Of a stretch of 64,000 nucleotides of DNA, positions 1-64,000 are shown in pieces. Position numbers and translations under genes: made by a program. The stretch's first letter is position 1; each line of letters begins with the position of its first letter. The notes under the pieces were generated by a model. That model was not told where the DNA came from and ran no database searches. It saw nothing but the letters and a program-made list of their open reading frames with translations. The stretch covers positions 1 to 64,000 of the forward strand of contig JAPLNL010000114.1 of the NCBI GenBank assembly GCA_026692905.1, written 5' to 3'. This stretch comes from Planctomycetota bacterium. GTDB taxonomy: Bacteria; Planctomycetota; Planctomycetia; Pirellulales; Pirellulaceae.

Positions 1-51
1 AGGTGCCACACACCTTACCGCTTGCCCTCCCGACGAGGTGCCACACACCTT
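1..51. repeat. Paired 16-bp palindromic repeat
   Basis: Two identical copies of AGGTGCCACACACCTT lie at 1-16 and 36-51, separated by 19 bp. Each copy is itself a small hairpin (AGGTG / CACCT around CCACA). The pair lies downstream of the stop of the minus-strand lipoprotein gene. The function is unknown, and the array may extend beyond the left edge of the window. Confidence 0.7.
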
Positions 52-94
52 CCCGAGCACCGCGACTACAAAGCATCCGTTGCGTTGACATCCC

Positions 95-592
95 CTACTT
101 CGAACTAAGCTTTAATTCCAGCTTGCTCGGCGAATCCTTGACTTGATGCGAGAATCCCGAGGTCATTTCGGTTTCGTACTTCTTGGGCAATAGATTTTTC
201 GGTGGAGTGGGCGGCTTGGCATCCGGATCATATGCCTTCATTTCTTCCTCGGGTGTCATGTTCCTCACTCGCTTGGAATCGTCCACCAACACTTTGTCGA
301 ACTTGGTAACACGGATGCGGTAGCTCCCGGGCCGGACGCCATCACCTGAGGTATAGGTGGTGAGGGAAAACTTTCCTGTCGCATCCGATACTCCCGATGC
401 TGCCTCACCGTCGTCCTTGCTGATGGGAACTAAAACAATGGTGGCACCTTCGATAGGCTTATCATCTAAACTCAAGACCCCATCGACAGCAAACGTCTTG
501 GGATTGGAAGGGGCTTTGGTGCAACCGGCAAACAAACCAAGAACACCGAGGAGCAACGCCGGAACAAGAACTGTTGTCTTTGAGCAAAACAT
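95..592 (-). CDS. Small lipoprotein with carboxypeptidase-regulatory-like fold
   Basis: This is a predicted exported lipoprotein of 165 residues. The start at 592 gives a compact signal peptide followed by a lipobox ending LFAGC, with the lipidated cysteine at residue 24. An in-frame start at 664 would add an unlikely 24-residue leader. The mature part (VDGVLSLDDKPIEGATIVLVP and a following GKFSLTTY...GSYRIRVTK segment) has the look of the transthyretin-like/carboxypeptidase-regulatory domain common in planctomycete lipoproteins. GGAG lies about 13 nt upstream of the start. It follows the DUF1559 pseudopilin gene on the same strand, a pairing often seen in Planctomycetes, but a terminator-like hairpin lies between them. 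The biochemical role is unknown. Confidence 0.85.
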   Translation of the reverse strand: MFCSKTTVLVPALLLGVLGLFAGCTKAPSNPKTFAVDGVLSLDDKPIEGATIVLVPISKDDGEAASGVSDATGKFSLTTYTSGDGVRPGSYRIRVTKFDKVLVDDSKRVRNMTPEEEMKAYDPDAKPPTPPKNLLPKKYETEMTSGFSHQVKDSPSKLELKLSSK

Positions 593-648
593 TTGATTAA
601 AACCAACTCCGTTTTTAGAAATGGAAGAGTAAGAACGCATAGGAAACA

Positions 649-689
649 AAAAATCGGTAGACAATGTGTTTTCACTGCTACCGATTTTT
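649..689. terminator. Bidirectional terminator-like hairpin
   Basis: A perfect 12-bp inverted repeat (AAAAATCGGTAG at 649-660, CTACCGATTTTT at 678-689) flanks a 17-nt loop. Each strand ends in a T run after a stem containing CGG/CCG, so it could stop transcription in either direction. It separates the pseudopilin gene from the lipoprotein gene. Confidence 0.6.
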
Positions 690-714
690 GTGGATAGGAC
701 ACGGTTGTCGCGGC

Positions 715-781
715 TAGCGCCCGCGGCTCAATTTGAGCAAGGTGCCATTGGGCGTTAGCCCCGGCTAGTGATCAGCCGGGC
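715..781. repeat. Family D repeat (GGCTAGCGCCC type), copy 1
   Basis: Contains GGCTAGCGCCCGCGGCT and then GGGCGTTAGCCCCGGCT, followed by a 7-bp hairpin CCCGGCT/AGCCGGG at 760-780. Related sequences occur at 25091-25168, 34650-34712, 40360-40431 and, as a fragment, near 58232. It lies immediately 3' of the pseudopilin gene. Confidence 0.5.
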
Positions 782-812
782 TTTTACCCCTCGAGGAGCT
801 GACCCATGAACA

Positions 813-1913
813 TCAGTCCGGAACAGCGCTGATGTCTGCTCCACCGATTGAGCCAAGAGCTCCCCAAACCCCATAAACGCTTGGCCCACCCGTAGGTTGA
901 GTAAGAGCAAGGTTTCCAGTGTCGATGCTGCTACTAATGAACTTAACGCTTCCATCGCACATCGACGCATTAACGCCTCCAGTGTGATAGCTGGACGCAG
1001 GTAGGACCATGTTAGCTTGATCGCCCCAGTTGCCAACTTCCGAACATGCGGGCGAGTTTGGCGGAAGAACCGTATTGAAGGCACAATAAGCCGCAGGACC
1101 ATCGGTCCAATTGATACCTCGCCGTCCAAATACAATGGAGCCAGCTTTGAAGAAAGTGCCATCGACAACTCCACGGCAAAGGATGGGTGACGCGGCAAGG
1201 CCTGTTATGTTATTGGCATAACCCATCGTAAAAGGAACGGTTTTCGCTGGTGCCGAAAATCCAAATTGGCCACCGTTACCAGTAAGCGAGTTGTTTTGCA
1301 TCTCGCTCATACCAACGGTATTGCTGGTACCATCGATGATTTCAGCAATCTTTCGCCACTTGAATCGACCGAACAACCCGCGAACCGTACCGTCGTTGAT
1401 GCCAGTAACTTGATCTCCAACACACATCGCATAACTGATGTTCTTGCCCCCTAGATTCACTCCTAGGTCCGAGGGGCATTTGTAACTTGGCGGAACCGTA
1501 TTCCATGGTGCCCAGCCAGCGTCTCCTCTTGGTCCACCTGGTGCAATACCTGAGGCAGGATCACCGGTTTGAATATTGTTGAACATCGCACTCTGCTCCA
1601 GATAGGGAAGCAAAGCGATGTATCCGGAGATTCGTCCGGAGTTGTGAATGATGTTTCCGGTATTCGCCGTGATAGAATTCCCACTCGTCCCCGTTGTTCC
1701 GTGTTTTCTCGCTGGAAACGCCTGAAAGGACGACTCATAGGTGTGCAAAGCCAACGCCATTTGCTTGGCATTGTTGCTGCACTTCATTCGACGCGCTGCC
1801 TCGCGTGCCGCTTGAACGGCAGGCAAAAGCAAACCGACCAAAATTCCAATAATGGCGATAACCACCAACAATTCCACCAACGTGAAACCAACTCGAATTC
1901 GCTGCCTTTTCAT
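813..1913 (-). CDS. DUF1559 pseudopilin-like protein (H-X9-DG)
   Basis: A type IV pilin-like/pseudopilin protein of 366 residues. The N-terminus has a classic class III prepilin signal: basic residues, then G9|F10[13 protein letters not shown], with the hydrophobic helix at about 10-30 and the AAREAARR helix continuing. The C-terminal part contains [12 protein letters not shown], the H-X9-DG motif of planctomycete prepilin-processing-associated proteins. The start at 1913 is chosen because it places the cleavage glycine at residue 9 and has AGGTG just upstream; the upstream in-frame start adds a non-signal leader. Members of this family are present in large numbers in planctomycete genomes. 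The assembly machinery and the role of this copy are unknown. Confidence 0.93.
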
Positions 1914-2038
1914 TGAGTCACCTGCGTAAAGTAAGGAGAGAAGATTACAAAACGGAAACCATGAGTTTATCAACGCCTTGATCGGGCGAAAAGGCAGGTT
2001 AGCGGACTAGTGGCTGTTTTTCGCCATAAATCATCAAT

Positions 2039-3589
2039 TTAGGGGGTGTTTAGTCGCTTTTTATTGAAAGCGCTCCACCAAACAGAAAGCCTAGGAACCA
2101 TCTTTTTGGTCGATGTTTCATCGAAGATTTGTGCCCCCACGACAAAATCCATACGTCCATCTTGATTGAAATCACCAACTTCTAAGGCTGGATAGTTGGG
2201 CGAACCTCGCTCCAAAACCCTCAGTTCAAAATGCTTTGAGCGCGTCTGCTCAAGCAGGACAATCGACGCAGGGTTGGAGTTTCGGAAGGTCGCCGGATTC
2301 ACACTTGAGGGTACGTTGGTGACCGCAACAATATCTTGGTCGCCATCCGCATCAAAATCGATCGCAACAGCTCGATAGATGCACGGCACATCCGCAATTC
2401 GATGATAGCGAAACTGAACATCCCCAAGGTTTTCAAGCCACTGCAAACCATGGCTTCGGTTTGCATATCCGTTGTCAAAACTATCTCCATTTGCATAGAG
2501 GATGTCTTTGTCACCATCTTCATCCAAATCGGCAAGCGTAATCCCAATGGAACCGAAGCTCAAATCTGGAGCTTGCCAAATGACGCGTCGTTCGAAGCGA
2601 CTACCGCGATTGAGAAATATCTCGACGCTCTCGTATTCTTGACTAATCACAGCAGCAAAATCCAACCGTCCATCCTGATCCCAATCGTTTGGAGGCAGCT
2701 GAATGTAACCAGGCCTGCTGTCCAACGATCGCGCAACCAAACGTGGAGGCTGGTTTGGATCAGACATATTGGAGAGCATTCGAATTCCACCAAACTGCCG
2801 ATGCCCAAACTCCGCAAAGAGAATATCCAGTTGTCCGCGACCTGAAAAATCTCCCGCCTGCACATCGGCCACTCTCCCATTTGATTGGCTGACCACGATT
2901 TCCGCAAAGTTGGAAGTGGCAGGGTCTCGCCTCAAGAAGACGACACGACCGTGCTGATGATCAAACGGCAAAAAACTGCCGAGGTCTGCGACCAACAAGT
3001 CTTGATACCCGTCTGCATCCAAATCACACATTTCAACTCGGCATGGGTTATTGAGTCGAGCGAGAATTTTCCTAGGTGCATCGGTATTGGCGGGATCAAT
3101 CAAACTAACACTTCCATCTCGCATGTCACAGATAACAAAATCGCGATGGTCGGGAGCCATCAATGGAATCCAGCGAACAGAAGCCACTCCCGGGCGAATA
3201 TAATCATTCGCTTCTTTCCAGTCGACCTTCTCGATTTCAAAACGATTTCGAAGTAATTCGTCGACTTCAGGCAACTCCTGAATCACCATTTCCTTGGGTG
3301 CACGCTCTCGATAATATCGAACCACCTCAGACAGCATGGGCGGATGAAGATCGCTTCGGCCCGACCTCGCATAGAACTCGTAGCCCTTTCGGATTTCTTC
3401 GTACCAAACATCTTGAGCAAAACTCTCAGGACTTGGTAGCGCATGGCAATCACCGCAGAAGGCAGCGATCTTGGATTCGATTGACGCAGGAGTCTGTGCG
3501 GTCGGCACTTGTAAATTGCTCTGACAGCCTCCAAGCAAAATAAGCAACAAAACGAAACTCAGACGAAGTAACGCTCGCGACTTGGGCAT
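2039..3589 (-). CDS. FG-GAP/VCBS lipoprotein with one heme c motif
   Basis: A predicted outer-surface or periplasmic lipoprotein of 516 residues. The lipobox LLLGGC places the lipid on Cys22. A single CxxCH (CGDCH, about 45-49) suggests a covalently bound heme c. The rest is a beta-propeller with at least five calcium-binding D-x-D-x-D-G repeats (DLDADGYQD, DWDQDGRLD, DLDEDGDKD, DFDADGDQD, DFNQDGRMD). The start at 3589 is preferred over 3649 because it begins the signal peptide directly. The gene is divergent from a di-heme cytochrome gene, and the two may form a shared extracytoplasmic electron-transfer module; that link is inference from position. Confidence 0.88.
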   Translation of the reverse strand: MPKSRALLRLSFVLLLILLGGCQSNLQVPTAQTPASIESKIAAFCGDCHALPSPESFAQDVWYEEIRKGYEFYARSGRSDLHPPMLSEVVRYYRERAPKEMVIQELPEVDELLRNRFEIEKVDWKEANDYIRPGVASVRWIPLMAPDHRDFVICDMRDGSVSLIDPANTDAPRKILARLNNPCRVEMCDLDADGYQDLLVADLGSFLPFDHQHGRVVFLRRDPATSNFAEIVVSQSNGRVADVQAGDFSGRGQLDILFAEFGHRQFGGIRMLSNMSDPNQPPRLVARSLDSRPGYIQLPPNDWDQDGRLDFAAVISQEYESVEIFLNRGSRFERRVIWQAPDLSFGSIGITLADLDEDGDKDILYANGDSFDNGYANRSHGLQWLENLGDVQFRYHRIADVPCIYRAVAIDFDADGDQDIVAVTNVPSSVNPATFRNSNPASIVLLEQTRSKHFELRVLERGSPNYPALEVGDFNQDGRMDFVVGAQIFDETSTKKMVPRLSVWWSAFNKKRLNTP

Positions 3590-3691
3590 CCATTCCCGAA
3601 AGCAGGACTCCGAACCCAAATCAACCCATTCGTCGAGATAGTATATCATGAACCGTTCGCCCTTTTTTCTTTGTCATTTGCATTGCATCCT

Positions 3692-5149
3692 ATGTTGTAC
3701 TCACTTCTTAAGCCCCTCAGAAGCCCACGGTTTGCTTCCATCGCATTTGGTTTGAGCACTGCAGTCTCGGTTGGAGTCTGGTTTTGCCTTACGGCTCCCA
3801 AGAGTAACCAAGCGATCATCAAATCGAAATCCGACCAACTCGGCAGCCAACCTTCACAACCAAATACTCCCCATGAGTTACCAAACAACCCACAGACGGT
3901 GATTCGCCAAGCAGGAACTTTTCGCAAACAAGGTCGTGACATCGAAGCCTTCGCCGAGGTCCAGCTTCTTTCGAATGACGAAGCAACTTCCGAGCCCAAT
4001 CTCCTCGAACAGATTGAGCTGGCTTTCGATCAATCGCGATACGAAGATGCCCTGGACCATCTCGCAAAAATAGGTCTATCCTCTCCTGACGACTTCCGCA
4101 AAATGCTCAATCAAGGCTTTCGATTCATGGTGGAAAGGCAGCCCAGCGACGCCGATCCTTTGTTTCACAAAGCGCAATTGGGGGCAATGGCATTGGCATT
4201 TGGAGGGAAGCGTCCCGAAGCGGAAGAAGTCTTTGCCGAAACACTGAATCGTATCGCTCGACTCAGACGTATCAATGACCTGAGGCATCGCATGGCGACA
4301 TCAGTCAATCGACCTGAAATCGAGTTGGAACGATCGAAACTACTTAACGCGGAATCCTTTGCCCCGGTTACTAAGCATACGGAAACAGAGCCTGGAATCC
4401 GGCTCTACAAGGACAAATGCTCACATTGCCACGGAGAATCCGGGGCAGGAAACGGACGAGCTGCTCGTCACCTCTTTCCGTCGCCTCGCAACTTTTTGGG
4501 TCAGCGATTTCGTTACGTATCAGCCTCCAATGGACTCGCTACCGATAGCGACTTAATCAATGTGATACGATCTGGACTACCTGGAACGTCGATGCCTGCC
4601 TTCCCCGAGCTGAGCAATCGCGAATGGGATTTGCTGCTGCCTGTGCTCCGCGAGTTTCATCGCCTTGGCGTCGAGGCAAGCCTGAAAGGTCTAGCTCTCT
4701 CCAAAGACGAATTGGACGATTTGCTGGCTGCCAAAACGCGCCCGACCAAGCAGCTTGATATTCCAGTCGTACCCAACGATTTCGAGGCAGCGATACGTCG
4801 AGGAGAACTGCTCTTTCAAACTACGGGATGCAGACATTGTCATACACACCCCGGAGCCTCCCAATACGCCTCCAATCGAATAAGGCACTTCGATGAAAGC
4901 GGACACCCCATCTTGGCACGCGACTTATCGACCGATCCGCTCAAGGGGGGAGAATCGCTTGATGATATCTATCGCCGCATCGCGTTGGGAATTCCCGGAA
5001 CACCCCACCCTTCCTTCGCAGGCAGTCCGTCCGAGACCATGGATCTAGCTACCTATGTTCTTTCGATTGCAAATGATGAGAAATCACCAAGTACCAATGA
5101 TACCAGACGAAGAAGATTGGTAGATAGCTCGTTTAAAGGTCAGCCGTAG
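3692..5149 (+). CDS. Membrane-anchored di-heme cytochrome c with helical repeat region
   Basis: A 485-residue protein with an N-terminal hydrophobic anchor (FASIAFGLSTAVSVGVWFCL). A TPR-like helical region follows (about 50-210), then two cytochrome c domains with CxxCH motifs: CSHCH near residue 243 and CRHCH near 381. Each domain carries a plausible downstream methionine. The start at 3692 (ATG) is preferred; an in-frame TTG at 3671 would add seven residues. No strong Shine-Dalgarno is visible for either. It is divergent from the heme/FG-GAP lipoprotein and probably acts in periplasmic electron transfer. The stop codon lies inside an inverted repeat that may be the terminator. Confidence 0.85.
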   Translation: MLYSLLKPLRSPRFASIAFGLSTAVSVGVWFCLTAPKSNQAIIKSKSDQLGSQPSQPNTPHELPNNPQTVIRQAGTFRKQGRDIEAFAEVQLLSNDEATSEPNLLEQIELAFDQSRYEDALDHLAKIGLSSPDDFRKMLNQGFRFMVERQPSDADPLFHKAQLGAMALAFGGKRPEAEEVFAETLNRIARLRRINDLRHRMATSVNRPEIELERSKLLNAESFAPVTKHTETEPGIRLYKDKCSHCHGESGAGNGRAARHLFPSPRNFLGQRFRYVSASNGLATDSDLINVIRSGLPGTSMPAFPELSNREWDLLLPVLREFHRLGVEASLKGLALSKDELDDLLAAKTRPTKQLDIPVVPNDFEAAIRRGELLFQTTGCRHCHTHPGASQYASNRIRHFDESGHPILARDLSTDPLKGGESLDDIYRRIALGIPGTPHPSFAGSPSETMDLATYVLSIANDEKSPSTNDTRRRRLVDSSFKGQP

Positions 5150-5198
5150 GCGTTCTATAGCTCAGCATCAATAGCTCGCCAGTACGCCTACGGCTGAC
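5139..5198. terminator. 14-bp inverted repeat between convergent genes
   Basis: GTCAGCCGTAGGCG (5139-5152) and CGCCTACGGCTGAC (5185-5198) form a perfect 14-bp stem with a 32-nt loop. It covers the cytochrome stop codon (TAG 5147-5149) and ends 12 bp before the kinase stop. It is well placed as a bidirectional terminator but has no T run, so it could equally be another intergenic palindrome. Confidence 0.45.
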
Positions 5199-5209
5199 TG
5201 TTGAACGAT

Positions 5210-7579
5210 CTATTTCAAGGCGTCTCTTGTACGTGCAGAAGCGATCAAATCGTCTTCGTTGTCCTTCCACCACTTCTCAGCTTGCCCTTCACTCCAAGGG
5301 AACCGAGTGGCCGCAGCGTCGAGCTTTCTCGAAACCTCAGTCATCGATCGAGGGCGATCGTTGGCATCCGGTGCAATGCAATCCGCCAACAACCGTATAA
5401 ACTCATTGAACTTAGAGTCGCTGCACAGAGATGCAAACCGCCCTAGATAAAGCATCTGGATTAACGAATCGTGCGTAACGCCCAATATAGGAACTTTGCC
5501 CGTCAACAGGTAAACGCCCAGAACACCAAACGCAAAGATGTCGATTCGCGGATCGGCAATCCATGGTGTCTCAAGACGTTCTGGGGCGATGAAACCGGGT
5601 GTTCCGATGAGCACCCGTGTCGCAGTCACATCTCTGGAGACATTGTCCGCCATCGTTTTGGCTAGGCCGAAGTCAACCACCTTGACCAAGTCCATGAGCT
5701 GGCCTTTGCGGCAGATCATGATATTCTGTGGCTTGATGTCGCGATGAATGAGTCCGATATCGTGGGCTTCTTCGATCGCTCCACAAATTTGCCTCAGGAT
5801 CCAGACACATCGATCAATGGGGATGGCCGGATCATACGTCGTGAAATGCGCTAGATTGACCCCTTCGACGAGCTCCATCGCGCAAAACAAAAGTCCGTCC
5901 TTGGAAATTCCAAAGTCATAAATGCTAACCGTATTGGGATGGCTCAATTTCGATGCCATCCTAACCTCGCGTTCAAATCGCTTCAGCGTAACGGAATTAG
6001 CCAGCGGCTCTTTGATCAGTTTGATGGCTGCCGTTCTTCCGAGAAGCTTGTGCTCTGCGCGATAGACAATACCAAGCCCACCTTCACCAATTTTCTCTCG
6101 AAGGATATAGGAGCCAAGCGAACGGTTGGTTAACTCGATCCCGCGGAACGCACGGCGCAAAGACAAACCGCCGATGATCAATGAGATCAAAATGGGTATA
6201 CCGTACAAAATCTTAAACGCGCGATCGATGAAAACGTGGTTCCGAAACGCCTCTTCCTTTGGGATTTCCAATACCAAAAGTCGATTGAGAGGTTCTATCC
6301 AATGCCACGCACCCACAACCTCCCGACCACGATAATCTCGGTATCCAATCACGTCCAAACCGCTCTTGGGTTGCGAGATGGTCTTGCCTGGCTTTGTCCA
6401 CGACCACTCCGTTCGATCTTCCGCGGGTTGGAAACCTCCGAGTACATTTCCACCTGGATCCCTGGCCTCGAAAATAGGAGCACCGCGCACTTCTTTTAGT
6501 GTTGCAAAAGGAGGCAACTTTCGAAGGTCTGTCAGATTCTGGGCTTTGGTTGCAATGGCCCCACGCTCATCCAAAAGATAAGAGTTGCTCTCGCGCAATA
6601 CGGTTTTCGAAAGTAGGCTCTCCAACTCGTCCAAAAACGCAGGACTGCGGACCATCATTGCGCCGATGACCATCTTGGGATCTTCCGGCGAAAAGATCGG
6701 TACGATGAACATGGCATACTGCTCGTTCGATTCCATCGGGTAATTTTCCGAGATCGTTTCGGCCGTGGGGCGAGGCAGCTCGACCGACGTGGCCGCTCGA
6801 TCGAAAACACGCTTCAAAATAGTAGAACCAACGGTCGTGGAAAGACTACCTAGTTTGACCTCGTCGTTGTTGTACTGCCAATCCGCTAGCAAAATCGAGT
6901 TGCGACTCCAAATCGCATACTTGAGCTTCGACCGCTCCCCCGCCTTGACACTTTCTTCTTTGGTGTCTGTCTCCAGTTTTATGGGCAACGCGATTTGATT
7001 TTCAAAAACAAACTCGATCTTCTTTTGCTCAACCGCACTTCTGAGAATCCTCTCTCGCCCATGCTCGTCTAAACTTGGTGCGAGCACTTGCTCCTCTAAG
7101 CTTTCTACTAATAGTTGTAGCTCTTTCTGCCGCCCCCAATCTTGCACCCGTAGTTCGTGGCCACGTGCCCACTGCAGAACCAATATGCTTTTTTGTTCCG
7201 CCATAGAAGCCAGCACGGAAGCGTATTCGACTCGCGAACGACGAATTAATTCCGATTGCAAATACCAACCAACGGCAATCAAGAAAAATGCAGCCCCCAT
7301 GGCAGATGCCAAGGGCAACACGCCTCCGACCAAGTTATGACTAATACGTTGAAGCCCAAGCGTTGAGATCGATCGGCTCTGAACCGTCGTTTTGGAGATC
7401 TTGCCAGTCGGCTCCATGATCGTTCGACTAAAGTGCTGAGCCAACAGCCCTCGAACTTCTCGAATAACCTCGGGATCCTCGGACGCCATGGAGGTTAAAC
7501 GAGATTCCCGCTCCCGAATCGACTTGTTCACAAGATCGATAAAAAGCTCTTTTGCGCGAGCGTACTGCTCAGGGGTCAA
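5210..7579 (-). CDS. Transmembrane Ser/Thr protein kinase with extracytoplasmic sensor
   Basis: A 789-residue Hanks-type kinase with an unusual order: a short cytoplasmic N-terminus, TM1 about 82-107, a roughly 340-residue extracytoplasmic region of dCache-like appearance, TM2 about 457-475, then the kinase domain from about 488. Visible kinase elements are the glycine loop GEGGLGIV (498-505), the lysine in AIKLIK (about 520), HRDIKPQN (612-619), DFG (about 637) and APE (about 666). The start codon overlaps the stop of the ECF sigma gene by 4 bp (ATGA), so the two are probably translationally coupled. The sigma factor, or a partner interacting with it, is a plausible kinase target, by analogy with other ECF-kinase pairs. 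The ligand is unknown. Confidence 0.93.
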   Translation of the reverse strand: MTPEQYARAKELFIDLVNKSIRERESRLTSMASEDPEVIREVRGLLAQHFSRTIMEPTGKISKTTVQSRSISTLGLQRISHNLVGGVLPLASAMGAAFFLIAVGWYLQSELIRRSRVEYASVLASMAEQKSILVLQWARGHELRVQDWGRQKELQLLVESLEEQVLAPSLDEHGRERILRSAVEQKKIEFVFENQIALPIKLETDTKEESVKAGERSKLKYAIWSRNSILLADWQYNNDEVKLGSLSTTVGSTILKRVFDRAATSVELPRPTAETISENYPMESNEQYAMFIVPIFSPEDPKMVIGAMMVRSPAFLDELESLLSKTVLRESNSYLLDERGAIATKAQNLTDLRKLPPFATLKEVRGAPIFEARDPGGNVLGGFQPAEDRTEWSWTKPGKTISQPKSGLDVIGYRDYRGREVVGAWHWIEPLNRLLVLEIPKEEAFRNHVFIDRAFKILYGIPILISLIIGGLSLRRAFRGIELTNRSLGSYILREKIGEGGLGIVYRAEHKLLGRTAAIKLIKEPLANSVTLKRFEREVRMASKLSHPNTVSIYDFGISKDGLLFCAMELVEGVNLAHFTTYDPAIPIDRCVWILRQICGAIEEAHDIGLIHRDIKPQNIMICRKGQLMDLVKVVDFGLAKTMADNVSRDVTATRVLIGTPGFIAPERLETPWIADPRIDIFAFGVLGVYLLTGKVPILGVTHDSLIQMLYLGRFASLCSDSKFNEFIRLLADCIAPDANDRPRSMTEVSRKLDAAATRFPWSEGQAEKWWKDNEDDLIASARTRDALK

Positions 7580-8103
7580 GGTTGGTTTTCCACATCGAGT
7601 CGTTTTCTAAGCCAAGCGCGACACATCTTCCATTCGTTCTCAATTGTCCTAGTTGATAACCCAAGCACATCGGCCACTTCAGGAACCGTCATCCCACCAA
7701 AAAATCGCATTTCAACGATGCTCGCTTGCCTTGAATCCAACTGCTGTAGATCTTCAAGTGCCTCATTCAAGCCCAGAACGTCACTGTCGCGCGACGGTGC
7801 AATCGTCGCGTCCTCGTCAAAGAAGACGCGAACTCGCTCACCGCCGCGTTTGATGCGTTGACGAGCTCGTGCATGGTCCACCAAAATTCGCCGCATCATG
7901 GTCGCCGCGATCGCCAAAAAATGGCCGCGACTTTGATACTTGTCCGACGCCTGCTTGGATAGTTTTACATAGGCTTCATGCACAAGCACTGTCGGAGAAA
8001 GGGTCACCGTCGATGACTCAAGCTGCAAGTAACTGGCAGCCAAGCGCCGCATATGCTCATAGGTCTCATCGATGAGAACGTTTGTTTGATTTTTCTCGAT
8101 CAT
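7576..8103 (-). CDS. ECF-family RNA polymerase sigma factor
   Basis: A 175-residue extracytoplasmic-function sigma factor of the type abundant in Planctomycetes and Acidobacteria (TIGR02999-like). Region 2 contains the VHEAYVKL helix and the HARARQRIKRGG linker. Region 4 holds MTVPEVADVLGLSTRTIENEWKMCRAWL, a recognisable helix-turn-helix. AGGTG lies about 9 nt upstream of the ATG at 8103. It is the first gene of a two-gene unit with the membrane kinase, which starts within its stop codon. There is no obvious anti-sigma factor nearby, so phosphorylation by the kinase is the likely control route (inference). Confidence 0.93.
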   Translation of the reverse strand: MIEKNQTNVLIDETYEHMRRLAASYLQLESSTVTLSPTVLVHEAYVKLSKQASDKYQSRGHFLAIAATMMRRILVDHARARQRIKRGGERVRVFFDEDATIAPSRDSDVLGLNEALEDLQQLDSRQASIVEMRFFGGMTVPEVADVLGLSTRTIENEWKMCRAWLRKRLDVENQP

Positions 8104-8329
8104 ATGAATGCACCTAACCGAACGATGATCTTGCGGTTACCCGAACCAAATTCCGATAAAAAGGAATATTAGCAGGTCAACAAAGGTTTCGGGAGACGCA
8201 AGCCAAAATGGTTTCGAGCGTAAGCAGTCGAGCCGGAATCCCCCATATTATTCAAGAAGTTTGGCGGTCATAACCAAGATTCTCATACAAATACCAAATT
8301 TGTGGTAAGCCACTCGCTCCCGGGCTCGG

Positions 8330-8393
8330 CCCAACGCTGTGCAGTCCCAACGCTGTGCAGTCCCAACGTTGTGCAGTCCCAACGCTGTGCAGT
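8330..8393. repeat. Four tandem 16-bp repeats
   Basis: The unit CCCAACGCTGTGCAGT is repeated four times without gaps at 8330-8345, 8346-8361, 8362-8377 and 8378-8393. Only one base differs (GTTGT in copy 3). It lies in the 520-bp space upstream of the sigma gene. No coding role is apparent; it may be a variable-number tandem repeat. Confidence 0.9.
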
Positions 8394-8419
8394 ATTGTTC
8401 GCTGCTAAAAAACGATTGA

Positions 8420-8500
8420 GTAGCGAAAGTCGTCAAGACTTTCGGATGAATCGCCCAAACGACCGAAACTCTTGACTAGTTTCGCAACAAAACGCTTCAC
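8420..8500 (+). repeat. Family A twin-hairpin repeat, copy 1
   Basis: Hairpin 1 has stem CGAAAGTC/GACTTTCG with loop GTCAA (8424-8444). After 19 nt, hairpin 2 has stem CGAAACTC/TAGTTTCG with loop TTGAC (8464-8484), carrying one stem mismatch in this copy. The two loops are complementary. Other copies are at 18586-18654, 29160-29238, 52697-52780 and 57120-57200. Confidence 0.85.
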
Positions 8501-8553
8501 ATCTTTAGGTTCCACCGGTAAGAACTTCGTGCTTGGCTCAGGGTCCCAACCAA

Positions 8554-8585
8554 CGAAAAAAGGCTCGGGATGCATCCCGAGCCTT
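8554..8585 (-). terminator. Rho-independent terminator of the small acidic gene
   Basis: An 11-bp stem (AAGGCTCGGGA / TCCCGAGCCTT) with a TGCA tetraloop at 8560-8585 is followed on the minus strand by a T run (A run at 8554-8560 on the plus strand). It lies about 40 bp downstream of the minus-strand gene ending at 8624, which supports that gene as a real transcription unit. Confidence 0.8.
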
Positions 8586-8623
8586 ACACGACTTCAAAAA
8601 AATACGATGGTGGTTGCCTAAGA

Positions 8624-8869
8624 TTACTCGCGGGGGCGAATCGCGCCCGTCAAACCGCTGTAGTCCACTCGGTCATCGTTGTGCCATAGAGGCTGCCCGA
8701 GTTCAACTCGCTTTCGAAGAACTTCGATCTTCTCTTGCGAGCCAGCTGGAGCATCTGTTGGCAGAAATTTCATGTCCACAACTGGATCGAAATCCTCGTC
8801 GTGTCCATACTTCAAAATCGCTTCAAAAACGTTCTTACAAAGATTGCTCATTAACTCAAGGCCCTCCAA
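8624..8869 (-). CDS. Small acidic protein, hypothetical
   Basis: A short protein (81 residues; 75 if it starts at 8851). It is rich in Asp, Glu and hydrophobic residues, with no signal peptide and no recognised domain. The start at 8851 (MSNLCKNVFEAI) is attractive because GGAGGG lies about 10 nt upstream of it, inside the longer version. Support for reality comes from an ordinary protein-like composition and from a clear minus-strand terminator just downstream. It stands alone between repeat-rich spaces. I do not recognise the family. Confidence 0.65.
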   Translation of the reverse strand: MEGLELMSNLCKNVFEAILKYGHDEDFDPVVDMKFLPTDAPAGSQEKIEVLRKRVELGQPLWHNDDRVDYSGLTGAIRPRE

Positions 8870-9347
8870 ATTGTGTACTCATCATGCAAGTGACGCCGAA
8901 CACCTGCCAAACTTCATTTGGGGAATAACTGCGCTGCTTCTCGAATTATCCAGGTGTCGCTGATAACCCCAGCGCGTCATACGACCGATCCACCCGCAAA
9001 AATTCACTCAAAATTCCCAATGACGAATGATTATTGGCAACGAGCCACCAAAGTCAAGAAAATTAACCGAATTACAGTCCGTATCCCCCTTGCGGTACAG
9101 CGCAAAAGTCGCAACACAGAAACACTGCTCAATGTAGGGCGCTCGCCTACGCAACCCCAACTCACATCCAGACAACCTAACCGGCAGATTGTTAATTTTG
9201 GTTGACATGGCCTTAATCCCTTCGCAATGCGAAACCTACCACCACAAAATCGGTAAACTACGCAACTGCCAACGCATCAATCTTGGTTACATCACTCAAC
9301 ATTGCTATCCCTTGCCTACCAACTATTTTTAACTTTCGGATACCCAA
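8870..9347. other. Intergenic, no gene seen
   Basis: A 478-bp space between the divergently oriented small acidic gene and the phosphoesterase gene. It should hold both promoters. I see no convincing coding frame, RNA gene or repeat in it. Confidence 0.5.
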
Positions 9348-12080
9348 ATGACTTCAGAAATTTTTTTTCGACGGATGCCACTGCGAGCCATCTTTTGCCT
9401 CATTGTCCACGCTTCGATCGCTTGTTCGCAGGAACCATCAGCATCTCTACCAAACCTCAGTGAGATCGAAACTCCAGTCACTGTCGCGACTCCAGCCGGG
9501 CACAAAATCGATCTGGCCGGTATGCGCCCGCAAGTTCTAGCCCTTTCGCCCGATGGCAGATCGCTTGTGACTTCAGGCAAGACGAACAAACTGATCGTGA
9601 TCGATCCCGAGACCCGAGTCGTGCGACAAACAGTTGACTTCCCGGCAAAGGATCAGACCAAGGAACCCGATGTCGCCTCCACGAACATCTTAAAACCAGA
9701 TGCGGGCTCACTCGCCAGCTACACAGGACTCGTTTACAGCGCCGACGGAAAACGCCTCTACATGAGCAACGTCACAGGCTCGATCAAAGTCTTCTCGGTT
9801 GCCACCGACGGTACACACACTCCCTCGTACACAATTCCACTCCCAGACGCCAAGGCCCCGCGGCGCCCCCAAGAGATTCCTAGCGGACTGGCTCTCGACG
9901 AGACCACAGGCAAACTCTTGGTGTGCGGCAATCTGTCCAACTCTCTTTTAGTGATCAACTTGGCAGACGGCAGCGTTGATCAAAAAATCCCCGTCGGTGT
10001 CGCCCCATACGATGTCGTGATTCACAACAACAAAGCCTTCGTGAGCAATTGGGGTGGCCGTATTCCCGATTCCGATAGCTTAACCGGTCCCGCTGGCAAA
10101 GGGACGACCGTCCGTGTCGATCCTATTCGCCACATCGCCAACGAAGGCTCTGTCTCGATCATCGATCTAAAGACCTGGGCAACTGAGACGACCATGGTCG
10201 GCCTCAGTCCAAGCGATCTGGCTGTTTCACCCGATGGCAAATTCGTTGTCTGTGCCAATACCAATAGCGATTCGCTGTCTATCCTCTCCAGCGAAAGTGG
10301 GAAAGTTCTCGAAACCGTATTCGTCAACGCAAAACAGTCCGATATCTACGGTGCAGCTCCGAACGCTCTCGCATTCAATGCCAAAGGAGATACTCTCTTC
10401 GTTGCGAACGGCTCCCAAAACGCGATCGCAGTCATGTCGTTTGACCCGGACGACAAAGGCGAAACGATGCTCAAAGGACTCATTCCCGTCGGTTGGTATC
10501 CGGGCGCTGTCAGTTTTGATGCCGGCCGCAATCAAGTGTGCGTTGCCAATTTAAAGGGCCTTCCCGCGAAACCTTCCAAGAAGGAAAACAGCCAAGGCTT
10601 CAACTCGCACCAACACAACGGCTCAATCAGTCTTGTCCCTGTCCCAACCGCCGAACAACTAGCTGTCCTCTCCGAGCAAGTCGCCAAAAACATGCGACGC
10701 AACGCGATTCGGGATGCAGCCCTCCCACCTCGACCAAACCAACCCGCTCGTCCCATTCCTGAACGGATCGGCGAACCGAGCACCATCGAACACGTCGTGT
10801 ATGTTATCAAAGAAAATCGCACCTACGATCAAGTCTTCGGCGATATCGCGCGAGGCAACGGCGATCCCGGCTTGTGCATCTTCGGCCGCAACATCACACC
10901 GAATCAACATCGTATGGTTGATCAGTTCGTTCTGCTCGACAACACGTATTGTTGCGGCATCTTGAGCGCCGACGGCCACAACTGGACCACCTCAGCCCTA
11001 TCGAACGCCTATCTCGAAAAGAGCTTCGCTGGCTTCCCAAGAAGTTATCCAGATGGAATGGGGGACGACGAAGCCGATGCGCTCGCCTATTCGCCCGCCG
11101 GGTTCATCTGGGACAACGCCGTTCTTCATCGTAAATCGATTCGCAACTACGGCGAATTCATGAAGCCAAAAGTTCGATTTCGCGACGCCAACACCAAAGG
11201 TAAACCCGACTACATGGCTTGCTTTCGAACTTGGAAAGGAGCCGACGAAGTGATCTTTGAAAGCGAACCCGCCATCGAAAGCATCCGCGATTACTCGCCC
11301 AAGGACTATGTCGGCTGGGCAATGGAAGTACCCGATCAAGCGCGTGCGGATTTTATTTTAAAAGAGCTCGCTGAATTTGAGAAAAAAGGCAATCTCCCTA
11401 ACTTAATCCTGATCTGCCTGCCCAACGACCACACCAGTGGCACCTCCGCCAAATTCCCAACTCCAGCATCAAGCATGGCCGATAATGACCTAGCTTTTGC
11501 ACGAATCGTCGAAGGATTAAGCCATTCGAAGTTCTGGCCCAAAATGGCCATCTTCGGAATCGAAGACGATCCGCAAGCGGGTTGGGACCATGTGAGCGGC
11601 TACCGTACGACCGCCTACTGCATCAGTCCGTACGCAAAACGGAAGCAAACAGTAAGCACACGGTACAACACGACCAGCATACTGCGAACCATGGAGCAGA
11701 TCTTGGGACTCCCTCCGATGAACCAATTCGATGCGGGGGCAACACCTATGTTTGACTGCTTCCAAGAAACTCCCGATCTGACGCCGTTTGATTCAGTTGA
11801 CGTTGAAATTCCTCTGGATCAATTGAACTCGCCAATAGCCTTTATCGTCGATCCCGTGCAACGTCACTTTGCCGAGCAATCTGCCACCATCAATTTCGCA
11901 GAAGTCGACAAGGCGCCTGAAGACTTGCTCAATCGTATTCTATGGAATGCGATGAAAGCCAATCAGCCTTACCCCGAATGGGCCATCACCGCATCGGAAG
12001 ATGGCGACGACGAAGAAGAAGATGAAGAGGATGAAGGGAAAGTCGGGAATGCATCGAGAGTCATTGCGAATGAAAAATAA
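9348..12080 (+). CDS. YVTN/YncE beta-propeller fused to phosphoesterase
   Basis: An exported 910-residue two-domain protein. A signal peptide is visible (MPLRAIFCLIVHASIACS; an alternative start at 9375 would begin there). Residues about 50-440 form a YncE-type seven-bladed propeller with recurring blocks such as LALSPDGRSL, GLALDETTGKLLV and DLAVSPDGKFVVCANT. From about 480 a phosphoesterase domain of the PF04185/alkaline-phosphatase superfamily starts (EHVVYVIKENRTYDQVFGD, later DDPQAGWDHVSGYRT). The extreme C-terminus is a striking acidic tract (DGDDEEEDEEDEG). The last codons overlap the downstream HD gene by 11 bp, so they are probably cotranslated. The substrate is unknown; phospholipid or phosphodiester cleavage is the family expectation. 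Confidence 0.92.
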   Translation: MTSEIFFRRMPLRAIFCLIVHASIACSQEPSASLPNLSEIETPVTVATPAGHKIDLAGMRPQVLALSPDGRSLVTSGKTNKLIVIDPETRVVRQTVDFPAKDQTKEPDVASTNILKPDAGSLASYTGLVYSADGKRLYMSNVTGSIKVFSVATDGTHTPSYTIPLPDAKAPRRPQEIPSGLALDETTGKLLVCGNLSNSLLVINLADGSVDQKIPVGVAPYDVVIHNNKAFVSNWGGRIPDSDSLTGPAGKGTTVRVDPIRHIANEGSVSIIDLKTWATETTMVGLSPSDLAVSPDGKFVVCANTNSDSLSILSSESGKVLETVFVNAKQSDIYGAAPNALAFNAKGDTLFVANGSQNAIAVMSFDPDDKGETMLKGLIPVGWYPGAVSFDAGRNQVCVANLKGLPAKPSKKENSQGFNSHQHNGSISLVPVPTAEQLAVLSEQVAKNMRRNAIRDAALPPRPNQPARPIPERIGEPSTIEHVVYVIKENRTYDQVFGDIARGNGDPGLCIFGRNITPNQHRMVDQFVLLDNTYCCGILSADGHNWTTSALSNAYLEKSFAGFPRSYPDGMGDDEADALAYSPAGFIWDNAVLHRKSIRNYGEFMKPKVRFRDANTKGKPDYMACFRTWKGADEVIFESEPAIESIRDYSPKDYVGWAMEVPDQARADFILKELAEFEKKGNLPNLILICLPNDHTSGTSAKFPTPASSMADNDLAFARIVEGLSHSKFWPKMAIFGIEDDPQAGWDHVSGYRTTAYCISPYAKRKQTVSTRYNTTSILRTMEQILGLPPMNQFDAGATPMFDCFQETPDLTPFDSVDVEIPLDQLNSPIAFIVDPVQRHFAEQSATINFAEVDKAPEDLLNRILWNAMKANQPYPEWAITASEDGDDEEEDEEDEGKVGNASRVIANEK

Positions 12081-13425
12081 CTGGGGGCTTCCGGAGCTAA
12101 ACGCCCCATCCTCCGTGATTCGCATTTCGCCGGACATCAACGTCCCCGTCACGGCCCGACTCAAGAAGGTTATCGATACACCGGCTTTCCGGCGTTTATC
12201 GCGCATCAGCCAACTAGGCATGGTTGCGTTCGTCTATCCGGGCGCAACCCACACGCGAATGGAGCATTCGCTTGGCGTTTACCGAAACGCGATCGATTTC
12301 CTTCAACGTCTCTCAGGGCCAGACGACTTAGGAAACGTCTTGAGCGAATACGATGCTAAGCTATTCCTTGTCTCGGCTTTGCTTCATGACATTGGGCACT
12401 GGCCTTTTTGCCATGTCCTGGAAGACCTGCATCTAAACAACATCCCACGCCATGAAATACTGGCAAGTCGCTTGATAACCCGCGGCGAACTCGCTGAAGT
12501 ACTAGATCAAGACTGGGGACTTCATCCACTAGACGTATCGAATCTTCTTTCGCCTACACCAACCCCGACATCAACATCAACACTGTCGCCGAACAACGTG
12601 GAAAACCAGTCGAGTGAAAAGATGCAACTGGCGTTGCTCCAATCCATGCTGAGCGGCCCCATCGACATCGACAAACTTGACTATTTAGAGCGAGATTCCG
12701 TCCACGCTGGCGTTCCATACGGTCGCAACTTTGATCGAAATCGTTTGGTTAGTTCGCTTTGCATCGATTCGGCTCGAAATCGATTGGCGATTACGGACAA
12801 GGGTCGAACGGCCGCCGAGATGATGGTTTTCGCTCGGTATGTAATGTTTAGCGAGGTCTACTGGCACCATGCCGTTCGCAGCGCCACAGCTATGCTTCAA
12901 CGCGCGGTTTACGAAATGAGAGACGACCAAACGGTGACTCAATTGTGGATCGATATGGTGGAACCTGAGATGATCGATTCACTGATGCATGCTTGTGCGA
13001 ATCGAGATTGGAGTCCTTGCATCGAGGGGCTCTTTGGTCGACAGCGCGAACTCTACAAACGCGTTGCTCAATTCGATTTCGTCAACAACCCGGAACAGCA
13101 TAGAGCAATTGCGAGAAGACCTTATCCGGAGATCGTCGAACTGTCCTCCCAACTCGCTTCGAAAATCCAAGCAAAAACGGGACTAAAAGTAGATCCGCAC
13201 GAAGTTCTCATTGATGCCCCGCCGGTGAAATTAGAAGTGCAGTTCCAACTGGATGTGCGTCAACGCGATGGCAGTTATCGAACGCTCGGCGAATTGTCAC
13301 CGGTGGTCCACGCACTTGCCACCAAACAATTCGACGACATGGTCAAACGAGTCCGAGTATTCGTTCACCCAAGACTGCGAGACCAAGTGGAGTGTCTCGA
13401 CTTTGCAGAATGGGTGCTGGAGTAA
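12070..13425 (+). CDS. HD-domain phosphohydrolase
   Basis: A cytoplasmic HD-superfamily phosphohydrolase related to dNTPases (COG1078 type), about 451 residues. The metal-binding signature is present: H in THTRMEHSLGVYRN, the HD pair in LLHDIGHWPF, and a later D in GPIDIDKLDYLERD. The expected activity is hydrolysis of a phosphate ester, possibly of a nucleotide; the substrate is not readable. The start at 12070 overlaps the upstream gene's stop by 11 bp. In-frame starts at 12049 and 12001 exist, but they translate the acidic tail of the upstream gene in another frame and give an unlikely Lys-rich leader. Confidence 0.9.
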   Translation: MKNNWGLPELNAPSSVIRISPDINVPVTARLKKVIDTPAFRRLSRISQLGMVAFVYPGATHTRMEHSLGVYRNAIDFLQRLSGPDDLGNVLSEYDAKLFLVSALLHDIGHWPFCHVLEDLHLNNIPRHEILASRLITRGELAEVLDQDWGLHPLDVSNLLSPTPTPTSTSTLSPNNVENQSSEKMQLALLQSMLSGPIDIDKLDYLERDSVHAGVPYGRNFDRNRLVSSLCIDSARNRLAITDKGRTAAEMMVFARYVMFSEVYWHHAVRSATAMLQRAVYEMRDDQTVTQLWIDMVEPEMIDSLMHACANRDWSPCIEGLFGRQRELYKRVAQFDFVNNPEQHRAIARRPYPEIVELSSQLASKIQAKTGLKVDPHEVLIDAPPVKLEVQFQLDVRQRDGSYRTLGELSPVVHALATKQFDDMVKRVRVFVHPRLRDQVECLDFAEWVLE

Positions 13426-13439
13426 GGCGAGCCTTAGTG

Positions 13440-13577
13440 GTAGCACGCCAAGCACGTTGCAAACGTTGTGCACAAGGCCCAAGTTCGCTGAGCCCGAGGG
13501 CCCACTACGGGCTGGCTTGTTTCGCGACCGCGACGGGCGGGCTTGCCCCGCCTCGTCGCAAATGCTTGGCGTGCTAC
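13440..13577. repeat. 138-bp element with 15-bp terminal inverted repeats (family G)
   Basis: GTAGCACGCCAAGCA (13440-13454) is the exact inverse complement of TGCTTGGCGTGCTAC (13563-13577). The interior holds further small palindromes (AGCCCG...CGGGCT and GGCGGGCTTGCCCCGCC). It fills the space between the converging HD gene and the permease gene. It has the structure of a small non-autonomous element or a large terminator-like fold. Confidence 0.75.
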
Positions 13578-13628
13578 TTCGTAAGAAAGTCAATAACCTG
13601 AAGCCGCCTTAAGACGGTACACCAACAA

Positions 13629-15071
13629 TTAGCCCCGTAGTGACTCGAGTGGCTTGAATCGCATGGCTGACATGGCTGGGATGAGACCACCAACAAAGCC
13701 CATGAGCATGCTGAGGGTCAAGCCTATTCCTAACACTCCCCAATCAACCACAACTCGGAACACGACCGCTTTGCCTCCAGGCCCTGCCCCGCCCCCAATG
13801 ATGCTGGTCGCTTGAAGACCGTTGCACATGTAGCCTAACACGCAGCCGATAAGCCCTCCGAGCAATGCAATCAATAAAGACTCGGTCAAGAAACTGACCA
13901 AAATTCGCCAGCGGCTAAAACCCAATAGACGCAACATGCCGATGTCCTTTACTCTCTGGCTAATCGCCGCAAACATGGTGTTCATAACTCCCATGACCCC
14001 TCCAAAGCCCATCACCGTTGCGACCAAAATTGTCCCCACCAACAACTGAATGCTGGTCTGGCTTTGCGACTTGTAGTAGTTTGTTTCGGTGAACGCGTTG
14101 ACCTGCGATTTTTCATATTTGAAGTCCTTGTCCTTGCCCATAAAAAAATCCTCAAGCTTCTGCGCTTGCTCGGGCCCGGTTGCTCGCAAAACCAGCGTGG
14201 TAAAATTGGTTTTACCGAGCAATGGCCCAATCACGCTTTGCTTGGCCCAAACCTCGGAGTCAAATGTGGTCCCCTCTGTTTTCATGATGCCCGTTACAAC
14301 CAGCTCTCGCGTATCCAACGGTATGGTGTCTCCAACCTCTAGTTGGTCCTTGTTGCGTGCCTTTTCCTTGACAGCCTTAGCGCGATCCCCCGCAAGCTGC
14401 CTGGCGATCCCCTGACCTAGAACCACCTCGACCAAGGGTGCTTTGTTCGGGTCTGCGCTGGGGCGAACTCCTGCTTCGGAAAACCATTCGCCCCCTGAGA
14501 TCAAACCGAATTCATGCACCTCAGCGGACGCTACCGGATCGAAAAGCCCTCGCACTTGCAGCAGTCTGCGGGTCGGGCTGCCGGGCACTGGCTCTGCAAT
14601 CGGCAAACTCAAAACCAAATAGGATTCTCGACTGCACAGCGGCTCGTCATTCTGGCGTTTCACGCCGTCCTGCTGGGCGATATCCCCCATGTTTTCGAAT
14701 GCTAAATTGCTGATCCCTTCGTCCGTCGAGCCTTGCGACAGAACAATAACATTGGAAGGATTACCCGTGGCTTGGGCAAGACGCTTCAGCCCGTTGATGA
14801 ATCCCATCAGGCCTGTCAACACTGCGGTCACCAGGATAAACGCCATCGCAGTCAGCAATGTGGTACGGTATCGGACCTTGAGGTTTCGAATGTTGTAATT
14901 GATCGGAATCTTGGCGACGTACACGATGAGCATCATCAAGCCAAACAAACCAAAACAAACCGGGATAAGCCTCCAAGCGTTCTCCAAGCTAAAAAAGTAA
15001 AAGAAGAACGGTGAAACAAACGAAATAAAGTTCGTAAGCGTCTCTAAAACAATACTTTTTTTGTCGCCCAT
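13629..15071 (-). CDS. FtsX/MacB-type ABC permease with two extra N-terminal helices
   Basis: A 480-residue ABC transporter permease. Two extra hydrophobic helices (about 11-28 and 35-53) precede the standard layout of one TM helix (TLLTAMAFILVTAVLTGLMG), a large periplasmic MacB-type domain and three C-terminal FtsX helices. The extra pair is unusual for this family. It is the last gene of a four-gene minus-strand operon, starting 3 bp after the stop of the second permease. It probably works as a heterodimer with that permease, powered by the ATPase encoded further upstream in the operon. Confidence 0.92.
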   Translation of the reverse strand: MGDKKSIVLETLTNFISFVSPFFFYFFSLENAWRLIPVCFGLFGLMMLIVYVAKIPINYNIRNLKVRYRTTLLTAMAFILVTAVLTGLMGFINGLKRLAQATGNPSNVIVLSQGSTDEGISNLAFENMGDIAQQDGVKRQNDEPLCSRESYLVLSLPIAEPVPGSPTRRLLQVRGLFDPVASAEVHEFGLISGGEWFSEAGVRPSADPNKAPLVEVVLGQGIARQLAGDRAKAVKEKARNKDQLEVGDTIPLDTRELVVTGIMKTEGTTFDSEVWAKQSVIGPLLGKTNFTTLVLRATGPEQAQKLEDFFMGKDKDFKYEKSQVNAFTETNYYKSQSQTSIQLLVGTILVATVMGFGGVMGVMNTMFAAISQRVKDIGMLRLLGFSRWRILVSFLTESLLIALLGGLIGCVLGYMCNGLQATSIIGGGAGPGGKAVVFRVVVDWGVLGIGLTLSMLMGFVGGLIPAMSAMRFKPLESLRG

Positions 15072-15074
15072 TCG

Positions 15075-16319
15075 TTACGCCACCTTAGAAAATACGTCGA
15101 CAACTTTAATCGAACGGGTTGAAAGCGCTGGCAAGATACTGCCCGCAAACGAAGTGATAAATCCGATTGCAGCCCCCCACCAAAGCGCTCCGTCCAGAAC
15201 GGGGAAACTAGAGAAAAATGCGATCTGAAACGGGATACCACCGATGACACGGTTGACAAAATAGTAGGTTCCAATCGAACTGATCGCACCCGCCACCACG
15301 CCTAGCAGTATGGCTTCACCAAGGACCAACAAAATGATCTGGTTGGGCTGGAAACCAATCACCTTGAGGACCGCCATCTCCTTGCGTCGCTCACGCACGC
15401 TGATGCTAATCGCATTGGAAATCACAACGGTCAATGTAATGATGATGGCAGGAGCAAGCAAATACCGAAGAATCATCAATAGATCCTTGTACGCGGCCAA
15501 GAAGTTGGAAACCCCAGAAGAAGCGGTCTCGATTTTCACTGGAGGGGCGGCGAACATAGGTGAACTATCGATTTGGTTACTCATTTTGGAAAACGCGTCT
15601 TTGGTCGGCACTTTGACCCATACCAAATTCAACGTCTTCTCAGCTAGCGGGTGAGGCCTGCCTTTGGCGGCCTTGAACGCATCGAGCGATGCATTGAGGT
15701 AGTCGCGGTTGATGCACGTGTTGTTGTCGTATCGGCCCGGTGGGAACGTGCCAACGATTTCACATTCCAACTCGATATCGCGATAGTTGATGCCAAAGAC
15801 CTTGATCTTGTCACCAACTTTCTTTTCGATAGCAGCGAGTCTCTTTTGCCCAACAATAATCCCCTGCCGGTTGCCTTCCATTGCCTTGATCGCCGTATCC
15901 AACGTCGCTCGTGGGCCAGGTTGAAGCGAATCGAGCTCGTCCATCATGGTCAGTAGCTTCTTTGGTTCCATGCAGAAGGCAAAGATAAACGTGCTGAAGC
16001 CTATATTCGTTTTGTCAACGCTCCCAATAAAAAACTGCCACGTCATCGAGTCCATAGGCTTGACATCCGACTCTTCGCGAGCAGCCCCATCCTCTAATGT
16101 CGCTGCATACGAAAAAGGAAGCTGACTCGGGATACTCCATTTCTCAGTGACAATACCCTTGAAATTGGCAGCTTTTTCGGACGTCGCCATATCCAAAAAA
16201 CCAAGAATCGACCAAATCAAGGTGATGACGAAGACGAGCACCATGATCCCAGCGCTGGTCAAAAGCGATCGCACCATGTTGCGACGTAAGTTCTTAAAAA
16301 TCAACATCAAGAATTTCAT
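15075..16319 (-). CDS. FtsX/MacB-type ABC transporter permease
   Basis: A 414-residue permease with an N-terminal TM helix (SAGIMVLVFVITLIWSILGF), a periplasmic MacB-like core domain (about 45-280) and three C-terminal helices of FtsX type. It contains VVISNAISISVRERRKEMAVLKVIGF, the coupling-helix region typical of LolC/E and MacB permeases. It lies 10 bp downstream of the ATPase gene and 3 bp upstream of the second permease gene. The set resembles DevBCA/MacAB-type exporters. The substrate, perhaps a lipid, peptide or small molecule, cannot be read from the sequence. Confidence 0.92.
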   Translation of the reverse strand: MKFLMLIFKNLRRNMVRSLLTSAGIMVLVFVITLIWSILGFLDMATSEKAANFKGIVTEKWSIPSQLPFSYAATLEDGAAREESDVKPMDSMTWQFFIGSVDKTNIGFSTFIFAFCMEPKKLLTMMDELDSLQPGPRATLDTAIKAMEGNRQGIIVGQKRLAAIEKKVGDKIKVFGINYRDIELECEIVGTFPPGRYDNNTCINRDYLNASLDAFKAAKGRPHPLAEKTLNLVWVKVPTKDAFSKMSNQIDSSPMFAAPPVKIETASSGVSNFLAAYKDLLMILRYLLAPAIIITLTVVISNAISISVRERRKEMAVLKVIGFQPNQIILLVLGEAILLGVVAGAISSIGTYYFVNRVIGGIPFQIAFFSSFPVLDGALWWGAAIGFITSFAGSILPALSTRSIKVVDVFSKVA

Positions 16320-16329
16320 GATTGGTATC

Positions 16330-17082
16330 CTAACCCGCTTCGTAAAGGGATTCGTCTGGCTGGTCGACGAGTCGCCCTTTGTCCAAATGCTGAATGCGAT
16401 CGGCGCGACGAGCGGCCCGAAGATCGTGCGTCACCATCAAGATCGTCTTGTTCAAGGAACGCTGAAGAGTACCGAGAAGATCCAAGATCTCATGCGCCGA
16501 CTTGGCATCCAAATCCCCAGTGGGTTCGTCGGCCACGATCAAGGTCGGATCGGTGACAATCGCGCGGGCAATGCCAACCCGTTGTTGCTGCCCGCCAGAA
16601 AGCTGACTGGGCAAATGCGAGTTGCGATCCTCAAGCCCAACCAATTCCAATGCGGTCATGGCTTGCTCACGTCGCTTCTTGGCACTCAACGGCAAGAGCA
16701 ACAAAGGCAACTCGACATTTTCGTATGCCGAAAGGACCGGCAGCAGATGGTAAAACTGGAAGACGAAACCGACATGCTCATTCCGCCATCGAGCCAATTG
16801 CGATTCGTTCATCGTCGATACACAACGATCACCCACCCAAATTTCCCCTTCGCTTGGCGTGTCCAACCCCGCGATGAGATTGAGAAGCGTTGTCTTACCC
16901 GAACCGCTCGGTCCCATTAAGGCCAGGAACTGACCTTCAGGCACATTGAGGTCCAAGTCGTTGAGCACATTGACTCGCTCGGATCCTCGCTTGAAATATC
17001 TAGAAACGTGCGAAACTCGAACAATGGGTTTTTCGGTCACTCGTGATGTACCTTGGATTTGAAATGAGGATTTGTTGGCCAA
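16330..17082 (-). CDS. LolD/MacB-like ABC transporter ATPase
   Basis: A 250-residue nucleotide-binding subunit with all motifs present: Walker [10 protein letters not shown] (57-65), Q-loop VFQF (about 107-110), signature LSGGQ (161-165), Walker B LIVADEP (181-187) and the H-loop MVTHD. It hydrolyses ATP to drive the two adjacent FtsX-type permeases. It sits between the HlyD adaptor gene (31 bp upstream) and the first permease gene (10 bp downstream) in one operon. Confidence 0.95.
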
Positions 17083-17113
17083 CCCTCAAGCAGGTCAACC
17101 AAGAGAAGTCGAA

Positions 17114-18385
17114 CTACGGCGCCTGAACGCTAAAAAAGGTTACGATAGCACTCATCTCAGGCTTGAGATACATTCCTTGCTCTTCGTCTGGGACCTTTAC
17201 CGCGACTCGTACGGGAATAGCCCCCTTGGCCCGATCCGCAATCGGCATCAATCGTGAAACAGTCCCTTTGTAAACCCGTTTCGGAAACGCTTCCGATCGG
17301 ACTTCGCAAGGTTGGTTCACGAAGATCTTGGACACATCCCGTTCCTGGATATTCAAATCGATCTCCAGGTCGGAAAGATCAGCGATATCGCAAACGCTGG
17401 TCGATCCGCTGAATGCGACGGGGTTGACCAAGTTACCTTGCTCTGCATTCTTTTTCAAAATCGTGCCCGAGATAGGAGCACGGAGGGTGCAATTATCCAA
17501 ACGCCACATCGACTTGGCCAAGTTCGCTTCGGATTGAATCACAGCTGCCTCTGCCATGGCGATGCGCTCCTTCCGCGGTCCCTCTTTCATCATGTCGAGC
17601 GACTGTCGAAGCTTGTCAACTCGTTTTCGCATACTGTAAAAGCTACTTTGTGCTTGCTCAAATTCCGTCATCGAAACGGAGTTGGTCTTGAGAGCTTCTT
17701 TAAGCCGTTTGAATTGCGATTCCAATTGTGAAACGACTTCTTCCTGTTCTTGCAAATCTGCCGTTGCGCCAGCGATTTCCTGAGGGCGAGCACCTGTTCG
17801 CAATTCAGCCAATTCTGCTTTGTTACGCATCAAGGTACCGCGAGTCTGATCTGCGTCGGCTTCGTATTCCGTCCGTTCTACTTCGGCCAATACCTCTCCT
17901 TTCACAACACGACGCCCCTCCTCGATATTGAGGCTTATGATGCGACCGCTGACCTGTGGACTGACCAAAACCTGATGCTTGGCGATCACATAGCCACGAG
18001 ATTCGAGCGCGATCGGATTGGACGAAGTGGGCTTTTCAGAACCGGCCACAGCAGACGGAACCACGGCTTCCGATTTAGCGACTCCCTTTTCTTGTTTTGG
18101 CGGCGGTGCCGTCGCGGCGGGACTAGGATTTGCCCCTGTTGACTCGGCGACCGGTCTGACGATCCCAAGCAAAGACATCAATCGATCATCTCGGTATGCC
18201 AACCAAGCACACACTCCGGCTAAGAGCAATGCCAGAACCCACGGAAGGGGACGGCTCGCAGGTTGGCTGTCCATACGGTCCGACTTTGCAATTTTCAAGG
18301 ATCGAACTCGGTCATCCAACGATGAATTGTTTTGAGAACTCAAAGAAATTCTAATCCTCAGGCAAGGTACACCAGACGAAAACAT
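17114..18385 (-). CDS. HlyD-family periplasmic adaptor (membrane fusion protein)
   Basis: The adaptor subunit of the ABC export system, up to 423 residues. Layout: a cytoplasmic N-terminus with DDRVRSLKI, a TM anchor (LPWVLALLLAGVCAWLAY), a Pro/Ala/Lys-rich stretch, the first lipoyl half (GRIISLNIEEGRRVVKGEVLAEV), a long coiled-coil hairpin (about 190-300), the second lipoyl half (TLRAPISGTILKKNAEQGNLV) and a beta-barrel. The start is uncertain: the ATG at 18385 has no Shine-Dalgarno, a TTG near 18342 and an ATG at 18274 are in frame, and the latter would drop the DDRVRSLKI segment. It is the first gene of the operon. Confidence 0.9.
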   Translation of the reverse strand: MFSSGVPCLRIRISLSSQNNSSLDDRVRSLKIAKSDRMDSQPASRPLPWVLALLLAGVCAWLAYRDDRLMSLLGIVRPVAESTGANPSPAATAPPPKQEKGVAKSEAVVPSAVAGSEKPTSSNPIALESRGYVIAKHQVLVSPQVSGRIISLNIEEGRRVVKGEVLAEVERTEYEADADQTRGTLMRNKAELAELRTGARPQEIAGATADLQEQEEVVSQLESQFKRLKEALKTNSVSMTEFEQAQSSFYSMRKRVDKLRQSLDMMKEGPRKERIAMAEAAVIQSEANLAKSMWRLDNCTLRAPISGTILKKNAEQGNLVNPVAFSGSTSVCDIADLSDLEIDLNIQERDVSKIFVNQPCEVRSEAFPKRVYKGTVSRLMPIADRAKGAIPVRVAVKVPDEEQGMYLKPEMSAIVTFFSVQAP

Positions 18386-18552
18386 CGTCTATTGTAGTGC
18401 AACACTCGCTGCGGTGATATACGCCTGAGTTAGCGAATTGGCTCCGTAGAAATCTGGTTTTATCCGCTAACCGCAGGCTTTCTCGCACCGGTCTGGGAAG
18501 ACGATGTCACAATGGGCAATAGGCAGTCTCAATTTGATGAGAAAACATGCTT

Positions 18553-18736
18553 AGCCGTGAAACGCAACGCTGTTTCGCATTTTGCAGCGAAACTCGTCAA
18601 GAGTTTCTGTGGTTTACGCAAGGCAGCCGAAAGTCTTGACGACTTTCGCTACAGAAAAGTCCAATTTACATTGAGCAGAATGCGAAACAGCTTTGCGTGA
18701 AACGGCGCTACTAAACCGTGGCGCCGTTTCACGGCT
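18553..18736. repeat. Nested palindromes: family A inside a 24-bp inverted repeat inside family C
   Basis: The outer layer is AGCCGTGAAACG (18553-18564) and CGTTTCACGGCT (18725-18736). Inside is a 24-bp imperfect inverted repeat (18562-18585 and 18675-18698; 22 of 24 match). Inside that is an inverted copy of the twin-hairpin family A (18586-18654). The order suggests successive insertions. The space lies between the HlyD gene's 5' end and the DUF1552 gene's 3' end. Confidence 0.75.
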
Positions 18737-18737
18737 C

Positions 18738-18815
18738 TGGTATTCATGCGTCTAGAAACCGTGGGGCGAGCCCCACGGCTACACAGTGTCGCCGCTATCG
18801 CGGCTAAGCAACGAA
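18738..18815. repeat. Family C repeat (ACCGTGGGGCGAGCCCCACGG), copy 1
   Basis: Contains TCTAGAAACC, then the palindrome CCGTGGGGC/GCCCCACGG, then CTACACAGTGTCGCCGCTAT, then CGCGGCTAAG. An almost identical block is found at 56960-57040. It directly follows the nested palindromes at 18553-18736, in the same order as in the second copy. Confidence 0.8.
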
Positions 18816-18898
18816 ATGATCATCGCATAAGCACTGGTTCTTATGCTCCTGCCGGGGAACTAGCAAACTCCAGGAAGTTTTACAACTTCCTCTACGGC

Positions 18899-20236
18899 CT
18901 AAACCAAACCCGTGAGAGCCCCGTCAGCGCAATGACCAGGGTTACCAAAGGATTTTTCAGGATACCCCATCGCTTCACAAAAACTCATCAGCAGACGATT
19001 GTGTGGCACTTTCTTGAAATCCAACGCCTGCCCCATCTTGAAGCCTAAACCGCCCCCTACCAGAACGAATGGGATGTTGTCTCGAGTATGCGAATTCCCC
19101 TTGCCCAATTCGTTCGTCCATACCAGGGTGGTGTTGTCCAACATCGAGCCTCCACCGCCTGGTTCAGGTGTTTCCGCCAACCGCTTCGCTAGATACGCGA
19201 CTTGTTCGCAGTACCAAGTATTGATCTTGATCAATTTTTCATAAGCGGCTTCGTTCGAGTCTGGCTCGTGAGACAGATGGTGATGCCCCTCTTCGATGCC
19301 GAGCCATTTCATCTTGGGCTCGCCAACGCTATTGGTTATTTGAAACGTCGCGATTCTTGCAAAGTCCGCTGCGAAACTGTTCACCATCAAATCCATCTGC
19401 ATGCGAGTGATTTGGGGGATGTTGTCATTTTTCTCTTCGACATTTGCCGCAAGCTTGGGAACCGCGTGGCCCACGTCTCCCTTTCGCGATTGCAACTCGA
19501 CCTCGGACTTGAGCTCCTTTTCGATCTCACGAACCATGCTGACGTGATCTTGCAACATACGTCGATCTTCCGCACTCAACAACTGCTCGACTTTGCGGAA
19601 ATCATCGGTCAGATCATCGAGGACGCTCGCCAACAATGCACGGTTTTTCGTTTGTCCATACAGTTTGTCGAACATTTGATACGGATTGTCGATGGGAGCC
19701 ACTGGCTGATTGGGGCCGGCATAAGACATGCGCGTCCAGGTGTCCGCTCGCTCTGGCACCATGACACCAAATTCGAGCGAACCGAAACGTGTTTGCGTAT
19801 TCGGGTTGGCTTGTAGTTTGTTCTTGAGATGCTGGTCGACCGAGATACCCTTGGACCAACCAGCCGGTGTATCCGAACCTCCTTGGACATCCCCGGGAAA
19901 CAACTCGATCCCGGTCAACAAGCAGCCGATTCCTCGCATGTGCCCGTCGCCATCCCCCTTGATGTGATTGCACACACCGTGCAACGTCATCACCTGACTC
20001 TTGAAATCCGCCAACGGATTCAAAATGCGTTTCAGTTCGAAATCGGTTCCTGTTTTTTCTGGCCAGAAGTGATCGGGGATGACGCCGTTTGGACTGAAGA
20101 TAAATACCAGTCTTTGTTTGCGTTCCTTGGTGGCGGCGGCCCAGCCCAAAATCGGGAGACTGAGTACAAAATTTGCCGCTGCGGCACTAACGCCAGTCTT
20201 GAGCAAAAATTCGCGTCGGGAGACAAAAGAATGCAT
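18899..20236 (-). CDS. DUF1552 secreted protein with Tat signal
   Basis: A 445-residue exported protein of the planctomycete DUF1552 family. The N-terminus [10 protein letters not shown], followed by a hydrophobic stretch, is a twin-arginine signal. The mature domain resembles the sulfatase/alkaline-phosphatase-like fold (related to DUF1501), with [23 protein letters not shown] and the late [26 protein letters not shown] segment. It sits 9 bp downstream of the DUF1592 cytochrome gene, and the two families almost always occur as neighbours in this phylum, so they probably act together in the periplasm. The biochemical role is unknown. Confidence 0.93.
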
Positions 20237-20245
20237 GGATAATCC

Positions 20246-22600
20246 CTATTTAGTTATCGAAGGATCGCGAGTCGCTGCGATGACAGCGATCTCTGCGACC
20301 AGTTCGTTCATATTGAAATTGCTTTTTCGAAATCTGTCCGTCAATTCGTCCAACGTGTTGGGGCCGAACGCTGCTGGGGGTTGCTTTACAAAATGGTGGA
20401 ATGCTCGCGTTACGAAAGCTCGGTGGGCATCGTCGCTTCCGACAATATAATCGACCAGTTCGCGTGGGCCACTAAAGGAAACTTCTCTGCCGCTCCGTTC
20501 AAGGTAACTTCCAACAGGATTGATCGGCTTTGCCCTTTCTTGCCCGCGAAACTTACCCACAGCATCGAAATTCTCCAATACAAATCCTAACCCATTGATC
20601 TTCGTGTGGCAAACCTGGCAGTTATCGGGACTGGTCTGCAAAGCCACGCGCTCGCGTGTTGTCAAATCGGGATGAAGGTCTGGACTGAGAGGCGAGAACG
20701 CTTCGTTGGGTACCCTGAGTATACGGCCAAAAACATTTCGAATCAAAAATACCCCGCGGTGGATAGGCGACGTCGAATCGTGGTACGACATTCCACTCAT
20801 CAAATAGGGGTGAGTGAGCACGCCAAAACTGTTTTGAGGATCGCTTACCGAACGACGCACACGCGGGATCGGATTATCGGCGGGAGCCCCCGTGATCGCT
20901 TCGGCACTTTCCAAGGGCAACGGCTTCCAAGCTTCGCCGTAGAACGCAGCCAATCGATCTGTCGTCATCGACCAATCCGCCAAGAACAACTGCCGGAAGT
21001 CACTTGATTCGCTTTGAACGACTTCGTCCAGGAACGCATCGAGCGAATCTCTCAAGTCACTAACGACCCCTGCATCGAAGCCGGCAAACATACTCTCATT
21101 CTTGGTAATCTCGTTGAATCGCTTGACATTCAGCCACTCGTGAAGCATGTCACGCAACTTGGCGCGTGTTCGATAGTCTTTTACAAATTCTCTCGCGACG
21201 CCACGCAAGGCATTAGGATCTTCCCATTCCTTTGCTCGAATCTTTTTGATGAGCCAATCGTCGCAAGGCAACGAGTCAAATAGCGTTAAGGTAAGTCGAT
21301 TCAGATGTCGGGCGGAAAGAGACTGCCCCTGGTCCGCCAATGGATACAAGAACCTAGGCGACTTGAGTGAGACCAACACGGATCGCTGGATCGCTTCGAT
21401 GTCATCCTCAGTAGAGTCCACTTGATGATCGACGTACCTCGCTTTGAGTTCGTCATCAAGCGGGGCTCGGAAGGCGGTCGATACGATCTCGGATAGAAAA
21501 GCTCGGAGTTGTGCTCGATTTTCGTCGGGATCGTTTTTGTGCTTTCTACGATAGTCCGGCCATAATTCTTCGGCCGCGGCTTGCGAGAATTCGACCGCTG
21601 CAGCCGTTGTGGATTCGTCCCATTGGCGATTGATCGCAACCCCACGCTCAAATCCATAGCTTCGATCATCCGGCGGCAAGTCACATCCTAAAGAAAATGT
21701 CGGGGGCGACCATTCCTGAATGAAATTCTTTACTGGGATAATCTGCTCCGTTCCATTCGGTGGAATCCAGGAGACGGAAACGCTTGCTGGTGGCTTTTCT
21801 GTCTTGCGTTCACGCTGAATGAAATCAATTTTGAATGGGTATACGCGACCCGCCGTCAACATGACGGTGCTTCGAAACTCGACCTTGTCACCCGACTGCA
21901 CGTGATTGTTGATGAGTTGCCGCCCGATTTTGCCGAAGTCCATAACAAACGAGCAAGTGCTACGGACGATGATCTCATGACGGCCCGTGGCGTTGGCAAG
22001 GATGCCTCCTTCCCAAAAAATGTAGAACCCCTTTGGATCGATTCCTTCACCGGGCGCGTCATGCCCGAAATCGAAACGGATCACAGGATCAATGCGCTCA
22101 ATTTTTTTGTTTTCTTTCTTGAACCGCGGGCCGTCAAAGTAAATCGCTTTGACGCCGCGTTTGTCGGTAGGCTTGGGCGTACCGTGAAAATGCCCATATA
22201 AATCGGCGAGACTCTGTCGAAGCTGTGGGCCAGTCAATCGAGCCAATCCAACTCGCGGTGGACGATTTCGCACTTGTGCAGAATCGCTGTAAAACTGATC
22301 AAACACATAAGCCGCAACCGCTTCGGCATCGCCTCCGATGCAAGACCCAGGATCGTCCTCGGGCATGGTCTCCGCAATCTGTTTTTCAAGCTCCTTGCGA
22401 CTGGCGTCCCCGACGAGCGGCTCAGCGTATTCCTTGGTGCCCCCCTCTCCATTCGCCCCATGACACGATGCGCACTTGGACTGATAGATTAACGCACCTT
22501 TCTCCTTGAGATCGTCCACGCTGGCTCCGCTGGTCCATTCCGAGCAAATGGAACTCAATGCAATCAGCAAAAAGGCGAGACGAAGTTGAATGTAGGCCAT
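20246..22600 (-). CDS. DUF1592/1588/1585 secreted cytochrome-like protein
   Basis: A 784-residue exported protein with the standard planctomycete domain train. It has a signal peptide (MAYIQLRLAFLLIALSSICS), a cytochrome c-like domain with CASCH (43-47), a segment of PA14-like appearance (about 190-300), then DUF1587/1595/1592, DUF1588 and DUF1585. A second CxxCH (CQVCH) is near the C-terminus. The start at 22600 is chosen over the in-frame ATG at 22771 because it begins the signal peptide. It is paired with the DUF1552 gene 9 bp downstream. Roles in surface polysaccharide handling have been proposed for such pairs elsewhere, but nothing here decides it. Confidence 0.92.
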   Translation of the reverse strand: MAYIQLRLAFLLIALSSICSEWTSGASVDDLKEKGALIYQSKCASCHGANGEGGTKEYAEPLVGDASRKELEKQIAETMPEDDPGSCIGGDAEAVAAYVFDQFYSDSAQVRNRPPRVGLARLTGPQLRQSLADLYGHFHGTPKPTDKRGVKAIYFDGPRFKKENKKIERIDPVIRFDFGHDAPGEGIDPKGFYIFWEGGILANATGRHEIIVRSTCSFVMDFGKIGRQLINNHVQSGDKVEFRSTVMLTAGRVYPFKIDFIQRERKTEKPPASVSVSWIPPNGTEQIIPVKNFIQEWSPPTFSLGCDLPPDDRSYGFERGVAINRQWDESTTAAAVEFSQAAAEELWPDYRRKHKNDPDENRAQLRAFLSEIVSTAFRAPLDDELKARYVDHQVDSTEDDIEAIQRSVLVSLKSPRFLYPLADQGQSLSARHLNRLTLTLFDSLPCDDWLIKKIRAKEWEDPNALRGVAREFVKDYRTRAKLRDMLHEWLNVKRFNEITKNESMFAGFDAGVVSDLRDSLDAFLDEVVQSESSDFRQLFLADWSMTTDRLAAFYGEAWKPLPLESAEAITGAPADNPIPRVRRSVSDPQNSFGVLTHPYLMSGMSYHDSTSPIHRGVFLIRNVFGRILRVPNEAFSPLSPDLHPDLTTRERVALQTSPDNCQVCHTKINGLGFVLENFDAVGKFRGQERAKPINPVGSYLERSGREVSFSGPRELVDYIVGSDDAHRAFVTRAFHHFVKQPPAAFGPNTLDELTDRFRKSNFNMNELVAEIAVIAATRDPSITK

Positions 22601-22813
22601 TGTCCGTGGTGGAAACGTTTGAGTTGAAAACTCGGGGAAGGGGAGTTCGGTTTGCTTGGGAAAACCGGAACCGAGCTCTTGGGAGGTGGGAATCGAAACC
22701 CGGAGGATGTCGACAAGTGTATTGTACCTAATCGGCAACAAAGGCAAGCCAAACCAAGCCTTTTTCTCCATGTCGCCTTTTTCTGCATGTAGCGTTGCCT
22801 GCTAAGTGCCGAG

Positions 22814-23767
22814 CTAAACCGCGTCTCCAATTGGTTTTCCCCGATAACACATCCGAAAGCCAGCTTTCCGCAAAATCCAAAAGACCAATATCGGCGATAG
22901 ACTCAAGACGATTCCGGTGGCGGTGGAGCTTACGAAAACCTCCTTCAGCTTCAATTTTGAAGAGTCGCAATCAAATATGGGATCGGTAAAGGGCAAAAGG
23001 TAGGCAATCAACAGCCAAACTGCGGAATGTGCAGCGACTAAACCACAAGCGGAAAACACACGAAGCAGGCTTGAGAAATTTCTCCCCCCAAGCGCCCACT
23101 GCAAATACGCATAAGCCCACGTCAAGTAGAACGTGACGGCCAATACGAGCAAGTTTCTCACGATCGAAATGTTATTTTCGGCATTCTTAAATAGGCTCGG
23201 AACCGTCACACCCCGAACTTGCATTATTTTGACAAGGATTGCCATAAACACTGCAACCACAACAAAGGCCCCAAGAAAAGTTCGAGTGGTGATCATGGGT
23301 TGCGATTCCAAATGATCTTCAGCTGCAAGAAGGGTCTGGTTGGACATCTTGCACGGTAACCATCCCAACAGCACCATTGGCAACATAAAGCATAAAGAAA
23401 ATGGAAGCGTTAATAGCGCACCGACTAGCACGAACCCTAAACTCATCGCTGCTAAATTACCTCCAGCTCCAAAAGCAACATCGTAGATTTGAAAGCAAAT
23501 ACCGACAGCAAACGCTGTGGAGACAAAAAGAAAAGAGCAAACCGAGGATGCTGTCATGAAACGAAGGATTCCATCTCCAGGGTTAAGCAAAATCCAAACG
23601 GAAACGGATGCGGACATTCCCAAGAGAAAAAATAGAACGAAGGCAAAAAGATTCGTAGAAAATTGCCTCCAGACGAGCCAACCGAGCAGGAACAGTATGA
23701 CATGCAAGGCCACGAGCCTGCGGGAGCAATTAAAAGATGGCGATCTAGACTCTAACCGCGATGCCAT
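22814..23767 (-). CDS. Polytopic membrane protein, unknown function
   Basis: A 317-residue integral membrane protein with about eight predicted helices spread over its length (for example LVALHVILFLLGWLVW, LFAFVLFFLLGMSASVSVWILL, FLGAFVVVAVFMAILVKIM and GIVLSLSPILVFWILRKAG). I recognise no catalytic motif or family. The start at 23767 is chosen because it lies 8 bp after the stop of the ferredoxin reductase gene and gives a short basic leader. The upstream in-frame ATG would translate the reductase gene in another frame. Probably cotranscribed with the reductase. Confidence 0.8.
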   Translation of the reverse strand: MASRLESRSPSFNCSRRLVALHVILFLLGWLVWRQFSTNLFAFVLFFLLGMSASVSVWILLNPGDGILRFMTASSVCSFLFVSTAFAVGICFQIYDVAFGAGGNLAAMSLGFVLVGALLTLPFSLCFMLPMVLLGWLPCKMSNQTLLAAEDHLESQPMITTRTFLGAFVVVAVFMAILVKIMQVRGVTVPSLFKNAENNISIVRNLLVLAVTFYLTWAYAYLQWALGGRNFSSLLRVFSACGLVAAHSAVWLLIAYLLPFTDPIFDCDSSKLKLKEVFVSSTATGIVLSLSPILVFWILRKAGFRMCYRGKPIGDAV

Positions 23768-23775
23768 GATTTCAC

Positions 23776-24522
23776 TCACCAATATCGTTCTACCACGACA
23801 TGACCAGGAGCAGACTTTTTGTGTCGCAGCATGCCGCGATCCTTTAACAACGCTTCGACGTCGTCCAACATCTGAGGATTGCCGCACATCATGACCGCGC
23901 AATTCGACGGTGTCATCGCATTTTCAGCTATCGATTCCAAGGAGCCGTTTTCCATGGCCGTCGTAATCCGTCCGGAGATGGCACCTTGCACCTCGGCCCG
24001 CGAAACGACTGGAATGAAATGAAATCGTCCGCCATACTCTTCCTTGATCTGGCTTAGTTCTTCCAGGTAAGCCAAATCGGTTGCGTAGCGAACACCATGA
24101 ACCAAGACCACGTTTTTATGTCGCTCCCAAATAGTCTGCTCTCGCAGCATCGCAATGTAAGGAGCCAATCCGGTGCCGGTTGCGAGTAACCAAATCGTTT
24201 CGGCTTCGGGGGTGTGAGAAAGCGTGAATCCCCCCGTTGCCTTGGCCGACACGTCGATCGACGCACCTACCTCAAGCGACCATAGTCGTGGCGTCAATTC
24301 GCCGCCATCCACTCGGACGATGAAGAAATCGAGGGTCTCGGAATGCGGTGAAGCGACTGAGTATGGGCGATGCAAGTGCTTTTCCGGTGTTTCCACTCCC
24401 ACCTGGAGGAACTGCCCCGACTCAAAAGCCGAGACCCCTGGGCAATGAACCGATAGCGTGAACAGGCCATCGGACCAAACATGCTTTCTCGCAATTTTGC
24501 CAGATATCCACTGGAGAGCCAT
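23776..24522 (-). CDS. fpr: Ferredoxin--NADP reductase
   Basis: A 248-residue flavoenzyme of the bacterial Fpr type, transferring electrons between NADPH and ferredoxin/flavodoxin in the cytoplasm. FAD-binding motif RPYS (52-55), NADP-binding GTGLAPYIAMLRE (from about 116), a later MMCGNPQML, and the C-terminal aromatic ending VVERYW typical of bacterial Fpr. The start at 24522 gives the normal family length and has AAGGAA about 11 nt upstream; an ATG at 24597 would add 25 unrelated residues. It is followed 8 bp later by the polytopic membrane protein gene. Confidence 0.93.
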   Translation of the reverse strand: MALQWISGKIARKHVWSDGLFTLSVHCPGVSAFESGQFLQVGVETPEKHLHRPYSVASPHSETLDFFIVRVDGGELTPRLWSLEVGASIDVSAKATGGFTLSHTPEAETIWLLATGTGLAPYIAMLREQTIWERHKNVVLVHGVRYATDLAYLEELSQIKEEYGGRFHFIPVVSRAEVQGAISGRITTAMENGSLESIAENAMTPSNCAVMMCGNPQMLDDVEALLKDRGMLRHKKSAPGHVVVERYW

Positions 24523-24767
24523 AACCCAAGTTTCCTTGCGGGAGTGACGGGAGAGAGGAGTCGACGGATCGATTTGTCTATCGTATCGCTTTCCCAAGGG
24601 CGCTTGGGGTTGAATCGGCGTCCAATTTTTTTTTGCAAGAAAATTTTGCCGTCAAAAACGCTTTGACCAGACGTGTCCACGGTCTGGCGATCATGGAAGC
24701 AACCGAATCGGATTTGGCGAGTGCCAAGTACGTCGAATGCAACCCGTGAACTCGCGAGAACTGGATT

Positions 24768-25094
24768 ATGGCGACTGTAACATCCCCAACGACTTCCCAA
24801 TATATTCAGCAAGCTTTCAACTGGGACGAACTCGAATCGAAACCAGTGATGGCCAAGACGCCTGCCGACGATTGCTACACCGCCGTTGCAGCCCGTTCGG
24901 GACGCAGCACAAATCCGATGACCGTTCCAACGTACTCGACGAGCAGCTCAACAAGACGTGGACGTTGCGAACATGTCGGCGGAATCCTGGCATCGGTACT
25001 AGAACGCTACGGAATCGGTATCGATGAGCTCATCGCCGAAATCGACGGTTTGAAGCAGTCAAGCAGGCACGATTCTTTAGGGAAAAAAGATTAG
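24768..25094 (+). CDS. Small hypothetical protein
   Basis: A 108-residue soluble protein, divergent from the ferredoxin reductase gene. The N-terminal two thirds are low in hydrophobics and rich in Thr and Ser. The C-terminus, HVGGILASVLERYGIGIDELIAEIDGLK, predicts a well-formed amphipathic helix region. I recognise no family. Reasons to accept it: a consistent reading frame, its own divergent promoter space, and a strong inverted repeat starting right at its stop. Reasons for doubt: short length and no clear Shine-Dalgarno. Confidence 0.6.
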   Translation: MATVTSPTTSQYIQQAFNWDELESKPVMAKTPADDCYTAVAARSGRSTNPMTVPTYSTSSSTRRGRCEHVGGILASVLERYGIGIDELIAEIDGLKQSSRHDSLGKKD

Positions 25095-25168
25095 CCGGAG
25101 GGCGCTAGCCCCGGTTTCCTAGGGTGCTCGACATTCGTCGAGAACCGGGGCTAGCGCCCGCCGGCTAA
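25091..25168. repeat. Family D long inverted repeat, copy 2
   Basis: Arms of about 27 bp (25091-25117 and 25142-25168) share TTAGCCGG, GGGCGCTAGCCCCGGTT and their complements, with one or two mismatches. The 24-nt loop contains the CTCGAC...GTCGAG submotif found also in copies at 34650 and 40375. It lies between two converging genes and may also serve as a terminator. Confidence 0.8.
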
Positions 25169-25208
25169 TGGACCAGCAAACACATTTCACTGGGCTTAGC
25201 AGACATCC

Positions 25209-26246
25209 CTACCCACCGATTTGGTACATGGCTCGTTCTGGCTGCTTGAAGTCGCTCGAAGAAATTCCATGCGAAGCATACTTACTTTGGATGCAGCTTG
25301 CAGCGATGTCGTATATGACTTGATCGCTAGCACCTGTTTCACATGCCCCTTTCAAATCCCACTCTTCGCGGCCGAAAAGGCAGTTGCGCAACTTCCCGTC
25401 CGCCGTCAATCGAATGCGATTGCATGACTTGCAAAAAGGTTGCGATACCGGGTCGATGAACCCAACCCCCCCTTGCCCATCTGCGAAACCGAAATCCGAT
25501 GCTGGTTGCGAGGGATCGAGTCGATCGATAGGAGTTAAGGGGCCAAAATGGGTTTCCAGGTGCAATCGTAATTCATGGCCATTGACGACCTGATCTTGAC
25601 TCCATTGCCGATCCGCATCGAGTGGCATGAATTCAATGAAACGAATAAACAGATTTCGCTGCCTCGCGAACTCAACCAAGGGAACACAATCCTGCAAATT
25701 GATTTCGCGGAGCACCAAAGCGTTCAGCCTCACTTTCAGACGGCTTGAAACTGCCGCATCGATTCCCGCAAGCACTTGATCGAGTCCGTCACGCCTCGAT
25801 ATCTCTCGGAACGCATTTTCTCGCAATGTGTCCAACGAAATGTTGATGTGCGTCAAACCGGCTTTCTCCAGCGAAACGATCTTGTCGGTCAAGAGCATCG
25901 CATTGGTTGTCATGGCAATCTGCCGCAAGCCTGGGGTGACAGCAAGCTGCTCAATGAGCTTCTCTAGATTCGGACGCATCAGCGGTTCGCCGCCTGTTAG
26001 TCTTATCTTGTGCACGCCAGCTCTCGCAAAGATAGACGCAATTCGGGCAATCGAATCGTATTTTAAAAGGCGATTTTGCGGCAAGAAGCCCAGCACGGTT
26101 TCAGGCATGCAATATCGGCATCGAATATTGCATGCGTCCGTAACGCTGATGCGAAGTGACTCGTGAACTCGTCCAAAGGAATCAACAAGGGGTGGCAGCA
26201 AATCGGGCGGATTTGGGGTTTGTGTGAGTTGGGCGGTTGGCGTCAT
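25209..26246 (-). CDS. moaA: GTP 3',8-cyclase MoaA
   Basis: A radical-SAM enzyme of molybdenum cofactor synthesis that converts GTP to 3',8-cyclo-7,8-dihydro-GTP. 345 residues. The N-terminal CxxxCxxC cluster is C39, C43 and C46 (in DACNIRCRYC). The C-terminal second cluster is C272, C275 and C289. The protein ends in the conserved Gly-Gly needed for activity in this family. The start at 26246 forms an ATGA overlap with the moaE stop; longer in-frame starts would run through moaE. It is the last gene of a coupled three-gene unit. Confidence 0.96.
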   Translation of the reverse strand: MTPTAQLTQTPNPPDLLPPLVDSFGRVHESLRISVTDACNIRCRYCMPETVLGFLPQNRLLKYDSIARIASIFARAGVHKIRLTGGEPLMRPNLEKLIEQLAVTPGLRQIAMTTNAMLLTDKIVSLEKAGLTHINISLDTLRENAFREISRRDGLDQVLAGIDAAVSSRLKVRLNALVLREINLQDCVPLVEFARQRNLFIRFIEFMPLDADRQWSQDQVVNGHELRLHLETHFGPLTPIDRLDPSQPASDFGFADGQGGVGFIDPVSQPFCKSCNRIRLTADGKLRNCLFGREEWDLKGACETGASDQVIYDIAASCIQSKYASHGISSSDFKQPERAMYQIGG

Positions 26247-26785
26247 GGTTTCACATTCGGGTGAATCCATTTGGGTGGCTGAGCAGCGAACCACTCTTTC
26301 TTCCAAATCGGAACCTGCTTCTTGAGTTCGTCGATCAACCACTTTCCAGCTTCGAACGCTTCCGAACGATGTGGAGTGCTCACGATTACCGCGACGCTCG
26401 GCTCCTTGACCTCGACACGTCCAAGTCGGTGAACCAGGGCAATGGTCCGAATTGGCCATCGCTGGCATGCAATTTGTTCCAGTTCCGTCAACTTGGCTAA
26501 CGCCATCACGCGGTACCCCTCGTATTCCAAATAGGCTGTTTCGGTCCGACCCGTCTCTGCGTTTCCGGTCCAACGCCGAGTTGAACCCAAAAACAAAACG
26601 GTAGCACCGCATTCGTCATGGGTCGATTCCGCCAAAAGTTTTTCGATTGGGATTGGGCCGTCGACTAATTCAACCATGTCGAGATTGGGGTTTCCTGTTG
26701 AATACAAGAGGTCCGAACGCAATAGGGCGAAAATTCGCCTTCGCTGACGCCCTGTCAGTTTAGTCGAATCCGCTGAACATGTCAT
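26243..26785 (-). CDS. moaE: Molybdopterin synthase large subunit MoaE
   Basis: The catalytic subunit of molybdopterin synthase, which inserts sulfur into cyclic pyranopterin monophosphate using MoaD thiocarboxylate. Family features are GATVLFLGSTRRWTG, LEYEGYRVMALAKL, HRLGRVEVKEPSVAVIVSTPHRSEAF, and the late KKQVPIWKKEWF. The start at 26785 makes an ATGA overlap with the upstream gene (180 residues). An internal ATG at 26677 (MVELVDGPIP) would give 144 residues, nearer the usual family length, so the first 36 residues may not be conserved. No moaD is seen in the window. Confidence 0.93.
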   Translation of the reverse strand: MTCSADSTKLTGRQRRRIFALLRSDLLYSTGNPNLDMVELVDGPIPIEKLLAESTHDECGATVLFLGSTRRWTGNAETGRTETAYLEYEGYRVMALAKLTELEQIACQRWPIRTIALVHRLGRVEVKEPSVAVIVSTPHRSEAFEAGKWLIDELKKQVPIWKKEWFAAQPPKWIHPNVKP

Positions 26786-28158
26786 TTGCAAACAGCGATC
26801 GGCCAGCGGGAAATTGGCTGAAGGGCGATCGCTTCCGCTAATGTCGGCACGAAAACAATTGCCTTGGAAAACGGTATCGCATTGAGACGAACATCTCCAA
26901 CGATCCGCCACTCCTGTTCCTGGCGCCAATCAATCGCACCCTCCTCACTGGAAACAACCTGACAGAAGGATAAATCGTCCTCACTTTTTTTCTTCACAGC
27001 AGCCCGCTCGATGTAATTGACTTGCTTTGCTCCGTGGCTCTGAAGCCACTCTCGATGGATCATGATCCCGTAGGGCTCCCAGTCCCAACGCGCGAGGTGC
27101 GACTGGAATTGCCGCATCGACAGCAGGACGCTCAGCTCCTTTGATGCAAAGCAAACGGTAGGCTTGTTTCCGCGACGATACGAATGGGTTGCGATCACGC
27201 GTTGCTGTTTTAGCATTCTTTGCAAAGTCATAAACGCGGTGGGTTGCTCTTCCCAAGGCTGCTGCAACAACTCATCATGAAACTGCGGCAACGATTGATC
27301 CGGCCAGGGCCCTCGTCTTGCACGAGTACAGTGAACCAGAAAACTGGTAACCGTCGAACGCAACAATCGCATCGGAAAAACAGGTTGGTAGCCCGTGCAA
27401 AACGGCAATGTATCCGATGTCCGCCCCGCACCCCGTGTTTCTTGTCGCTCTGTTAATGACTCAATCGACCGGGGCGGTTTCGTATTAAGCCAGCCTACGG
27501 CCCCACGATCTAACCATTCGACGGACTGGCTGATCGCCTCCGTGGAGTTGTGCGTGGTTGCGATGGAAAGATAAGTAGTACCCAGCGGAATCGCCGGAAA
27601 ACTCAAGCGTCTTTCCAATAGCTTTGCAATTTTGCCCCCTGAACGCAACGCGACCACAAACAGTCGATTCGACAAAAAAACGGTTGCAAGGTCGAGCACC
27701 GAAATCTTTGCTTCTACCTGCTCTCGCTCCACGGACAACTCAACCGCACCACAATCCCAAGCATCCTTCGCTGTGTCAACAGGATGCTTTGCTACTTCGT
27801 CTTCCGTAGCAACACTTTCATGCGAAGCCATTAGGCCTAGAATGCGGTAGGGGACTTGAAGACGCTTGCAAGTGTGAACGACGACATCGGCGTAGGGCGT
27901 TTCTCCCGCAACGAGTATCCCCCAGCCCTGCCGATGAGCCAGCAGCAAAGCAGAATGAAGCGAGTCTTGCCACTGCTGATGGGCAAACCCATTTTTGCGT
28001 TCGTGCGATGAAATAATCCCAAGCCATTCGGAGGGGGCGAATCTCCGAGTTGTTTGACGAACCGCAAAAGTACTTTTCCCAAGTGCTGTCGGAAGAATAC
28101 TAGACCAGGAAACTGGAAACCGGTCGATTGCGGTATGAGTCGCGGGAAGTCGATTCAT
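26782..28158 (-). CDS. Unrecognised protein coupled to moaE
   Basis: A 458-residue soluble protein that I cannot assign. The N-terminal region (about 45-130) alternates strand and helix, and the segment SALLLAHRQGWGILVAGETPYADVVVHTCKRLQVPYRIL resembles a Rossmann-like nucleotide or ligand pocket such as SLOG/DprA-type folds. This is a weak impression. The C-terminal region has an IERAAVKKK segment and WRQEQEWRIVGDVRLNAIPFSKAIVFVPTLAEA, a pattern seen in uncharacterised planctomycete proteins. Its stop overlaps the moaE start (ATGA), so it is translationally coupled to molybdenum cofactor genes. It could be a regulator or a cofactor-handling protein; the coupling is the only evidence. Confidence 0.8.
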   Translation of the reverse strand: MNRLPATHTAIDRFPVSWSSILPTALGKSTFAVRQTTRRFAPSEWLGIISSHERKNGFAHQQWQDSLHSALLLAHRQGWGILVAGETPYADVVVHTCKRLQVPYRILGLMASHESVATEDEVAKHPVDTAKDAWDCGAVELSVEREQVEAKISVLDLATVFLSNRLFVVALRSGGKIAKLLERRLSFPAIPLGTTYLSIATTHNSTEAISQSVEWLDRGAVGWLNTKPPRSIESLTERQETRGAGRTSDTLPFCTGYQPVFPMRLLRSTVTSFLVHCTRARRGPWPDQSLPQFHDELLQQPWEEQPTAFMTLQRMLKQQRVIATHSYRRGNKPTVCFASKELSVLLSMRQFQSHLARWDWEPYGIMIHREWLQSHGAKQVNYIERAAVKKKSEDDLSFCQVVSSEEGAIDWRQEQEWRIVGDVRLNAIPFSKAIVFVPTLAEAIALQPISRWPIAVCK

Positions 28159-28304
28159 TCGGGCTGCCTACCGTCGAAGATCCAACATCAGCTGCAGTGC
28201 GATCGCACCCAGGTATCTGTTACAAACCGAACACTAACGCGTAACGGCTAATGAACGCATCTCAATATAGCAAATCTCTTTCACGCAAACTTGGTTGCCA
28301 ACAA

Positions 28305-28339
28305 AACGAAAAACGGCCGCGATAAGGAATCGCAGCCGT
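28305..28339 (-). terminator. Rho-independent terminator of the Cys-rich gene
   Basis: Stem ACGGCcGCGAT / ATCGCaGCCGT (28313-28339, one internal mismatch) with loop AAGGA. On the minus strand it is followed by TTTTTCGTTTTGTT. It lies about 60 bp beyond the stop of the minus-strand Cys-rich protein gene. Confidence 0.75.
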
Positions 28340-28400
28340 CAGAAGATTCACGCACCAAGCGTCGAATCAATAGTCTTTCTAATCGCCTCAACGTGGAAGC

Positions 28401-28898
28401 TTAGTTGCATCCGCAGCTTGGAGCTGGTGCTGGAGCTTCGCAACCGCAGCTTGGAGCAACTTCGCAGCAGCTCTTCTTTGCGAACTTGCTCTTGACGTGA
28501 GCGAACAAGTCTTTGATGTGGTGCTTGCGAGCTGGCGTGCAGCATGCTGGAGCTTCGCAACCACAGCTAGGAGCTGGTGCAGGTGCTGCACATGGAGCTG
28601 GTGCAGGTGCTGCACATGGAGCTGGTGCTGGAGCTTCGCAACCGCAGCTTGGTGCTGGTTCGCAGCTCTTCTTGCAGCTCAATTTGCTCATCAATCCATG
28701 AAGTTTGTGGCCTAGGTGAAGCTTTGGTCGGCAAACAGGTGCTGGCTCGCAGCATGTTGGTGCTGGTGCTGGTGCTTCGCAGCAAACCGGTGCTGGCTCA
28801 CAACAATCGTTCTTCTTACAGAACAAACCAGCCGAAGCGCTCGAGGACGAGAAAGCGGCAACAACAACAACGCTCAAAGTAATGATCAATCGACGCAT
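28401..28898 (-). CDS. Exported Cys/Pro/Ala-rich repetitive protein
   Basis: A 165-residue protein with a clean Sec signal (MRRLIITLSVVVVAAFSSSSASA|G). The mature part has 24 cysteines, arranged as CC or CGC pairs separated by EAPAPAP or EPAP linkers, for example SCGCEAPAPAP repeated. Two basic helical inserts (RPKLHLGHKLHGLMSKL and ARKHHIKDLFAHVKSKFAKK) interrupt the repeats. No catalytic motif is present. It probably forms a disulfide-crosslinked layer or binds metals at the cell surface, in line with the cysteine-rich proteinaceous walls known in Planctomycetes. The start has GGAG 8 nt upstream, and the gene has its own terminator, so it is monocistronic. Confidence 0.85.
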   Translation of the reverse strand: MRRLIITLSVVVVAAFSSSSASAGLFCKKNDCCEPAPVCCEAPAPAPTCCEPAPVCRPKLHLGHKLHGLMSKLSCKKSCEPAPSCGCEAPAPAPCAAPAPAPCAAPAPAPSCGCEAPACCTPARKHHIKDLFAHVKSKFAKKSCCEVAPSCGCEAPAPAPSCGCN

Positions 28899-29306
28899 TT
28901 TACTAACTCCAAAACAAAAGTTTTAATAAACCGCGCCGTTAACTGCCTGGTTGTCATGCCTATACGAGACGTGATCCAGTGCCACCATTCCTTGATGGCG
29001 GTTGACGCGAAATCTGTTACACACAGCGTTCAGTCCGAAATCGAAAAAGCCAACGCAGACGTCGTATTTTACTCAAAAGAATTTGTTTAACACCTGTTTT
29101 GGTTCTAAAAATACCGAAAATGCGGAATGTGACACACGCGTCGGGTTTCACGACAAGCGTAGCGAAAGTCGTCAAGACTTTCGGCTGATGGCCTAAACAA
29201 CCGAAACTCTTGACGAGTTTCGCTACAGCATGATTCACAGCGTTGGGGTAGGGGGATTCGCAAAAGAATGACGTGTTGCCTTATTCACGCTTTTGTCCAC
29301 TGCCTC
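28899..29306. other. Intergenic space with a family A repeat
   Basis: A 408-bp space between two minus-strand genes. It contains the promoter region of the Cys-rich gene and family A copy 3 at 29160-29238. I see no gene in the rest. Confidence 0.5.
29160..29238 (+). repeat. Family A twin-hairpin repeat, copy 3
   Basis: Both hairpins are perfect here: stem CGAAAGTC/GACTTTCG with loop GTCAA (29163-29183), and, after 18 nt, stem CGAAACTC/GAGTTTCG with loop TTGAC (29202-29222). The copy lies just beyond the 3' end of the DUF3686 ATPase gene. Confidence 0.9.
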
Positions 29307-32300
29307 CTAGTGCGATTCCTCCGCTTCGCTCGCTTCCTTTTCAAGCAGCCGATAACTCTGCAAACAAGTTTCAATTGCAGCTCGGAGCCGTTCTTGTGTT
29401 TGCGTTTGTTGACTCGCATTCTCCAGTAACGGTCGCAAACCATCATACAACAACTGAAATTGGCTCCGGATCAGCTCGGTCATAATCCGTGGCACTGAAT
29501 GTTGCACAACCACTTTCGAATCGATCTGCGGTTTTGCGGCCTCGATGGTTCGCTGACTCGTCGCTGCGAGCAATGCATTCTGAATCGCCTCGAGCCCATC
29601 GCGTAAGCTCATGATCGAACCCAACACTTGAGCCGTCGAATCCTCCCCCGAAAGCCCTTGCAGTTTAGTCTTCTGCGCAAACGTCGACTTGATCGCATTC
29701 CACCTCTGTTGCTCTTCCTCGCTTAGCAATCCAAGCAACTCCTTGAACTTGAGCATGTTCGACTCGCCATCTCGCGAGAGCGTTTGCGAATCCTGCTGGT
29801 AGCTCGAAAGGATCAGTGTCTGCAACTCCACATCGTTCATGACGGAAACAACTTTTTCCGCGATCCGATTCATATTGCGATAACTTCCTTGCAGTTTGAA
29901 AGGCGGCTCGGTTCGGTAGTCGTCCGATTGCGATGCGCTGCGAATATATTCGCGATTCATAGCCAATACCACATCTCGAACACGATTGAGCTTCGCCAGC
30001 ACCGACATCATTTCCAGCACACTGTCCGGTGACAGATTGCTTTCCAGCGAGAGCCCTTCGGTCGTCCCCCTCGCTGCTGCTGCAATCACCGCGCGCTGGT
30101 CGGAATTGGAACATCGCGACAACGGCTGAAGGACCGAATTGTTGGTCAAGCAATTCTCAAGGTACGACAACTCAAACGCCTCGCGGCTATCGCCGATGAT
30201 CTCGCCAAGGTTGTAAACGTCGGCTCGATTGGCAAGCATATCGGGAATTTGAAAACGTTCGCCGCTCTCATTGTAGGGATTGCCGGCCATCACAACCGCA
30301 AACTTACGACCTCGCAAATCATAGTTCTTGGACTGCCCGTTCCAAACACCTTCGATGCGGCGCGTCGCATCGCACAACGGAATGAACTTCTGCAACAGTT
30401 CCACATTGCAATGCTGAATATCATCGAGATAAAGCATTGTGTTATCACCCATCTCCAACGCGAGATTGATGCGTTGTACCTCCTCGCGAGCCGCTGCGTT
30501 GGTCGCTTCACTCGGGTCAAGCGATGTGACGCCATTCCCGATGGCAGGCCCATTGACCTTCACGAAAACGAGCCCCAACCGATTGGCAACATACTCCATC
30601 AGTGTTGTCTTACCGTAACCGGGTGGACTGATGAGCAACAGCAACCCCATCCGATCGGTTCGTTTGTTATCCCCAAGCGCCCCCAATTGCTTGGCCATGT
30701 TGTCACCAATGCGGGGCAAATACACTTGATCGATCAGCTGATTTCGGACGAAACTGGTAAGTACCGTTGCTTTGAATTCATGCGATCGAAGCCGTTTTTC
30801 CGCAAGTTCGATTTGCTTTTGCTTGGCCGACTGCAATGACTGCCACAACGGAACATGCCGCTTTACGTGGCGCCCCAGTCGGTGCTGGAACTCATGGTAT
30901 TGAAACGGCATCGCCCCCTTCGAGATGCGAGGATGATCGCCCGAGAGCGAAACAATCGAGCTGGGGATTGTGGGCGACGCAAGCTTATTCTCCTGCGGGT
31001 TTCCTGTTGCGGGCTTGAGCAGCAGTTGTAGCACTACCTCCTCGCGATAACCCATTGCAGGGTCGGCTGCGTCCTGTTCGAATTTAGCAGAATAATTCGC
31101 GATCAAACCGTCTGCGATACGCTGCGCAAGATGCCACTGATCCATGGGACTTGCAATTGTCTTTTCGAGCGACGATGCGATCGCTTGCCAGTTTTCATCA
31201 GCCATCGATCGCTTCATCGCTTGCACGATCGCAATCGCCTTGGGATGCATTGCGGCGCTTCGATCCGCTTGCATTTGCTGAATCTGAGCTAGCAGATATC
31301 GAGCCGCCTCCGCGCGAGACTGCCCCCTGAGCATTGCTAGATCGAATTGCTTTAAGAGTTTCACCAAACGGGCCAATCCAGCTCGGTTGTGATCGGCGTT
31401 TTCAAGCATAGCATCCATTCTGCCGAAAGCCACGAGCCAATCTTCGGTTGTCGTTCGGATCTCGCTTGGCACCAAGCGATCCCAAATGTACCAAGCAAGG
31501 CTTCGCAGTTTTGGCGAAAAAGCCAACAATCCCAAGGCTCGGTGACTTTCAAGGACTGCTGTCAAAATACGCGTCGCATCTGCATCGTGTACGCCTCTCG
31601 CATATCCCTCTTGATAGCGTGTCTGCATGGCTTCCCGAACCCAACTGATGCGTTCGGGTGTTTCCATGGCGAGGAACGCACTGGAATCCAAGTGAGCCAA
31701 TCCGCCATTTTGTCCAAGCCCTTGCGCCAAGCAATAAGCGAGATACTCGCCTCGATAAACGTCCGGCGATTCGCTTGCCAACGGCTGATCCCATAGCTCC
31801 TTGGCCGCGTCTAACGCAGGATCACTTAGCGGTTCAAAGAATTGAGTGCCCGTCAAATGCAAGTTCAGAAGCCCATTGCGAACCACGGTAGTGAGTTCGA
31901 TTGCGTGATGGTTGACGCTGAAGCTATGTTCACCAAGCTTGATCGCTCGATTCCCGTCGCTGAGCAGCTCTCGCCTGTCTCGCTGTTGCCGAACCGAATC
32001 GTCAGCAATCGTTTTCAGTCGGGAAAGGACATCGTCACGCCGAACGGAATCTCCCAGCGCGCGCAGTTGATCCGCGATGCCGCGAACCTTTTCAACCATC
32101 AGGTCCGAAGCAAAATAAGAATTCAGCTCTGCAAGCTCGTCGATGCGAGCTGTCTTTGAGGCAATCCCAGCCAGGATTCTGTCGGCTGCCGCAACCAGGG
32201 AATTGGCCCGTCGCGTGCGGACTTCAACAAGCTGCTGCCGCTTGCTTTCAAACGTATCGCAAATGGCCTGTCGCTTTTCCGTCAACCTCAACAGCAACGT

Positions 32301-34469
32301 CTCGGAGTCGGCATAGCGTCCCTCGAGTTCCTCGATCTGCATCAACACGCGAGTCAAAGCCGTATCGACTTTATCAGGCGCGTCTGCCGTGTCTAGCACC
32401 CCCGCGGTGGACTGGTCCAACAGCTTGGACTGCGACGCGAAGTCGGCTTCCATTTCGTTGGTCGTTAAATCACGCAACCGCATTCGCAATGTGGAACGGC
32501 TACGGTTAAGCAGCGATAAACAATCGCCGATCCGATCGATGATCGACGTGCGTTGTAACAAGTCATCGATCTTGAGCTGTGATACGGTCTCGATGAGGAG
32601 CTCAAGCGAGCCACCGATCTTCTCCCATTCCGCGTCAAGCTCCTTTCCCGTGGCCGAGCTGCCAATCGACGGAATCTCGTCAGCGTAAAGTCCGATCTGG
32701 TTATCGAAAGGTTTCAGCGACTCAGGCGAGAGCAAGAACTGAACGCATCGAACCCCCAAGCGATCGGACGCTTCGACCAGTTGCATCGCAAGCGATTCCA
32801 CCGCGGGCAACTCAATGTACTTGAATTCCCGAAGCTGGATCGCTACCCCTCGTTGCGTTCGAATGGCCGCAAGTTTTCCAACGAAGTCATCTATCCTCTC
32901 AAAGCGAGCTCGCTCGATGGATTTGAGTAACTCCTGTGTTTCGTTTTGCGTCTTGGCAAGTGCCGACGAAGTTTCCTTGCGAGCCCGAACGACTTTTTCG
33001 AACTCCTCCACAGCAGCCGTTGCCGCATCTCGGATCTTTAAAACCGGATCGGCAAGTACGAAGACTTCATCGCGGTCCAACCAGAAATAGCCATCCAGAA
33101 CATCCGTAGCCCGCTTTGCCAAGTCAGCATAAAGATCAGCATACGACTCATCCTTGTCGATCAGAGTCAGCAATTCCTGACACTCAGCCATGCCGCGCAC
33201 GAGATCGTGGTTGCCAATTTTAAATAGCAACGAATCCGATTGCACTTGGGGGCGATAATCGGGACCGGTGAAGGGGGTCTGCCAAACTTGCAACGCATGA
33301 TGCTTTTGCGGAGTATCGGTCGCCCGCATGCTGATCATTACGCCGTCATTGAGAAACGCTTGCCCGTGACATATCAATGGCGTATCGACTTCTTGACTGA
33401 TCAAGTTGTATCGAAGCTGTAGATACGTCCCAGATTCAGTATGGTAAAACAGATAAAGAAAATCTTCACCGTTGGGAGACTTGGTGATGCGATCCAAGGC
33501 AAGATCGGTTAACCCATGATCGAACAGCTTGGAGATGCCTGTTTGCAGGACGAAGCCATTTGGGAAAATGATGCCGTGGTCGTTGGGTAGCAGACCGCAT
33601 GCAGTCCCCAGCGCATCAAGTCGTTTCGCTTCCGAGCGCTTTGTGCTGAAGACCAGATAGCGATAGTCAGGTTCTTGGTAGGGTTTGATTTTGAGCAGAA
33701 TCAAGTTACCGAGAATTGCGTAATAGGTTTCGGCGTCGTCGAGAGTCTGGTCGGGGCTATCGACGGGTTCGCGATAGATTCCTAGACCGTCTTCGGTATT
33801 GTCCTCAACCTTGATGGTAAGGTCACCATGCACACACTCGACAAAGACTTTGTCTTCGATGGAAATGTGAGGGTGAACGCCATGACGATGGCTTTCGCGA
33901 GTCGCTCGTTTCCATTGGAAGGCGTACTGAGGTGGGACTCTTACTTCGGCTTCGCTACGATTGTCAATATACCGAAGCGACTGTCCCTCAATCGTCCATT
34001 TGAACGCCTTGAAATTCGTCGTGGTCTTGCCCGTTTGGAAGACCATGTAGAGCAAGGGACCGTTTTGGAAGAACCGCAAGAAAGTAGCGTTACGATAGTA
34101 GCGATAGAGCTCCTGGAAGTCGCGTCGGAAAGGTTCGCTAAGGAGTGGATCGAGTGATTCTTGGTGCGCGTGCTGACCATCAAACCGGTAATAAGCAAAC
34201 ACATCGCTTGGTAAGATCTCCGTTTTGAGTCCAAACTGGACGTTGTAACCAAGCAGGATGTGTGAGTCGGTGGCGAAAAGGTCGCGAGGGATGCAGTTGT
34301 GATCGGTCGTGACGTGGGCGGTGGAGCTTAGTTTCGTCTGAATGCTACCGAACACAGTTGCCCGTTCGGCGTGCAGTTTTCCGAAACGGAGTCGGAGATC
34401 GCTAGCGGCTTCGCGCAAGCGATTGCGAAGGACTTCGTAGGTCCCGGAGGCCAGGGCGGATTCGGTCAT
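29307..34469 (-). CDS. Giant DUF3686-type AAA ATPase (annotated elsewhere as DNA repair ATPase)
   Basis: A 1720-residue cytoplasmic protein. The N-terminal third matches my recollection of the DUF3686 region of so-called DNA repair ATPases (FGSIQTKLSSTAHVTTDHNC, DLFATDSHILLGYNVQFGLK and several beta-rich blocks). A long helical, coiled-coil-rich middle follows (about 470-850). The C-terminal part is a MoxR-like AAA+ domain with Walker A SPPGYGKTTLMEY near residue 1285, Walker B LYLDDIQHCN near 1345, and a sensor region VVMAGNPYNESGERFQIPDML. MoxR-type ATPases usually remodel a partner; the partner is not evident here, because the gene stands alone between repeat-filled spaces. The DNA-repair label is historical and not supported by anything visible. 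Confidence 0.88.
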   Translation of the reverse strand: MTESALASGTYEVLRNRLREAASDLRLRFGKLHAERATVFGSIQTKLSSTAHVTTDHNCIPRDLFATDSHILLGYNVQFGLKTEILPSDVFAYYRFDGQHAHQESLDPLLSEPFRRDFQELYRYYRNATFLRFFQNGPLLYMVFQTGKTTTNFKAFKWTIEGQSLRYIDNRSEAEVRVPPQYAFQWKRATRESHRHGVHPHISIEDKVFVECVHGDLTIKVEDNTEDGLGIYREPVDSPDQTLDDAETYYAILGNLILLKIKPYQEPDYRYLVFSTKRSEAKRLDALGTACGLLPNDHGIIFPNGFVLQTGISKLFDHGLTDLALDRITKSPNGEDFLYLFYHTESGTYLQLRYNLISQEVDTPLICHGQAFLNDGVMISMRATDTPQKHHALQVWQTPFTGPDYRPQVQSDSLLFKIGNHDLVRGMAECQELLTLIDKDESYADLYADLAKRATDVLDGYFWLDRDEVFVLADPVLKIRDAATAAVEEFEKVVRARKETSSALAKTQNETQELLKSIERARFERIDDFVGKLAAIRTQRGVAIQLREFKYIELPAVESLAMQLVEASDRLGVRCVQFLLSPESLKPFDNQIGLYADEIPSIGSSATGKELDAEWEKIGGSLELLIETVSQLKIDDLLQRTSIIDRIGDCLSLLNRSRSTLRMRLRDLTTNEMEADFASQSKLLDQSTAGVLDTADAPDKVDTALTRVLMQIEELEGRYADSETLLLRLTEKRQAICDTFESKRQQLVEVRTRRANSLVAAADRILAGIASKTARIDELAELNSYFASDLMVEKVRGIADQLRALGDSVRRDDVLSRLKTIADDSVRQQRDRRELLSDGNRAIKLGEHSFSVNHHAIELTTVVRNGLLNLHLTGTQFFEPLSDPALDAAKELWDQPLASESPDVYRGEYLAYCLAQGLGQNGGLAHLDSSAFLAMETPERISWVREAMQTRYQEGYARGVHDADATRILTAVLESHRALGLLAFSPKLRSLAWYIWDRLVPSEIRTTTEDWLVAFGRMDAMLENADHNRAGLARLVKLLKQFDLAMLRGQSRAEAARYLLAQIQQMQADRSAAMHPKAIAIVQAMKRSMADENWQAIASSLEKTIASPMDQWHLAQRIADGLIANYSAKFEQDAADPAMGYREEVVLQLLLKPATGNPQENKLASPTIPSSIVSLSGDHPRISKGAMPFQYHEFQHRLGRHVKRHVPLWQSLQSAKQKQIELAEKRLRSHEFKATVLTSFVRNQLIDQVYLPRIGDNMAKQLGALGDNKRTDRMGLLLLISPPGYGKTTLMEYVANRLGLVFVKVNGPAIGNGVTSLDPSEATNAAAREEVQRINLALEMGDNTMLYLDDIQHCNVELLQKFIPLCDATRRIEGVWNGQSKNYDLRGRKFAVVMAGNPYNESGERFQIPDMLANRADVYNLGEIIGDSREAFELSYLENCLTNNSVLQPLSRCSNSDQRAVIAAAARGTTEGLSLESNLSPDSVLEMMSVLAKLNRVRDVVLAMNREYIRSASQSDDYRTEPPFKLQGSYRNMNRIAEKVVSVMNDVELQTLILSSYQQDSQTLSRDGESNMLKFKELLGLLSEEEQQRWNAIKSTFAQKTKLQGLSGEDSTAQVLGSIMSLRDGLEAIQNALLAATSQRTIEAAKPQIDSKVVVQHSVPRIMTELIRSQFQLLYDGLRPLLENASQQTQTQERLRAAIETCLQSYRLLEKEASEAEESH

Positions 34470-34649
34470 TAGGTTTTCAGACGTTGCATTCGCGGGAGCA
34501 ATAGAACAAGTTCCTAACTGATGGTAATTTGACGAGAGCAGGTTGCCAGGATAGGAGGCAATGATGTTTCAGGCCAGATTTGCCGAAAAACAGGGCTCGG
34601 TTTTTAGGAAATGACGAGATACTTGCACACGTCGTGATTTTCTCCACCT

Positions 34650-34712
34650 GCGGTTCTCGACGAGCGTCGAGAACCAGGGAAAACCGGGGCTATCGCCCAA
34701 TGGCTAATTTCC
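34650..34712. repeat. Family D repeat, copy 3, with perfect palindrome
   Basis: GGTTCTCGACG and CGTCGAGAACC (34652-34675) form an 11-bp stem with a 2-nt loop. AAAACCGGGGCTATCGCCCAA and GGCTAATTT follow, matching the right half of copy 2 at 25141-25170. Confidence 0.7.
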
Positions 34713-34726
34713 CAACCAATTCATTG

Positions 34727-35002
34727 CTCGGGAGGGTGAGGCAACCCCTGTAAACCTGTTTCCAACAAGTTTACCTCAGCAATTCATTGCTCGGGAGGGT
34801 GAGGCTCCTGCCGAACCTTTGGACCGTTGGCTCGGCAGGAGCCTCGCCCTCCCTAAGGTTTTAATGAAATTGGCTTTACAAAGATGTTTACAGCGGTTGG
34901 GTGAGGCTCCTGTCGAACCTTTGCATTCGTTACCAGGGAGGGTGAGGCTCCTGTCGAACCTTTGGACCGTTAGCTCGGCAGGAGCCTCGCCTTCCCATTT
35001 GA
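34727..35002 (+). repeat. Family B palindrome cluster (left of deacetylase gene)
   Basis: The main hairpin has 21-bp arms (34794-34814 and 34832-34852; 20 of 21 pair) built on GGAGGGTGAGGCTCCTGCCGA. It is followed by the conserved spacer AAGGTTTTAATGAAATTGGC...GATGTTTACAG (34855-34893). A second hairpin of the same type is spread over 34900-34998. Fragments of CAATTCATTGCTCGGGAGGG flank it. The same order recurs at 36101-36240 and, inverted, at 52800-52975. Confidence 0.88.
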
Positions 35003-35050
35003 CTCGTAAGGGTTCCCTGGTTGCGATCTTCCCTGTTCGTTTCCTCTGCT

Positions 35051-35977
35051 TTAGCGGCCTGAGACTTGCTCGCGAAATTGCTTCCAAGTTATGAGTTTGA
35101 TCTTTTGATCCTGTAGGAACATCAGCGTCTTGGGATCGGTGAAGATCGCTCGATCTTGATCGCGTCGAAGCGAACTGTCGGTGATTGCTCGAAGCTCTTC
35201 GTTGTCATACCCACAATGGATAATCAACTGCGTCACGCCTGGTGGCGTCTTGGCAATTTCGTCAAAGTACTTCTGCTTACGTTGCTCGGGGATATTTCCA
35301 CTGTAGAACTGGAGAAGGTTATCCAGCAGCGGCAGCTTGCGCTCCGTCAGCTTGGATACCGATTTTTGAAACTGCGAGGCTAAAGCTGGATACTCTTTCC
35401 CCAATTCTGGTGGCATCCCTTTGAAAAACAGGATCGGCAGGTTGTACTCCACTGCCAAGTCGACATAGACATCCACGATATCGGGTCGACAAAGTACCGC
35501 ACCCATGTGCGTATCGAGATGGCTCAAGGGAACGCCGAACTCCAAGGCTCGGTCGATCTGAGCTTTCAGTTCGATCTTGACATGCTCTGCCTTGGCATGC
35601 GCTGCAACTTGTTCGACATTGCTCCAAAGGCAGCCAGTCGGATCGACAAGACTCGAAACGCTATCGCGCGAGGCAACTGGCCCCCAACGATAAAGACCCC
35701 ATTCGCAGTTCAAGGTCAAATGGATACCGTAATCGTACTTAGGATGGGCTTTCGCGTAGACGGCAAACTCCTTGAACCAAGGGCATGGAACCATGATGCT
35801 CGCGGAGCTGACAATGCCACTTTCGAGCCCATCTTGCGTGGCAATGTTTACCGAGTGCGACATGCCTGCATCGTCGGAATGTACGATCAGATAGCGAGTT
35901 GGGGCCTCTGCGTTTGCTGTTGCACAGAATAAAAACAGGAAGAACTTGGCCAAGGAGGATAAAGACTGCGAAGGCAT
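35051..35977 (-). CDS. ChbG/HpnK (YdjC-like) carbohydrate deacetylase, exported
   Basis: A 308-residue predicted deacetylase of N-acetylated sugars or amino-sugar lipids. Metal and catalytic motifs are visible: HSDDAGMSHSVN near residue 33, GIHLTLNCEW and SHLDTHMGAV. Unlike the cytoplasmic ChbG it has a signal peptide (LAKFFLFLFCATANA), so it should act outside the cytoplasm. The start at 35977 is used. A longer frame to 36085 would encode residues from within an adjacent repeat element and is rejected. Copies of the same palindromic repeat in the same orientation lie on both sides of the gene. Confidence 0.88.
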   Translation of the reverse strand: MPSQSLSSLAKFFLFLFCATANAEAPTRYLIVHSDDAGMSHSVNIATQDGLESGIVSSASIMVPCPWFKEFAVYAKAHPKYDYGIHLTLNCEWGLYRWGPVASRDSVSSLVDPTGCLWSNVEQVAAHAKAEHVKIELKAQIDRALEFGVPLSHLDTHMGAVLCRPDIVDVYVDLAVEYNLPILFFKGMPPELGKEYPALASQFQKSVSKLTERKLPLLDNLLQFYSGNIPEQRKQKYFDEIAKTPPGVTQLIIHCGYDNEELRAITDSSLRRDQDRAIFTDPKTLMFLQDQKIKLITWKQFREQVSGR

Positions 35978-36055
35978 AGAGGAGACACTTTTTTGACAGC
36001 GAAACGAGACATAAAGCCTACATTGTAACCGCTGCCTACTTTCCGAGGTGATCTT

Positions 36056-36289
36056 AGAGGCCGTCTCACTTTTGGGCTCACCCAACGAATTCGTTACCAG
36101 GGAGGGTGAGGCTCCTGCCGAACCTTTGGACCGTTGGCTCGGCAGGAGCCTCGCCCTCCCTAAGGTTTTAATGAAATTGGCTTTGCAAAGATGTTTACAG
36201 GGGTGGGGTGAGGCTCCTGCCGAAAGCGGTGGCCTCGCTCTCCCTTTGAAATGGCAGGCAATTCCAAAATAAAAAGGAGACAGCCTTCT
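36056..36289. repeat. TIR-bounded element carrying family B hairpins
   Basis: The left end AGAGGCCGTCTCACTTTT (36056-36073) matches, over 17 bp, the left end of the element at 56810. The right end (36271-36289, AAAAAGGAGACAGCCTTCT) is an imperfect inverse complement of it. Between them are a family B hairpin (36101-36121 and 36139-36159), the conserved 40-bp spacer and a second, shortened hairpin. The element occupies most of the space between the deacetylase start and the DUF1501 stop. Confidence 0.65.
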
Positions 36290-36301
36290 TGATCAGTTGA
36301 G

Positions 36302-37585
36302 TCAAGCCAAAAGTTTCTCGATCGCAGTTCCACCGCCGCCGATCTTGAACGGGCGACCATTCGGTGCAAAGTACTCTTTCTTGGTATCAAGACCAGCTGC
36401 TTTGGCGATCGTCGTGTTGAAGTCAGCAATCGATACACTATCGTCAGCGACAGACCTACCATCTTCATCCGAGGCCCCGTAAACCTGACCACCTCGAATC
36501 CCAGCACCGGCCAACACGCAAGAGAAAACACCTGGATGATGATCGCGGCCCGCGTTCTCATTGATCTTGGGGGTTCGGCCAAACTCCGTAGCTAAGACCA
36601 CCATCGTTGTCGACAACAGACCTTGGGTCTTAAGGTCCGTTAGCAAAGCGCTCATACCGCGATCGAGGACTCCTGCTCGGTCGGGCAAATCGGTGAAGAT
36701 CTGTTGGTGCATATCCCAGGGCCCAAACTCCACCTCAACAAAGCGAACGCCCCCCTGAATCAATCGCCGAGCTAACATGCAACCCTGCCCAAATCGATTC
36801 GAACCATACAGCTCTCTGATCTTTTCAGGCTCTTTGGAGATGTCAAAAGATTCCAGCTCTTTGCTCCCCATCAGCCGAACCGCTTCTTTGTACATCTGGT
36901 TATACGTGTCGACTTCGGTACCTGAAAATTTTTCGCGAAAGTCGGCATCGATTCGATTGGCCAATGTCAGTCGACGTTTAAAATTGGTGTCCGAAAGGTA
37001 GCCTGGCGATTTGATGTTCTCCAAACCCTTGGCTGGGTCACCGATCGGCACTGGAATTACCGCCGACTCAAGGAAACCGGCGCTAGGATGCTCGTTGCCA
37101 TTTCCGATGAGAACGTTTCCGGGCAAGTCCTTGCTGATCTTTCCCATCGCATGCTGGAACCATGGGCCTAGACCAGGATGGCTAATGCTATTCAGCTTTT
37201 TGTACGCGGTTCGCATCAGATACGTCCCTTGTTCGTGGTCGCCCGTTTCGGTGGTCAACGATCGAACTACAGCAAGCTCCTCAAACATTCCTGCCAAACG
37301 TGGCAGTGAATTGCCAAAAAGGACACCTGGCGTATTGGTTTTGATCGCTTCGGTTTCTCCTTGAACGTCGCGCCCCGGTTTCGGATCAAACGTGTCGATA
37401 TGACTCATCGCACCTCGCATAGTCAGCATGATCACCTGCTTGGCTCTTGTGCCTGGCGATGCGGCAAAGATTTTGTTGTCCCATTGCGATAGAAATTTGA
37501 CTCCGAGCAAACCTGCCGTTCCGTTGATAAGCAGATTGCGTCGCGAAAGCAACACATCGAATTTGTCTAAAACTTCGTTTTTCAT
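36302..37585 (-). CDS. DUF1501 secreted protein with Tat signal
   Basis: A 427-residue member of DUF1501 (alkaline-phosphatase/sulfatase-like fold). The N-terminus SRRNLLINGTAGLLG carries a twin-arginine signal. The core shows VIMLTMRGAMSHIDTFDPKP, FVEVEFGPWDMHQ and ATEFGRTPKINENAGRDHHPG, with the Asp and His pattern expected for metal binding. The gene follows the DUF1549/DUF1553 gene by 21 bp; this pairing is near-universal in Planctomycetes. It probably acts with that protein in the periplasm; the substrate is unknown. Confidence 0.94.
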   Translation of the reverse strand: MKNEVLDKFDVLLSRRNLLINGTAGLLGVKFLSQWDNKIFAASPGTRAKQVIMLTMRGAMSHIDTFDPKPGRDVQGETEAIKTNTPGVLFGNSLPRLAGMFEELAVVRSLTTETGDHEQGTYLMRTAYKKLNSISHPGLGPWFQHAMGKISKDLPGNVLIGNGNEHPSAGFLESAVIPVPIGDPAKGLENIKSPGYLSDTNFKRRLTLANRIDADFREKFSGTEVDTYNQMYKEAVRLMGSKELESFDISKEPEKIRELYGSNRFGQGCMLARRLIQGGVRFVEVEFGPWDMHQQIFTDLPDRAGVLDRGMSALLTDLKTQGLLSTTMVVLATEFGRTPKINENAGRDHHPGVFSCVLAGAGIRGGQVYGASDEDGRSVADDSVSIADFNTTIAKAAGLDTKKEYFAPNGRPFKIGGGGTAIEKLLA

Positions 37586-37606
37586 TTGAGGGAACCCAGT
37601 GCTATC

Positions 37607-39565
37607 TTATTGGATGAAAATGAATTCACGAGTGTTGAGCAGCGACCAGATCAGGTTGCCAAAACCTTGGCCCATCGTCTCGGCCGTCTTGACTTCGTTG
37701 ACAGCAAATTCGCGGTCGAGAAGCGATGGCTTGTGCGACAAAACGGAGACAAACACGATATCAACGCCGTTGATGTTATTGGTCTTCATCACGTCATCGT
37801 AAATGACCGAACCGGGTTCGAGCAAAATGTGGGTAATGGGTCCGTTGAACATAGCTAGGATTTGCGGCACTGTTCCAACGGTGCGTCCCCCTTCGATGGT
37901 CTCGCGATCGCTTTGACCAAACTGACGTAGAAAATGCCCAAGCGGCACTGGAGTGGGAATTTCGCTAGCTCGAACCAAGAGTTGCCCTTTGTAACCACAC
38001 AATTTCTGAAGGTCTCGATTGTACTTCGGCAGAAAGTAAGTGGACTCATAACTTGCCGCAACCTTCTCGGCGTCAGCCAGTTTCGCTTTGCTCAAATCCA
38101 AATCCACGACAGCGGAAATCTCTTTGGCCGTTGGACGTTGATATGCCCAGGGGTTGTATGCAACGAGCGTTAGGAGCGAATCCCATAATTGCTCAGCAGT
38201 CATCCGATGCAAAATTGGCGAGGCGAATTGGTAGACTTCGGCAGAGGATGGTTCGTGAACCATCGCCAGTTTTTGGTAGGTTTTGGTGTTGGCAATGATG
38301 CGAACCAATTCGCGGATATCAAAATTCAGGCGAAGCACTTCATCGGTTAGGTGTTCAAGCAATTCTGGATTGGATGGTTTGTTGTCTGCACGAAAATCAT
38401 CAACCGGCTCGACGATTCCAAGACCAAACATCTTCTGCCACATACGATTTGCGATGTTTCTGGCGAACTGTCGATCCTCGCGACTGATCACCCAAGCGGC
38501 AAACTGTTCTCGCCGATCTGCTTTGGCCGCAGACGATGGCACGCTCCCCCACAGGACTTTGGGTTTAACAATATCGTTCGGCTTGGCATCCGAATAAGCG
38601 TAATCGTGAGGCAGTTTGAGCTCGCGTTTATTGTATCGGACGGCAAATTGATTGGCTCGGACAAGCTGCTGCAATGCAGCACTTGCTTTACCATCAGGCG
38701 TTTTATCGCGAGCTTCTTTGATCAGTTGATTGACTGGGTTCCCCTTCTTGAATTCAGGATCATTTCCATTCAGGCGTGTTCGAGTGCCGGTCGTGAAAGC
38801 TGCCAGTTCATAGAATTGGCGTTGGGTCCAAGAGTCAAACGGGTGATCGTGACACTGAGCGCAACCGATCTGTTTACCCAGGAACACGCGAACGGTATTG
38901 TCGACGTAGGGCAACGGCATCCCGTCGTCGCGCATCTGGAAGCCGACAGCCGGGTTCTGCCAAATCTTGCCATCGGCAGTGAGCATTTCATGTACCCACT
39001 TGTCGTAGGGTTTGTTCTCTGCAATCTTTTCTTTCACATAGGCCAGGTATGGATCCAAAACGATATTGTTTTGTGGTCGCTCGCAAAGACGCAGCACGTC
39101 TGCCCAATAGTTGTAAAAGTGGCTTACGTAGTCCGGGCTTTCCAAAAGAGTATCGATCAGATCGACCCGTTTGTCTTTTGACCGGGATGTCAAAAACTTC
39201 GACGCTTCGTCGTAGGTAGGAATGCGACCACCAAGTTCCAAGTAGATGCGACGCAGAAACTGGTCGTCGCGCAAAGAAGGCTGGCTCTTGATACCATTTT
39301 TCTCCCACGCTCGTTCCAAGATCTCGTCGATCTTGGTTGCTGCCTCCAAAACCGATTCGCGACGGGCCCGGTCGATGGACGCGACCTTCATCACAGGTTC
39401 CGATTTTGGTTTTAGCACTGCTGACGGCAGCTTCACCGGCGGAGGTTTCACAGGGGCCGCAGGCTTTTTCCCAGTCGGTTTCGGCTTGGTTTGCCCAAAG
39501 CTCTCGGACGGAATCGCAGCCCACGACACTATGGCAAGCAAAATCGCAAGAATGCGGACTGTCAT
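37607..39565 (-). CDS. DUF1549/DUF1553 secreted cytochrome-associated protein
   Basis: A 652-residue exported protein. Signal peptide MTVRILAILLAIVSWAAIPSESFG, then a Pro/Lys-rich linker. DUF1549 spans about 80-290 and contains the CxxCH motif CAQCHDHPFDSW. DUF1553 follows (about 340-640), with FARNIANRMWQKMFGLGIVEPVDDFR and the late NTREFIFIQ ending typical of the family. The start at 39565 is preferred to 39577 because it begins the signal directly. It is the first gene of a two-gene unit with the DUF1501 protein. Confidence 0.93.
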   Translation of the reverse strand: MTVRILAILLAIVSWAAIPSESFGQTKPKPTGKKPAAPVKPPPVKLPSAVLKPKSEPVMKVASIDRARRESVLEAATKIDEILERAWEKNGIKSQPSLRDDQFLRRIYLELGGRIPTYDEASKFLTSRSKDKRVDLIDTLLESPDYVSHFYNYWADVLRLCERPQNNIVLDPYLAYVKEKIAENKPYDKWVHEMLTADGKIWQNPAVGFQMRDDGMPLPYVDNTVRVFLGKQIGCAQCHDHPFDSWTQRQFYELAAFTTGTRTRLNGNDPEFKKGNPVNQLIKEARDKTPDGKASAALQQLVRANQFAVRYNKRELKLPHDYAYSDAKPNDIVKPKVLWGSVPSSAAKADRREQFAAWVISREDRQFARNIANRMWQKMFGLGIVEPVDDFRADNKPSNPELLEHLTDEVLRLNFDIRELVRIIANTKTYQKLAMVHEPSSAEVYQFASPILHRMTAEQLWDSLLTLVAYNPWAYQRPTAKEISAVVDLDLSKAKLADAEKVAASYESTYFLPKYNRDLQKLCGYKGQLLVRASEIPTPVPLGHFLRQFGQSDRETIEGGRTVGTVPQILAMFNGPITHILLEPGSVIYDDVMKTNNINGVDIVFVSVLSHKPSLLDREFAVNEVKTAETMGQGFGNLIWSLLNTREFIFIQ

Positions 39566-39952
39566 TGGGATATCCAAATTTGGGAAAAGACCGGACGATG
39601 AGTGTCAGAGCCGCAAATCAAACGAACGGATTGTACTCAACCGTTGCATCTCGTTACTCTAGCTTACGGTCTATTCCAGAGAGGAGTAAGCGGTTCTTTT
39701 TATTCACCGTGGCATCCAAATAAAATGAATCTGGTTGAAGGTATCAGCTGCCAGCGGTATTTTGTTGCCAAAGCAGGCCGGCGCAAGTCCTATGGGATGA
39801 AACAAACGATTCGACACTCGAGTTAAATGTCATGTCGAAATTTCGCGGCACTTAAGCGCCAAACCAGATCGTATTGGAAGTGGACAATTAGCAATTAGCG
39901 GAACGGCATTAGATTCACGTCGCCCCATCGCATGCCTCCGGATTCGCCGCAC

Positions 39953-40094
39953 AGTGTAGAGCGATTGTCTCAATCGCTCGGCGGGCACTTTAGGCCCCAT
40001 CCCGTAGAACAAAAAAGCCACGACTTGAAGGTGCAACTGGAATGCGATTTTGGTCTGCACTTCCGAAACGATTGAGGACAATCGCTTTACACTC
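39953..40094. repeat. Element with imperfect inverted ends (family H)
   Basis: AGTGTAGAGCGATTGTCTCAATCGCTC begins near 39953 (given as positions; key submotif GAGCGATTG/CAATCGCTC at 39959-39979). A near inverse complement, ACGATTGAGGACAATCGC then TTTACACT, lies at 40068-40093. The ends therefore pair over about 25 bp with a few mismatches, and each end is itself a hairpin. It resembles the other small palindromic elements in the window. Confidence 0.6.
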
Positions 40095-40149
40095 GACCTT
40101 GGCGGTGCATGAATCCGGTGCTGTCATTTTCATCACGCGGTCCATTAGA

Positions 40150-40207
40150 ACACCAAAGCGGTGTCCGGTCGGGACAAGCCCGAACCGGACAAAACGACAA
40201 ATATCAA
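40150..40207 (+). repeat. Family F repeat, uninterrupted copy
   Basis: ACACCAAAGCGGTGTCCGGT then CGGGACAAGCCCGAACCGGAC then AAAACGACAAATATCAAGAG. GTCCGGT/ACCGGAC pairs around a short inner region. The second copy, at 56780-57120, is split by a 281-bp insertion at the point corresponding to 40177/40178. Confidence 0.8.
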
Positions 40208-40359
40208 GAGTCACTGTCGGCAAATGTGACTTGCCAAAACTTGCAACTCCCCGACGCGACTAGTAAAACGTCGCCTAGTGTTTTCGTTGTTTAAAATGCT
40301 TTACTGCGTTGCCTAAAAGGGCCAGGGGAGCAGAATTAAAAAGACCTGGGTAATGACAA

Positions 40360-40431
40360 GAGGCGCTAGTCACGGTTCTCGACGAATGTTGAGCACTCTA
40401 GTAAGCCGGGGCTAATGCCCAACGTCTAATT
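40360..40431. repeat. Family D repeat, copy 4 (degenerate)
   Basis: GGCGCTAGTCACGGTTCTCG, then ACGAATGTTGAGCACTCTAG, then CCGGGGCTAATGCCCAACG. It has the same order of submotifs as the copies at 25091 and 34650, with more mismatches between arms. It lies just 3' of rtcR. Confidence 0.65.
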
Positions 40432-40477
40432 GGCCGTAAAGATGCATGGCGATGTTCTTTCGCTCGCGCCGACGTGC

Positions 40478-42094
40478 TTAGGCTATTTGAATCCGGTCCC
40501 ACGATAGTTCAAAACGGGCTAGGTACTTGCGCAGTCGATCGGCGTCGTTGGGTATTTGTTTTGTCAGCCGCGAGCTTGCAAACAGAATTCGGCCCGCCTC
40601 CGATAGCGACTTCGATCGCTTGCAGACACGAAGCACTTCCACTAACTGGACCCGATCAAAGAGGTCCAGCTGATCGATTTGCGCTTGGCTTAACACATCT
40701 GAAAGAGAACTGTCGCTTGCCGTCTCCTGGTCGGGCACAACCGTTCTTGCCCAACTTTGCTTCAACCTCTCGATCTCCTCATTAACTTCGACAAGCGTGA
40801 TCCGCCCGGACTGAGCCAACGTCGCCATGCGAGTCACTGCAGCGCTAAGGTCACGGAAGTTACCTCGCCAAGCCGCTTCGGGTGACATGGCAAATTCAAG
40901 AAAGCGTGCCTTCGCTTCTCTGTTGAGCGTCACCTTGGTCCCCTGTGAACGTTCAAACGCAACTAGCTCAAAGTCGAGATTCGGTTCGATGTCCTCGCGA
41001 CGACTCGCAAGCCCAGGCAAGGCAAATGTCCATAGATCGATGCGTGCGAGAAGGTCTTCGCGGAATTGACCAGCAACAACGCTATTTTGCAAGGAACGAT
41101 TGGTACCAGCTATCAATTGAAAATCACTCGACACCTCCCGGTCCGCCCCGACGGGCAGAAAACGCTTTTCCTCGATCGCTCTCAACAACATGGCTTGCTG
41201 TTCTAGACCGAGCTCGCCGATTTCATCCAAGAACAACAAGCCGCCGTTGGCAGCCAACATAAGTCCATCGCGGACTGCAGACGCTCCCGTAAACGCCCCT
41301 TTGGTATGACCGAACAAAGCGGACATGGCCGAGTCCCCTCGCAGTGTCGCGCAATTCACTTCAATCAATGGCCCTTGAAGCTGTTCTCGCCGCCGCTTCA
41401 GTTCGTAAATGCGACGAGCAAGTTGCGATTTTCCTGCGCCCGTCGGACCGGTTAACAAGATCGGTGAGCGACTCGCTATCGCCACGCGTTCGATCCGCTC
41501 AATCAATGCATTGAATGCAGAATTGCGAGTCTTGATCCCAGACTTGAGAAAACTCAGGTCGTCCGCGTGTTGGCTCGCAAATCGAGTTGCAATGGCATCG
41601 TAACGCGAAAGATCCAAGTCGATGATTCGATAGACCCCGGGCCAACTGTTCCGAGGCGACGGGGAGGTCTGGATAAGCCGGCCCGGTAAATGCCTCGACT
41701 CGGCCAAAAGAAACAAGCATATCTGATGGACGTGCGTGCCGGTGGAGATGTGAATAAGGTACCGCTCCTCATCGGTCCGAAAGGGATAGTTGCGAGCAAA
41801 CTCATAGAGCCCAGAAAATACTTGTTCAAAATCCCATGGGTCGCTCGTGTCATGAGGATGCAACCGAACCATCGTCTCGGGAGAAACCGATTCGATATCC
41901 CCTGCAACCAACTCCGCAAGTTTGCTATCCCCGGACGAATGGAGCAAGTCGAATCGATCGATCACCAAATCTTCGTGCTGGCACAAACCGACGGATGGAC
42001 GCCACTGATGCCAACGATCCGCATCTCGCCCGCTGTCCAGCTTGCTACCCAGAAATCCAATGACCACTGTTTTCAATTTGCGATCTTTGATCAT
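40478..42094 (-). CDS. rtcR: RNA-repair transcriptional activator RtcR
   Basis: A 538-residue sigma-54 activator. The N-terminal RtcR/CARF-like sensory domain (about 1-185) begins LKTVVIGFLGSKLDSG with VGLCQHEDLVIDRFDLL. The AAA+ domain has Walker A GPTGAGKS and the sigma-54 contact loop GAFTGA, plus FLDEIGELGLEQQ. A C-terminal helical region, probably DNA-binding, follows. In studied bacteria, RtcR senses RNA ends through the CARF-like domain and turns on rtcBA. It is divergent from rtcB, with a sigma-54 promoter in the space between, so the circuit appears complete. Confidence 0.96.
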   Translation of the reverse strand: MIKDRKLKTVVIGFLGSKLDSGRDADRWHQWRPSVGLCQHEDLVIDRFDLLHSSGDSKLAELVAGDIESVSPETMVRLHPHDTSDPWDFEQVFSGLYEFARNYPFRTDEERYLIHISTGTHVHQICLFLLAESRHLPGRLIQTSPSPRNSWPGVYRIIDLDLSRYDAIATRFASQHADDLSFLKSGIKTRNSAFNALIERIERVAIASRSPILLTGPTGAGKSQLARRIYELKRRREQLQGPLIEVNCATLRGDSAMSALFGHTKGAFTGASAVRDGLMLAANGGLLFLDEIGELGLEQQAMLLRAIEEKRFLPVGADREVSSDFQLIAGTNRSLQNSVVAGQFREDLLARIDLWTFALPGLASRREDIEPNLDFELVAFERSQGTKVTLNREAKARFLEFAMSPEAAWRGNFRDLSAAVTRMATLAQSGRITLVEVNEEIERLKQSWARTVVPDQETASDSSLSDVLSQAQIDQLDLFDRVQLVEVLRVCKRSKSLSEAGRILFASSRLTKQIPNDADRLRKYLARFELSWDRIQIA

Positions 42095-42260
42095 CGGGCG
42101 GCCCAGACGCAGAGTATACCACAGGATAAAAGACTATCTTGCAGCATAACACAGAACAAGCAACGGATCAGCCCAGCCGGCCGAACAAAAGAACAAAAAA
42201 CTACCCAAACCATTACTCAAAAACAACTTACAAACATTCTGCAAAAAGAAGCGCGAACTC

Positions 42261-42275
42261 GGCACGGCCCTTGCA
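42261..42275 (+). promoter_or_regulatory. Sigma-54 promoter of rtcBA
   Basis: CGGCACGGCCCTTGCA fits the sigma-54 consensus TGGCAC-N5-TTGCA with one mismatch, keeping the essential GG (42261-42262) and GC (42273-42274) at the proper spacing. It lies about 66 bp upstream of the rtcB start and downstream of the divergent rtcR, as expected for RtcR control. The DNA upstream (about 42180-42245) is strongly A/C-rich on this strand. Confidence 0.85.
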
Positions 42276-42340
42276 TTACTTGTTCTTCGCAAAGGATAAA
42301 CTGCAATCCATCTCTCACCCACACAACACTTAGCACAATC

Positions 42341-43813
42341 ATGATTCCAACAGGCGAAGCGACAGCCATGCTGCCAACCGGCGGCAAGACCAAACCGATT
42401 ACCGTGATCGGGACCGAAAAGATCCGAGTTACGTTTGACGATATCTGCCTGCAACAAGCGATCAACTCGCGACTTGCTCCGGGAGTGACCGATCTCATTC
42501 TCAATCCTGACGGACACTGCGGCTATGGTGCTCCGATCGGTTGCGTGATGACTTCACCAACGCACATCTATCCCGGGCCGGTCGGAGTGGATATCAAGTG
42601 CTCGATGAGCCTTTTGCAATTGGACTTGCCCGAAGAAGCTGTTCGATCGCGTGAGATTCGCCGCAAGCTCATCAACGCGATTTGCGAACGCACGCCAACG
42701 GGTGCCGGCCGAGGCCAGCGCCATGCCGCAAAATCGCGACGCGTTGATGAAAAGCTTGGAAAGCAAGCGGTCATCGAGGGGGCCTCGGAATCCGTTTGCA
42801 CACAACTGGGAATCCCACCTGAATGGGCAACGCGATGTGAAGACTCGTCCCATGTTGGCCACGATGAAACCCATGACGCGTTGGCTTCGCGACTCGACTG
42901 GCATTTGGCGAACGGTACGTTTCGCAAGTTTGCGGACAAGGCGATCCAACTTGGATCGTACGGTGGCGGCAACCACTTTGGCGAATGCGAAATCGTGAAT
43001 ATCGAAGACAACGAACGAGCTCGTAACGTATGCAACGTATTTGGGCTCAAGGACCGTCACGTCGCGTTTTTATCGCACTGCGGTTCGCGTGGAATCGGTC
43101 ACAACTTGGCCATGGGGCAGTTCAAGTCACTGCAAAGTAAATTCGCCAAGTGGGACATACCATTACCAGGCAACGACCGGGAACTCGTTTACGCACCTTT
43201 GGGAACCAAGGAAGCCGACGAGTATATCGATGACATGTCACTAGGTGCAAACTTCGCAACCGTCAACCATTTGCTGATCAATTCACTCATTCTAGAAGCG
43301 TTCCAAGAAGTGTTTCCTGGGATCGAGGGGCAGTTAGTTTATTTCATCAGCCATAACATCGCGCGTCGTGAGATTGTCGACAACATGCAACAGTGGGTTC
43401 ATCGCAAGGGGGCAACGCGAGCATTTCCTGGGGGGCACCATGCTCTCAAAGGGACTCGGTATGCTCAGTCAGGACACCCGATCTTGCTACCGGGCAATCC
43501 ACAAGCGGGTTCGAGCGTTATGGTGGCTGACCGTGGCGCTAGCATCAGCTGTTACAGTGTCAATCACGGCGCTGGTCGTCAGCTCGGTCGCAAGCGAGCC
43601 ATGCGAGAGCTCGACCAAGCGTCGGTCGACCAATCTTTTGACGCAGCCGACATTTTGACCAATTGCCGCAAATACCCAAAGGACGAGGCTCCTGCGGCAT
43701 ACAAAGACTTCGAAGAGGTTCTGCGAAGCGTAAAACTGGCTGGACTTGCGACTGAGGTTGCACGCCTGAAGGCAACATTTGTAATCAAAGATGGAGACGC
43801 AGCGGATGACTGA
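42341..43813 (+). CDS. rtcB: tRNA-splicing ligase RtcB
   Basis: A 490-residue GTP-dependent RNA ligase that joins 2',3'-cyclic-phosphate or 3'-phosphate ends to 5'-OH ends. Motifs: GPVGVDIKCSM near the N-terminus (metal binding), GSYGGGNHFGECEIV, FLSHCGSRGIGH, HNIARRE, and NHGAGR with H409, the residue expected to be guanylylated. The start at 42341 is chosen because the family begins with the IPTGEATAMLPTG region; a much longer open frame upstream runs through the promoter and rtcR and is rejected. It overlaps rtcA by 8 bp. Confidence 0.96.
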   Translation: MIPTGEATAMLPTGGKTKPITVIGTEKIRVTFDDICLQQAINSRLAPGVTDLILNPDGHCGYGAPIGCVMTSPTHIYPGPVGVDIKCSMSLLQLDLPEEAVRSREIRRKLINAICERTPTGAGRGQRHAAKSRRVDEKLGKQAVIEGASESVCTQLGIPPEWATRCEDSSHVGHDETHDALASRLDWHLANGTFRKFADKAIQLGSYGGGNHFGECEIVNIEDNERARNVCNVFGLKDRHVAFLSHCGSRGIGHNLAMGQFKSLQSKFAKWDIPLPGNDRELVYAPLGTKEADEYIDDMSLGANFATVNHLLINSLILEAFQEVFPGIEGQLVYFISHNIARREIVDNMQQWVHRKGATRAFPGGHHALKGTRYAQSGHPILLPGNPQAGSSVMVADRGASISCYSVNHGAGRQLGRKRAMRELDQASVDQSFDAADILTNCRKYPKDEAPAAYKDFEEVLRSVKLAGLATEVARLKATFVIKDGDAADD

Positions 43814-44864
43814 TTCCAAATGGATTGAAATCGATGGATCGCGAGGCGAGGGAGGCGGGCAAATGGTCCGCTCCTCGCTTGCTCTTTCGATGGTGACAGG
43901 CAAACGCGTTCGTATAGAGAATGTGCGAGCCGGACGCGAAAAACCAGGCTTAATGCGTCAACATTTGACATGTATCCAAGCGGCCGCCGAGATCAGTGAC
44001 GCCAAAGTTACGGGTGACAAACTCGGCTCGACCGCGATTACGTTTGAGCCGAGCGAGGTGAAGCCCGGCGACTATCATTTCCGAATTGGTACTGCGGGAA
44101 GCGCATCGTTGGTTTTGCAAACGTTACTACCGGCATTGATTTTAGGAGACAAACCATCGACCATCGTCGTTGAGGGAGGGACACATAACACACATGCGCC
44201 TCCATTTGAGTTTCTACAGAAGGCTTTTGTACCTTTGGTGAATCGAATGGGGCCGTCCATTCAATTGTCGCTTGAGCAGTACGGTTTTTATCCGGCTGGC
44301 GGAGGTGAGGTACGCGCGACCATCCAGCCCGCCACCTTCTTGAAAGCGTACGATATCATCGAACGCGGCGACATTGTACGTCGTCAGGTTTCATCCGTCG
44401 TTTCGCATTTGCCGATACATATTGCCGAGCGCGAGGTCGATGTGATCCAGCGTGGACTCAACTGGGATCCAAGTGAAACTTTTTGCGATTCGGTCCGCGC
44501 ACGTTGCCCAGGCAATTATTTATGGATTGAAATGGAGAGCCAGCATGTCACTGAAGTGATCACAGGATTTGGTAGGCTCAATGTCAAGGCGGAGATTGTT
44601 GCCAGGGACGCAATGGCCGAAGCACGCGACTACATCAAAGCGGATGTACCGATTGGAATCCATTTGGCCGACCAGTGGATGCTACCGCTGGCCATCAGCG
44701 CTTGGCAATCGCGTCAACAGGGCGTTCAAGGTGGAGGTAAATTCACGACACAACCGCTGACATTGCATTCCACCACACACTTGTCGATTATCGAAAAATT
44801 CCTTGGACTAAAGCCATCCATCGAGACTCAAGAACACCGCTCACAGTTAGTTTGTATTGCCTAG
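43806..44864 (+). CDS. rtcA: RNA 3'-terminal phosphate cyclase RtcA
   Basis: A 352-residue enzyme that converts an RNA 3'-phosphate to a 2',3'-cyclic phosphate using ATP. Family hallmarks: GSRGEGGGQMVRSSLALS at the N-terminus, HNTHAPPFEFL and FYPAGGGE. The catalytic histidine is by alignment H321 (LHSTTHLSIIEKF), at the same distance from the VVERF-like segment as His309 of E. coli RtcA. The start at 43806 overlaps the rtcB stop by 8 bp, indicating coupling. Its 3' end overlaps the converging glutamine-synthetase-like gene by 18 bp. Confidence 0.95.
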   Translation: MTDSKWIEIDGSRGEGGGQMVRSSLALSMVTGKRVRIENVRAGREKPGLMRQHLTCIQAAAEISDAKVTGDKLGSTAITFEPSEVKPGDYHFRIGTAGSASLVLQTLLPALILGDKPSTIVVEGGTHNTHAPPFEFLQKAFVPLVNRMGPSIQLSLEQYGFYPAGGGEVRATIQPATFLKAYDIIERGDIVRRQVSSVVSHLPIHIAEREVDVIQRGLNWDPSETFCDSVRARCPGNYLWIEMESQHVTEVITGFGRLNVKAEIVARDAMAEARDYIKADVPIGIHLADQWMLPLAISAWQSRQQGVQGGGKFTTQPLTLHSTTHLSIIEKFLGLKPSIETQEHRSQLVCIA

Positions 44865-46085
44865 CTGCCGACACAACGAATCGATAAGCTCATTGGAGAA
44901 CACTTCCCCGCGACTTAAAAAATCGCTGTCTGCCATCAATTTTTCCATCAACTGCCTGCGACCAGGATTCCCCGATGCATCCATTCCAATCGTATAGGCA
45001 ATCGAATCACTGGTTCCATCGATTTGTTTTTCCAACGCGGCCCCAGGAGCCGTTTTGTTTTGAATGCCATCGATCATCGCCATAAGCACCGCGGAATAGA
45101 CTAAGTACGCGTTGCACCCTGCTGGAGCACCTCGAAACTCGATGGCTCGGTCGCGCGGATTGTTGGACACAATAGCCACGCGACATATCGACTCGACTGC
45201 GTTACGGGAACACAGTTTCAGCCAAGGGACGTTTTGAATCGACTCATCATTCGCAATGGCGACAGCCGTAATCACGTCTGCATGCTTGACTATCCCTCCC
45301 ATTGCATGCACACCAACTTCACTGAGCCCACGGTAGGAAGAGCCAACAAAAATAGATTCCCCTTGACGAGTGATCGACCACTGACTTGGTAACCACAATT
45401 CCTTCGTTGATATCGTTTCCTGATGGTTCCATGCATTTTGGCCGAGCAAATAGCGGAGCATGAACAGATCGTCACAGCATTCCACTAGCGGCGTCGGCTT
45501 AAGAACCAATTCAGAACTGGATTGAATGCCACTAAAGTGACGCTCGATATGCAACCCAGCTTCTGCAGCGGTTTCAGCAACCTCACACCGCATTCGGAAA
45601 TCTCGATCTGCCGACCCACAAGCCAGCAAAGTGCTGAAGATTGACTGTGGCTCGGCCAGAAATTCGGAATGTTCTGGGCGAACGATACGGAACTGGCTGC
45701 TTGCTTTTACAACGACTCCGTCTCCAATCGTGGATGATTCAAGGTATCGCATTGCCTGTATCGCAACATGGCGAGAGTCGAGCGGACTCTCCTCGCGCAT
45801 GATAGCGTCCTGCACATTGGCAATCAGCACCAATGTGGGCAGGGGTGTAAACGGGTCCAAATAGTTTGCCCCACCCTGTGGCACCAAGATGGCATGACCT
45901 GGGGACTCGTCAGCGGATTCATCCAAAACGATTTCGTGCCCAAAGCCTTCTTCAAAGGAAGCTTCCGTCAACGCCGATATAGGAAAGGAAATGTGTCGCA
46001 AATACCCCAGAACATCCACAAAGCGCAAATCGAAGGCCTTGATGCCTTTTTCGCGACAGTAAGCCAACACAGCTTTTGGTTTCAC
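44847..46085 (-). CDS. Degenerate glutamine synthetase family protein
   Basis: A 412-residue glutamine synthetase homologue that appears to lack much of the active site. The fold is recognisable from GVVVKASSQFRIV, YRGLSEVGVHAMGGIVKHAD (248-270), IEFRGAPAGCNAYLVYSAVLMAMIDGIQNKTAPG (315-348) and the C-terminal MEKLMADSDFLSRGEVFSNELID. However, the DGSSI loop is absent, the HHEvgpgQyE segment reads ERHFSGIQSSSE (181-192), the GMHxHQ segment is missing around 232-238, and NPTtNSYkR is replaced by IANDESIQNVP (277-287). It is therefore probably a pseudoenzyme or an enzyme with another substrate. GTG start with AGG about 10 nt upstream. It converges on rtcA with an 18-bp overlap. Confidence 0.85.
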   Translation of the reverse strand: MKPKAVLAYCREKGIKAFDLRFVDVLGYLRHISFPISALTEASFEEGFGHEIVLDESADESPGHAILVPQGGANYLDPFTPLPTLVLIANVQDAIMREESPLDSRHVAIQAMRYLESSTIGDGVVVKASSQFRIVRPEHSEFLAEPQSIFSTLLACGSADRDFRMRCEVAETAAEAGLHIERHFSGIQSSSELVLKPTPLVECCDDLFMLRYLLGQNAWNHQETISTKELWLPSQWSITRQGESIFVGSSYRGLSEVGVHAMGGIVKHADVITAVAIANDESIQNVPWLKLCSRNAVESICRVAIVSNNPRDRAIEFRGAPAGCNAYLVYSAVLMAMIDGIQNKTAPGAALEKQIDGTSDSIAYTIGMDASGNPGRRQLMEKLMADSDFLSRGEVFSNELIDSLCRQLGNTN

Positions 46086-46142
46086 CTGTCTTTACCTCGT
46101 TTGCATTTCTATTGGAGTGCTCTCGATCCGATTTAAGAACGA

Positions 46143-47396
46143 CTACTTTACGGCTTCGATAAAGATTCCGTCAAAGCGAGCAACACCTGTGGCACCGAAC
46201 AAACCGATGGACACGATAACCTCTTTCGTCGTCGGTGGAACAGGCAGGATTCGTTCTTCTTTTTTCCATTTTCGCGTTCCTGAAAAACCACCGATATAGT
46301 TGTACCCTAACTTAGACCTATTCGAGTCAAAAAATTGAATGGCAATTGCGGGCGACTGCTCCCTGTTTTCCTTGTTGTCTTTGGTTCTGCCAAGGTGAAC
46401 ATTTTCCGTTTCGATCCATCCGCCCAGATTGATCTTCTTGACTACGGAACCGTCAATAGCGAGCCCTTGCAGCAACATGCTCGGCGACTTGTGGTCCGTG
46501 CTGCGAAATTCGATCACTTGCACGCCATTGATTGAATTGGGATCCTGAACCGATGCGCAACCAAATTGGTAATACCAACCAGGAATTCTGGAGTTGTTAA
46601 TCAGCGGCAACTCGAAGTCTCCATTAATCAGCTTGGGGTTGCGAGGATCCGCTTTGACAAGACGAGCGTCCTCTGCAGCGCCAGTCATCGGCACGAACAA
46701 AATGGGTTGCAACGCTTCTCGCTCCAGTTTGCCATTTACCTTTCGCATCGCAAACAACATCTGTTGGTAACGCTCACCAATCGGAACAATCATGAGGCCA
46801 CCTTCCTTGAGTTGCTCCACAAGCGGCTCGGGAACCTTTTCCGGGGAACAAGTCACGATAATCTTGTCAAACGGGGCGTGTTCCGGCCAGCCTTTGAATC
46901 CGTCCCCAATCAGGCAGTGCACATTGGTGTAGTTCATGTCGGCCAACAATTGTTTTGTGTGTTGCCCTAAATCTTGAACGATCTCAATCGTGTAGACATC
47001 CTGGACTAACGGACTCAAAATGGCGGCTTGATAGCCGCTGCCAGTGCCAATTTCGAGCACCTTGTCCGTAGGCTGCGGATCGAGCGACTGCGTCATCAAC
47101 GCAACCGTGTACGGACTACTAATGGTTTGAGCTTCGCCGATGGGAATGGCGATGTCGAGATAAGCATCTTTGACGAAATTTTTCGGGACAAACGCATGTC
47201 GTGGCGTCTCGCCAACAGACTTGAGCACTCGAGGGTCTTTGACTCCATTTGGGACCAAGACGTTTTTGATGAGTTGTTCTCTAAGGATTTCGAAACTCTC
47301 CCGAGTATTCTTCTGCTGTGACTCTGCTCGAGAAGCAACGATCGAGAGGCTCAGAGAAATCATGCAAACGGACCATAACGTCTTTGAACCGAGCAT
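46143..47396 (-). CDS. pcm: Exported protein-L-isoaspartate O-methyltransferase with C-terminal extension
   Basis: A 417-residue protein. The start at 47396 gives a signal-like N-terminus (LWSVCMISLSLSIVASRAES). The Pcm domain follows (about 28-235): PRHAFVP, AIPIGEAQTISSPYTVALM, VLEIGTGSGYQAA (SAM-binding) and FDKIIVTCSPEKVPEPL. It repairs isoaspartyl residues in damaged proteins by methyl transfer. The extra C-terminal domain of about 170 residues (NGDFELPLINNSRIPGWYYQFG, later GGWIETENVHLG) looks like a beta-sandwich carbohydrate-binding type module. Export of Pcm is unusual because SAM is cytoplasmic. Confidence 0.9.
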   Translation of the reverse strand: MLGSKTLWSVCMISLSLSIVASRAESQQKNTRESFEILREQLIKNVLVPNGVKDPRVLKSVGETPRHAFVPKNFVKDAYLDIAIPIGEAQTISSPYTVALMTQSLDPQPTDKVLEIGTGSGYQAAILSPLVQDVYTIEIVQDLGQHTKQLLADMNYTNVHCLIGDGFKGWPEHAPFDKIIVTCSPEKVPEPLVEQLKEGGLMIVPIGERYQQMLFAMRKVNGKLEREALQPILFVPMTGAAEDARLVKADPRNPKLINGDFELPLINNSRIPGWYYQFGCASVQDPNSINGVQVIEFRSTDHKSPSMLLQGLAIDGSVVKKINLGGWIETENVHLGRTKDNKENREQSPAIAIQFFDSNRSKLGYNYIGGFSGTRKWKKEERILPVPPTTKEVIVSIGLFGATGVARFDGIFIEAVK

Positions 47397-47510
47397 AACA
47401 TGCACCCCAAGTGGCCAAGCAAGGACTGCAAACCATTCTTTGCGGCCCAGCAACGATCGATGACAAATCAAAACAATCGACTAAGCATACACACTGGGTA
47501 AGCCAGCGTG

Positions 47511-48083
47511 TTAGTCCATACTAACTCGTTCAACGTAACAGCAGTTGCGAGTGTCGATTTTGATGACATTTCCTTCTTTGATGAATCCAGGTACGCTAAA
47601 CTCTGCACCTGTTTCCACTTTGGCTGGCTTGGTGACGTTGGTTGCGGTGTCGCCTTTGGTACCTGGATCGGTCTCGATAACCTTGAGAGTAACGTGCGAT
47701 GGAGGCGAAATCGTGATTGGGTTGCCGTTGAACAAAACCATGTCGACAGGCATGTTTTCCTTGAGATACTTCCAATTGTCGTCCACTTGTCCGGCGTTCA
47801 ACTCGTATTGTTCGAACGTCTCTTTGTCCATGAAAACGAAGGTACCATTTTGGCTGTAAAGGAATTGGGTTTCAAGTTCCTCAACGTCGGCAGCCTCTAA
47901 CTCGTCGCCACCCTTGAGCGTGCGGTCAAGCATGGTATTTCGAACCAGATTCTTCATTTTGCAACGATAGAGTGCATTGCCTTTACCAGGCTTGAAGAAG
48001 TCAACATCGACCAGCAGGTACGGTTCGCCGTCGATTTGAACTTTGAGTCCTTTTTTCAGGTCGCTGGTTTTATAGGATGCCAC
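47511..48083 (-). CDS. efp: Elongation factor P
   Basis: A 190-residue translation factor that rescues ribosomes stalled at polyproline stretches. It has the standard three-domain EF-P length. The tip loop of domain I reads FFKPGKGNA, with K34 as the site of possible post-translational modification (lysine type). The C-terminal domain holds GTKGDTATNVTKPAKVETGAEFSVPGFIKEGNVIKIDTR, the family signature. No modification enzyme gene (epmA/epmB type) is seen nearby. It lies 110 bp downstream of a small gene on the same strand. Confidence 0.97.
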   Translation of the reverse strand: MASYKTSDLKKGLKVQIDGEPYLLVDVDFFKPGKGNALYRCKMKNLVRNTMLDRTLKGGDELEAADVEELETQFLYSQNGTFVFMDKETFEQYELNAGQVDDNWKYLKENMPVDMVLFNGNPITISPPSHVTLKVIETDPGTKGDTATNVTKPAKVETGAEFSVPGFIKEGNVIKIDTRNCCYVERVSMD

Positions 48084-48193
48084 AGCTAATGGTTCTCTTT
48101 AACGAAGTGGGAAGGTTGGATTGAATCGGGACAGGGAAAAAGAAGTTTAAACAAAAACTCGAACCCTGTCGCCTCCCCAAATCAAACGGAAGT

Positions 48194-48496
48194 CTATTCC
48201 GAAATTTTTACCGTACAGATTTGATGCTCGACCATCCATTCTAACCAAATCTCTTGGTCTTCCGAGAGTTCAATCTCGGCGACCGATTCAGCGTCTAATG
48301 GAGAGACCAACGTAAAAACACCGTCCTCCAACCATTTCGAGGCATTCTCGCCACGGATCCAATACTCGTCTTTCCCCAAAACCGGAGCATCCGCTCCCTC
48401 AGCGGGTGACATGAAGTACACAATCTCCTTGCGGAAGCGGTCCGGCATCTGGAGAGGTGCGATACTGGTTTTGTCCGTCGGAATGACTCGCACCAT
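48194..48496 (-). CDS. Small acidic protein upstream of efp, unknown function
   Basis: A 100-residue soluble acidic protein (MVRVIPTDKTSIAPLQMPDRF, later EIELSEDQEIWLEWMVEHQICTVKI). No signal peptide or membrane helix. I recognise no family, but the composition is that of a real, folded protein, and it lies on the same strand 110 bp before efp, so the two may be cotranscribed. The WLEWMVEH segment near the C-terminus suggests a small alpha/beta domain. Confidence 0.8.
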   Translation of the reverse strand: MVRVIPTDKTSIAPLQMPDRFRKEIVYFMSPAEGADAPVLGKDEYWIRGENASKWLEDGVFTLVSPLDAESVAEIELSEDQEIWLEWMVEHQICTVKISE

Positions 48497-48604
48497 TATT
48501 TATATTTACTAAGCTTTGTAAGGAGTTGCGCCCAAAAGTCTGATCTCGACTTTAGCATGCCGAGGTGATTTGTGGTATCGCATACTTGGATTAACTGGCT
48601 GCAA

Positions 48605-48720
48605 TTGAATCGCGAGTGCGATGGGAGTTTAAAGCCTGGGGTAAAGTTCGCGATGCGAACGAAACCCCAGGTACAACGTCCGAATTCCCTAAGAGCTCTG
48701 TACGAGCGGCATTGACCGTG
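48605..48720 (+). repeat. Family E hairpin repeat, copy 1
   Basis: The core hairpin at 48635-48671 has an outer stem CCTGGGGT/ACCCCAGG, an internal loop AAA/GAA, an inner stem GTTCGC/GCGAAC and a GAT triloop. It is preceded by CGCGAgtGCGATG and followed by TAAGAGCTCTGTACGAGCGG. The second copy, at 56617-56735, has the same layout and the same 37-nt core length. It lies between the htrA 3' end and the small gene upstream of efp. Confidence 0.88.
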
Positions 48721-48821
48721 GCCGTAGGATGGGACCATTGTCCCGTCCATTTCCGTGTTCGGGACAAAGGTCCCAAACTACGATGCGTAGTTTTCGTTCC
48801 GCCGATCGCCTTAAAGCCGCG

Positions 48822-50342
48822 TTATCTTGTTCTGAGCTTGATGGAACGCTCCCCTTCGGAATCGCGAATCTCCAGCTTGATCATGCCTGATGCGTTAGCA
48901 GCTTCTATGGTTTCCGCGAATTCCAACAGCGATCCGATCTTCTTGCCGTTGACTGCGGTGATAACCATTCCGGGAGCGATTTCGCCGGCCAAAGGACTGT
49001 TGCGATTGACCCGCAGAACCTCCACTCCTTCGCCAGGCTTTAAATCTAGCTCGTCGGCTGCGTCGGCAGAAACGGGGCCGATGGAAACACCGTAGGCCTG
49101 AATGGCTTCGGTACTCGCGGCGGCCAATTTCCTTTCGTCCAGTTCACCGACGGTTACGGCAACTTCGGATCGTTTTCCGTTTCGCAGGTAGGCGACTTTG
49201 ACCGGTGTGCCAGGTTTCGTTTCACCCACGAATCGCCGCATGCTGGAGTCCGAGGTTATGACTGTGCCGTTGATGGCGACGATGATGTCCCCTTTTTTCA
49301 GGCCGGCCTTGGAAGCAGGGAAGTCAGGCGTGACCGAAGCCACATAGGCGCCGCGTGTGTCGTCAGGCAGCGAAAGTTTCTTAGCCAACTCTGGGTTTAG
49401 GGTAACTGGTTCAATTCCGATCACACCGCGAGTTACTTTGCCGTTCGCGATCAAGTCATCGAGAACGCGCTTCGCAGTGTCGCTTGGTACAGCAAAGCAT
49501 ATTCCGTTGTAACCGCCGCTTCGAGAAGCGATGGCTGTGTTGATGCCGATGACTTCACCACGCAAATTGAGCAATGGGCCACCGCTGTTACCAGGGTTGA
49601 TGGCAGCATCGGTTTGGATGAAGCTGTCGTAGGGGGTAATATTCTGATCGCTGCGATTGGTCGCGCTCACAATGCCGGCAGTGACCGTTTGAGCCAAACC
49701 AAATGGACTTCCGATGGCGATCACCCAGTCGCCGACCTCCATGTTGGCTGAGCTTCCCAGTGGTGCTGCAACCAGTCCGGTGGCTTCGATCTTGAGAATA
49801 GCAAGGTCTGTTCTTTTGTCGGTTCCGATGACTTTCGCGTTGAACTTGCGATCATCGCTTAGAACGACTTCCAAAATAGTCGCACCCTCGACGACGTGGT
49901 TATTGGTCAGAATATAACCATCGTTGCGAACGATGACCCCGGACCCTAGACCGTTTTCAACGCGTCCTCTTGGCGAATCGGCACCGTCCGCTCCCTCAAG
50001 CTGGTCGATGGGCAAACCAAAGAACTGTTCGAACTCAGGTGGAATTCGTGGATTCCGGGAGTTTCTCGAACGCACAGTCGACTGCTCAACGACATTCTTG
50101 ATGCTGACGACGGAAGGTCGTAGCGATTTGGAAACATCGCGAAACACTTTCGACAGTAGATCAGCACTTGCGACGCCGGCTGGGTTCGTCAATCCTCCTC
50201 GCGATTGCTGAGAGTCCACTACTTGCTGTGCGTAGACGGCGGAAGGGGGAAGCGTCGGGTTGGAAAACAACCAATACGCAACAGGCCCACCGAGAACCAA
50301 TGTCAATACAAACGGCTTCCAAGATCCAACAGATCGGTTCAT
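48822..50342 (-). CDS. htrA: HtrA/DegP-family serine protease with two PDZ domains
   Basis: A 506-residue envelope protease/chaperone. N-terminal signal or anchor (PFVLTLVLGGPVAYWLF). The trypsin-like domain has the full triad: H149 (LTNNHVVEG), D179 (RTDLAILKI) and S253 (GNSGGPL). PDZ1 is about 305-400 and PDZ2 about 415-500. It degrades or refolds misfolded periplasmic proteins. Monocistronic on the minus strand, with a family E hairpin repeat beyond its stop. Confidence 0.96.
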   Translation of the reverse strand: MNRSVGSWKPFVLTLVLGGPVAYWLFSNPTLPPSAVYAQQVVDSQQSRGGLTNPAGVASADLLSKVFRDVSKSLRPSVVSIKNVVEQSTVRSRNSRNPRIPPEFEQFFGLPIDQLEGADGADSPRGRVENGLGSGVIVRNDGYILTNNHVVEGATILEVVLSDDRKFNAKVIGTDKRTDLAILKIEATGLVAAPLGSSANMEVGDWVIAIGSPFGLAQTVTAGIVSATNRSDQNITPYDSFIQTDAAINPGNSGGPLLNLRGEVIGINTAIASRSGGYNGICFAVPSDTAKRVLDDLIANGKVTRGVIGIEPVTLNPELAKKLSLPDDTRGAYVASVTPDFPASKAGLKKGDIIVAINGTVITSDSSMRRFVGETKPGTPVKVAYLRNGKRSEVAVTVGELDERKLAAASTEAIQAYGVSIGPVSADAADELDLKPGEGVEVLRVNRNSPLAGEIAPGMVITAVNGKKIGSLLEFAETIEAANASGMIKLEIRDSEGERSIKLRTR

Positions 50343-50794
50343 TTAAGTTGCTCCAGCAAGAAACAGGAAAAGGACAACGGGGCTTTTGCCAAAATGACTT
50401 ACGTGCAAAAGTTGCTTTCGGATCAACATCAAATTGCGTACCAAAGAAGACGAGAATTCTCCGTGCCTCGATAGTTTCTCGCGAAGGCAATTGATATAGG
50501 TCGCCCGCGGGTGAGTCCTCCCTGAGAATTTTCGGCCGTTTGAGGTTTGACCACGAAAAACACGAATCACACGAAAACATGCTCAGCGCGATCAGTCTTA
50601 CGCCCGAAGGGGGGGCAAGCACGCTACCAACTACTCAGGTTAACGGGATTCTTAAGGGGGGAGTTCAAAAATGTTATCGGCGAGTAGTGGCAGACAAAGC
50701 CGCATTGGATTAAATTAGCGACCGCTAGTACTAGCATTCCGAAAACCCACGTCGATTGGTTTCGACTCCCCCCTCCCTAATTCTGAGATTTCCA
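50343..50794. other. Intergenic space between divergent htrA and MFS genes
   Basis: A 452-bp space that should hold both promoters. Apart from the short motif CCACGAAAAACACGAATCAC at about 50551, which recurs in many bacterial intergenic spaces, I see no gene or structured repeat. Confidence 0.45.
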
Positions 50795-52333
50795 ATGTCC
50801 GCGAGTGAAAACACAACCGTACCAAATGCCCAACGACTTCTTTGGGCTGGATTTATGGCAATCCTTGCAGCGGGGGTTGGGTTTTCGGTTCGAGGAGGCA
50901 TTTTAGGTCAATGGGCCGACCAATATGGATTTACGATGACCGAACTGGGTTTGATCACCGGCGGTGGTCTCGTTGGATTCGGCGTTATCATTTTGATTAG
51001 CTCCTTCATCGCTGACGCAGTTGGCTATGGAAGACTGATGTGGATCGCCTTCCTAACGCACCTCGTCTCCGCAATTCTTACCTTGGCTGCGGGCTGGGCC
51101 TTTGAGGCAGGTGGTAAGCCCGCTGCATTCCAATGTTTGTATTGGGGCATGTTTCTGTTTGCCGTTGGGAATGGCGTCTGCGAAGCAGTTGTCAATCCTC
51201 TCGTCGCAAGTCTGTTCCCTCGAAACAAGGCACACTACCTAAATATCTTGCATGCTGGATGGCCAGGAGGGTTGATTGTCGGTGGATTGCTATCCTACTT
51301 TATGGCAGGAGGCGAAGGTGTTAAAGCTGTCGCTTGGCAGATTCAGATGTCATTCTTCTTGGTTCCCGTTGTGTTTTACGGATTGATGATTTTGGGGCAG
51401 CGATTCCCAGCTTCCGAAGCGACATCGGCTGGTGTTAGCTCAGGAAAAATGTTTTCCTACTTGTTCCATCCGCTCATGATTGTGATGCTCATTATCCATG
51501 CCCTCGTTGGTTATGTTGAACTTGGAACGGACTCATGGATTAGCAAAATTACTGGAGCAATCATGGCATCGCCTCAGTACGGTCTGCTCTTGTTCGTGTA
51601 CACCTCAGGTCTAATGTTTGCTCTTCGGTTTTTTGCAGGGCCAATTGTGGAGAAGATCTCCCCGCTTGGATTGCTTGCCGTTAGTGCCCTCCTCGGATTC
51701 GTCGGACTACAGCTTCTTGGTTCGGCTACCTCTATTTTGATGTGTGTCGTTGCTGCAACCGTCTACGCTTTTGGTAAAACATTTTTGTGGCCGACGATGC
51801 TTGCTGTGGTGTCTGAGAGATTCCCACAAGGTGGTGCGATTACGATTGGAGCGATGGGCGGGATAGGAATGCTTTCAGCAGGCCTTTTGGGTGGACCAGG
51901 AATTGGTTTCAAGCAGGACTACAATGCATCCAAACAGCTTGCTGAAACAGAGCCTGCAATCTACGAAAGATACAAGGCCGGCAATGAAAACAGTTTCCTA
52001 TGGTTCAAAACCGTGGGACTTGATGGAAGCAAGGTAGCCTGCCTCGATGACAATGGAAAAGAGCTGGCTCGTGCCGGGGAGATCTTGGTCAAGGAAGGCA
52101 AGACGGACGAAAACCACAAGAAGCTTGCCGCTTGGTGGGAAACAGCGAGTGCAACAGCAGGTACCGACAAAAAACCGGTTGATGAGGCCGGACTGTATGG
52201 CGGACGGATGGCCCTGAAGATAACATCCTATGTTCCAGCCGCAATGCTTGTGTTTTACCTATTGTTGCTTGGGTATTTCGCGGTATCTGGTGGTTACAAA
52301 CAGATTCACATCGAAAACGAACCAAAGCACTAA
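50795..52333 (+). CDS. MFS transporter
   Basis: A 512-residue major facilitator permease with about 12 predicted helices. The N-terminal half begins LLWAGFMAILAAGVGFSVRGGILGQWADQYGFT, with early features of the FucP/sugar-symporter-like branch. A long soluble insert of about 100 residues (GFKQDYNASKQLAETEP...TDKKPVDEAGLYG) sits before the last helices. The substrate cannot be read. The start at 50795 (MSASENTT) is chosen over 50756, which adds an unlikely Pro-rich leader. Its stop codon overlaps the first base of a downstream methyltransferase remnant. Confidence 0.9.
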   Translation: MSASENTTVPNAQRLLWAGFMAILAAGVGFSVRGGILGQWADQYGFTMTELGLITGGGLVGFGVIILISSFIADAVGYGRLMWIAFLTHLVSAILTLAAGWAFEAGGKPAAFQCLYWGMFLFAVGNGVCEAVVNPLVASLFPRNKAHYLNILHAGWPGGLIVGGLLSYFMAGGEGVKAVAWQIQMSFFLVPVVFYGLMILGQRFPASEATSAGVSSGKMFSYLFHPLMIVMLIIHALVGYVELGTDSWISKITGAIMASPQYGLLLFVYTSGLMFALRFFAGPIVEKISPLGLLAVSALLGFVGLQLLGSATSILMCVVAATVYAFGKTFLWPTMLAVVSERFPQGGAITIGAMGGIGMLSAGLLGGPGIGFKQDYNASKQLAETEPAIYERYKAGNENSFLWFKTVGLDGSKVACLDDNGKELARAGEILVKEGKTDENHKKLAAWWETASATAGTDKKPVDEAGLYGGRMALKITSYVPAAMLVFYLLLLGYFAVSGGYKQIHIENEPKH

Positions 52334-52410
52334 TGCTCAAGTCGAAAAGAAACCGTTTCGAATACGAACGTCAGGCAATCTGCCTGGCGTTTGTCCTTTC
52401 TGTTGTAATG

Positions 52411-52680
52411 GTCTTTGTTTGCGATACCTACCATCACTTTGAGTTCCCCTCAAAAACGCTGGCATCGATTTCAAAAGCACTCAAGCCAAATGGCAAGCTG
52501 GTACTAATCGATTTGCATCGCATCGAAGGGGTAAGTACGGAGTGGGCCATGAAGCACGTGCGTGCCAACAAGGAAACCGTCGAAAAAGAAATCAACGCGA
52601 GCGGCTTCGAACAAGTAGCTGCGCCCGAGATAGGACTCAAGGAGAATTACTTTATCGTCTATCGAAAGGCGATGCCTTAG
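52411..52680 (+). pseudogene. C-terminal remnant of a SAM-dependent methyltransferase
   Basis: The reading frame encodes FVCDTYHHFEFP, then LKPNGKLVLIDLHRIEG and NASGFEQVAAPEIGLKENYFIVYRK. This is the second half of a class I methyltransferase. The N-terminal SAM-binding glycine motif (about 100 residues) is missing. The frame remains open upstream to an ATG at 52333, overlapping the MFS stop, but residues 1-26 are unrelated to methyltransferases. Probably a decayed gene truncated at its 5' side. Expression as a short fusion cannot be excluded. Confidence 0.7.
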
Positions 52681-52696
52681 TCGGTTGCCAGGCTTT

Positions 52697-52780
52697 TGTG
52701 TAGCGGATGTCGTCAAGACTTTCGGCTGCATCGCCTAAACGACCGAAACTCTTGACGAGTTTCGCTACATAGAGCTTCAC
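52697..52780 (+). repeat. Family A twin-hairpin repeat, copy 4 (left hairpin degraded)
   Basis: The left hairpin has lost pairing (CGGATGTC opposite GACTTTCG). The right hairpin CGAAACTC/GAGTTTCG with loop TTGAC is intact. It directly precedes the family B cluster. Confidence 0.8.
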
Positions 52781-52796
52781 AACGTTGCCTAAGAGG

Positions 52797-52985
52797 ATTG
52801 AGGCTCCTGCCGAACTTCGATGCAGTAAGCTCGGCAGGAGCCTCGCTCCACCTCTGTAAACATCTTTGCAAAGTCAATTCCATTGAAAACCTTAGGGAGG
52901 GCGAGGCTCCTGCCGAGCCAACGGTGCAAAGGTTCGGCAGGAGCCTCACCCTCCCGAGCAACGAATTGCTGAGGTAAACTCGTTG
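52797..52985 (-). repeat. Family B palindrome cluster, inverted copy
   Basis: A 21-bp-arm hairpin at 52896-52916 and 52934-52954, the conserved spacer in inverse orientation (52856-52892), and a second hairpin (52800-52850). The order is the mirror image of the copies at 34794 and 36101, including the flanking GAGCAACGAATTGCTGAGG. Confidence 0.88.
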
Positions 52986-53418
52986 GAAACATGTTTTTGC
53001 CATCGGCCTTTTTGTTCCCTGGCACCGGGGCAAGTGTTGACTTGCCCCGGTGCGCAGTATCAAGCTCTATCGTGAAGCGCTGTCGCCTAGCAATCGACCC
53101 AGTAATCGCTATTTAACAGTTATGTGCTGCTCCAACCCAGGAGGAAGGCCGATCGAACATTCCCGCAAATTTCCGATCGACGACAGAGCTTTTCTTGGTT
53201 CTTTGATGGAACAGGGAATACGACAGCGGCGACCGGAACGTCAATCCCAATTCGAGGAATTTCATTCCTGAATCCAAACAAATAGGGGTGAAAGATCGCC
53301 CGCCTACCCATCTTTCCTAAATGGCCGCTTGAACAGGAAAAAGGGGAATGAGTCGCGCTATGGTTTCCACTTCAGGTCGTAGCAAGTATCGTAAAGGTGA
53401 GCGAAGGGTTCAAAGATA

Positions 53419-53444
53419 CCTAGCACGACGCGCAAGCTAGTGAA
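53419..53444 (-). repeat. Solitary 27-bp-family unit
   Basis: CCTAGCACGACGCGCAAGCT followed by AGTGAA is the inverse complement of one unit of the array at 63117-63327. It lies 15 bp upstream of the TPR gene start. Confidence 0.85.
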
Positions 53445-53458
53445 TTTACTGTCCAAAA

Positions 53459-54841
53459 ATGGCCAATTTGAAACGTCGTGACAATTCTAAATTTCAAAAG
53501 AGAGCCAAATCGAATGGCACTTCAGAGGATCCGGGGGCGAGAACGCGTTTCTGGCGTCCGATCGGACTCTTGATCCTTTTGGCTTGCTTGCTCGTTACCT
53601 TTCTGTGGACGGGTGGCGCAACTGGTTTTGCGAATTCAATGGCCAATTCCGCGATCACCTCCAAAAGGCTCGAAGCAGGCGAATGGTGGTTGGGGGTTTC
53701 CAGGTTCTTTTCGTCGACCAACGCATACACCGATTTCTTGCAGGGCAGAATCGATCGAAAGCGTGGGGAGTTCGAGACGATGATGGGACATTTGAAGTCG
53801 GCGTTAAAAAAAGGATTTCCCCCTATACGACTCGATCGCGAACAAGCACTTGCGGCTGCCAGTCTCGGGAGATTAACCCAGGACATCGAAGAACGATTGA
53901 ATCGTTGGCTTAAGGAACCGGACGCGGAGTTTGGAGAAATCATCGACTCTTATTCCAATGGATTAACGGCCGTTTCGCGATTTGATCCAGCTCTCGAGTT
54001 GCTTCGAACTTGGGAAGCGACAGATCCTCACGATCCCGTAGCCAACTATCGCATTGCAAGAATCCATGAACATCTCTCCCAACCCGAAGACGCCGAGGCG
54101 AATTATCGAAAATCGATTGCGAAAGACCCTCGCTTCTTCAAGGCGTCTTACAATTTGGGAAGAGTGCTTTTGGATCAACGGCGGTCGGATGAGGCTTTAA
54201 CCTTCTTCCAGAAATGTGCGATCGGTGGTTCGGCACTTGCTGCCAAGACGGGAATGGCTCAATGCTACAAGACGCTTGGCGATAATGAGGTCGCACGTGG
54301 TTTATTGCAAGAAGTAATGATCTCGAGCTACGAGGATTTGCAGAAGTCCTACCAAGCCGTGGACGAAACGCCCGCCAGGTACGTTGCTGCGTCCGAGCTT
54401 GGGTGTCTTGAAACGGAGTTAGGCGATTTCCCAGAAGCAAGAAAGCATCTAGAGCTCGCTCTGAAAGAGTTTCCTCTCGATTCGATTGCCCGCTATTCCT
54501 ATGCGGTTACGCTACGGGGACTCGGCATGCAAAAGGAAGCCGAAGAGAATTTCGCGATCACACGCGCCTCGCGAGCTGCATTGGACCAAGTTTCGGTATA
54601 TCAAGGAAATCTCCGTAAAGACAGTCAGGACACGCAGTCACGGCTTGCTGTAGGAAAAATCATTTTGGAAAATGAGTCGGAACGTGTCGGACTTTTTTGG
54701 CTCCAAAGCGTATTCTCCTATGATCCAAACAATTCTGATGCCCACGAAGCCATAGCTCGTTATCTTGAGAGCAAAAAAGGAAGGACCCCTGAGGATGAAA
54801 AACGCGCAGCGTATCACCGTACTTTTGTTCAGAAGAAATAG
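53459..54841 (+). CDS. Membrane-anchored TPR protein
   Basis: A 460-residue protein with a basic N-terminus, one TM helix (PIGLLILLACLLVTFLWTGG, about 34-53) and then a row of tetratricopeptide-type helices, for example VANYRIARIHEHLSQPEDAEANYRKSI and RFFKASYNLGRVLLDQRRSDEALTFFQ. It is likely a scaffold on the outer face of the inner membrane. It overlaps the start of the downstream CRTAC1 lipoprotein gene by 47 bp. TPR and CRTAC1 proteins occur together repeatedly in this phylum, suggesting a joint role. Confidence 0.9.
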   Translation: MANLKRRDNSKFQKRAKSNGTSEDPGARTRFWRPIGLLILLACLLVTFLWTGGATGFANSMANSAITSKRLEAGEWWLGVSRFFSSTNAYTDFLQGRIDRKRGEFETMMGHLKSALKKGFPPIRLDREQALAAASLGRLTQDIEERLNRWLKEPDAEFGEIIDSYSNGLTAVSRFDPALELLRTWEATDPHDPVANYRIARIHEHLSQPEDAEANYRKSIAKDPRFFKASYNLGRVLLDQRRSDEALTFFQKCAIGGSALAAKTGMAQCYKTLGDNEVARGLLQEVMISSYEDLQKSYQAVDETPARYVAASELGCLETELGDFPEARKHLELALKEFPLDSIARYSYAVTLRGLGMQKEAEENFAITRASRAALDQVSVYQGNLRKDSQDTQSRLAVGKIILENESERVGLFWLQSVFSYDPNNSDAHEAIARYLESKKGRTPEDEKRAAYHRTFVQKK

Positions 54842-56573
54842 TCTCCCAACCGTTTGCCGATTGCAAATGTGCCACTTCGTTTGCATTGTCCTTCTTTGTT
54901 TATGTGCATCTGGTTGTTCGGACAAATCCAAAAAAGATTCCCAATCGGGCCCAGTATCTGTTCCTAGCTCAAAAGGAACAACTGAACTGCGAGACGTTCT
55001 TTTTGCAGACGTCACTAAATCACTTGGTCTAAATCACACTTATCTCAATGGCGAAGAACAGAACAAATATACGATTTTAGAAGCGGGAGGAGGCGGCGTC
55101 GCTGCCATCGATTTCGATCGGGACGGCTGGCAAGATCTGTTTTTTCCCGGGGGTGGACAAATCACCGAATCGAACTCCCTGACTCCACTTCCTGGTTCCT
55201 TATGGCTGAATCGGAAGGGAAAAGGGTACGTCGATGTATCGGTTCCGTCTGGTGCTAATGCGGCCAAGTATTACACACAGGGGACAGCATCCGCTGACAT
55301 CAACAACGACGGGTTTCCGGACCTCCTCGTGACCGGATACGGTGGGCTACAGCTTTTTGTGAATCGAGGAGATGGAACGTTCCAAGAATTGGCGGATGCG
55401 TCGGGTTTGGTCGACCCAGTTTGGAGCACAAGCTCTGGATTCGGTGATTTCGACGGTGATGGTTCTCTCGATCTTTATGTTGCACACTATGCTGATTGGT
55501 CATGGGAAAAGAATCCCGAGTGTTTGTCTTCGGCAGGGATACGCGATGTCTGTCCGCCAGGGGCCTTTGTGGGTCTTCAGGATGTCGTCTTCATGAGCAA
55601 TGGAGATGGGTCGTTTCGATCTGTGACTTCCGAAATAGGTTTGGTGCCCGAAGGGCGCGGACTCGGTGTGATCTGCGCTGATCTCAATCACGATTCCAAA
55701 GTGGATGTCTATGTAGCAAACGATACGACCAACAACTACCTTTACGTGAATCAAGGCGACGGCAAGTTTTCGGAGCAAGGTGTCGCCAGTGGAACAGCCC
55801 TCGACGAACGCGGGACATCCAACGGAAGTATGGGGGTCGCTGTCTTTGACTTCGAAGGTGACCTCAAGCCGGACCTTTGGGTATGCAACTACGAAAATGA
55901 AACCTTCGCACTCTACAAAAACGACGGTAACGCCAATTTCCGACACATCACGTCCTCCACAGGTATCACCGCGCTAGGCACCTTGTTCGTAGCCTTTGGG
56001 ACGGTTGCGGCCGACTTCGATAGCGATGGAGACGAAGACCTTGTGGTCGCGAATGGTCATGTGCTTCGATTTCCGGCGGGCAACTCAGCAGACCAATTTC
56101 CGCTATTTCTACGCAATAGTGGCAAAGGGCGTTTATCGCGACAATCCTTCGACAAGGAAAGCTACTTCAGCAACAAATGGCGAGGTCGAGGTGCCATCGG
56201 TCTAGACTTCGATCGCGATGGAGACGTTGACTTGGCAATGTCTCATATTAATCAACCTGCTGCCGTTTTGGAAAACAAGACACCGACCACGGGTAGCTGG
56301 ATTCAACTCGAATTGATTGGGACGAAGTCGAATCGTGATGCAATCGGCGGACGCGTCCTATTCAGCACCAACAAAAAGCAATACTTGCGACATGTGATTG
56401 GGGGGGGGAGCTACCTTTCCCAAAATCCTTACTTGGTGCACTGCGCATTTCCAACTGGTGAAACGCTTGAGAAAGTGGAGGTCTTCTGGCCTAATGGCGG
56501 TACGCAGAGTTTGGCCAATGTCACCATCAATCAATATTGCCAGATCGTGGAAGCGGGCACAAGCGTTCCCTGA
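54795..56573 (+). CDS. CRTAC1-family FG-GAP/ASPIC-UnbV lipoprotein
   Basis: A 592-residue exported lipoprotein with lipobox LCASGC. FG-GAP/VCBS calcium-binding repeats are regularly spaced (DFDRDGWQDLFF, DINNDGFPDLLVTG, DFDGDGSLDLYVAHY, DLNHDSKVDVYVAND, DFDSDGDEDLVVANG, DFDRDGDVDLAMSH). A C-terminal ASPIC/UnbV domain ends the protein (NRDAIGGRVLFST...YLSQNPYLVHCAFP...VFWPNGGTQSL). The start at 54795 has a strong GGAAGGA about 10 nt upstream and overlaps the TPR gene. A later ATG at 54867 would give a more compact signal peptide. Likely cell-surface, with an adhesive or scaffold role. Confidence 0.9.
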   Translation: MKNAQRITVLLFRRNSLPTVCRLQMCHFVCIVLLCLCASGCSDKSKKDSQSGPVSVPSSKGTTELRDVLFADVTKSLGLNHTYLNGEEQNKYTILEAGGGGVAAIDFDRDGWQDLFFPGGGQITESNSLTPLPGSLWLNRKGKGYVDVSVPSGANAAKYYTQGTASADINNDGFPDLLVTGYGGLQLFVNRGDGTFQELADASGLVDPVWSTSSGFGDFDGDGSLDLYVAHYADWSWEKNPECLSSAGIRDVCPPGAFVGLQDVVFMSNGDGSFRSVTSEIGLVPEGRGLGVICADLNHDSKVDVYVANDTTNNYLYVNQGDGKFSEQGVASGTALDERGTSNGSMGVAVFDFEGDLKPDLWVCNYENETFALYKNDGNANFRHITSSTGITALGTLFVAFGTVAADFDSDGDEDLVVANGHVLRFPAGNSADQFPLFLRNSGKGRLSRQSFDKESYFSNKWRGRGAIGLDFDRDGDVDLAMSHINQPAAVLENKTPTTGSWIQLELIGTKSNRDAIGGRVLFSTNKKQYLRHVIGGGSYLSQNPYLVHCAFPTGETLEKVEVFWPNGGTQSLANVTINQYCQIVEAGTSVP

Positions 56574-56616
56574 TTTGCGTTGCAATCCAAGCCAAAGCAA
56601 ATCGATGGTGAGTTCT

Positions 56617-56735
56617 GCGACTCAATCGCGAACGCGATGACATTTTTTAGCCTGGGGTAAAGTTCGCGACGCGAACGCAACCCCAGGTACCGTGGTTTTA
56701 ATCGTTTAAGAGCTCTGAAGGAGCGGCATTGGCAG
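56617..56735 (+). repeat. Family E hairpin repeat, copy 2
   Basis: The core hairpin at 56651-56687 has outer stem CCTGGGGT/ACCCCAGG, internal loop AAA/GCA, inner stem GTTCGC/GCGAAC and triloop GAC. It is flanked, as in copy 1, by CGCGAacGCGATG and by TAAGAGCTCTGAAGGAGCGG. It lies directly beyond the stop of the CRTAC1 gene. Confidence 0.88.
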
Positions 56736-56779
56736 AGAATGAATCCTCAGCCAATTGCATTCTAGATTAACCGACCTTG

Positions 56780-57120
56780 TAGCACCAAAGCAGTGTCCGG
56801 TCGGGACAAAGAGGCCGTCTCACTTTGTTGGGGAAATGTGTTTAGCCGTGTAACGGCGACAGTTCGTAGCTGCGGGGCTCGCCCCGCAGACAAATTCCGA
56901 AATCGAATACAAGAGCCGTGAAACGGCGTCACCTCACCGTGGCGCCGTTTCACGGCTCTTGAATTCATCTGGCCTAGAAACCGTGGGGCGAGCCCCACGG
57001 CTACAAAGTGTCGCCGCTATCGCGGCTAAGAAACAAAGCAATAGTCTTCTTACGAGAAAATCGACAGGTCCAAAGCGAGACGGCCTCCGAGCCCGAACCG
57101 GACAAAACAACCAATATCAA
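56780..57120 (+). repeat. Family F repeat interrupted by an insertion
   Basis: The left half (AGCACCAAAGCAGTGTCCGG, then TCGGGACAA to 56809) and the right half (GCCCGAACCGGACAAAACAA, then CCAATATCAA from 57091) are the two parts of the intact copy at 40150-40207. The intervening 281 bp are the TIR element at 56810-57090. Confidence 0.85.
56810..57090. mobile_element. 281-bp MITE-like element with 16-bp terminal inverted repeats
   Basis: The ends are GAGGCCGTCTCACTTT (56811-56826) and AAAGCGAGACGGCCTC (57072-57087), inverse complements with one mismatch. It has no coding capacity. The interior carries family C palindromes, including GAGCCGTGAAACGGCG and CGCCGTTTCACGGCTC (around 56912-56960) and CCGTGGGG/CCCCACGG. 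No clean target-site duplication is visible. Insertion into a known repeat gives a precise empty-site comparison. Confidence 0.75.
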
Positions 57121-57200
57121 AAGCGAAAGTCGTCAAGACTTTCGGCTGCATTGCCGAAAACACCGAAACTCTTGACGAGTTTCGCTACAAAATGCTTCAA
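57120..57200 (+). repeat. Family A twin-hairpin repeat, copy 5
   Basis: Two perfect hairpins, stems CGAAAGTC/GACTTTCG with loop GTCAA and CGAAACTC/GAGTTTCG with loop TTGAC, with 19 nt between. It directly abuts the right half of the family F repeat. Confidence 0.9.
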
Positions 57201-57220
57201 GCTTTGGGGGTGGGGGTCAG

Positions 57221-58171
57221 TTACCCGCCGATCAGATGACCACCGTCGATAGAATCTTGGATCTCGATCAGATGATGAGGCCGAGTCGTGCGATAGTAAG
57301 TATAAATCGAAGAGTAGGGCTGGTCGTCCGGCAAGTGAAGAAAACGCTTATCGACACCCCATTTGCTTTCGGAAATAATCGTTCCGTCTCTTAGGATCCC
57401 TTGCACTAGTGCAGTGTGCAAAATTCTGTTGGACGAGTCGCGGTAGATCACAACATCGCCAGATTCCGGCGAAGCGACTTGCACATAGTCATTGTCGGCG
57501 AGAATAACATCAACGTCATTTCCCTTTAGCAAAAATCGGCCGCCCGTAAAAACCCAACCGTGACAATTTGCGTTTTGATCTGGGCCGTTTCTTTGGATCC
57601 CCTCATGGATGAAGCTTGTGTACTTACCATCCGCGGTTTCGGAGTAGTTGACAAAGGACGAGAAGTCCGCATCCAACCGATATAGCGGGATGTAGTTTCC
57701 TTTGTCCGTTATGCCAAAGGCGCGGTCGTCCCGTTCAACTTTACCAGGTATCGGAGCGGCATCGCCAATGAAGCAATATTCGTGACTAAGAGATTGAATC
57801 CGGTAGTAGGACCAACTCGAAATCGTTATTGCAATGAAAAGCGAAACCCATGAGTAAACATTCTTTCGAACAACGACCGCTTCGCCCTGGCTCTGTGCGG
57901 TTCGGAAAGAGAAAAAAACAACGACAGCAAATAGCAAAAAGCATCCCAAATTTGCAAGGAGTTCGGCGTTTCGCGACAGAAGTGTTCTCGCTTCTTGAAT
58001 AGCATCGATTGCAAGTAAAGATGCAGCGAAAAACACCATCAAAAAACAAACGACGTCGCGAACGAAGTTCTTCTGGGTCCCATAAACGAGATGCCAAATT
58101 CCACGAATCAGCAACAACGATCCACAAATCAGGGAAATCAAAAGTGCTGGCAAAATGACTAAGTTCGACAA
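57221..58171 (-). CDS. Membrane protein with C-terminal papain-like domain
   Basis: A 316-residue protein. Four predicted TM helices (about 4-24, 38-56, 74-90 and 107-125) are followed by an extracytoplasmic or cytoplasmic domain of about 180 residues. That domain has NCHGWVF (Cys203), PESGDVVIYRD (236-245) and ILHTALV (His252), then SESKWG: the Cys-His layout of NlpC/P60-like or related papain-fold enzymes. Such domains often cleave peptidoglycan or other amide bonds, but many work on other substrates. The gene is on the same strand as the acyltransferase gene, 165 bp downstream of it. Confidence 0.75.
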   Translation of the reverse strand: MSNLVILPALLISLICGSLLLIRGIWHLVYGTQKNFVRDVVCFLMVFFAASLLAIDAIQEARTLLSRNAELLANLGCFLLFAVVVFFSFRTAQSQGEAVVVRKNVYSWVSLFIAITISSWSYYRIQSLSHEYCFIGDAAPIPGKVERDDRAFGITDKGNYIPLYRLDADFSSFVNYSETADGKYTSFIHEGIQRNGPDQNANCHGWVFTGGRFLLKGNDVDVILADNDYVQVASPESGDVVIYRDSSNRILHTALVQGILRDGTIISESKWGVDKRFLHLPDDQPYSSIYTYYRTTRPHHLIEIQDSIDGGHLIGG

Positions 58172-58336
58172 AATCGTCTCGAAAAAGTGGTATGAGCGAA
58201 CAGCCGATTGGGCGAACTCCGTGATTAATCCGCCCTAGCGCCCGCGGCTCAGTTGAACGGTTTGCTAATCCTCAAAACACGGATAGCCGACCGAAGTTTC
58301 TCGAACAGTCTGCTTTTCCTCCAATTGCCATTCTTG

Positions 58337-59605
58337 TCAGATGCGGACAAACACACCTTGCTTTTCCATCGTCCGTACAAATAGCCAAGTCACGAACAGG
58401 AAGATCCCGAGCCCGATAAGTGAGAACCAAACGGGCGAATCCTTCGGAAAGAAAGGCTGTACGGCTTTGCTTATCATCAAGTGAAGAACGTACGCCATTA
58501 AGGCATTTGTTCCCAATGTGCGAAAGATCGATAGCTGCACTTGAAGCAGATCCGACACGACGAAGAAGACGAGAAAAACCAACAAGGAGAACCCCGCCGA
58601 AAAAACGAGATACGACAAAGTTCCGCTCCGCTGGCTCATCATCCAGTAATTCCATTTCCGAAGATTTTTTTGCGGTGGATGAAAAAAAGGTGGTTCGGCA
58701 AACCAGGCCGTAAGCTCCTCCTCTTTGGCTGATGCGATCTTTGCATGGATTCGTACCAAGGACGGGAGGACAGGATCAACCGAAATCTCTTCCATTTCAC
58801 GCGAATCAACCTGCGACTCCAGCACGTCATAAAACCGTGTTCCACAAGAAAGGCAGTACCCCAACAACATGAGGAGCAGGGAGGCCACCAAGACGCGAAC
58901 AAGCATTGGCGAGCCGATTTGCAGTGCACTTCTGGGCTTGAGAAATACATCGCAAGCCAGCGTACCGACCAGGGCTGGGATGGACCAAGTTAAAAAACCA
59001 AGCGGCCCGCCGTCAATTCCTCGCGGCGCCGAATTGACCCAGTCAAAATTGAAAAGATAGGACACCCAAACGTGCAGCAAAGCGGAACCAAGCATCCACC
59101 CGATACGGATCGAGGGTTTGCAATGCACTACCGGCAAAATCCATAGGGAAGTTGCGGCGATATGCATCAGCGTTTGAAACCAGTCGCGTTTGAGCGGGGC
59201 ATACAACGCTTGCCAGAGCCCTAATTCCTGCAATTGAGACCAATTCGCCGCGCGCGGTCCTACGTTGTAGATGACCATCGAAACAAGTGCCAATCCCAAT
59301 AGCCGACGTACCATCCTCGCATAAGCCACCAACTTCCCTTGCACCTGCAATCTTTTGCCAAAGCTAAGTCGCATTGCAAAGCCAACCGCGAACAAGAACT
59401 GTGGCATGATCGTATCCGCGTAGCTGCAGTAGTCATGCGAATGCTTGAGGATTTGCGGACATACACTGTGATGTCCAAAGTAGTTGACCAGTAGCATTCC
59501 GAGAACCGTGTAGCCGCGGAACTGATCCAGCGAAGCCAGCCTCTCGGTTTTGTTTTCTACAAGGCTTTCGGGCGTGTCGATTTGAGATGTCGATGGATTC
59601 ATCAA
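58337..59605 (-). CDS. Polytopic acyltransferase, DUF5009/HGSNAT-like
   Basis: A 422-residue integral membrane protein with about ten helices. The N-terminal block RLASLDQFRGYTVLGMLLVNYFG, followed by YADTIMPQFLFAVGFAMRLSFG, is characteristic of the heparan-alpha-glucosaminide N-acetyltransferase/DUF5009 family. Such proteins transfer acetyl groups across the membrane to extracytoplasmic amino sugars. The loop of about 60 residues between helices (LESQVDSREMEEISVDPVLPSL...) is soluble. A role in modifying a surface polysaccharide is likely. Confidence 0.88.
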   Translation of the reverse strand: MMNPSTSQIDTPESLVENKTERLASLDQFRGYTVLGMLLVNYFGHHSVCPQILKHSHDYCSYADTIMPQFLFAVGFAMRLSFGKRLQVQGKLVAYARMVRRLLGLALVSMVIYNVGPRAANWSQLQELGLWQALYAPLKRDWFQTLMHIAATSLWILPVVHCKPSIRIGWMLGSALLHVWVSYLFNFDWVNSAPRGIDGGPLGFLTWSIPALVGTLACDVFLKPRSALQIGSPMLVRVLVASLLLMLLGYCLSCGTRFYDVLESQVDSREMEEISVDPVLPSLVRIHAKIASAKEEELTAWFAEPPFFHPPQKNLRKWNYWMMSQRSGTLSYLVFSAGFSLLVFLVFFVVSDLLQVQLSIFRTLGTNALMAYVLHLMISKAVQPFFPKDSPVWFSLIGLGIFLFVTWLFVRTMEKQGVFVRI

Positions 59606-59789
59606 AGTTGATTTGCTACTGATTTACTACTTTGGGACAAATTGCGCAGTCGGCATAAACATCAGGGCCAACGTAAAGCGCAAGCTCTTGCGGAAATGAT
59701 ACGCTTTTTCTGATCGATAAGGGCGCATGAAATGAGTTACCGCGCAAGCTTACGCAGACAAACGATCTAAAGACTTTCGAGACTTGGCC

Positions 59790-60740
59790 ATGACCACTTC
59801 AAAACCGCACTTCCTACTTTTCTGCGATGGCAATGTCTCTGCCAGCCGCGAAAGTGCCGGGTCTCAGCGAGGCCGATGGCGGTTTGTCCTGGAAGACCTT
59901 GTTTCGGGCGAAAAAATCGAAGCGACCGATCAGGAAATCGGATGTGCGCCCGATCGCTCTGCTTTAGTAGCCGTGCTTCGAGGCCTCGAAGCGTTAGAAC
60001 AGCCCAGTCGCGTGACTCTGGTTACCACTAGCCGTTACGTCACGCGAGGGTTGCAATACGGACTAACAGAGTGGCGAGATAACGATTACTCCTGGGAACA
60101 TTTTGGTGCCGTGCAGCCAATCCGCAATGCAGACATCTGGAAGCGTCTCGACAGAGCGTTAGCCTACCATCAAGTCCAATGCAGATGGATGGCGCAGGAA
60201 GGTGGAGCCGAGTCGAACGACGACTCTCCAACTCAGAAAAACGAAACGAATTCAATCCAAGCACATAACAAGGCAATCCCTGACCAGGCTGCCGTTACGT
60301 GCGTGGAGAAAGCGGCAACCGTTGCCGCACATCCCAACCATCGGCCATCCAGAAGTGCATCCGCTACCAGGGTCGGCGTTTCTACAAGTAAATACCAACG
60401 CGTCTATGTCGACACTCCCAATCGAAATCTCTCCAACACTCCGGCCGAGATCACGGTGAACAGCCAGCACGGCTATGTGTCCGAAATCGAAAGAAAGGAT
60501 GCTCGCGCCCTACCCAACTTAGAATTACAGACCCATTTCAACGGAATCTTTCAAAGCCCAATCTCCTCGCTAAAAAATCTCGCGTACCTGCTTTCGTGGC
60601 CGGTCCGATTCATTAGTCGAGGCCCTCTCAGGCTTTGTAGCCACCTTTGGGATGGCATCTTGACCCTAGACGAGTGGTTGGAGTCGTTCCTCAGATGCCT
60701 TTTGTTGCTCGATCCGAGCAAAAGACCAAAACGTCGCTAG
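59790..60740 (+). CDS. RNase H-like protein lacking catalytic residues
   Basis: A 316-residue protein whose first 135 residues fit RNase HI: FLLFCDGN (first Asp, D13), WRFVLEDLVSGE, DRSALVAVLRGLEAL, VTLVTTSRYVTRGL and WKRLDRAL. Of the catalytic carboxylates only D13 remains. The expected Glu in the ELMA-type helix is Ala58, and the expected Asp of TDS is Thr80. The HxGHxxNExxD end is missing and replaced by EGGAESNDD. The remaining 180 residues are polar and low-complexity, ending in a basic RPKRR. Probably a non-hydrolytic nucleic-acid-binding derivative. ATG at 59790, with a TTG at 59784 in frame. It lies 71 bp before glgB. Confidence 0.85.
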   Translation: MTTSKPHFLLFCDGNVSASRESAGSQRGRWRFVLEDLVSGEKIEATDQEIGCAPDRSALVAVLRGLEALEQPSRVTLVTTSRYVTRGLQYGLTEWRDNDYSWEHFGAVQPIRNADIWKRLDRALAYHQVQCRWMAQEGGAESNDDSPTQKNETNSIQAHNKAIPDQAAVTCVEKAATVAAHPNHRPSRSASATRVGVSTSKYQRVYVDTPNRNLSNTPAEITVNSQHGYVSEIERKDARALPNLELQTHFNGIFQSPISSLKNLAYLLSWPVRFISRGPLRLCSHLWDGILTLDEWLESFLRCLLLLDPSKRPKRR

Positions 60741-60811
60741 CTGAAAAAAACTGGCTATCGACGTAGCGATACACGTAATCATCATCATTCGGTATAACCA
60801 TTGGAGAAATT

Positions 60812-63019
60812 GTGCATACCCAGATCAACCTGAATTCCTTGACCAGCATTATCGACGGAGTGACTTCAGACCCAGCCAGCGTCTTGGGCCCCCATTCCAT
60901 TCGAATGGACGGTAAAGACGCCGTCGCTGTCCGAGGCTATTTCCCAGGCTTTGATCAAGCGTGGTTGCTTGACGAAAACAATTCGGCAACTCGACCGATG
61001 CGACGCATTCATCCATCCGGTTTGTACGAAGGACTGATGCCTCAACACGACTCAACCCCTCCACAATATCGATTTCGGCTTTCGAATTCGAGCGGAAAGA
61101 CCATTGAAATGCAAGATCCGTACGCTGTCCCAAGCATGATCAGCGACTTCGACCGACACCTGTTTAATGCCGGCCAACATTGGAAGATTTATGAAAAGCT
61201 AGGCTCGCATGTTCGCGATGTCGAAGGCCATTCCGGTGTGAATTTCGCCGTTTGGGCCCCCAATGCCCAAAGCGTTCAAGTGATTGGTGATTTCAACCAT
61301 TGGGACGGCCGTTCGCATTGCATGCAAAAGCAAATCCCATCAGGCATCTGGGAATTGTTTGTCCCTCAAATCGGCGTTGGACAAAAATACAAGTATCGAG
61401 TTCGAATGCAAGACGGTCAGGTCGTCGACAAGACGGACCCGTACGGCTTCTTTGCAGAACTGCCACCAAGAACGGCATCTATTGTTACATCGCTCGATGA
61501 TTACCAATGGAAGGATGATTCGTGGATGGAGCGACGTAAAATCGAAAACCAACTCGACAAGCCGATGTCCGTGTACGAGGTCCATTTGGGCTCATGGCGA
61601 AAATGCGAGAAAGGCGTTCATGGATGGATGAACTATCGCGAAATTGCACATCAGCTTGTCCAATACTGCAAAGAAATGGGTTTCACCCACCTTGAGCTGA
61701 TGCCGATCTCGGAGCATCCGTTTACTGGCTCTTGGGGCTATCAAACAGTCGGTTACTTTTCAGCGACGAGCCGTTACGGTACGCCCGAAGACTTCATGTA
61801 CTTTGTCGACCACTGCCACCAAAACAATATCGGCGTGATTATCGATTGGGTACCCGCGCACTTCCCTAAGGATGCGCACGGCCTGCGTCAGTTTGATGGC
61901 TCGGCACTTTACGAGCACGCAGACCCTCGCCAGGGCGAACATCCTGACTGGGGAACCATGATCTTCAACTTCGGACGCAATGAAGTTCGCAATTTCTTGG
62001 TGGCAAACGCTCTGTTCTGGCTCGAAAAGTACCATATTGACGGCCTCCGAGTGGATGCAGTCGCCTCGATGCTCTACCTGGACTACTCCAGAAAACAAGG
62101 TGAATGGCTGCCAAACGTACATGGCGGGCGCGAAAACCTCGAAGCTATCCACCTGCTACGAGAGTTCAATATCCAAACACACGCACAGCACCCCGGCGTG
62201 CTAACGATCGCCGAGGAATCGACCGCTTGGCCGGGTGTCAGTCGCCCCACCGAATTTGGCGGACTCGGTTTCTCGTTGAAGTGGAACATGGGTTGGATGA
62301 ACGATACACTTCGCTACATGCGAAACGACCCCATCCATCGCCAATACCATCACAATGAACTCACGTTCAGCTTGATCTATGCCTTCACCGAAAACTTCAC
62401 GTTGCCTCTATCGCACGATGAAGTGGTTCACGGCAAAGGTGCGTTGATTGCACAAATGGCCGGCGACCTTTGGCAGAAATTTGCAAACTTGCGATTGCTC
62501 TATTCGAGCATGTGGACACACCCCGGCAAGAAGCTCCTGTTTATGGGCTGTGAATTGGCGCAGTGGCACGAGTGGAACTACGACAACGCCATTCAATGGG
62601 ATCTACTGGATTGGGACACGCATCGCGGCATGCAGAAGCTCGTTGCGGACCTCAATCATCTCGTTCAACGAGAACCATCGCTGCATGAATTGGATTTCAC
62701 GTCGGACGGCTTTGAATGGATCGACTGCATGAACGCGCAGGATAGCGTGCTGGGGTACATCCGCAAAGCCAAGGATCCAAACGACTTCCTCGTCGTCTGT
62801 AGCAACTTCACTCCAGTGGTACGCAAATACCGAATGGGAGTTCCAAAAGCGGGCTTCTACAACGAAGTATTCAACAGCGATTCGGCTCACTATGCAGGAA
62901 CCAACATTGGCAACTTCCCAGGCCTCATGGCCGATGGCGCCATTCCTCACCATGGACGACCTGCGTCGATCGAATTGAACCTGCCACCGCTGGCAACGGT
63001 TGTATTCAAACCTGCTTGA
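60812..63019 (+). CDS. glgB: 1,4-alpha-glucan branching enzyme GlgB
   Basis: A 735-residue GH13 enzyme that makes alpha-1,6 branches in glycogen. Layout: N1 domain, CBM48 ([22 protein letters not shown], about 143-165), catalytic barrel and C-terminal beta domain. Catalytic residues: nucleophile D415 in DGLRVDAV, acid/base E468 in IAEESTAWP, and stabiliser D536 in [12 protein letters not shown] start with GGAG 6 nt upstream. No other glycogen genes are in the window. It follows the RNase H-like gene on the same strand. Confidence 0.96.
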
Positions 63020-63116
63020 TCGCAACGTCGCAATGCCCGGTAGTCCGGTGCCTCACGGCACCGGCAAAGGTTGTTTCGAACCTTCGGCCCTCAATACAAA
63101 TAGCGCAACTTCAAAA

Positions 63117-63327
63117 CTTGCGCGTCGTGATATATTTCACTAGCTTGCGCGTCGTGCTAGGTTTCACTAGCTTGCGCGTCGTGCTAGGTTTCACTAGCTT
63201 GCGCGTCGTGCTAGGTTTCACTAGCTTGCGCGTCGTGCGCTAGGTTTCACTAGCTTGCGCGTCGTGCTAGATTTCACTAGCTTGCGCGTTGTGATTCCCA
63301 TTCACTAGCTTGCGCGTCGTGCTAAGG
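63117..63327 (+). repeat. Array of about eight 27-bp repeats
   Basis: Units starting with CTTGCGCGTCGTG at 63117, 63144, 63171, 63198, 63225, 63254, 63281 and 63309. The period is 27 bp except 29 after copy 5 and 28 after copy 7. The full unit reads CTTGCGCGTCGTGCTAGG followed by TTTCACTAG. A solitary inverted unit lies at 53419-53444. The period is a multiple of three and one frame stays open across several units, but there is no start signal or protein-like composition, so I treat it as non-coding. Confidence 0.92.
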
Positions 63328-63349
63328 TGGTGTTCGTGATGCCGCTCGG

Positions 63350-64000
63350 TCAAGGAGCCAAGTTGCCTAGGGCAATGGGTGTGTTCATCTCGATAGTGAT
63401 GTTTTGCGAAGGCGACTTGGGGTCAGAACGGCCCCCCTTCCCGATCCATGCACCACAAGTGGCTAATAGCAAGGCTTTGTCGATCGGTTTCGTTGCATAG
63501 TCGTCGCATCCAGCCGCGATACACTTATCGCGGTCCTCGGCCATTGCATGAGCAGTCAACGCAACGATTGAAATTGCTATGCCACGTTCCCGCAACGTGC
63601 TAGCCAACGTGTAGCCATCCATGATTGGCATTTGCATATCGGTTAGAAGCAAATCATATTGCTTCTTTGATTCTGCCGCCTGCACGATCATGTTCAACGC
63701 AACAAGTCCATTCTCTGCGACCTCGACTTGTGCTCCTGCTTTCTTTAATAGAAAACTGATTAGCTTTTGATTGTCAGGCCCGTCTTCGGCGAGGAGAATT
63801 CGACCTTCAAGCCGAGATGCTGCAGGAGTAGGCTTTGGCTCGACTGTGTTTAACGCATCCAGCGTATGCGCCATTTTCGAAAGGTCAGCACCCTTGATCG
63901 GCAAAGTCAACCGGAAGCAGGAACCCTCGTCAAGTTCCGATTTCGTCAGCAGTACGTTTCCACCCATAAGTTTTGAGAGTCGCCTGCAGATCGTCAGCCC
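63350..64000 (-). CDS. Hybrid histidine kinase, C-terminal part (partial)
   Basis: The open frame runs off the right edge. Bases 63967-64000 encode GLTICRRLSKLMGG, the G2-box end of a histidine kinase ATPase domain, continued by GSCFRLTLPI. After a linker, a receiver domain follows (about 120 residues): ILLAEDGPDNQ (acidic pocket), LLTDMQMPIMDG (the phosphorylated Asp is in LLTDMQMP), ALTAHAM and DYATKPID. The N-terminal sensor part is outside the window. The internal ATG at 63967 is not the real start. Confidence 0.93.
   Translation of the reverse strand, partial: GLTICRRLSKLMGGNVLLTKSELDEGSCFRLTLPIKGADLSKMAHTLDALNTVEPKPTPAASRLEGRILLAEDGPDNQKLISFLLKKAGAQVEVAENGLVALNMIVQAAESKKQYDLLLTDMQMPIMDGYTLASTLRERGIAISIVALTAHAMAEDRDKCIAAGCDDYATKPIDKALLLATCGAWIGKGGRSDPKSPSQNITIEMNTPIALGNLAP

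Follow-up and report, generated by a model that had tools for sequence, protein, structure and literature searches.

A GTAG-tagged repeat of a planctomycete genome, very probably a REPIN, and its candidate RAYT transposase

Introduction

The closest described relatives of the repeat studied here are GTAG-tagged REPs, the REPINs and BIMEs that they form, and the RAYT enzymes linked to them. GTAG repeats and RAYT-like genes have already been reported in the planctomycete phylum, and the GTAG REP families and REPtrons described there, Rhodopirellula baltica included, share with our repeat the GTAG tag, HH dimers, heterodimers, intragenic REPs and the occurrence of several repeat-flanked tyrosine transposases in a planctomycete (PMC3733652). 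In Pseudomonas fluorescens, as here, REPs are repeated as inverted doublets that occur in many copies and in tandem REPIN clusters, one such cluster adjoins the RAYT gene, and singlets persist as remnants (PMC3116915). The E. coli BIMEs also carry a GTAG tag and pair unlike REPs (y with z1 or z2), and TnpA-REP, an HUH/Y1 enzyme like the one reported below, recognizes single-stranded hairpins in a strand-specific manner (PMC8266576). Here we describe a planctomycete REPIN tied to a RAYT of the same genome, and compare both with a wider family of RAYT loci.

Results

REPIN copies in the window

A pattern scan with both hairpins of the 64-kb window, meaning the whole stretch of DNA that was analysed, recovered the five copies of a twin-hairpin repeat listed by a first-pass annotation made from the letters alone. 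The spacing of 18-19 nt that it gave was also borne out, with 18 nt in the copy at 29163 and 19 nt in the other four. The diagnostic feature, absent from that annotation, is a GTAG ahead of each hairpin on its own strand, decayed in some copies. Each REP here comprises GTAG, an 8-bp stem and the loop GTCAA, and two REPs in inverted orientation make a REPIN unit of ~69 bp. The left hairpin reads GTAG-CGAAAGTC-GTCAA-GACTTTCG, and the right hairpin, on the other strand, reads GTAG-CGAAACTC-GTCAA-GAGTTTCG. The copies in the window are as follows.

8420..8488, plus strand: REPIN copy 1; tag GTAG at 8420-8423, hairpin at 8424-8444
8464-8484: hairpin of the inverted REP of copy 1, one mismatch; its tag at 8485-8488 has decayed to CAAC
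18584..18652, minus strand: REPIN copy 2, inverted; hairpin 1 at 18628-18648, tag at 18649-18652
18588-18608: hairpin 2 of copy 2, one mismatch; its tag has decayed (CTGC on the minus strand)
29159..29226, plus strand: REPIN copy 3; hairpins at 29163-29183 and 29202-29222, 18-nt spacer, both hairpins and both tags intact
52700..52768, plus strand: REPIN copy 4; hairpins at 52704-52724 (two mismatches) and 52744-52764 (exact), both tags intact
57120..57188, plus strand: REPIN copy 5; hairpins at 57124-57144 and 57164-57184, both exact; the left tag has decayed and reads AAAG

Apart from the intact copy at 29163, all copies (4/5) have a stem or tag defect. At up to three mismatches the window contained 14 matches to hairpin 1 and 12 to hairpin 2, counts in which one hairpin can match on both strands, while chance would give 0.02 and 0.01 per window, respectively. 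No Rfam family reached its gathering score in the window, and plasmid records searched with window positions 8300-8620 returned no match.

Other repeats also occur in the window. A short tandem repeat (units like CCCAACGCTGTGCAGT) lies directly upstream of REPIN copy 1, at window ~8330-8395. A second repeat family, partly self-complementary, occupies 52831-52996, just downstream of REPIN copy 4, as well as 34752-34916, 36088-36223 and 34925-34996, and has many matches in genomes G009 and G021.

Copies across the genome

The genome (5.96 Mb in 148 contigs) contained 99 exact copies of hairpin 1, in keeping with the expectation of the first-pass annotation that further copies would exist. GTAG-tagged hairpins with up to three mismatches numbered 307 genome-wide, and the reversed pattern was found 0 times. 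An inverted partner was present downstream of 91/99 exact hairpin-1 copies, with 8/99 lacking one. The partner hairpin was exact in 63/91 paired copies and the spacing was 19 nt in 75/91. The left tag was GTAG in 82/99 exact copies, and the right tag CTAC followed the partner in 76/91 pairs. Among the 91 paired copies, some conservation continued outward from either end of the dimer for ~20 nt, and 10/91 formed a sub-family with longer conserved flanks, to which the window copy at 18588 belongs.

By simple ORF calling (at least 120 aa, longest first), 77/99 exact copies were intergenic, 14 overlapped an ORF of at least 120 aa, and 8 were at stretch ends. The intergenic copies fell in co-directional (40), convergent (26) and divergent (11) gaps, which at the same loci make up 31.1, 17.8 and 18.3 kb of sequence, respectively, REPIN-bearing gaps included. 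Copies were thinnest in divergent gaps (11 in 18.3 kb), and REPs in general show the same leaning away from such gaps (PMC3733652).

A candidate RAYT gene on contig C59

REP/BIME elements mobilised by RAYTs, which the first-pass annotation offered as the nearest analogy, turned out to be what the repeat is, going by its tags, inverted dimers and linked RAYT. The accompanying statement that no transposase is encoded here was correct for the window contig, C114, on which we found no Y1 transposase, but the genome encodes one elsewhere. This gene lies on contig C59 inside an array of these REPINs, the flanking arrangement that the annotation had proposed to look for. The candidate RAYT is a 197-aa ORF (G000:C59:464-1057; L052:464-1057) with REPINs upstream at 14, 197 and 380 and downstream at 1096 and 1279. 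The protein contains both an HUH motif (DHLH) and a Y motif (YIARNP); across 41 relatives, H69, H71, N134 and P135 are invariant and Y130 nearly so, and Y...NP is the signature of class 2 (RAYT) enzymes (PMC6006769). Its scores against Pfam Y1_Tnp (13.9 bits, cut-off 23) and NCBIfam NF047646 (34.5 bits, cut-off 80) are both below threshold, and the gene, being below the Pfam cut-off, came to light only by reading the tandem array. All 41 relatives in set A2 matched NCBIfam REP_Tyr_transpos with E 0.01 or better. A PADLOC run on two RAYTs gave no match.

For the relative from strain CA13, which shares 73% identity with the C59 protein, structure prediction gave a model with a pLDDT of 90.8. Its first PDB match was 4er8, an E. 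coli RAYT with a REP hairpin (E 6.4e-7, TM 0.60/0.70, 14% sequence identity in the structural match), followed by the IS608 and ISDra2 transposases. By this model of a relative, the C59 protein is predicted to have the TnpA-REP fold. The name RAYT for the C59 protein, which belongs to a divergent group, rests on motifs, fold and flanking REPs.

The upstream array units are spaced 183 bp apart on C59. The DNA between the REPINs of the array consists of the start of the RAYT gene joined to a piece from near its end, with the middle missing, and these internally deleted RAYT copies stand beside the intact gene (L052:1-1353, G000:C59). The end of contig C5 (L089, G000:C5) carries a further array unit and C59 starts inside the array, so the array may span the contig gap. 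One intact RAYT gene of this clade was found in the genome.

The repeat has a tag, a high copy number mostly outside genes, an inverted dimer and a linked RAYT, as REPs and REPINs do. It is very probably a REPIN, a non-autonomous single-strand DNA element mobilised, now or formerly, in trans by the C59 RAYT, and the C59 transposase is probably the enzyme that copies it.

The RAYT family and its REPs

Two peptide patterns run against species genomes, a non-exhaustive scan, gave 51 loci of this RAYT family. Judging from record titles, 49 belong to planctomycetes and 2 to Verrucomicrobiota. At the 48 loci with a usable gene, GTAG/GTGG hairpins had a density of 2.86 per kb up to 500 nt from the RAYT gene (129 in 45.1 kb) and of 0.088 per kb more than 1 kb from it (14 in 158.9 kb). 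Under a strict hairpin rule, 18/48 loci were without a GTAG hairpin. Under a looser rule counting every mismatch type alike, applied to C59 together with those 48 (49 distinct loci), GTAG hairpins were present at 46/49 loci and absent from 3/49, for a total of 148 unique hairpins; control tags in place of GTAG yielded 7 (CTAC), 13 (GATC) and 3 (CATG).

The RAYTs closest to the C59 protein were those of NAT61 (74%), CA13 (73%) and Ww147 (69%). The REP at all three reads GTAGCGGAA(G/C)TCGTCAAGA(C/G)TTTCG, which differs from the window REP in having G in place of A at stem position 3. The next RAYT, 66% identical, has a REP variant with two further compensated pairs, and more distant RAYTs have other stems in their REPs. 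On a tree of 27 RAYTs, the C59 protein and its four nearest relatives formed one supported clade. As far as these sequences go, covariation is found between RAYT lineages and not among the copies of one genome.

Strand bias and decay

Non-Watson-Crick pairs at the RAYT loci (looser rule), read on the GTAG strand, were mostly wobbles, with 68 G.T/T.G and 10 A.C/C.A pairs. Counted by locus, wobbles occurred at 34 and A.C/C.A pairs at 9 of 46 loci. A structure on the opposite strand would give the reverse bias. The preponderance of wobbles fits single-strand recognition of the tagged strand, which would produce such a bias and has been reported for TnpA-REP (PMC8266576).

Within this genome, the decaying partner hairpins had no strand bias (9 wobble versus 7 A.C/C.A pairs). 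The first-pass annotation had also taken many copies with uncompensated stem changes as evidence against its view, and this was partly what we found: among the 91 partner hairpins only 2/35 changed stem pairs were compensated, with 5 of the 35 coming from one copy with a shifted frame. Given this low compensation and lack of bias, the target of selection appears to be the REPs linked to RAYTs, together with those recently derived from them, rather than every copy.

The same observations bear on whether the twin hairpin could be an RNA element selected by the host, such as a 3'-end stabiliser, an attenuator or a kissing-loop RNA, with each copy useful. Such an element would suit the largely intergenic copies (77/99) and their thinning in divergent gaps, and the pair can indeed fold as RNA. 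However, the changed partner hairpins are not maintained by compensation (2/35 pairs) and show no bias (9 versus 7), and the REPs are concentrated around RAYT genes. In addition, each dimer carries one GTAG on either strand, so that a wobble bias that follows GTAG does not follow a single transcript. We consider an RNA element improbable and retain the RAYT-mobilised REPIN.

Twin hairpins, the long fold and unlike ends

The loops GTCAA and TTGAC are exact inverse complements, as the first-pass annotation had stated, but the kissing interaction that it drew from them is unneeded. Both inverted REPs carry one loop on opposite strands, which makes the complementarity automatic, and we rejected kissing loops on the same ground. 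Selection for twin hairpins over the long fold, also proposed there, is likewise unsupported. As DNA, the long heterodimer fold has -24.5 kcal/mol against 2 x -7.7 for separate hairpins, and RNA folding of the pair gave the same fold with the long hairpin as the minimum, so the long fold is favoured as both DNA and RNA. The long fold of a hypothetical homodimer would have -32.3 kcal/mol as DNA. The observation behind that proposal, that both partners of one pair had changed together, was accurate: pair 6 of the partner is of the C-G type in 82/91 paired copies and of the G-C type, which makes a homodimer, in 1/91. This compensated difference can be explained without selection for the twin form.

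Dimers were present at 29/49 RAYT loci. Among these 74 dimers, 58 had a compensated stem difference, 7 had identical stems and 9 had other differences, and at least one compensated dimer was found at 24/29 loci. With one dimer per locus, 16/22 heterodimers differed at stem pair 6, in a test that took the "cleanest" dimer, which favours heterodimers, and that treats related loci. Of all single positions, pair 6 is the one at which a difference shortens the remaining duplex of the long fold most. The mean longest duplex was 8.95 bp, compared with 11.2 bp when positions are drawn at random and 9.52 bp when the draw is confined to pairs 5-8. On the RAYT tree, the types of pair-6 difference were dispersed, with 15 changes over 27 rows.

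This optimum could be read as selection for a broken palindrome, a reading weakened by comparing differences within dimers with those between loci. Pair 6 differed in 52-53% of comparisons within dimers and 69-70% between loci. Pairs 2, 3 and 4, with all pairs included, differed in 14, 10 and 22% within dimers and in 73, 53 and 61% between loci; with only Watson-Crick pairs, the values within dimers were 9, 3 and 3%. The outer pairs are therefore less tightly coupled once non-Watson-Crick pairs are included, pair 4 above all. Most simply, the enzyme would read the outer stem pairs and leave pair 6 almost unconstrained. Heterodimers have been described earlier, with nuclease avoidance proposed as their role (PMC3733652), and a role of the unlike ends in avoiding nucleases is possible. 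According to the same source, the heterodimer preference "has no obvious explanation" (PMC3733652), and the coupling pattern suggests one, namely that only the outer stem is read while the inner pair drifts.

Related genomes

An 88-base query matched 12/60 genomes, including the genome from which it came. The doublet pattern, which scores a dimer twice, once per strand, when both tags are present, had 114 matches in this genome, 312 in G021, 2 in G024, 15 in G032 and 0 in G023. We compared seven sites with G021, which were those inside the queried stretches and not a random sample, in genes ~85-92% identical. A REPIN was present in both genomes at 6/7 sites, and no empty site or transposition event was seen at the seven. 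At site 18588 the flanking genes match in G021 but enclose a REPIN of a different type in the reverse orientation.

No RAYT of this clade was found in G021 or G032, as expected if REPINs outlive their RAYT. G021 has more REPINs than this genome yet no RAYT of the clade among its 620 contigs, an assembly that may miss one. The presence of REPINs and that of the RAYT thus do not seem to go together strictly.

Several further observations concern these genomes. Beside one shared REPIN, this genome has ~100 bp that are absent from G021 (L099 ~2598-2700, G000:C20), possibly an insertion or deletion at the REPIN border. A sulfatase ORF of G032 (1070 aa, L047:5887-9099) holds at least seven in-frame REP-like sequences of this type, which contribute repeated peptides, SGSRQDFR and ETLDEFR among them; REPs inside genes have already been described (PMC3733652). 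Y1_Tnp matches are many in same-genus genomes (19 in G009, 14 in G021), in which several RAYT or IS200-like groups seem to coexist.

Discussion

We propose that the REPINs would move as single-stranded DNA. The GTAG strand would become single-stranded, and the RAYT would then recognize GTAG and the outer part of the stem, with the inner stem pairs needing only to pair. The enzyme would cleave beside the hairpin with its single tyrosine and re-join the unit elsewhere, so that the doublet would spread as one unit. The anatomy and copy number of the repeat, the linked gene with its HUH and Y motifs, the fold of a 73%-identical relative, the matching REPs of the nearest relatives and the wobble bias are observed, and binding, cleavage, transposition, present activity and the choice of stem pairs read are inferred.

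Another Y1 transposase could be the mobilising enzyme, for instance the 231-aa protein at G000:C99:53074-53412, which has a REPIN ~330 nt from its gene both here and at the matching place in G021. That REPIN lies on one side only in an 8.0-kb stretch, whereas REPINs flank the C59 gene upstream and downstream, and it is relatives of the C59 protein that carry this REP type in other genomes. None of these REPs was found in the flanks (up to 1.5 kb) of the 30 Y1_Tnp loci returned. Another Y1 enzyme is thus a slim prospect beside the C59 RAYT. Slimmer still is the case for a MITE that depends on a DDE transposase, bears terminal inverted repeats and owes nothing to a RAYT: the two inverted ends and the conservation outside the dimer, long in the sub-family of 10/91, would allow it, but both ends are tagged hairpins in their own right and the gene linked to them encodes an HUH/Y1 enzyme.

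With a planctomycete REPIN tied to a RAYT of the same genome, and with a family of 51 loci, the recognition code of domesticated transposases becomes testable. The 183-bp units of REPIN plus deleted RAYT look intermediate between an autonomous element and a REPIN. We advance tentatively, as a joint proposal that may well fail in one of its parts, that these divergent planctomycete RAYTs have a REP code readable from sequence, in which pairs 2, 3 and, less clearly, 4 set the specificity, varying jointly at the two ends of a dimer and in step with the RAYT lineage, and the loop-proximal pairs, chiefly 6, need only pair; that the ends stay unlike at pair 6 since it is free, and that this difference cuts the cruciform to duplexes of at most 9 bp; and that the deleted RAYT copies in the array show the birth of a REPIN.

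Against the systems introduced at the outset, the differences are as follows. In P. fluorescens the REP sequence is different, the unit is shorter and the RAYT belongs to another group, and here the ends differ at one stem pair and the array units hold an internally deleted RAYT gene (PMC3116915). E. coli REPs need a bulge for activity, while the stems here are regular or have a wobble pair (PMC8266576). The IS200/IS605 elements IS608 and ISDra2 share the enzyme fold and hairpin ends with our system, which differs from them in its Y...NP motif and in having one intact gene of the clade in the genome. The window REP may or may not already be among those listed for R. baltica in PMC3733652. What is added here to the described planctomycete repeats is the link between a REPIN and a RAYT, the series of internally deleted RAYT copies in the array, and the way in which the REP stem is coupled pair by pair.
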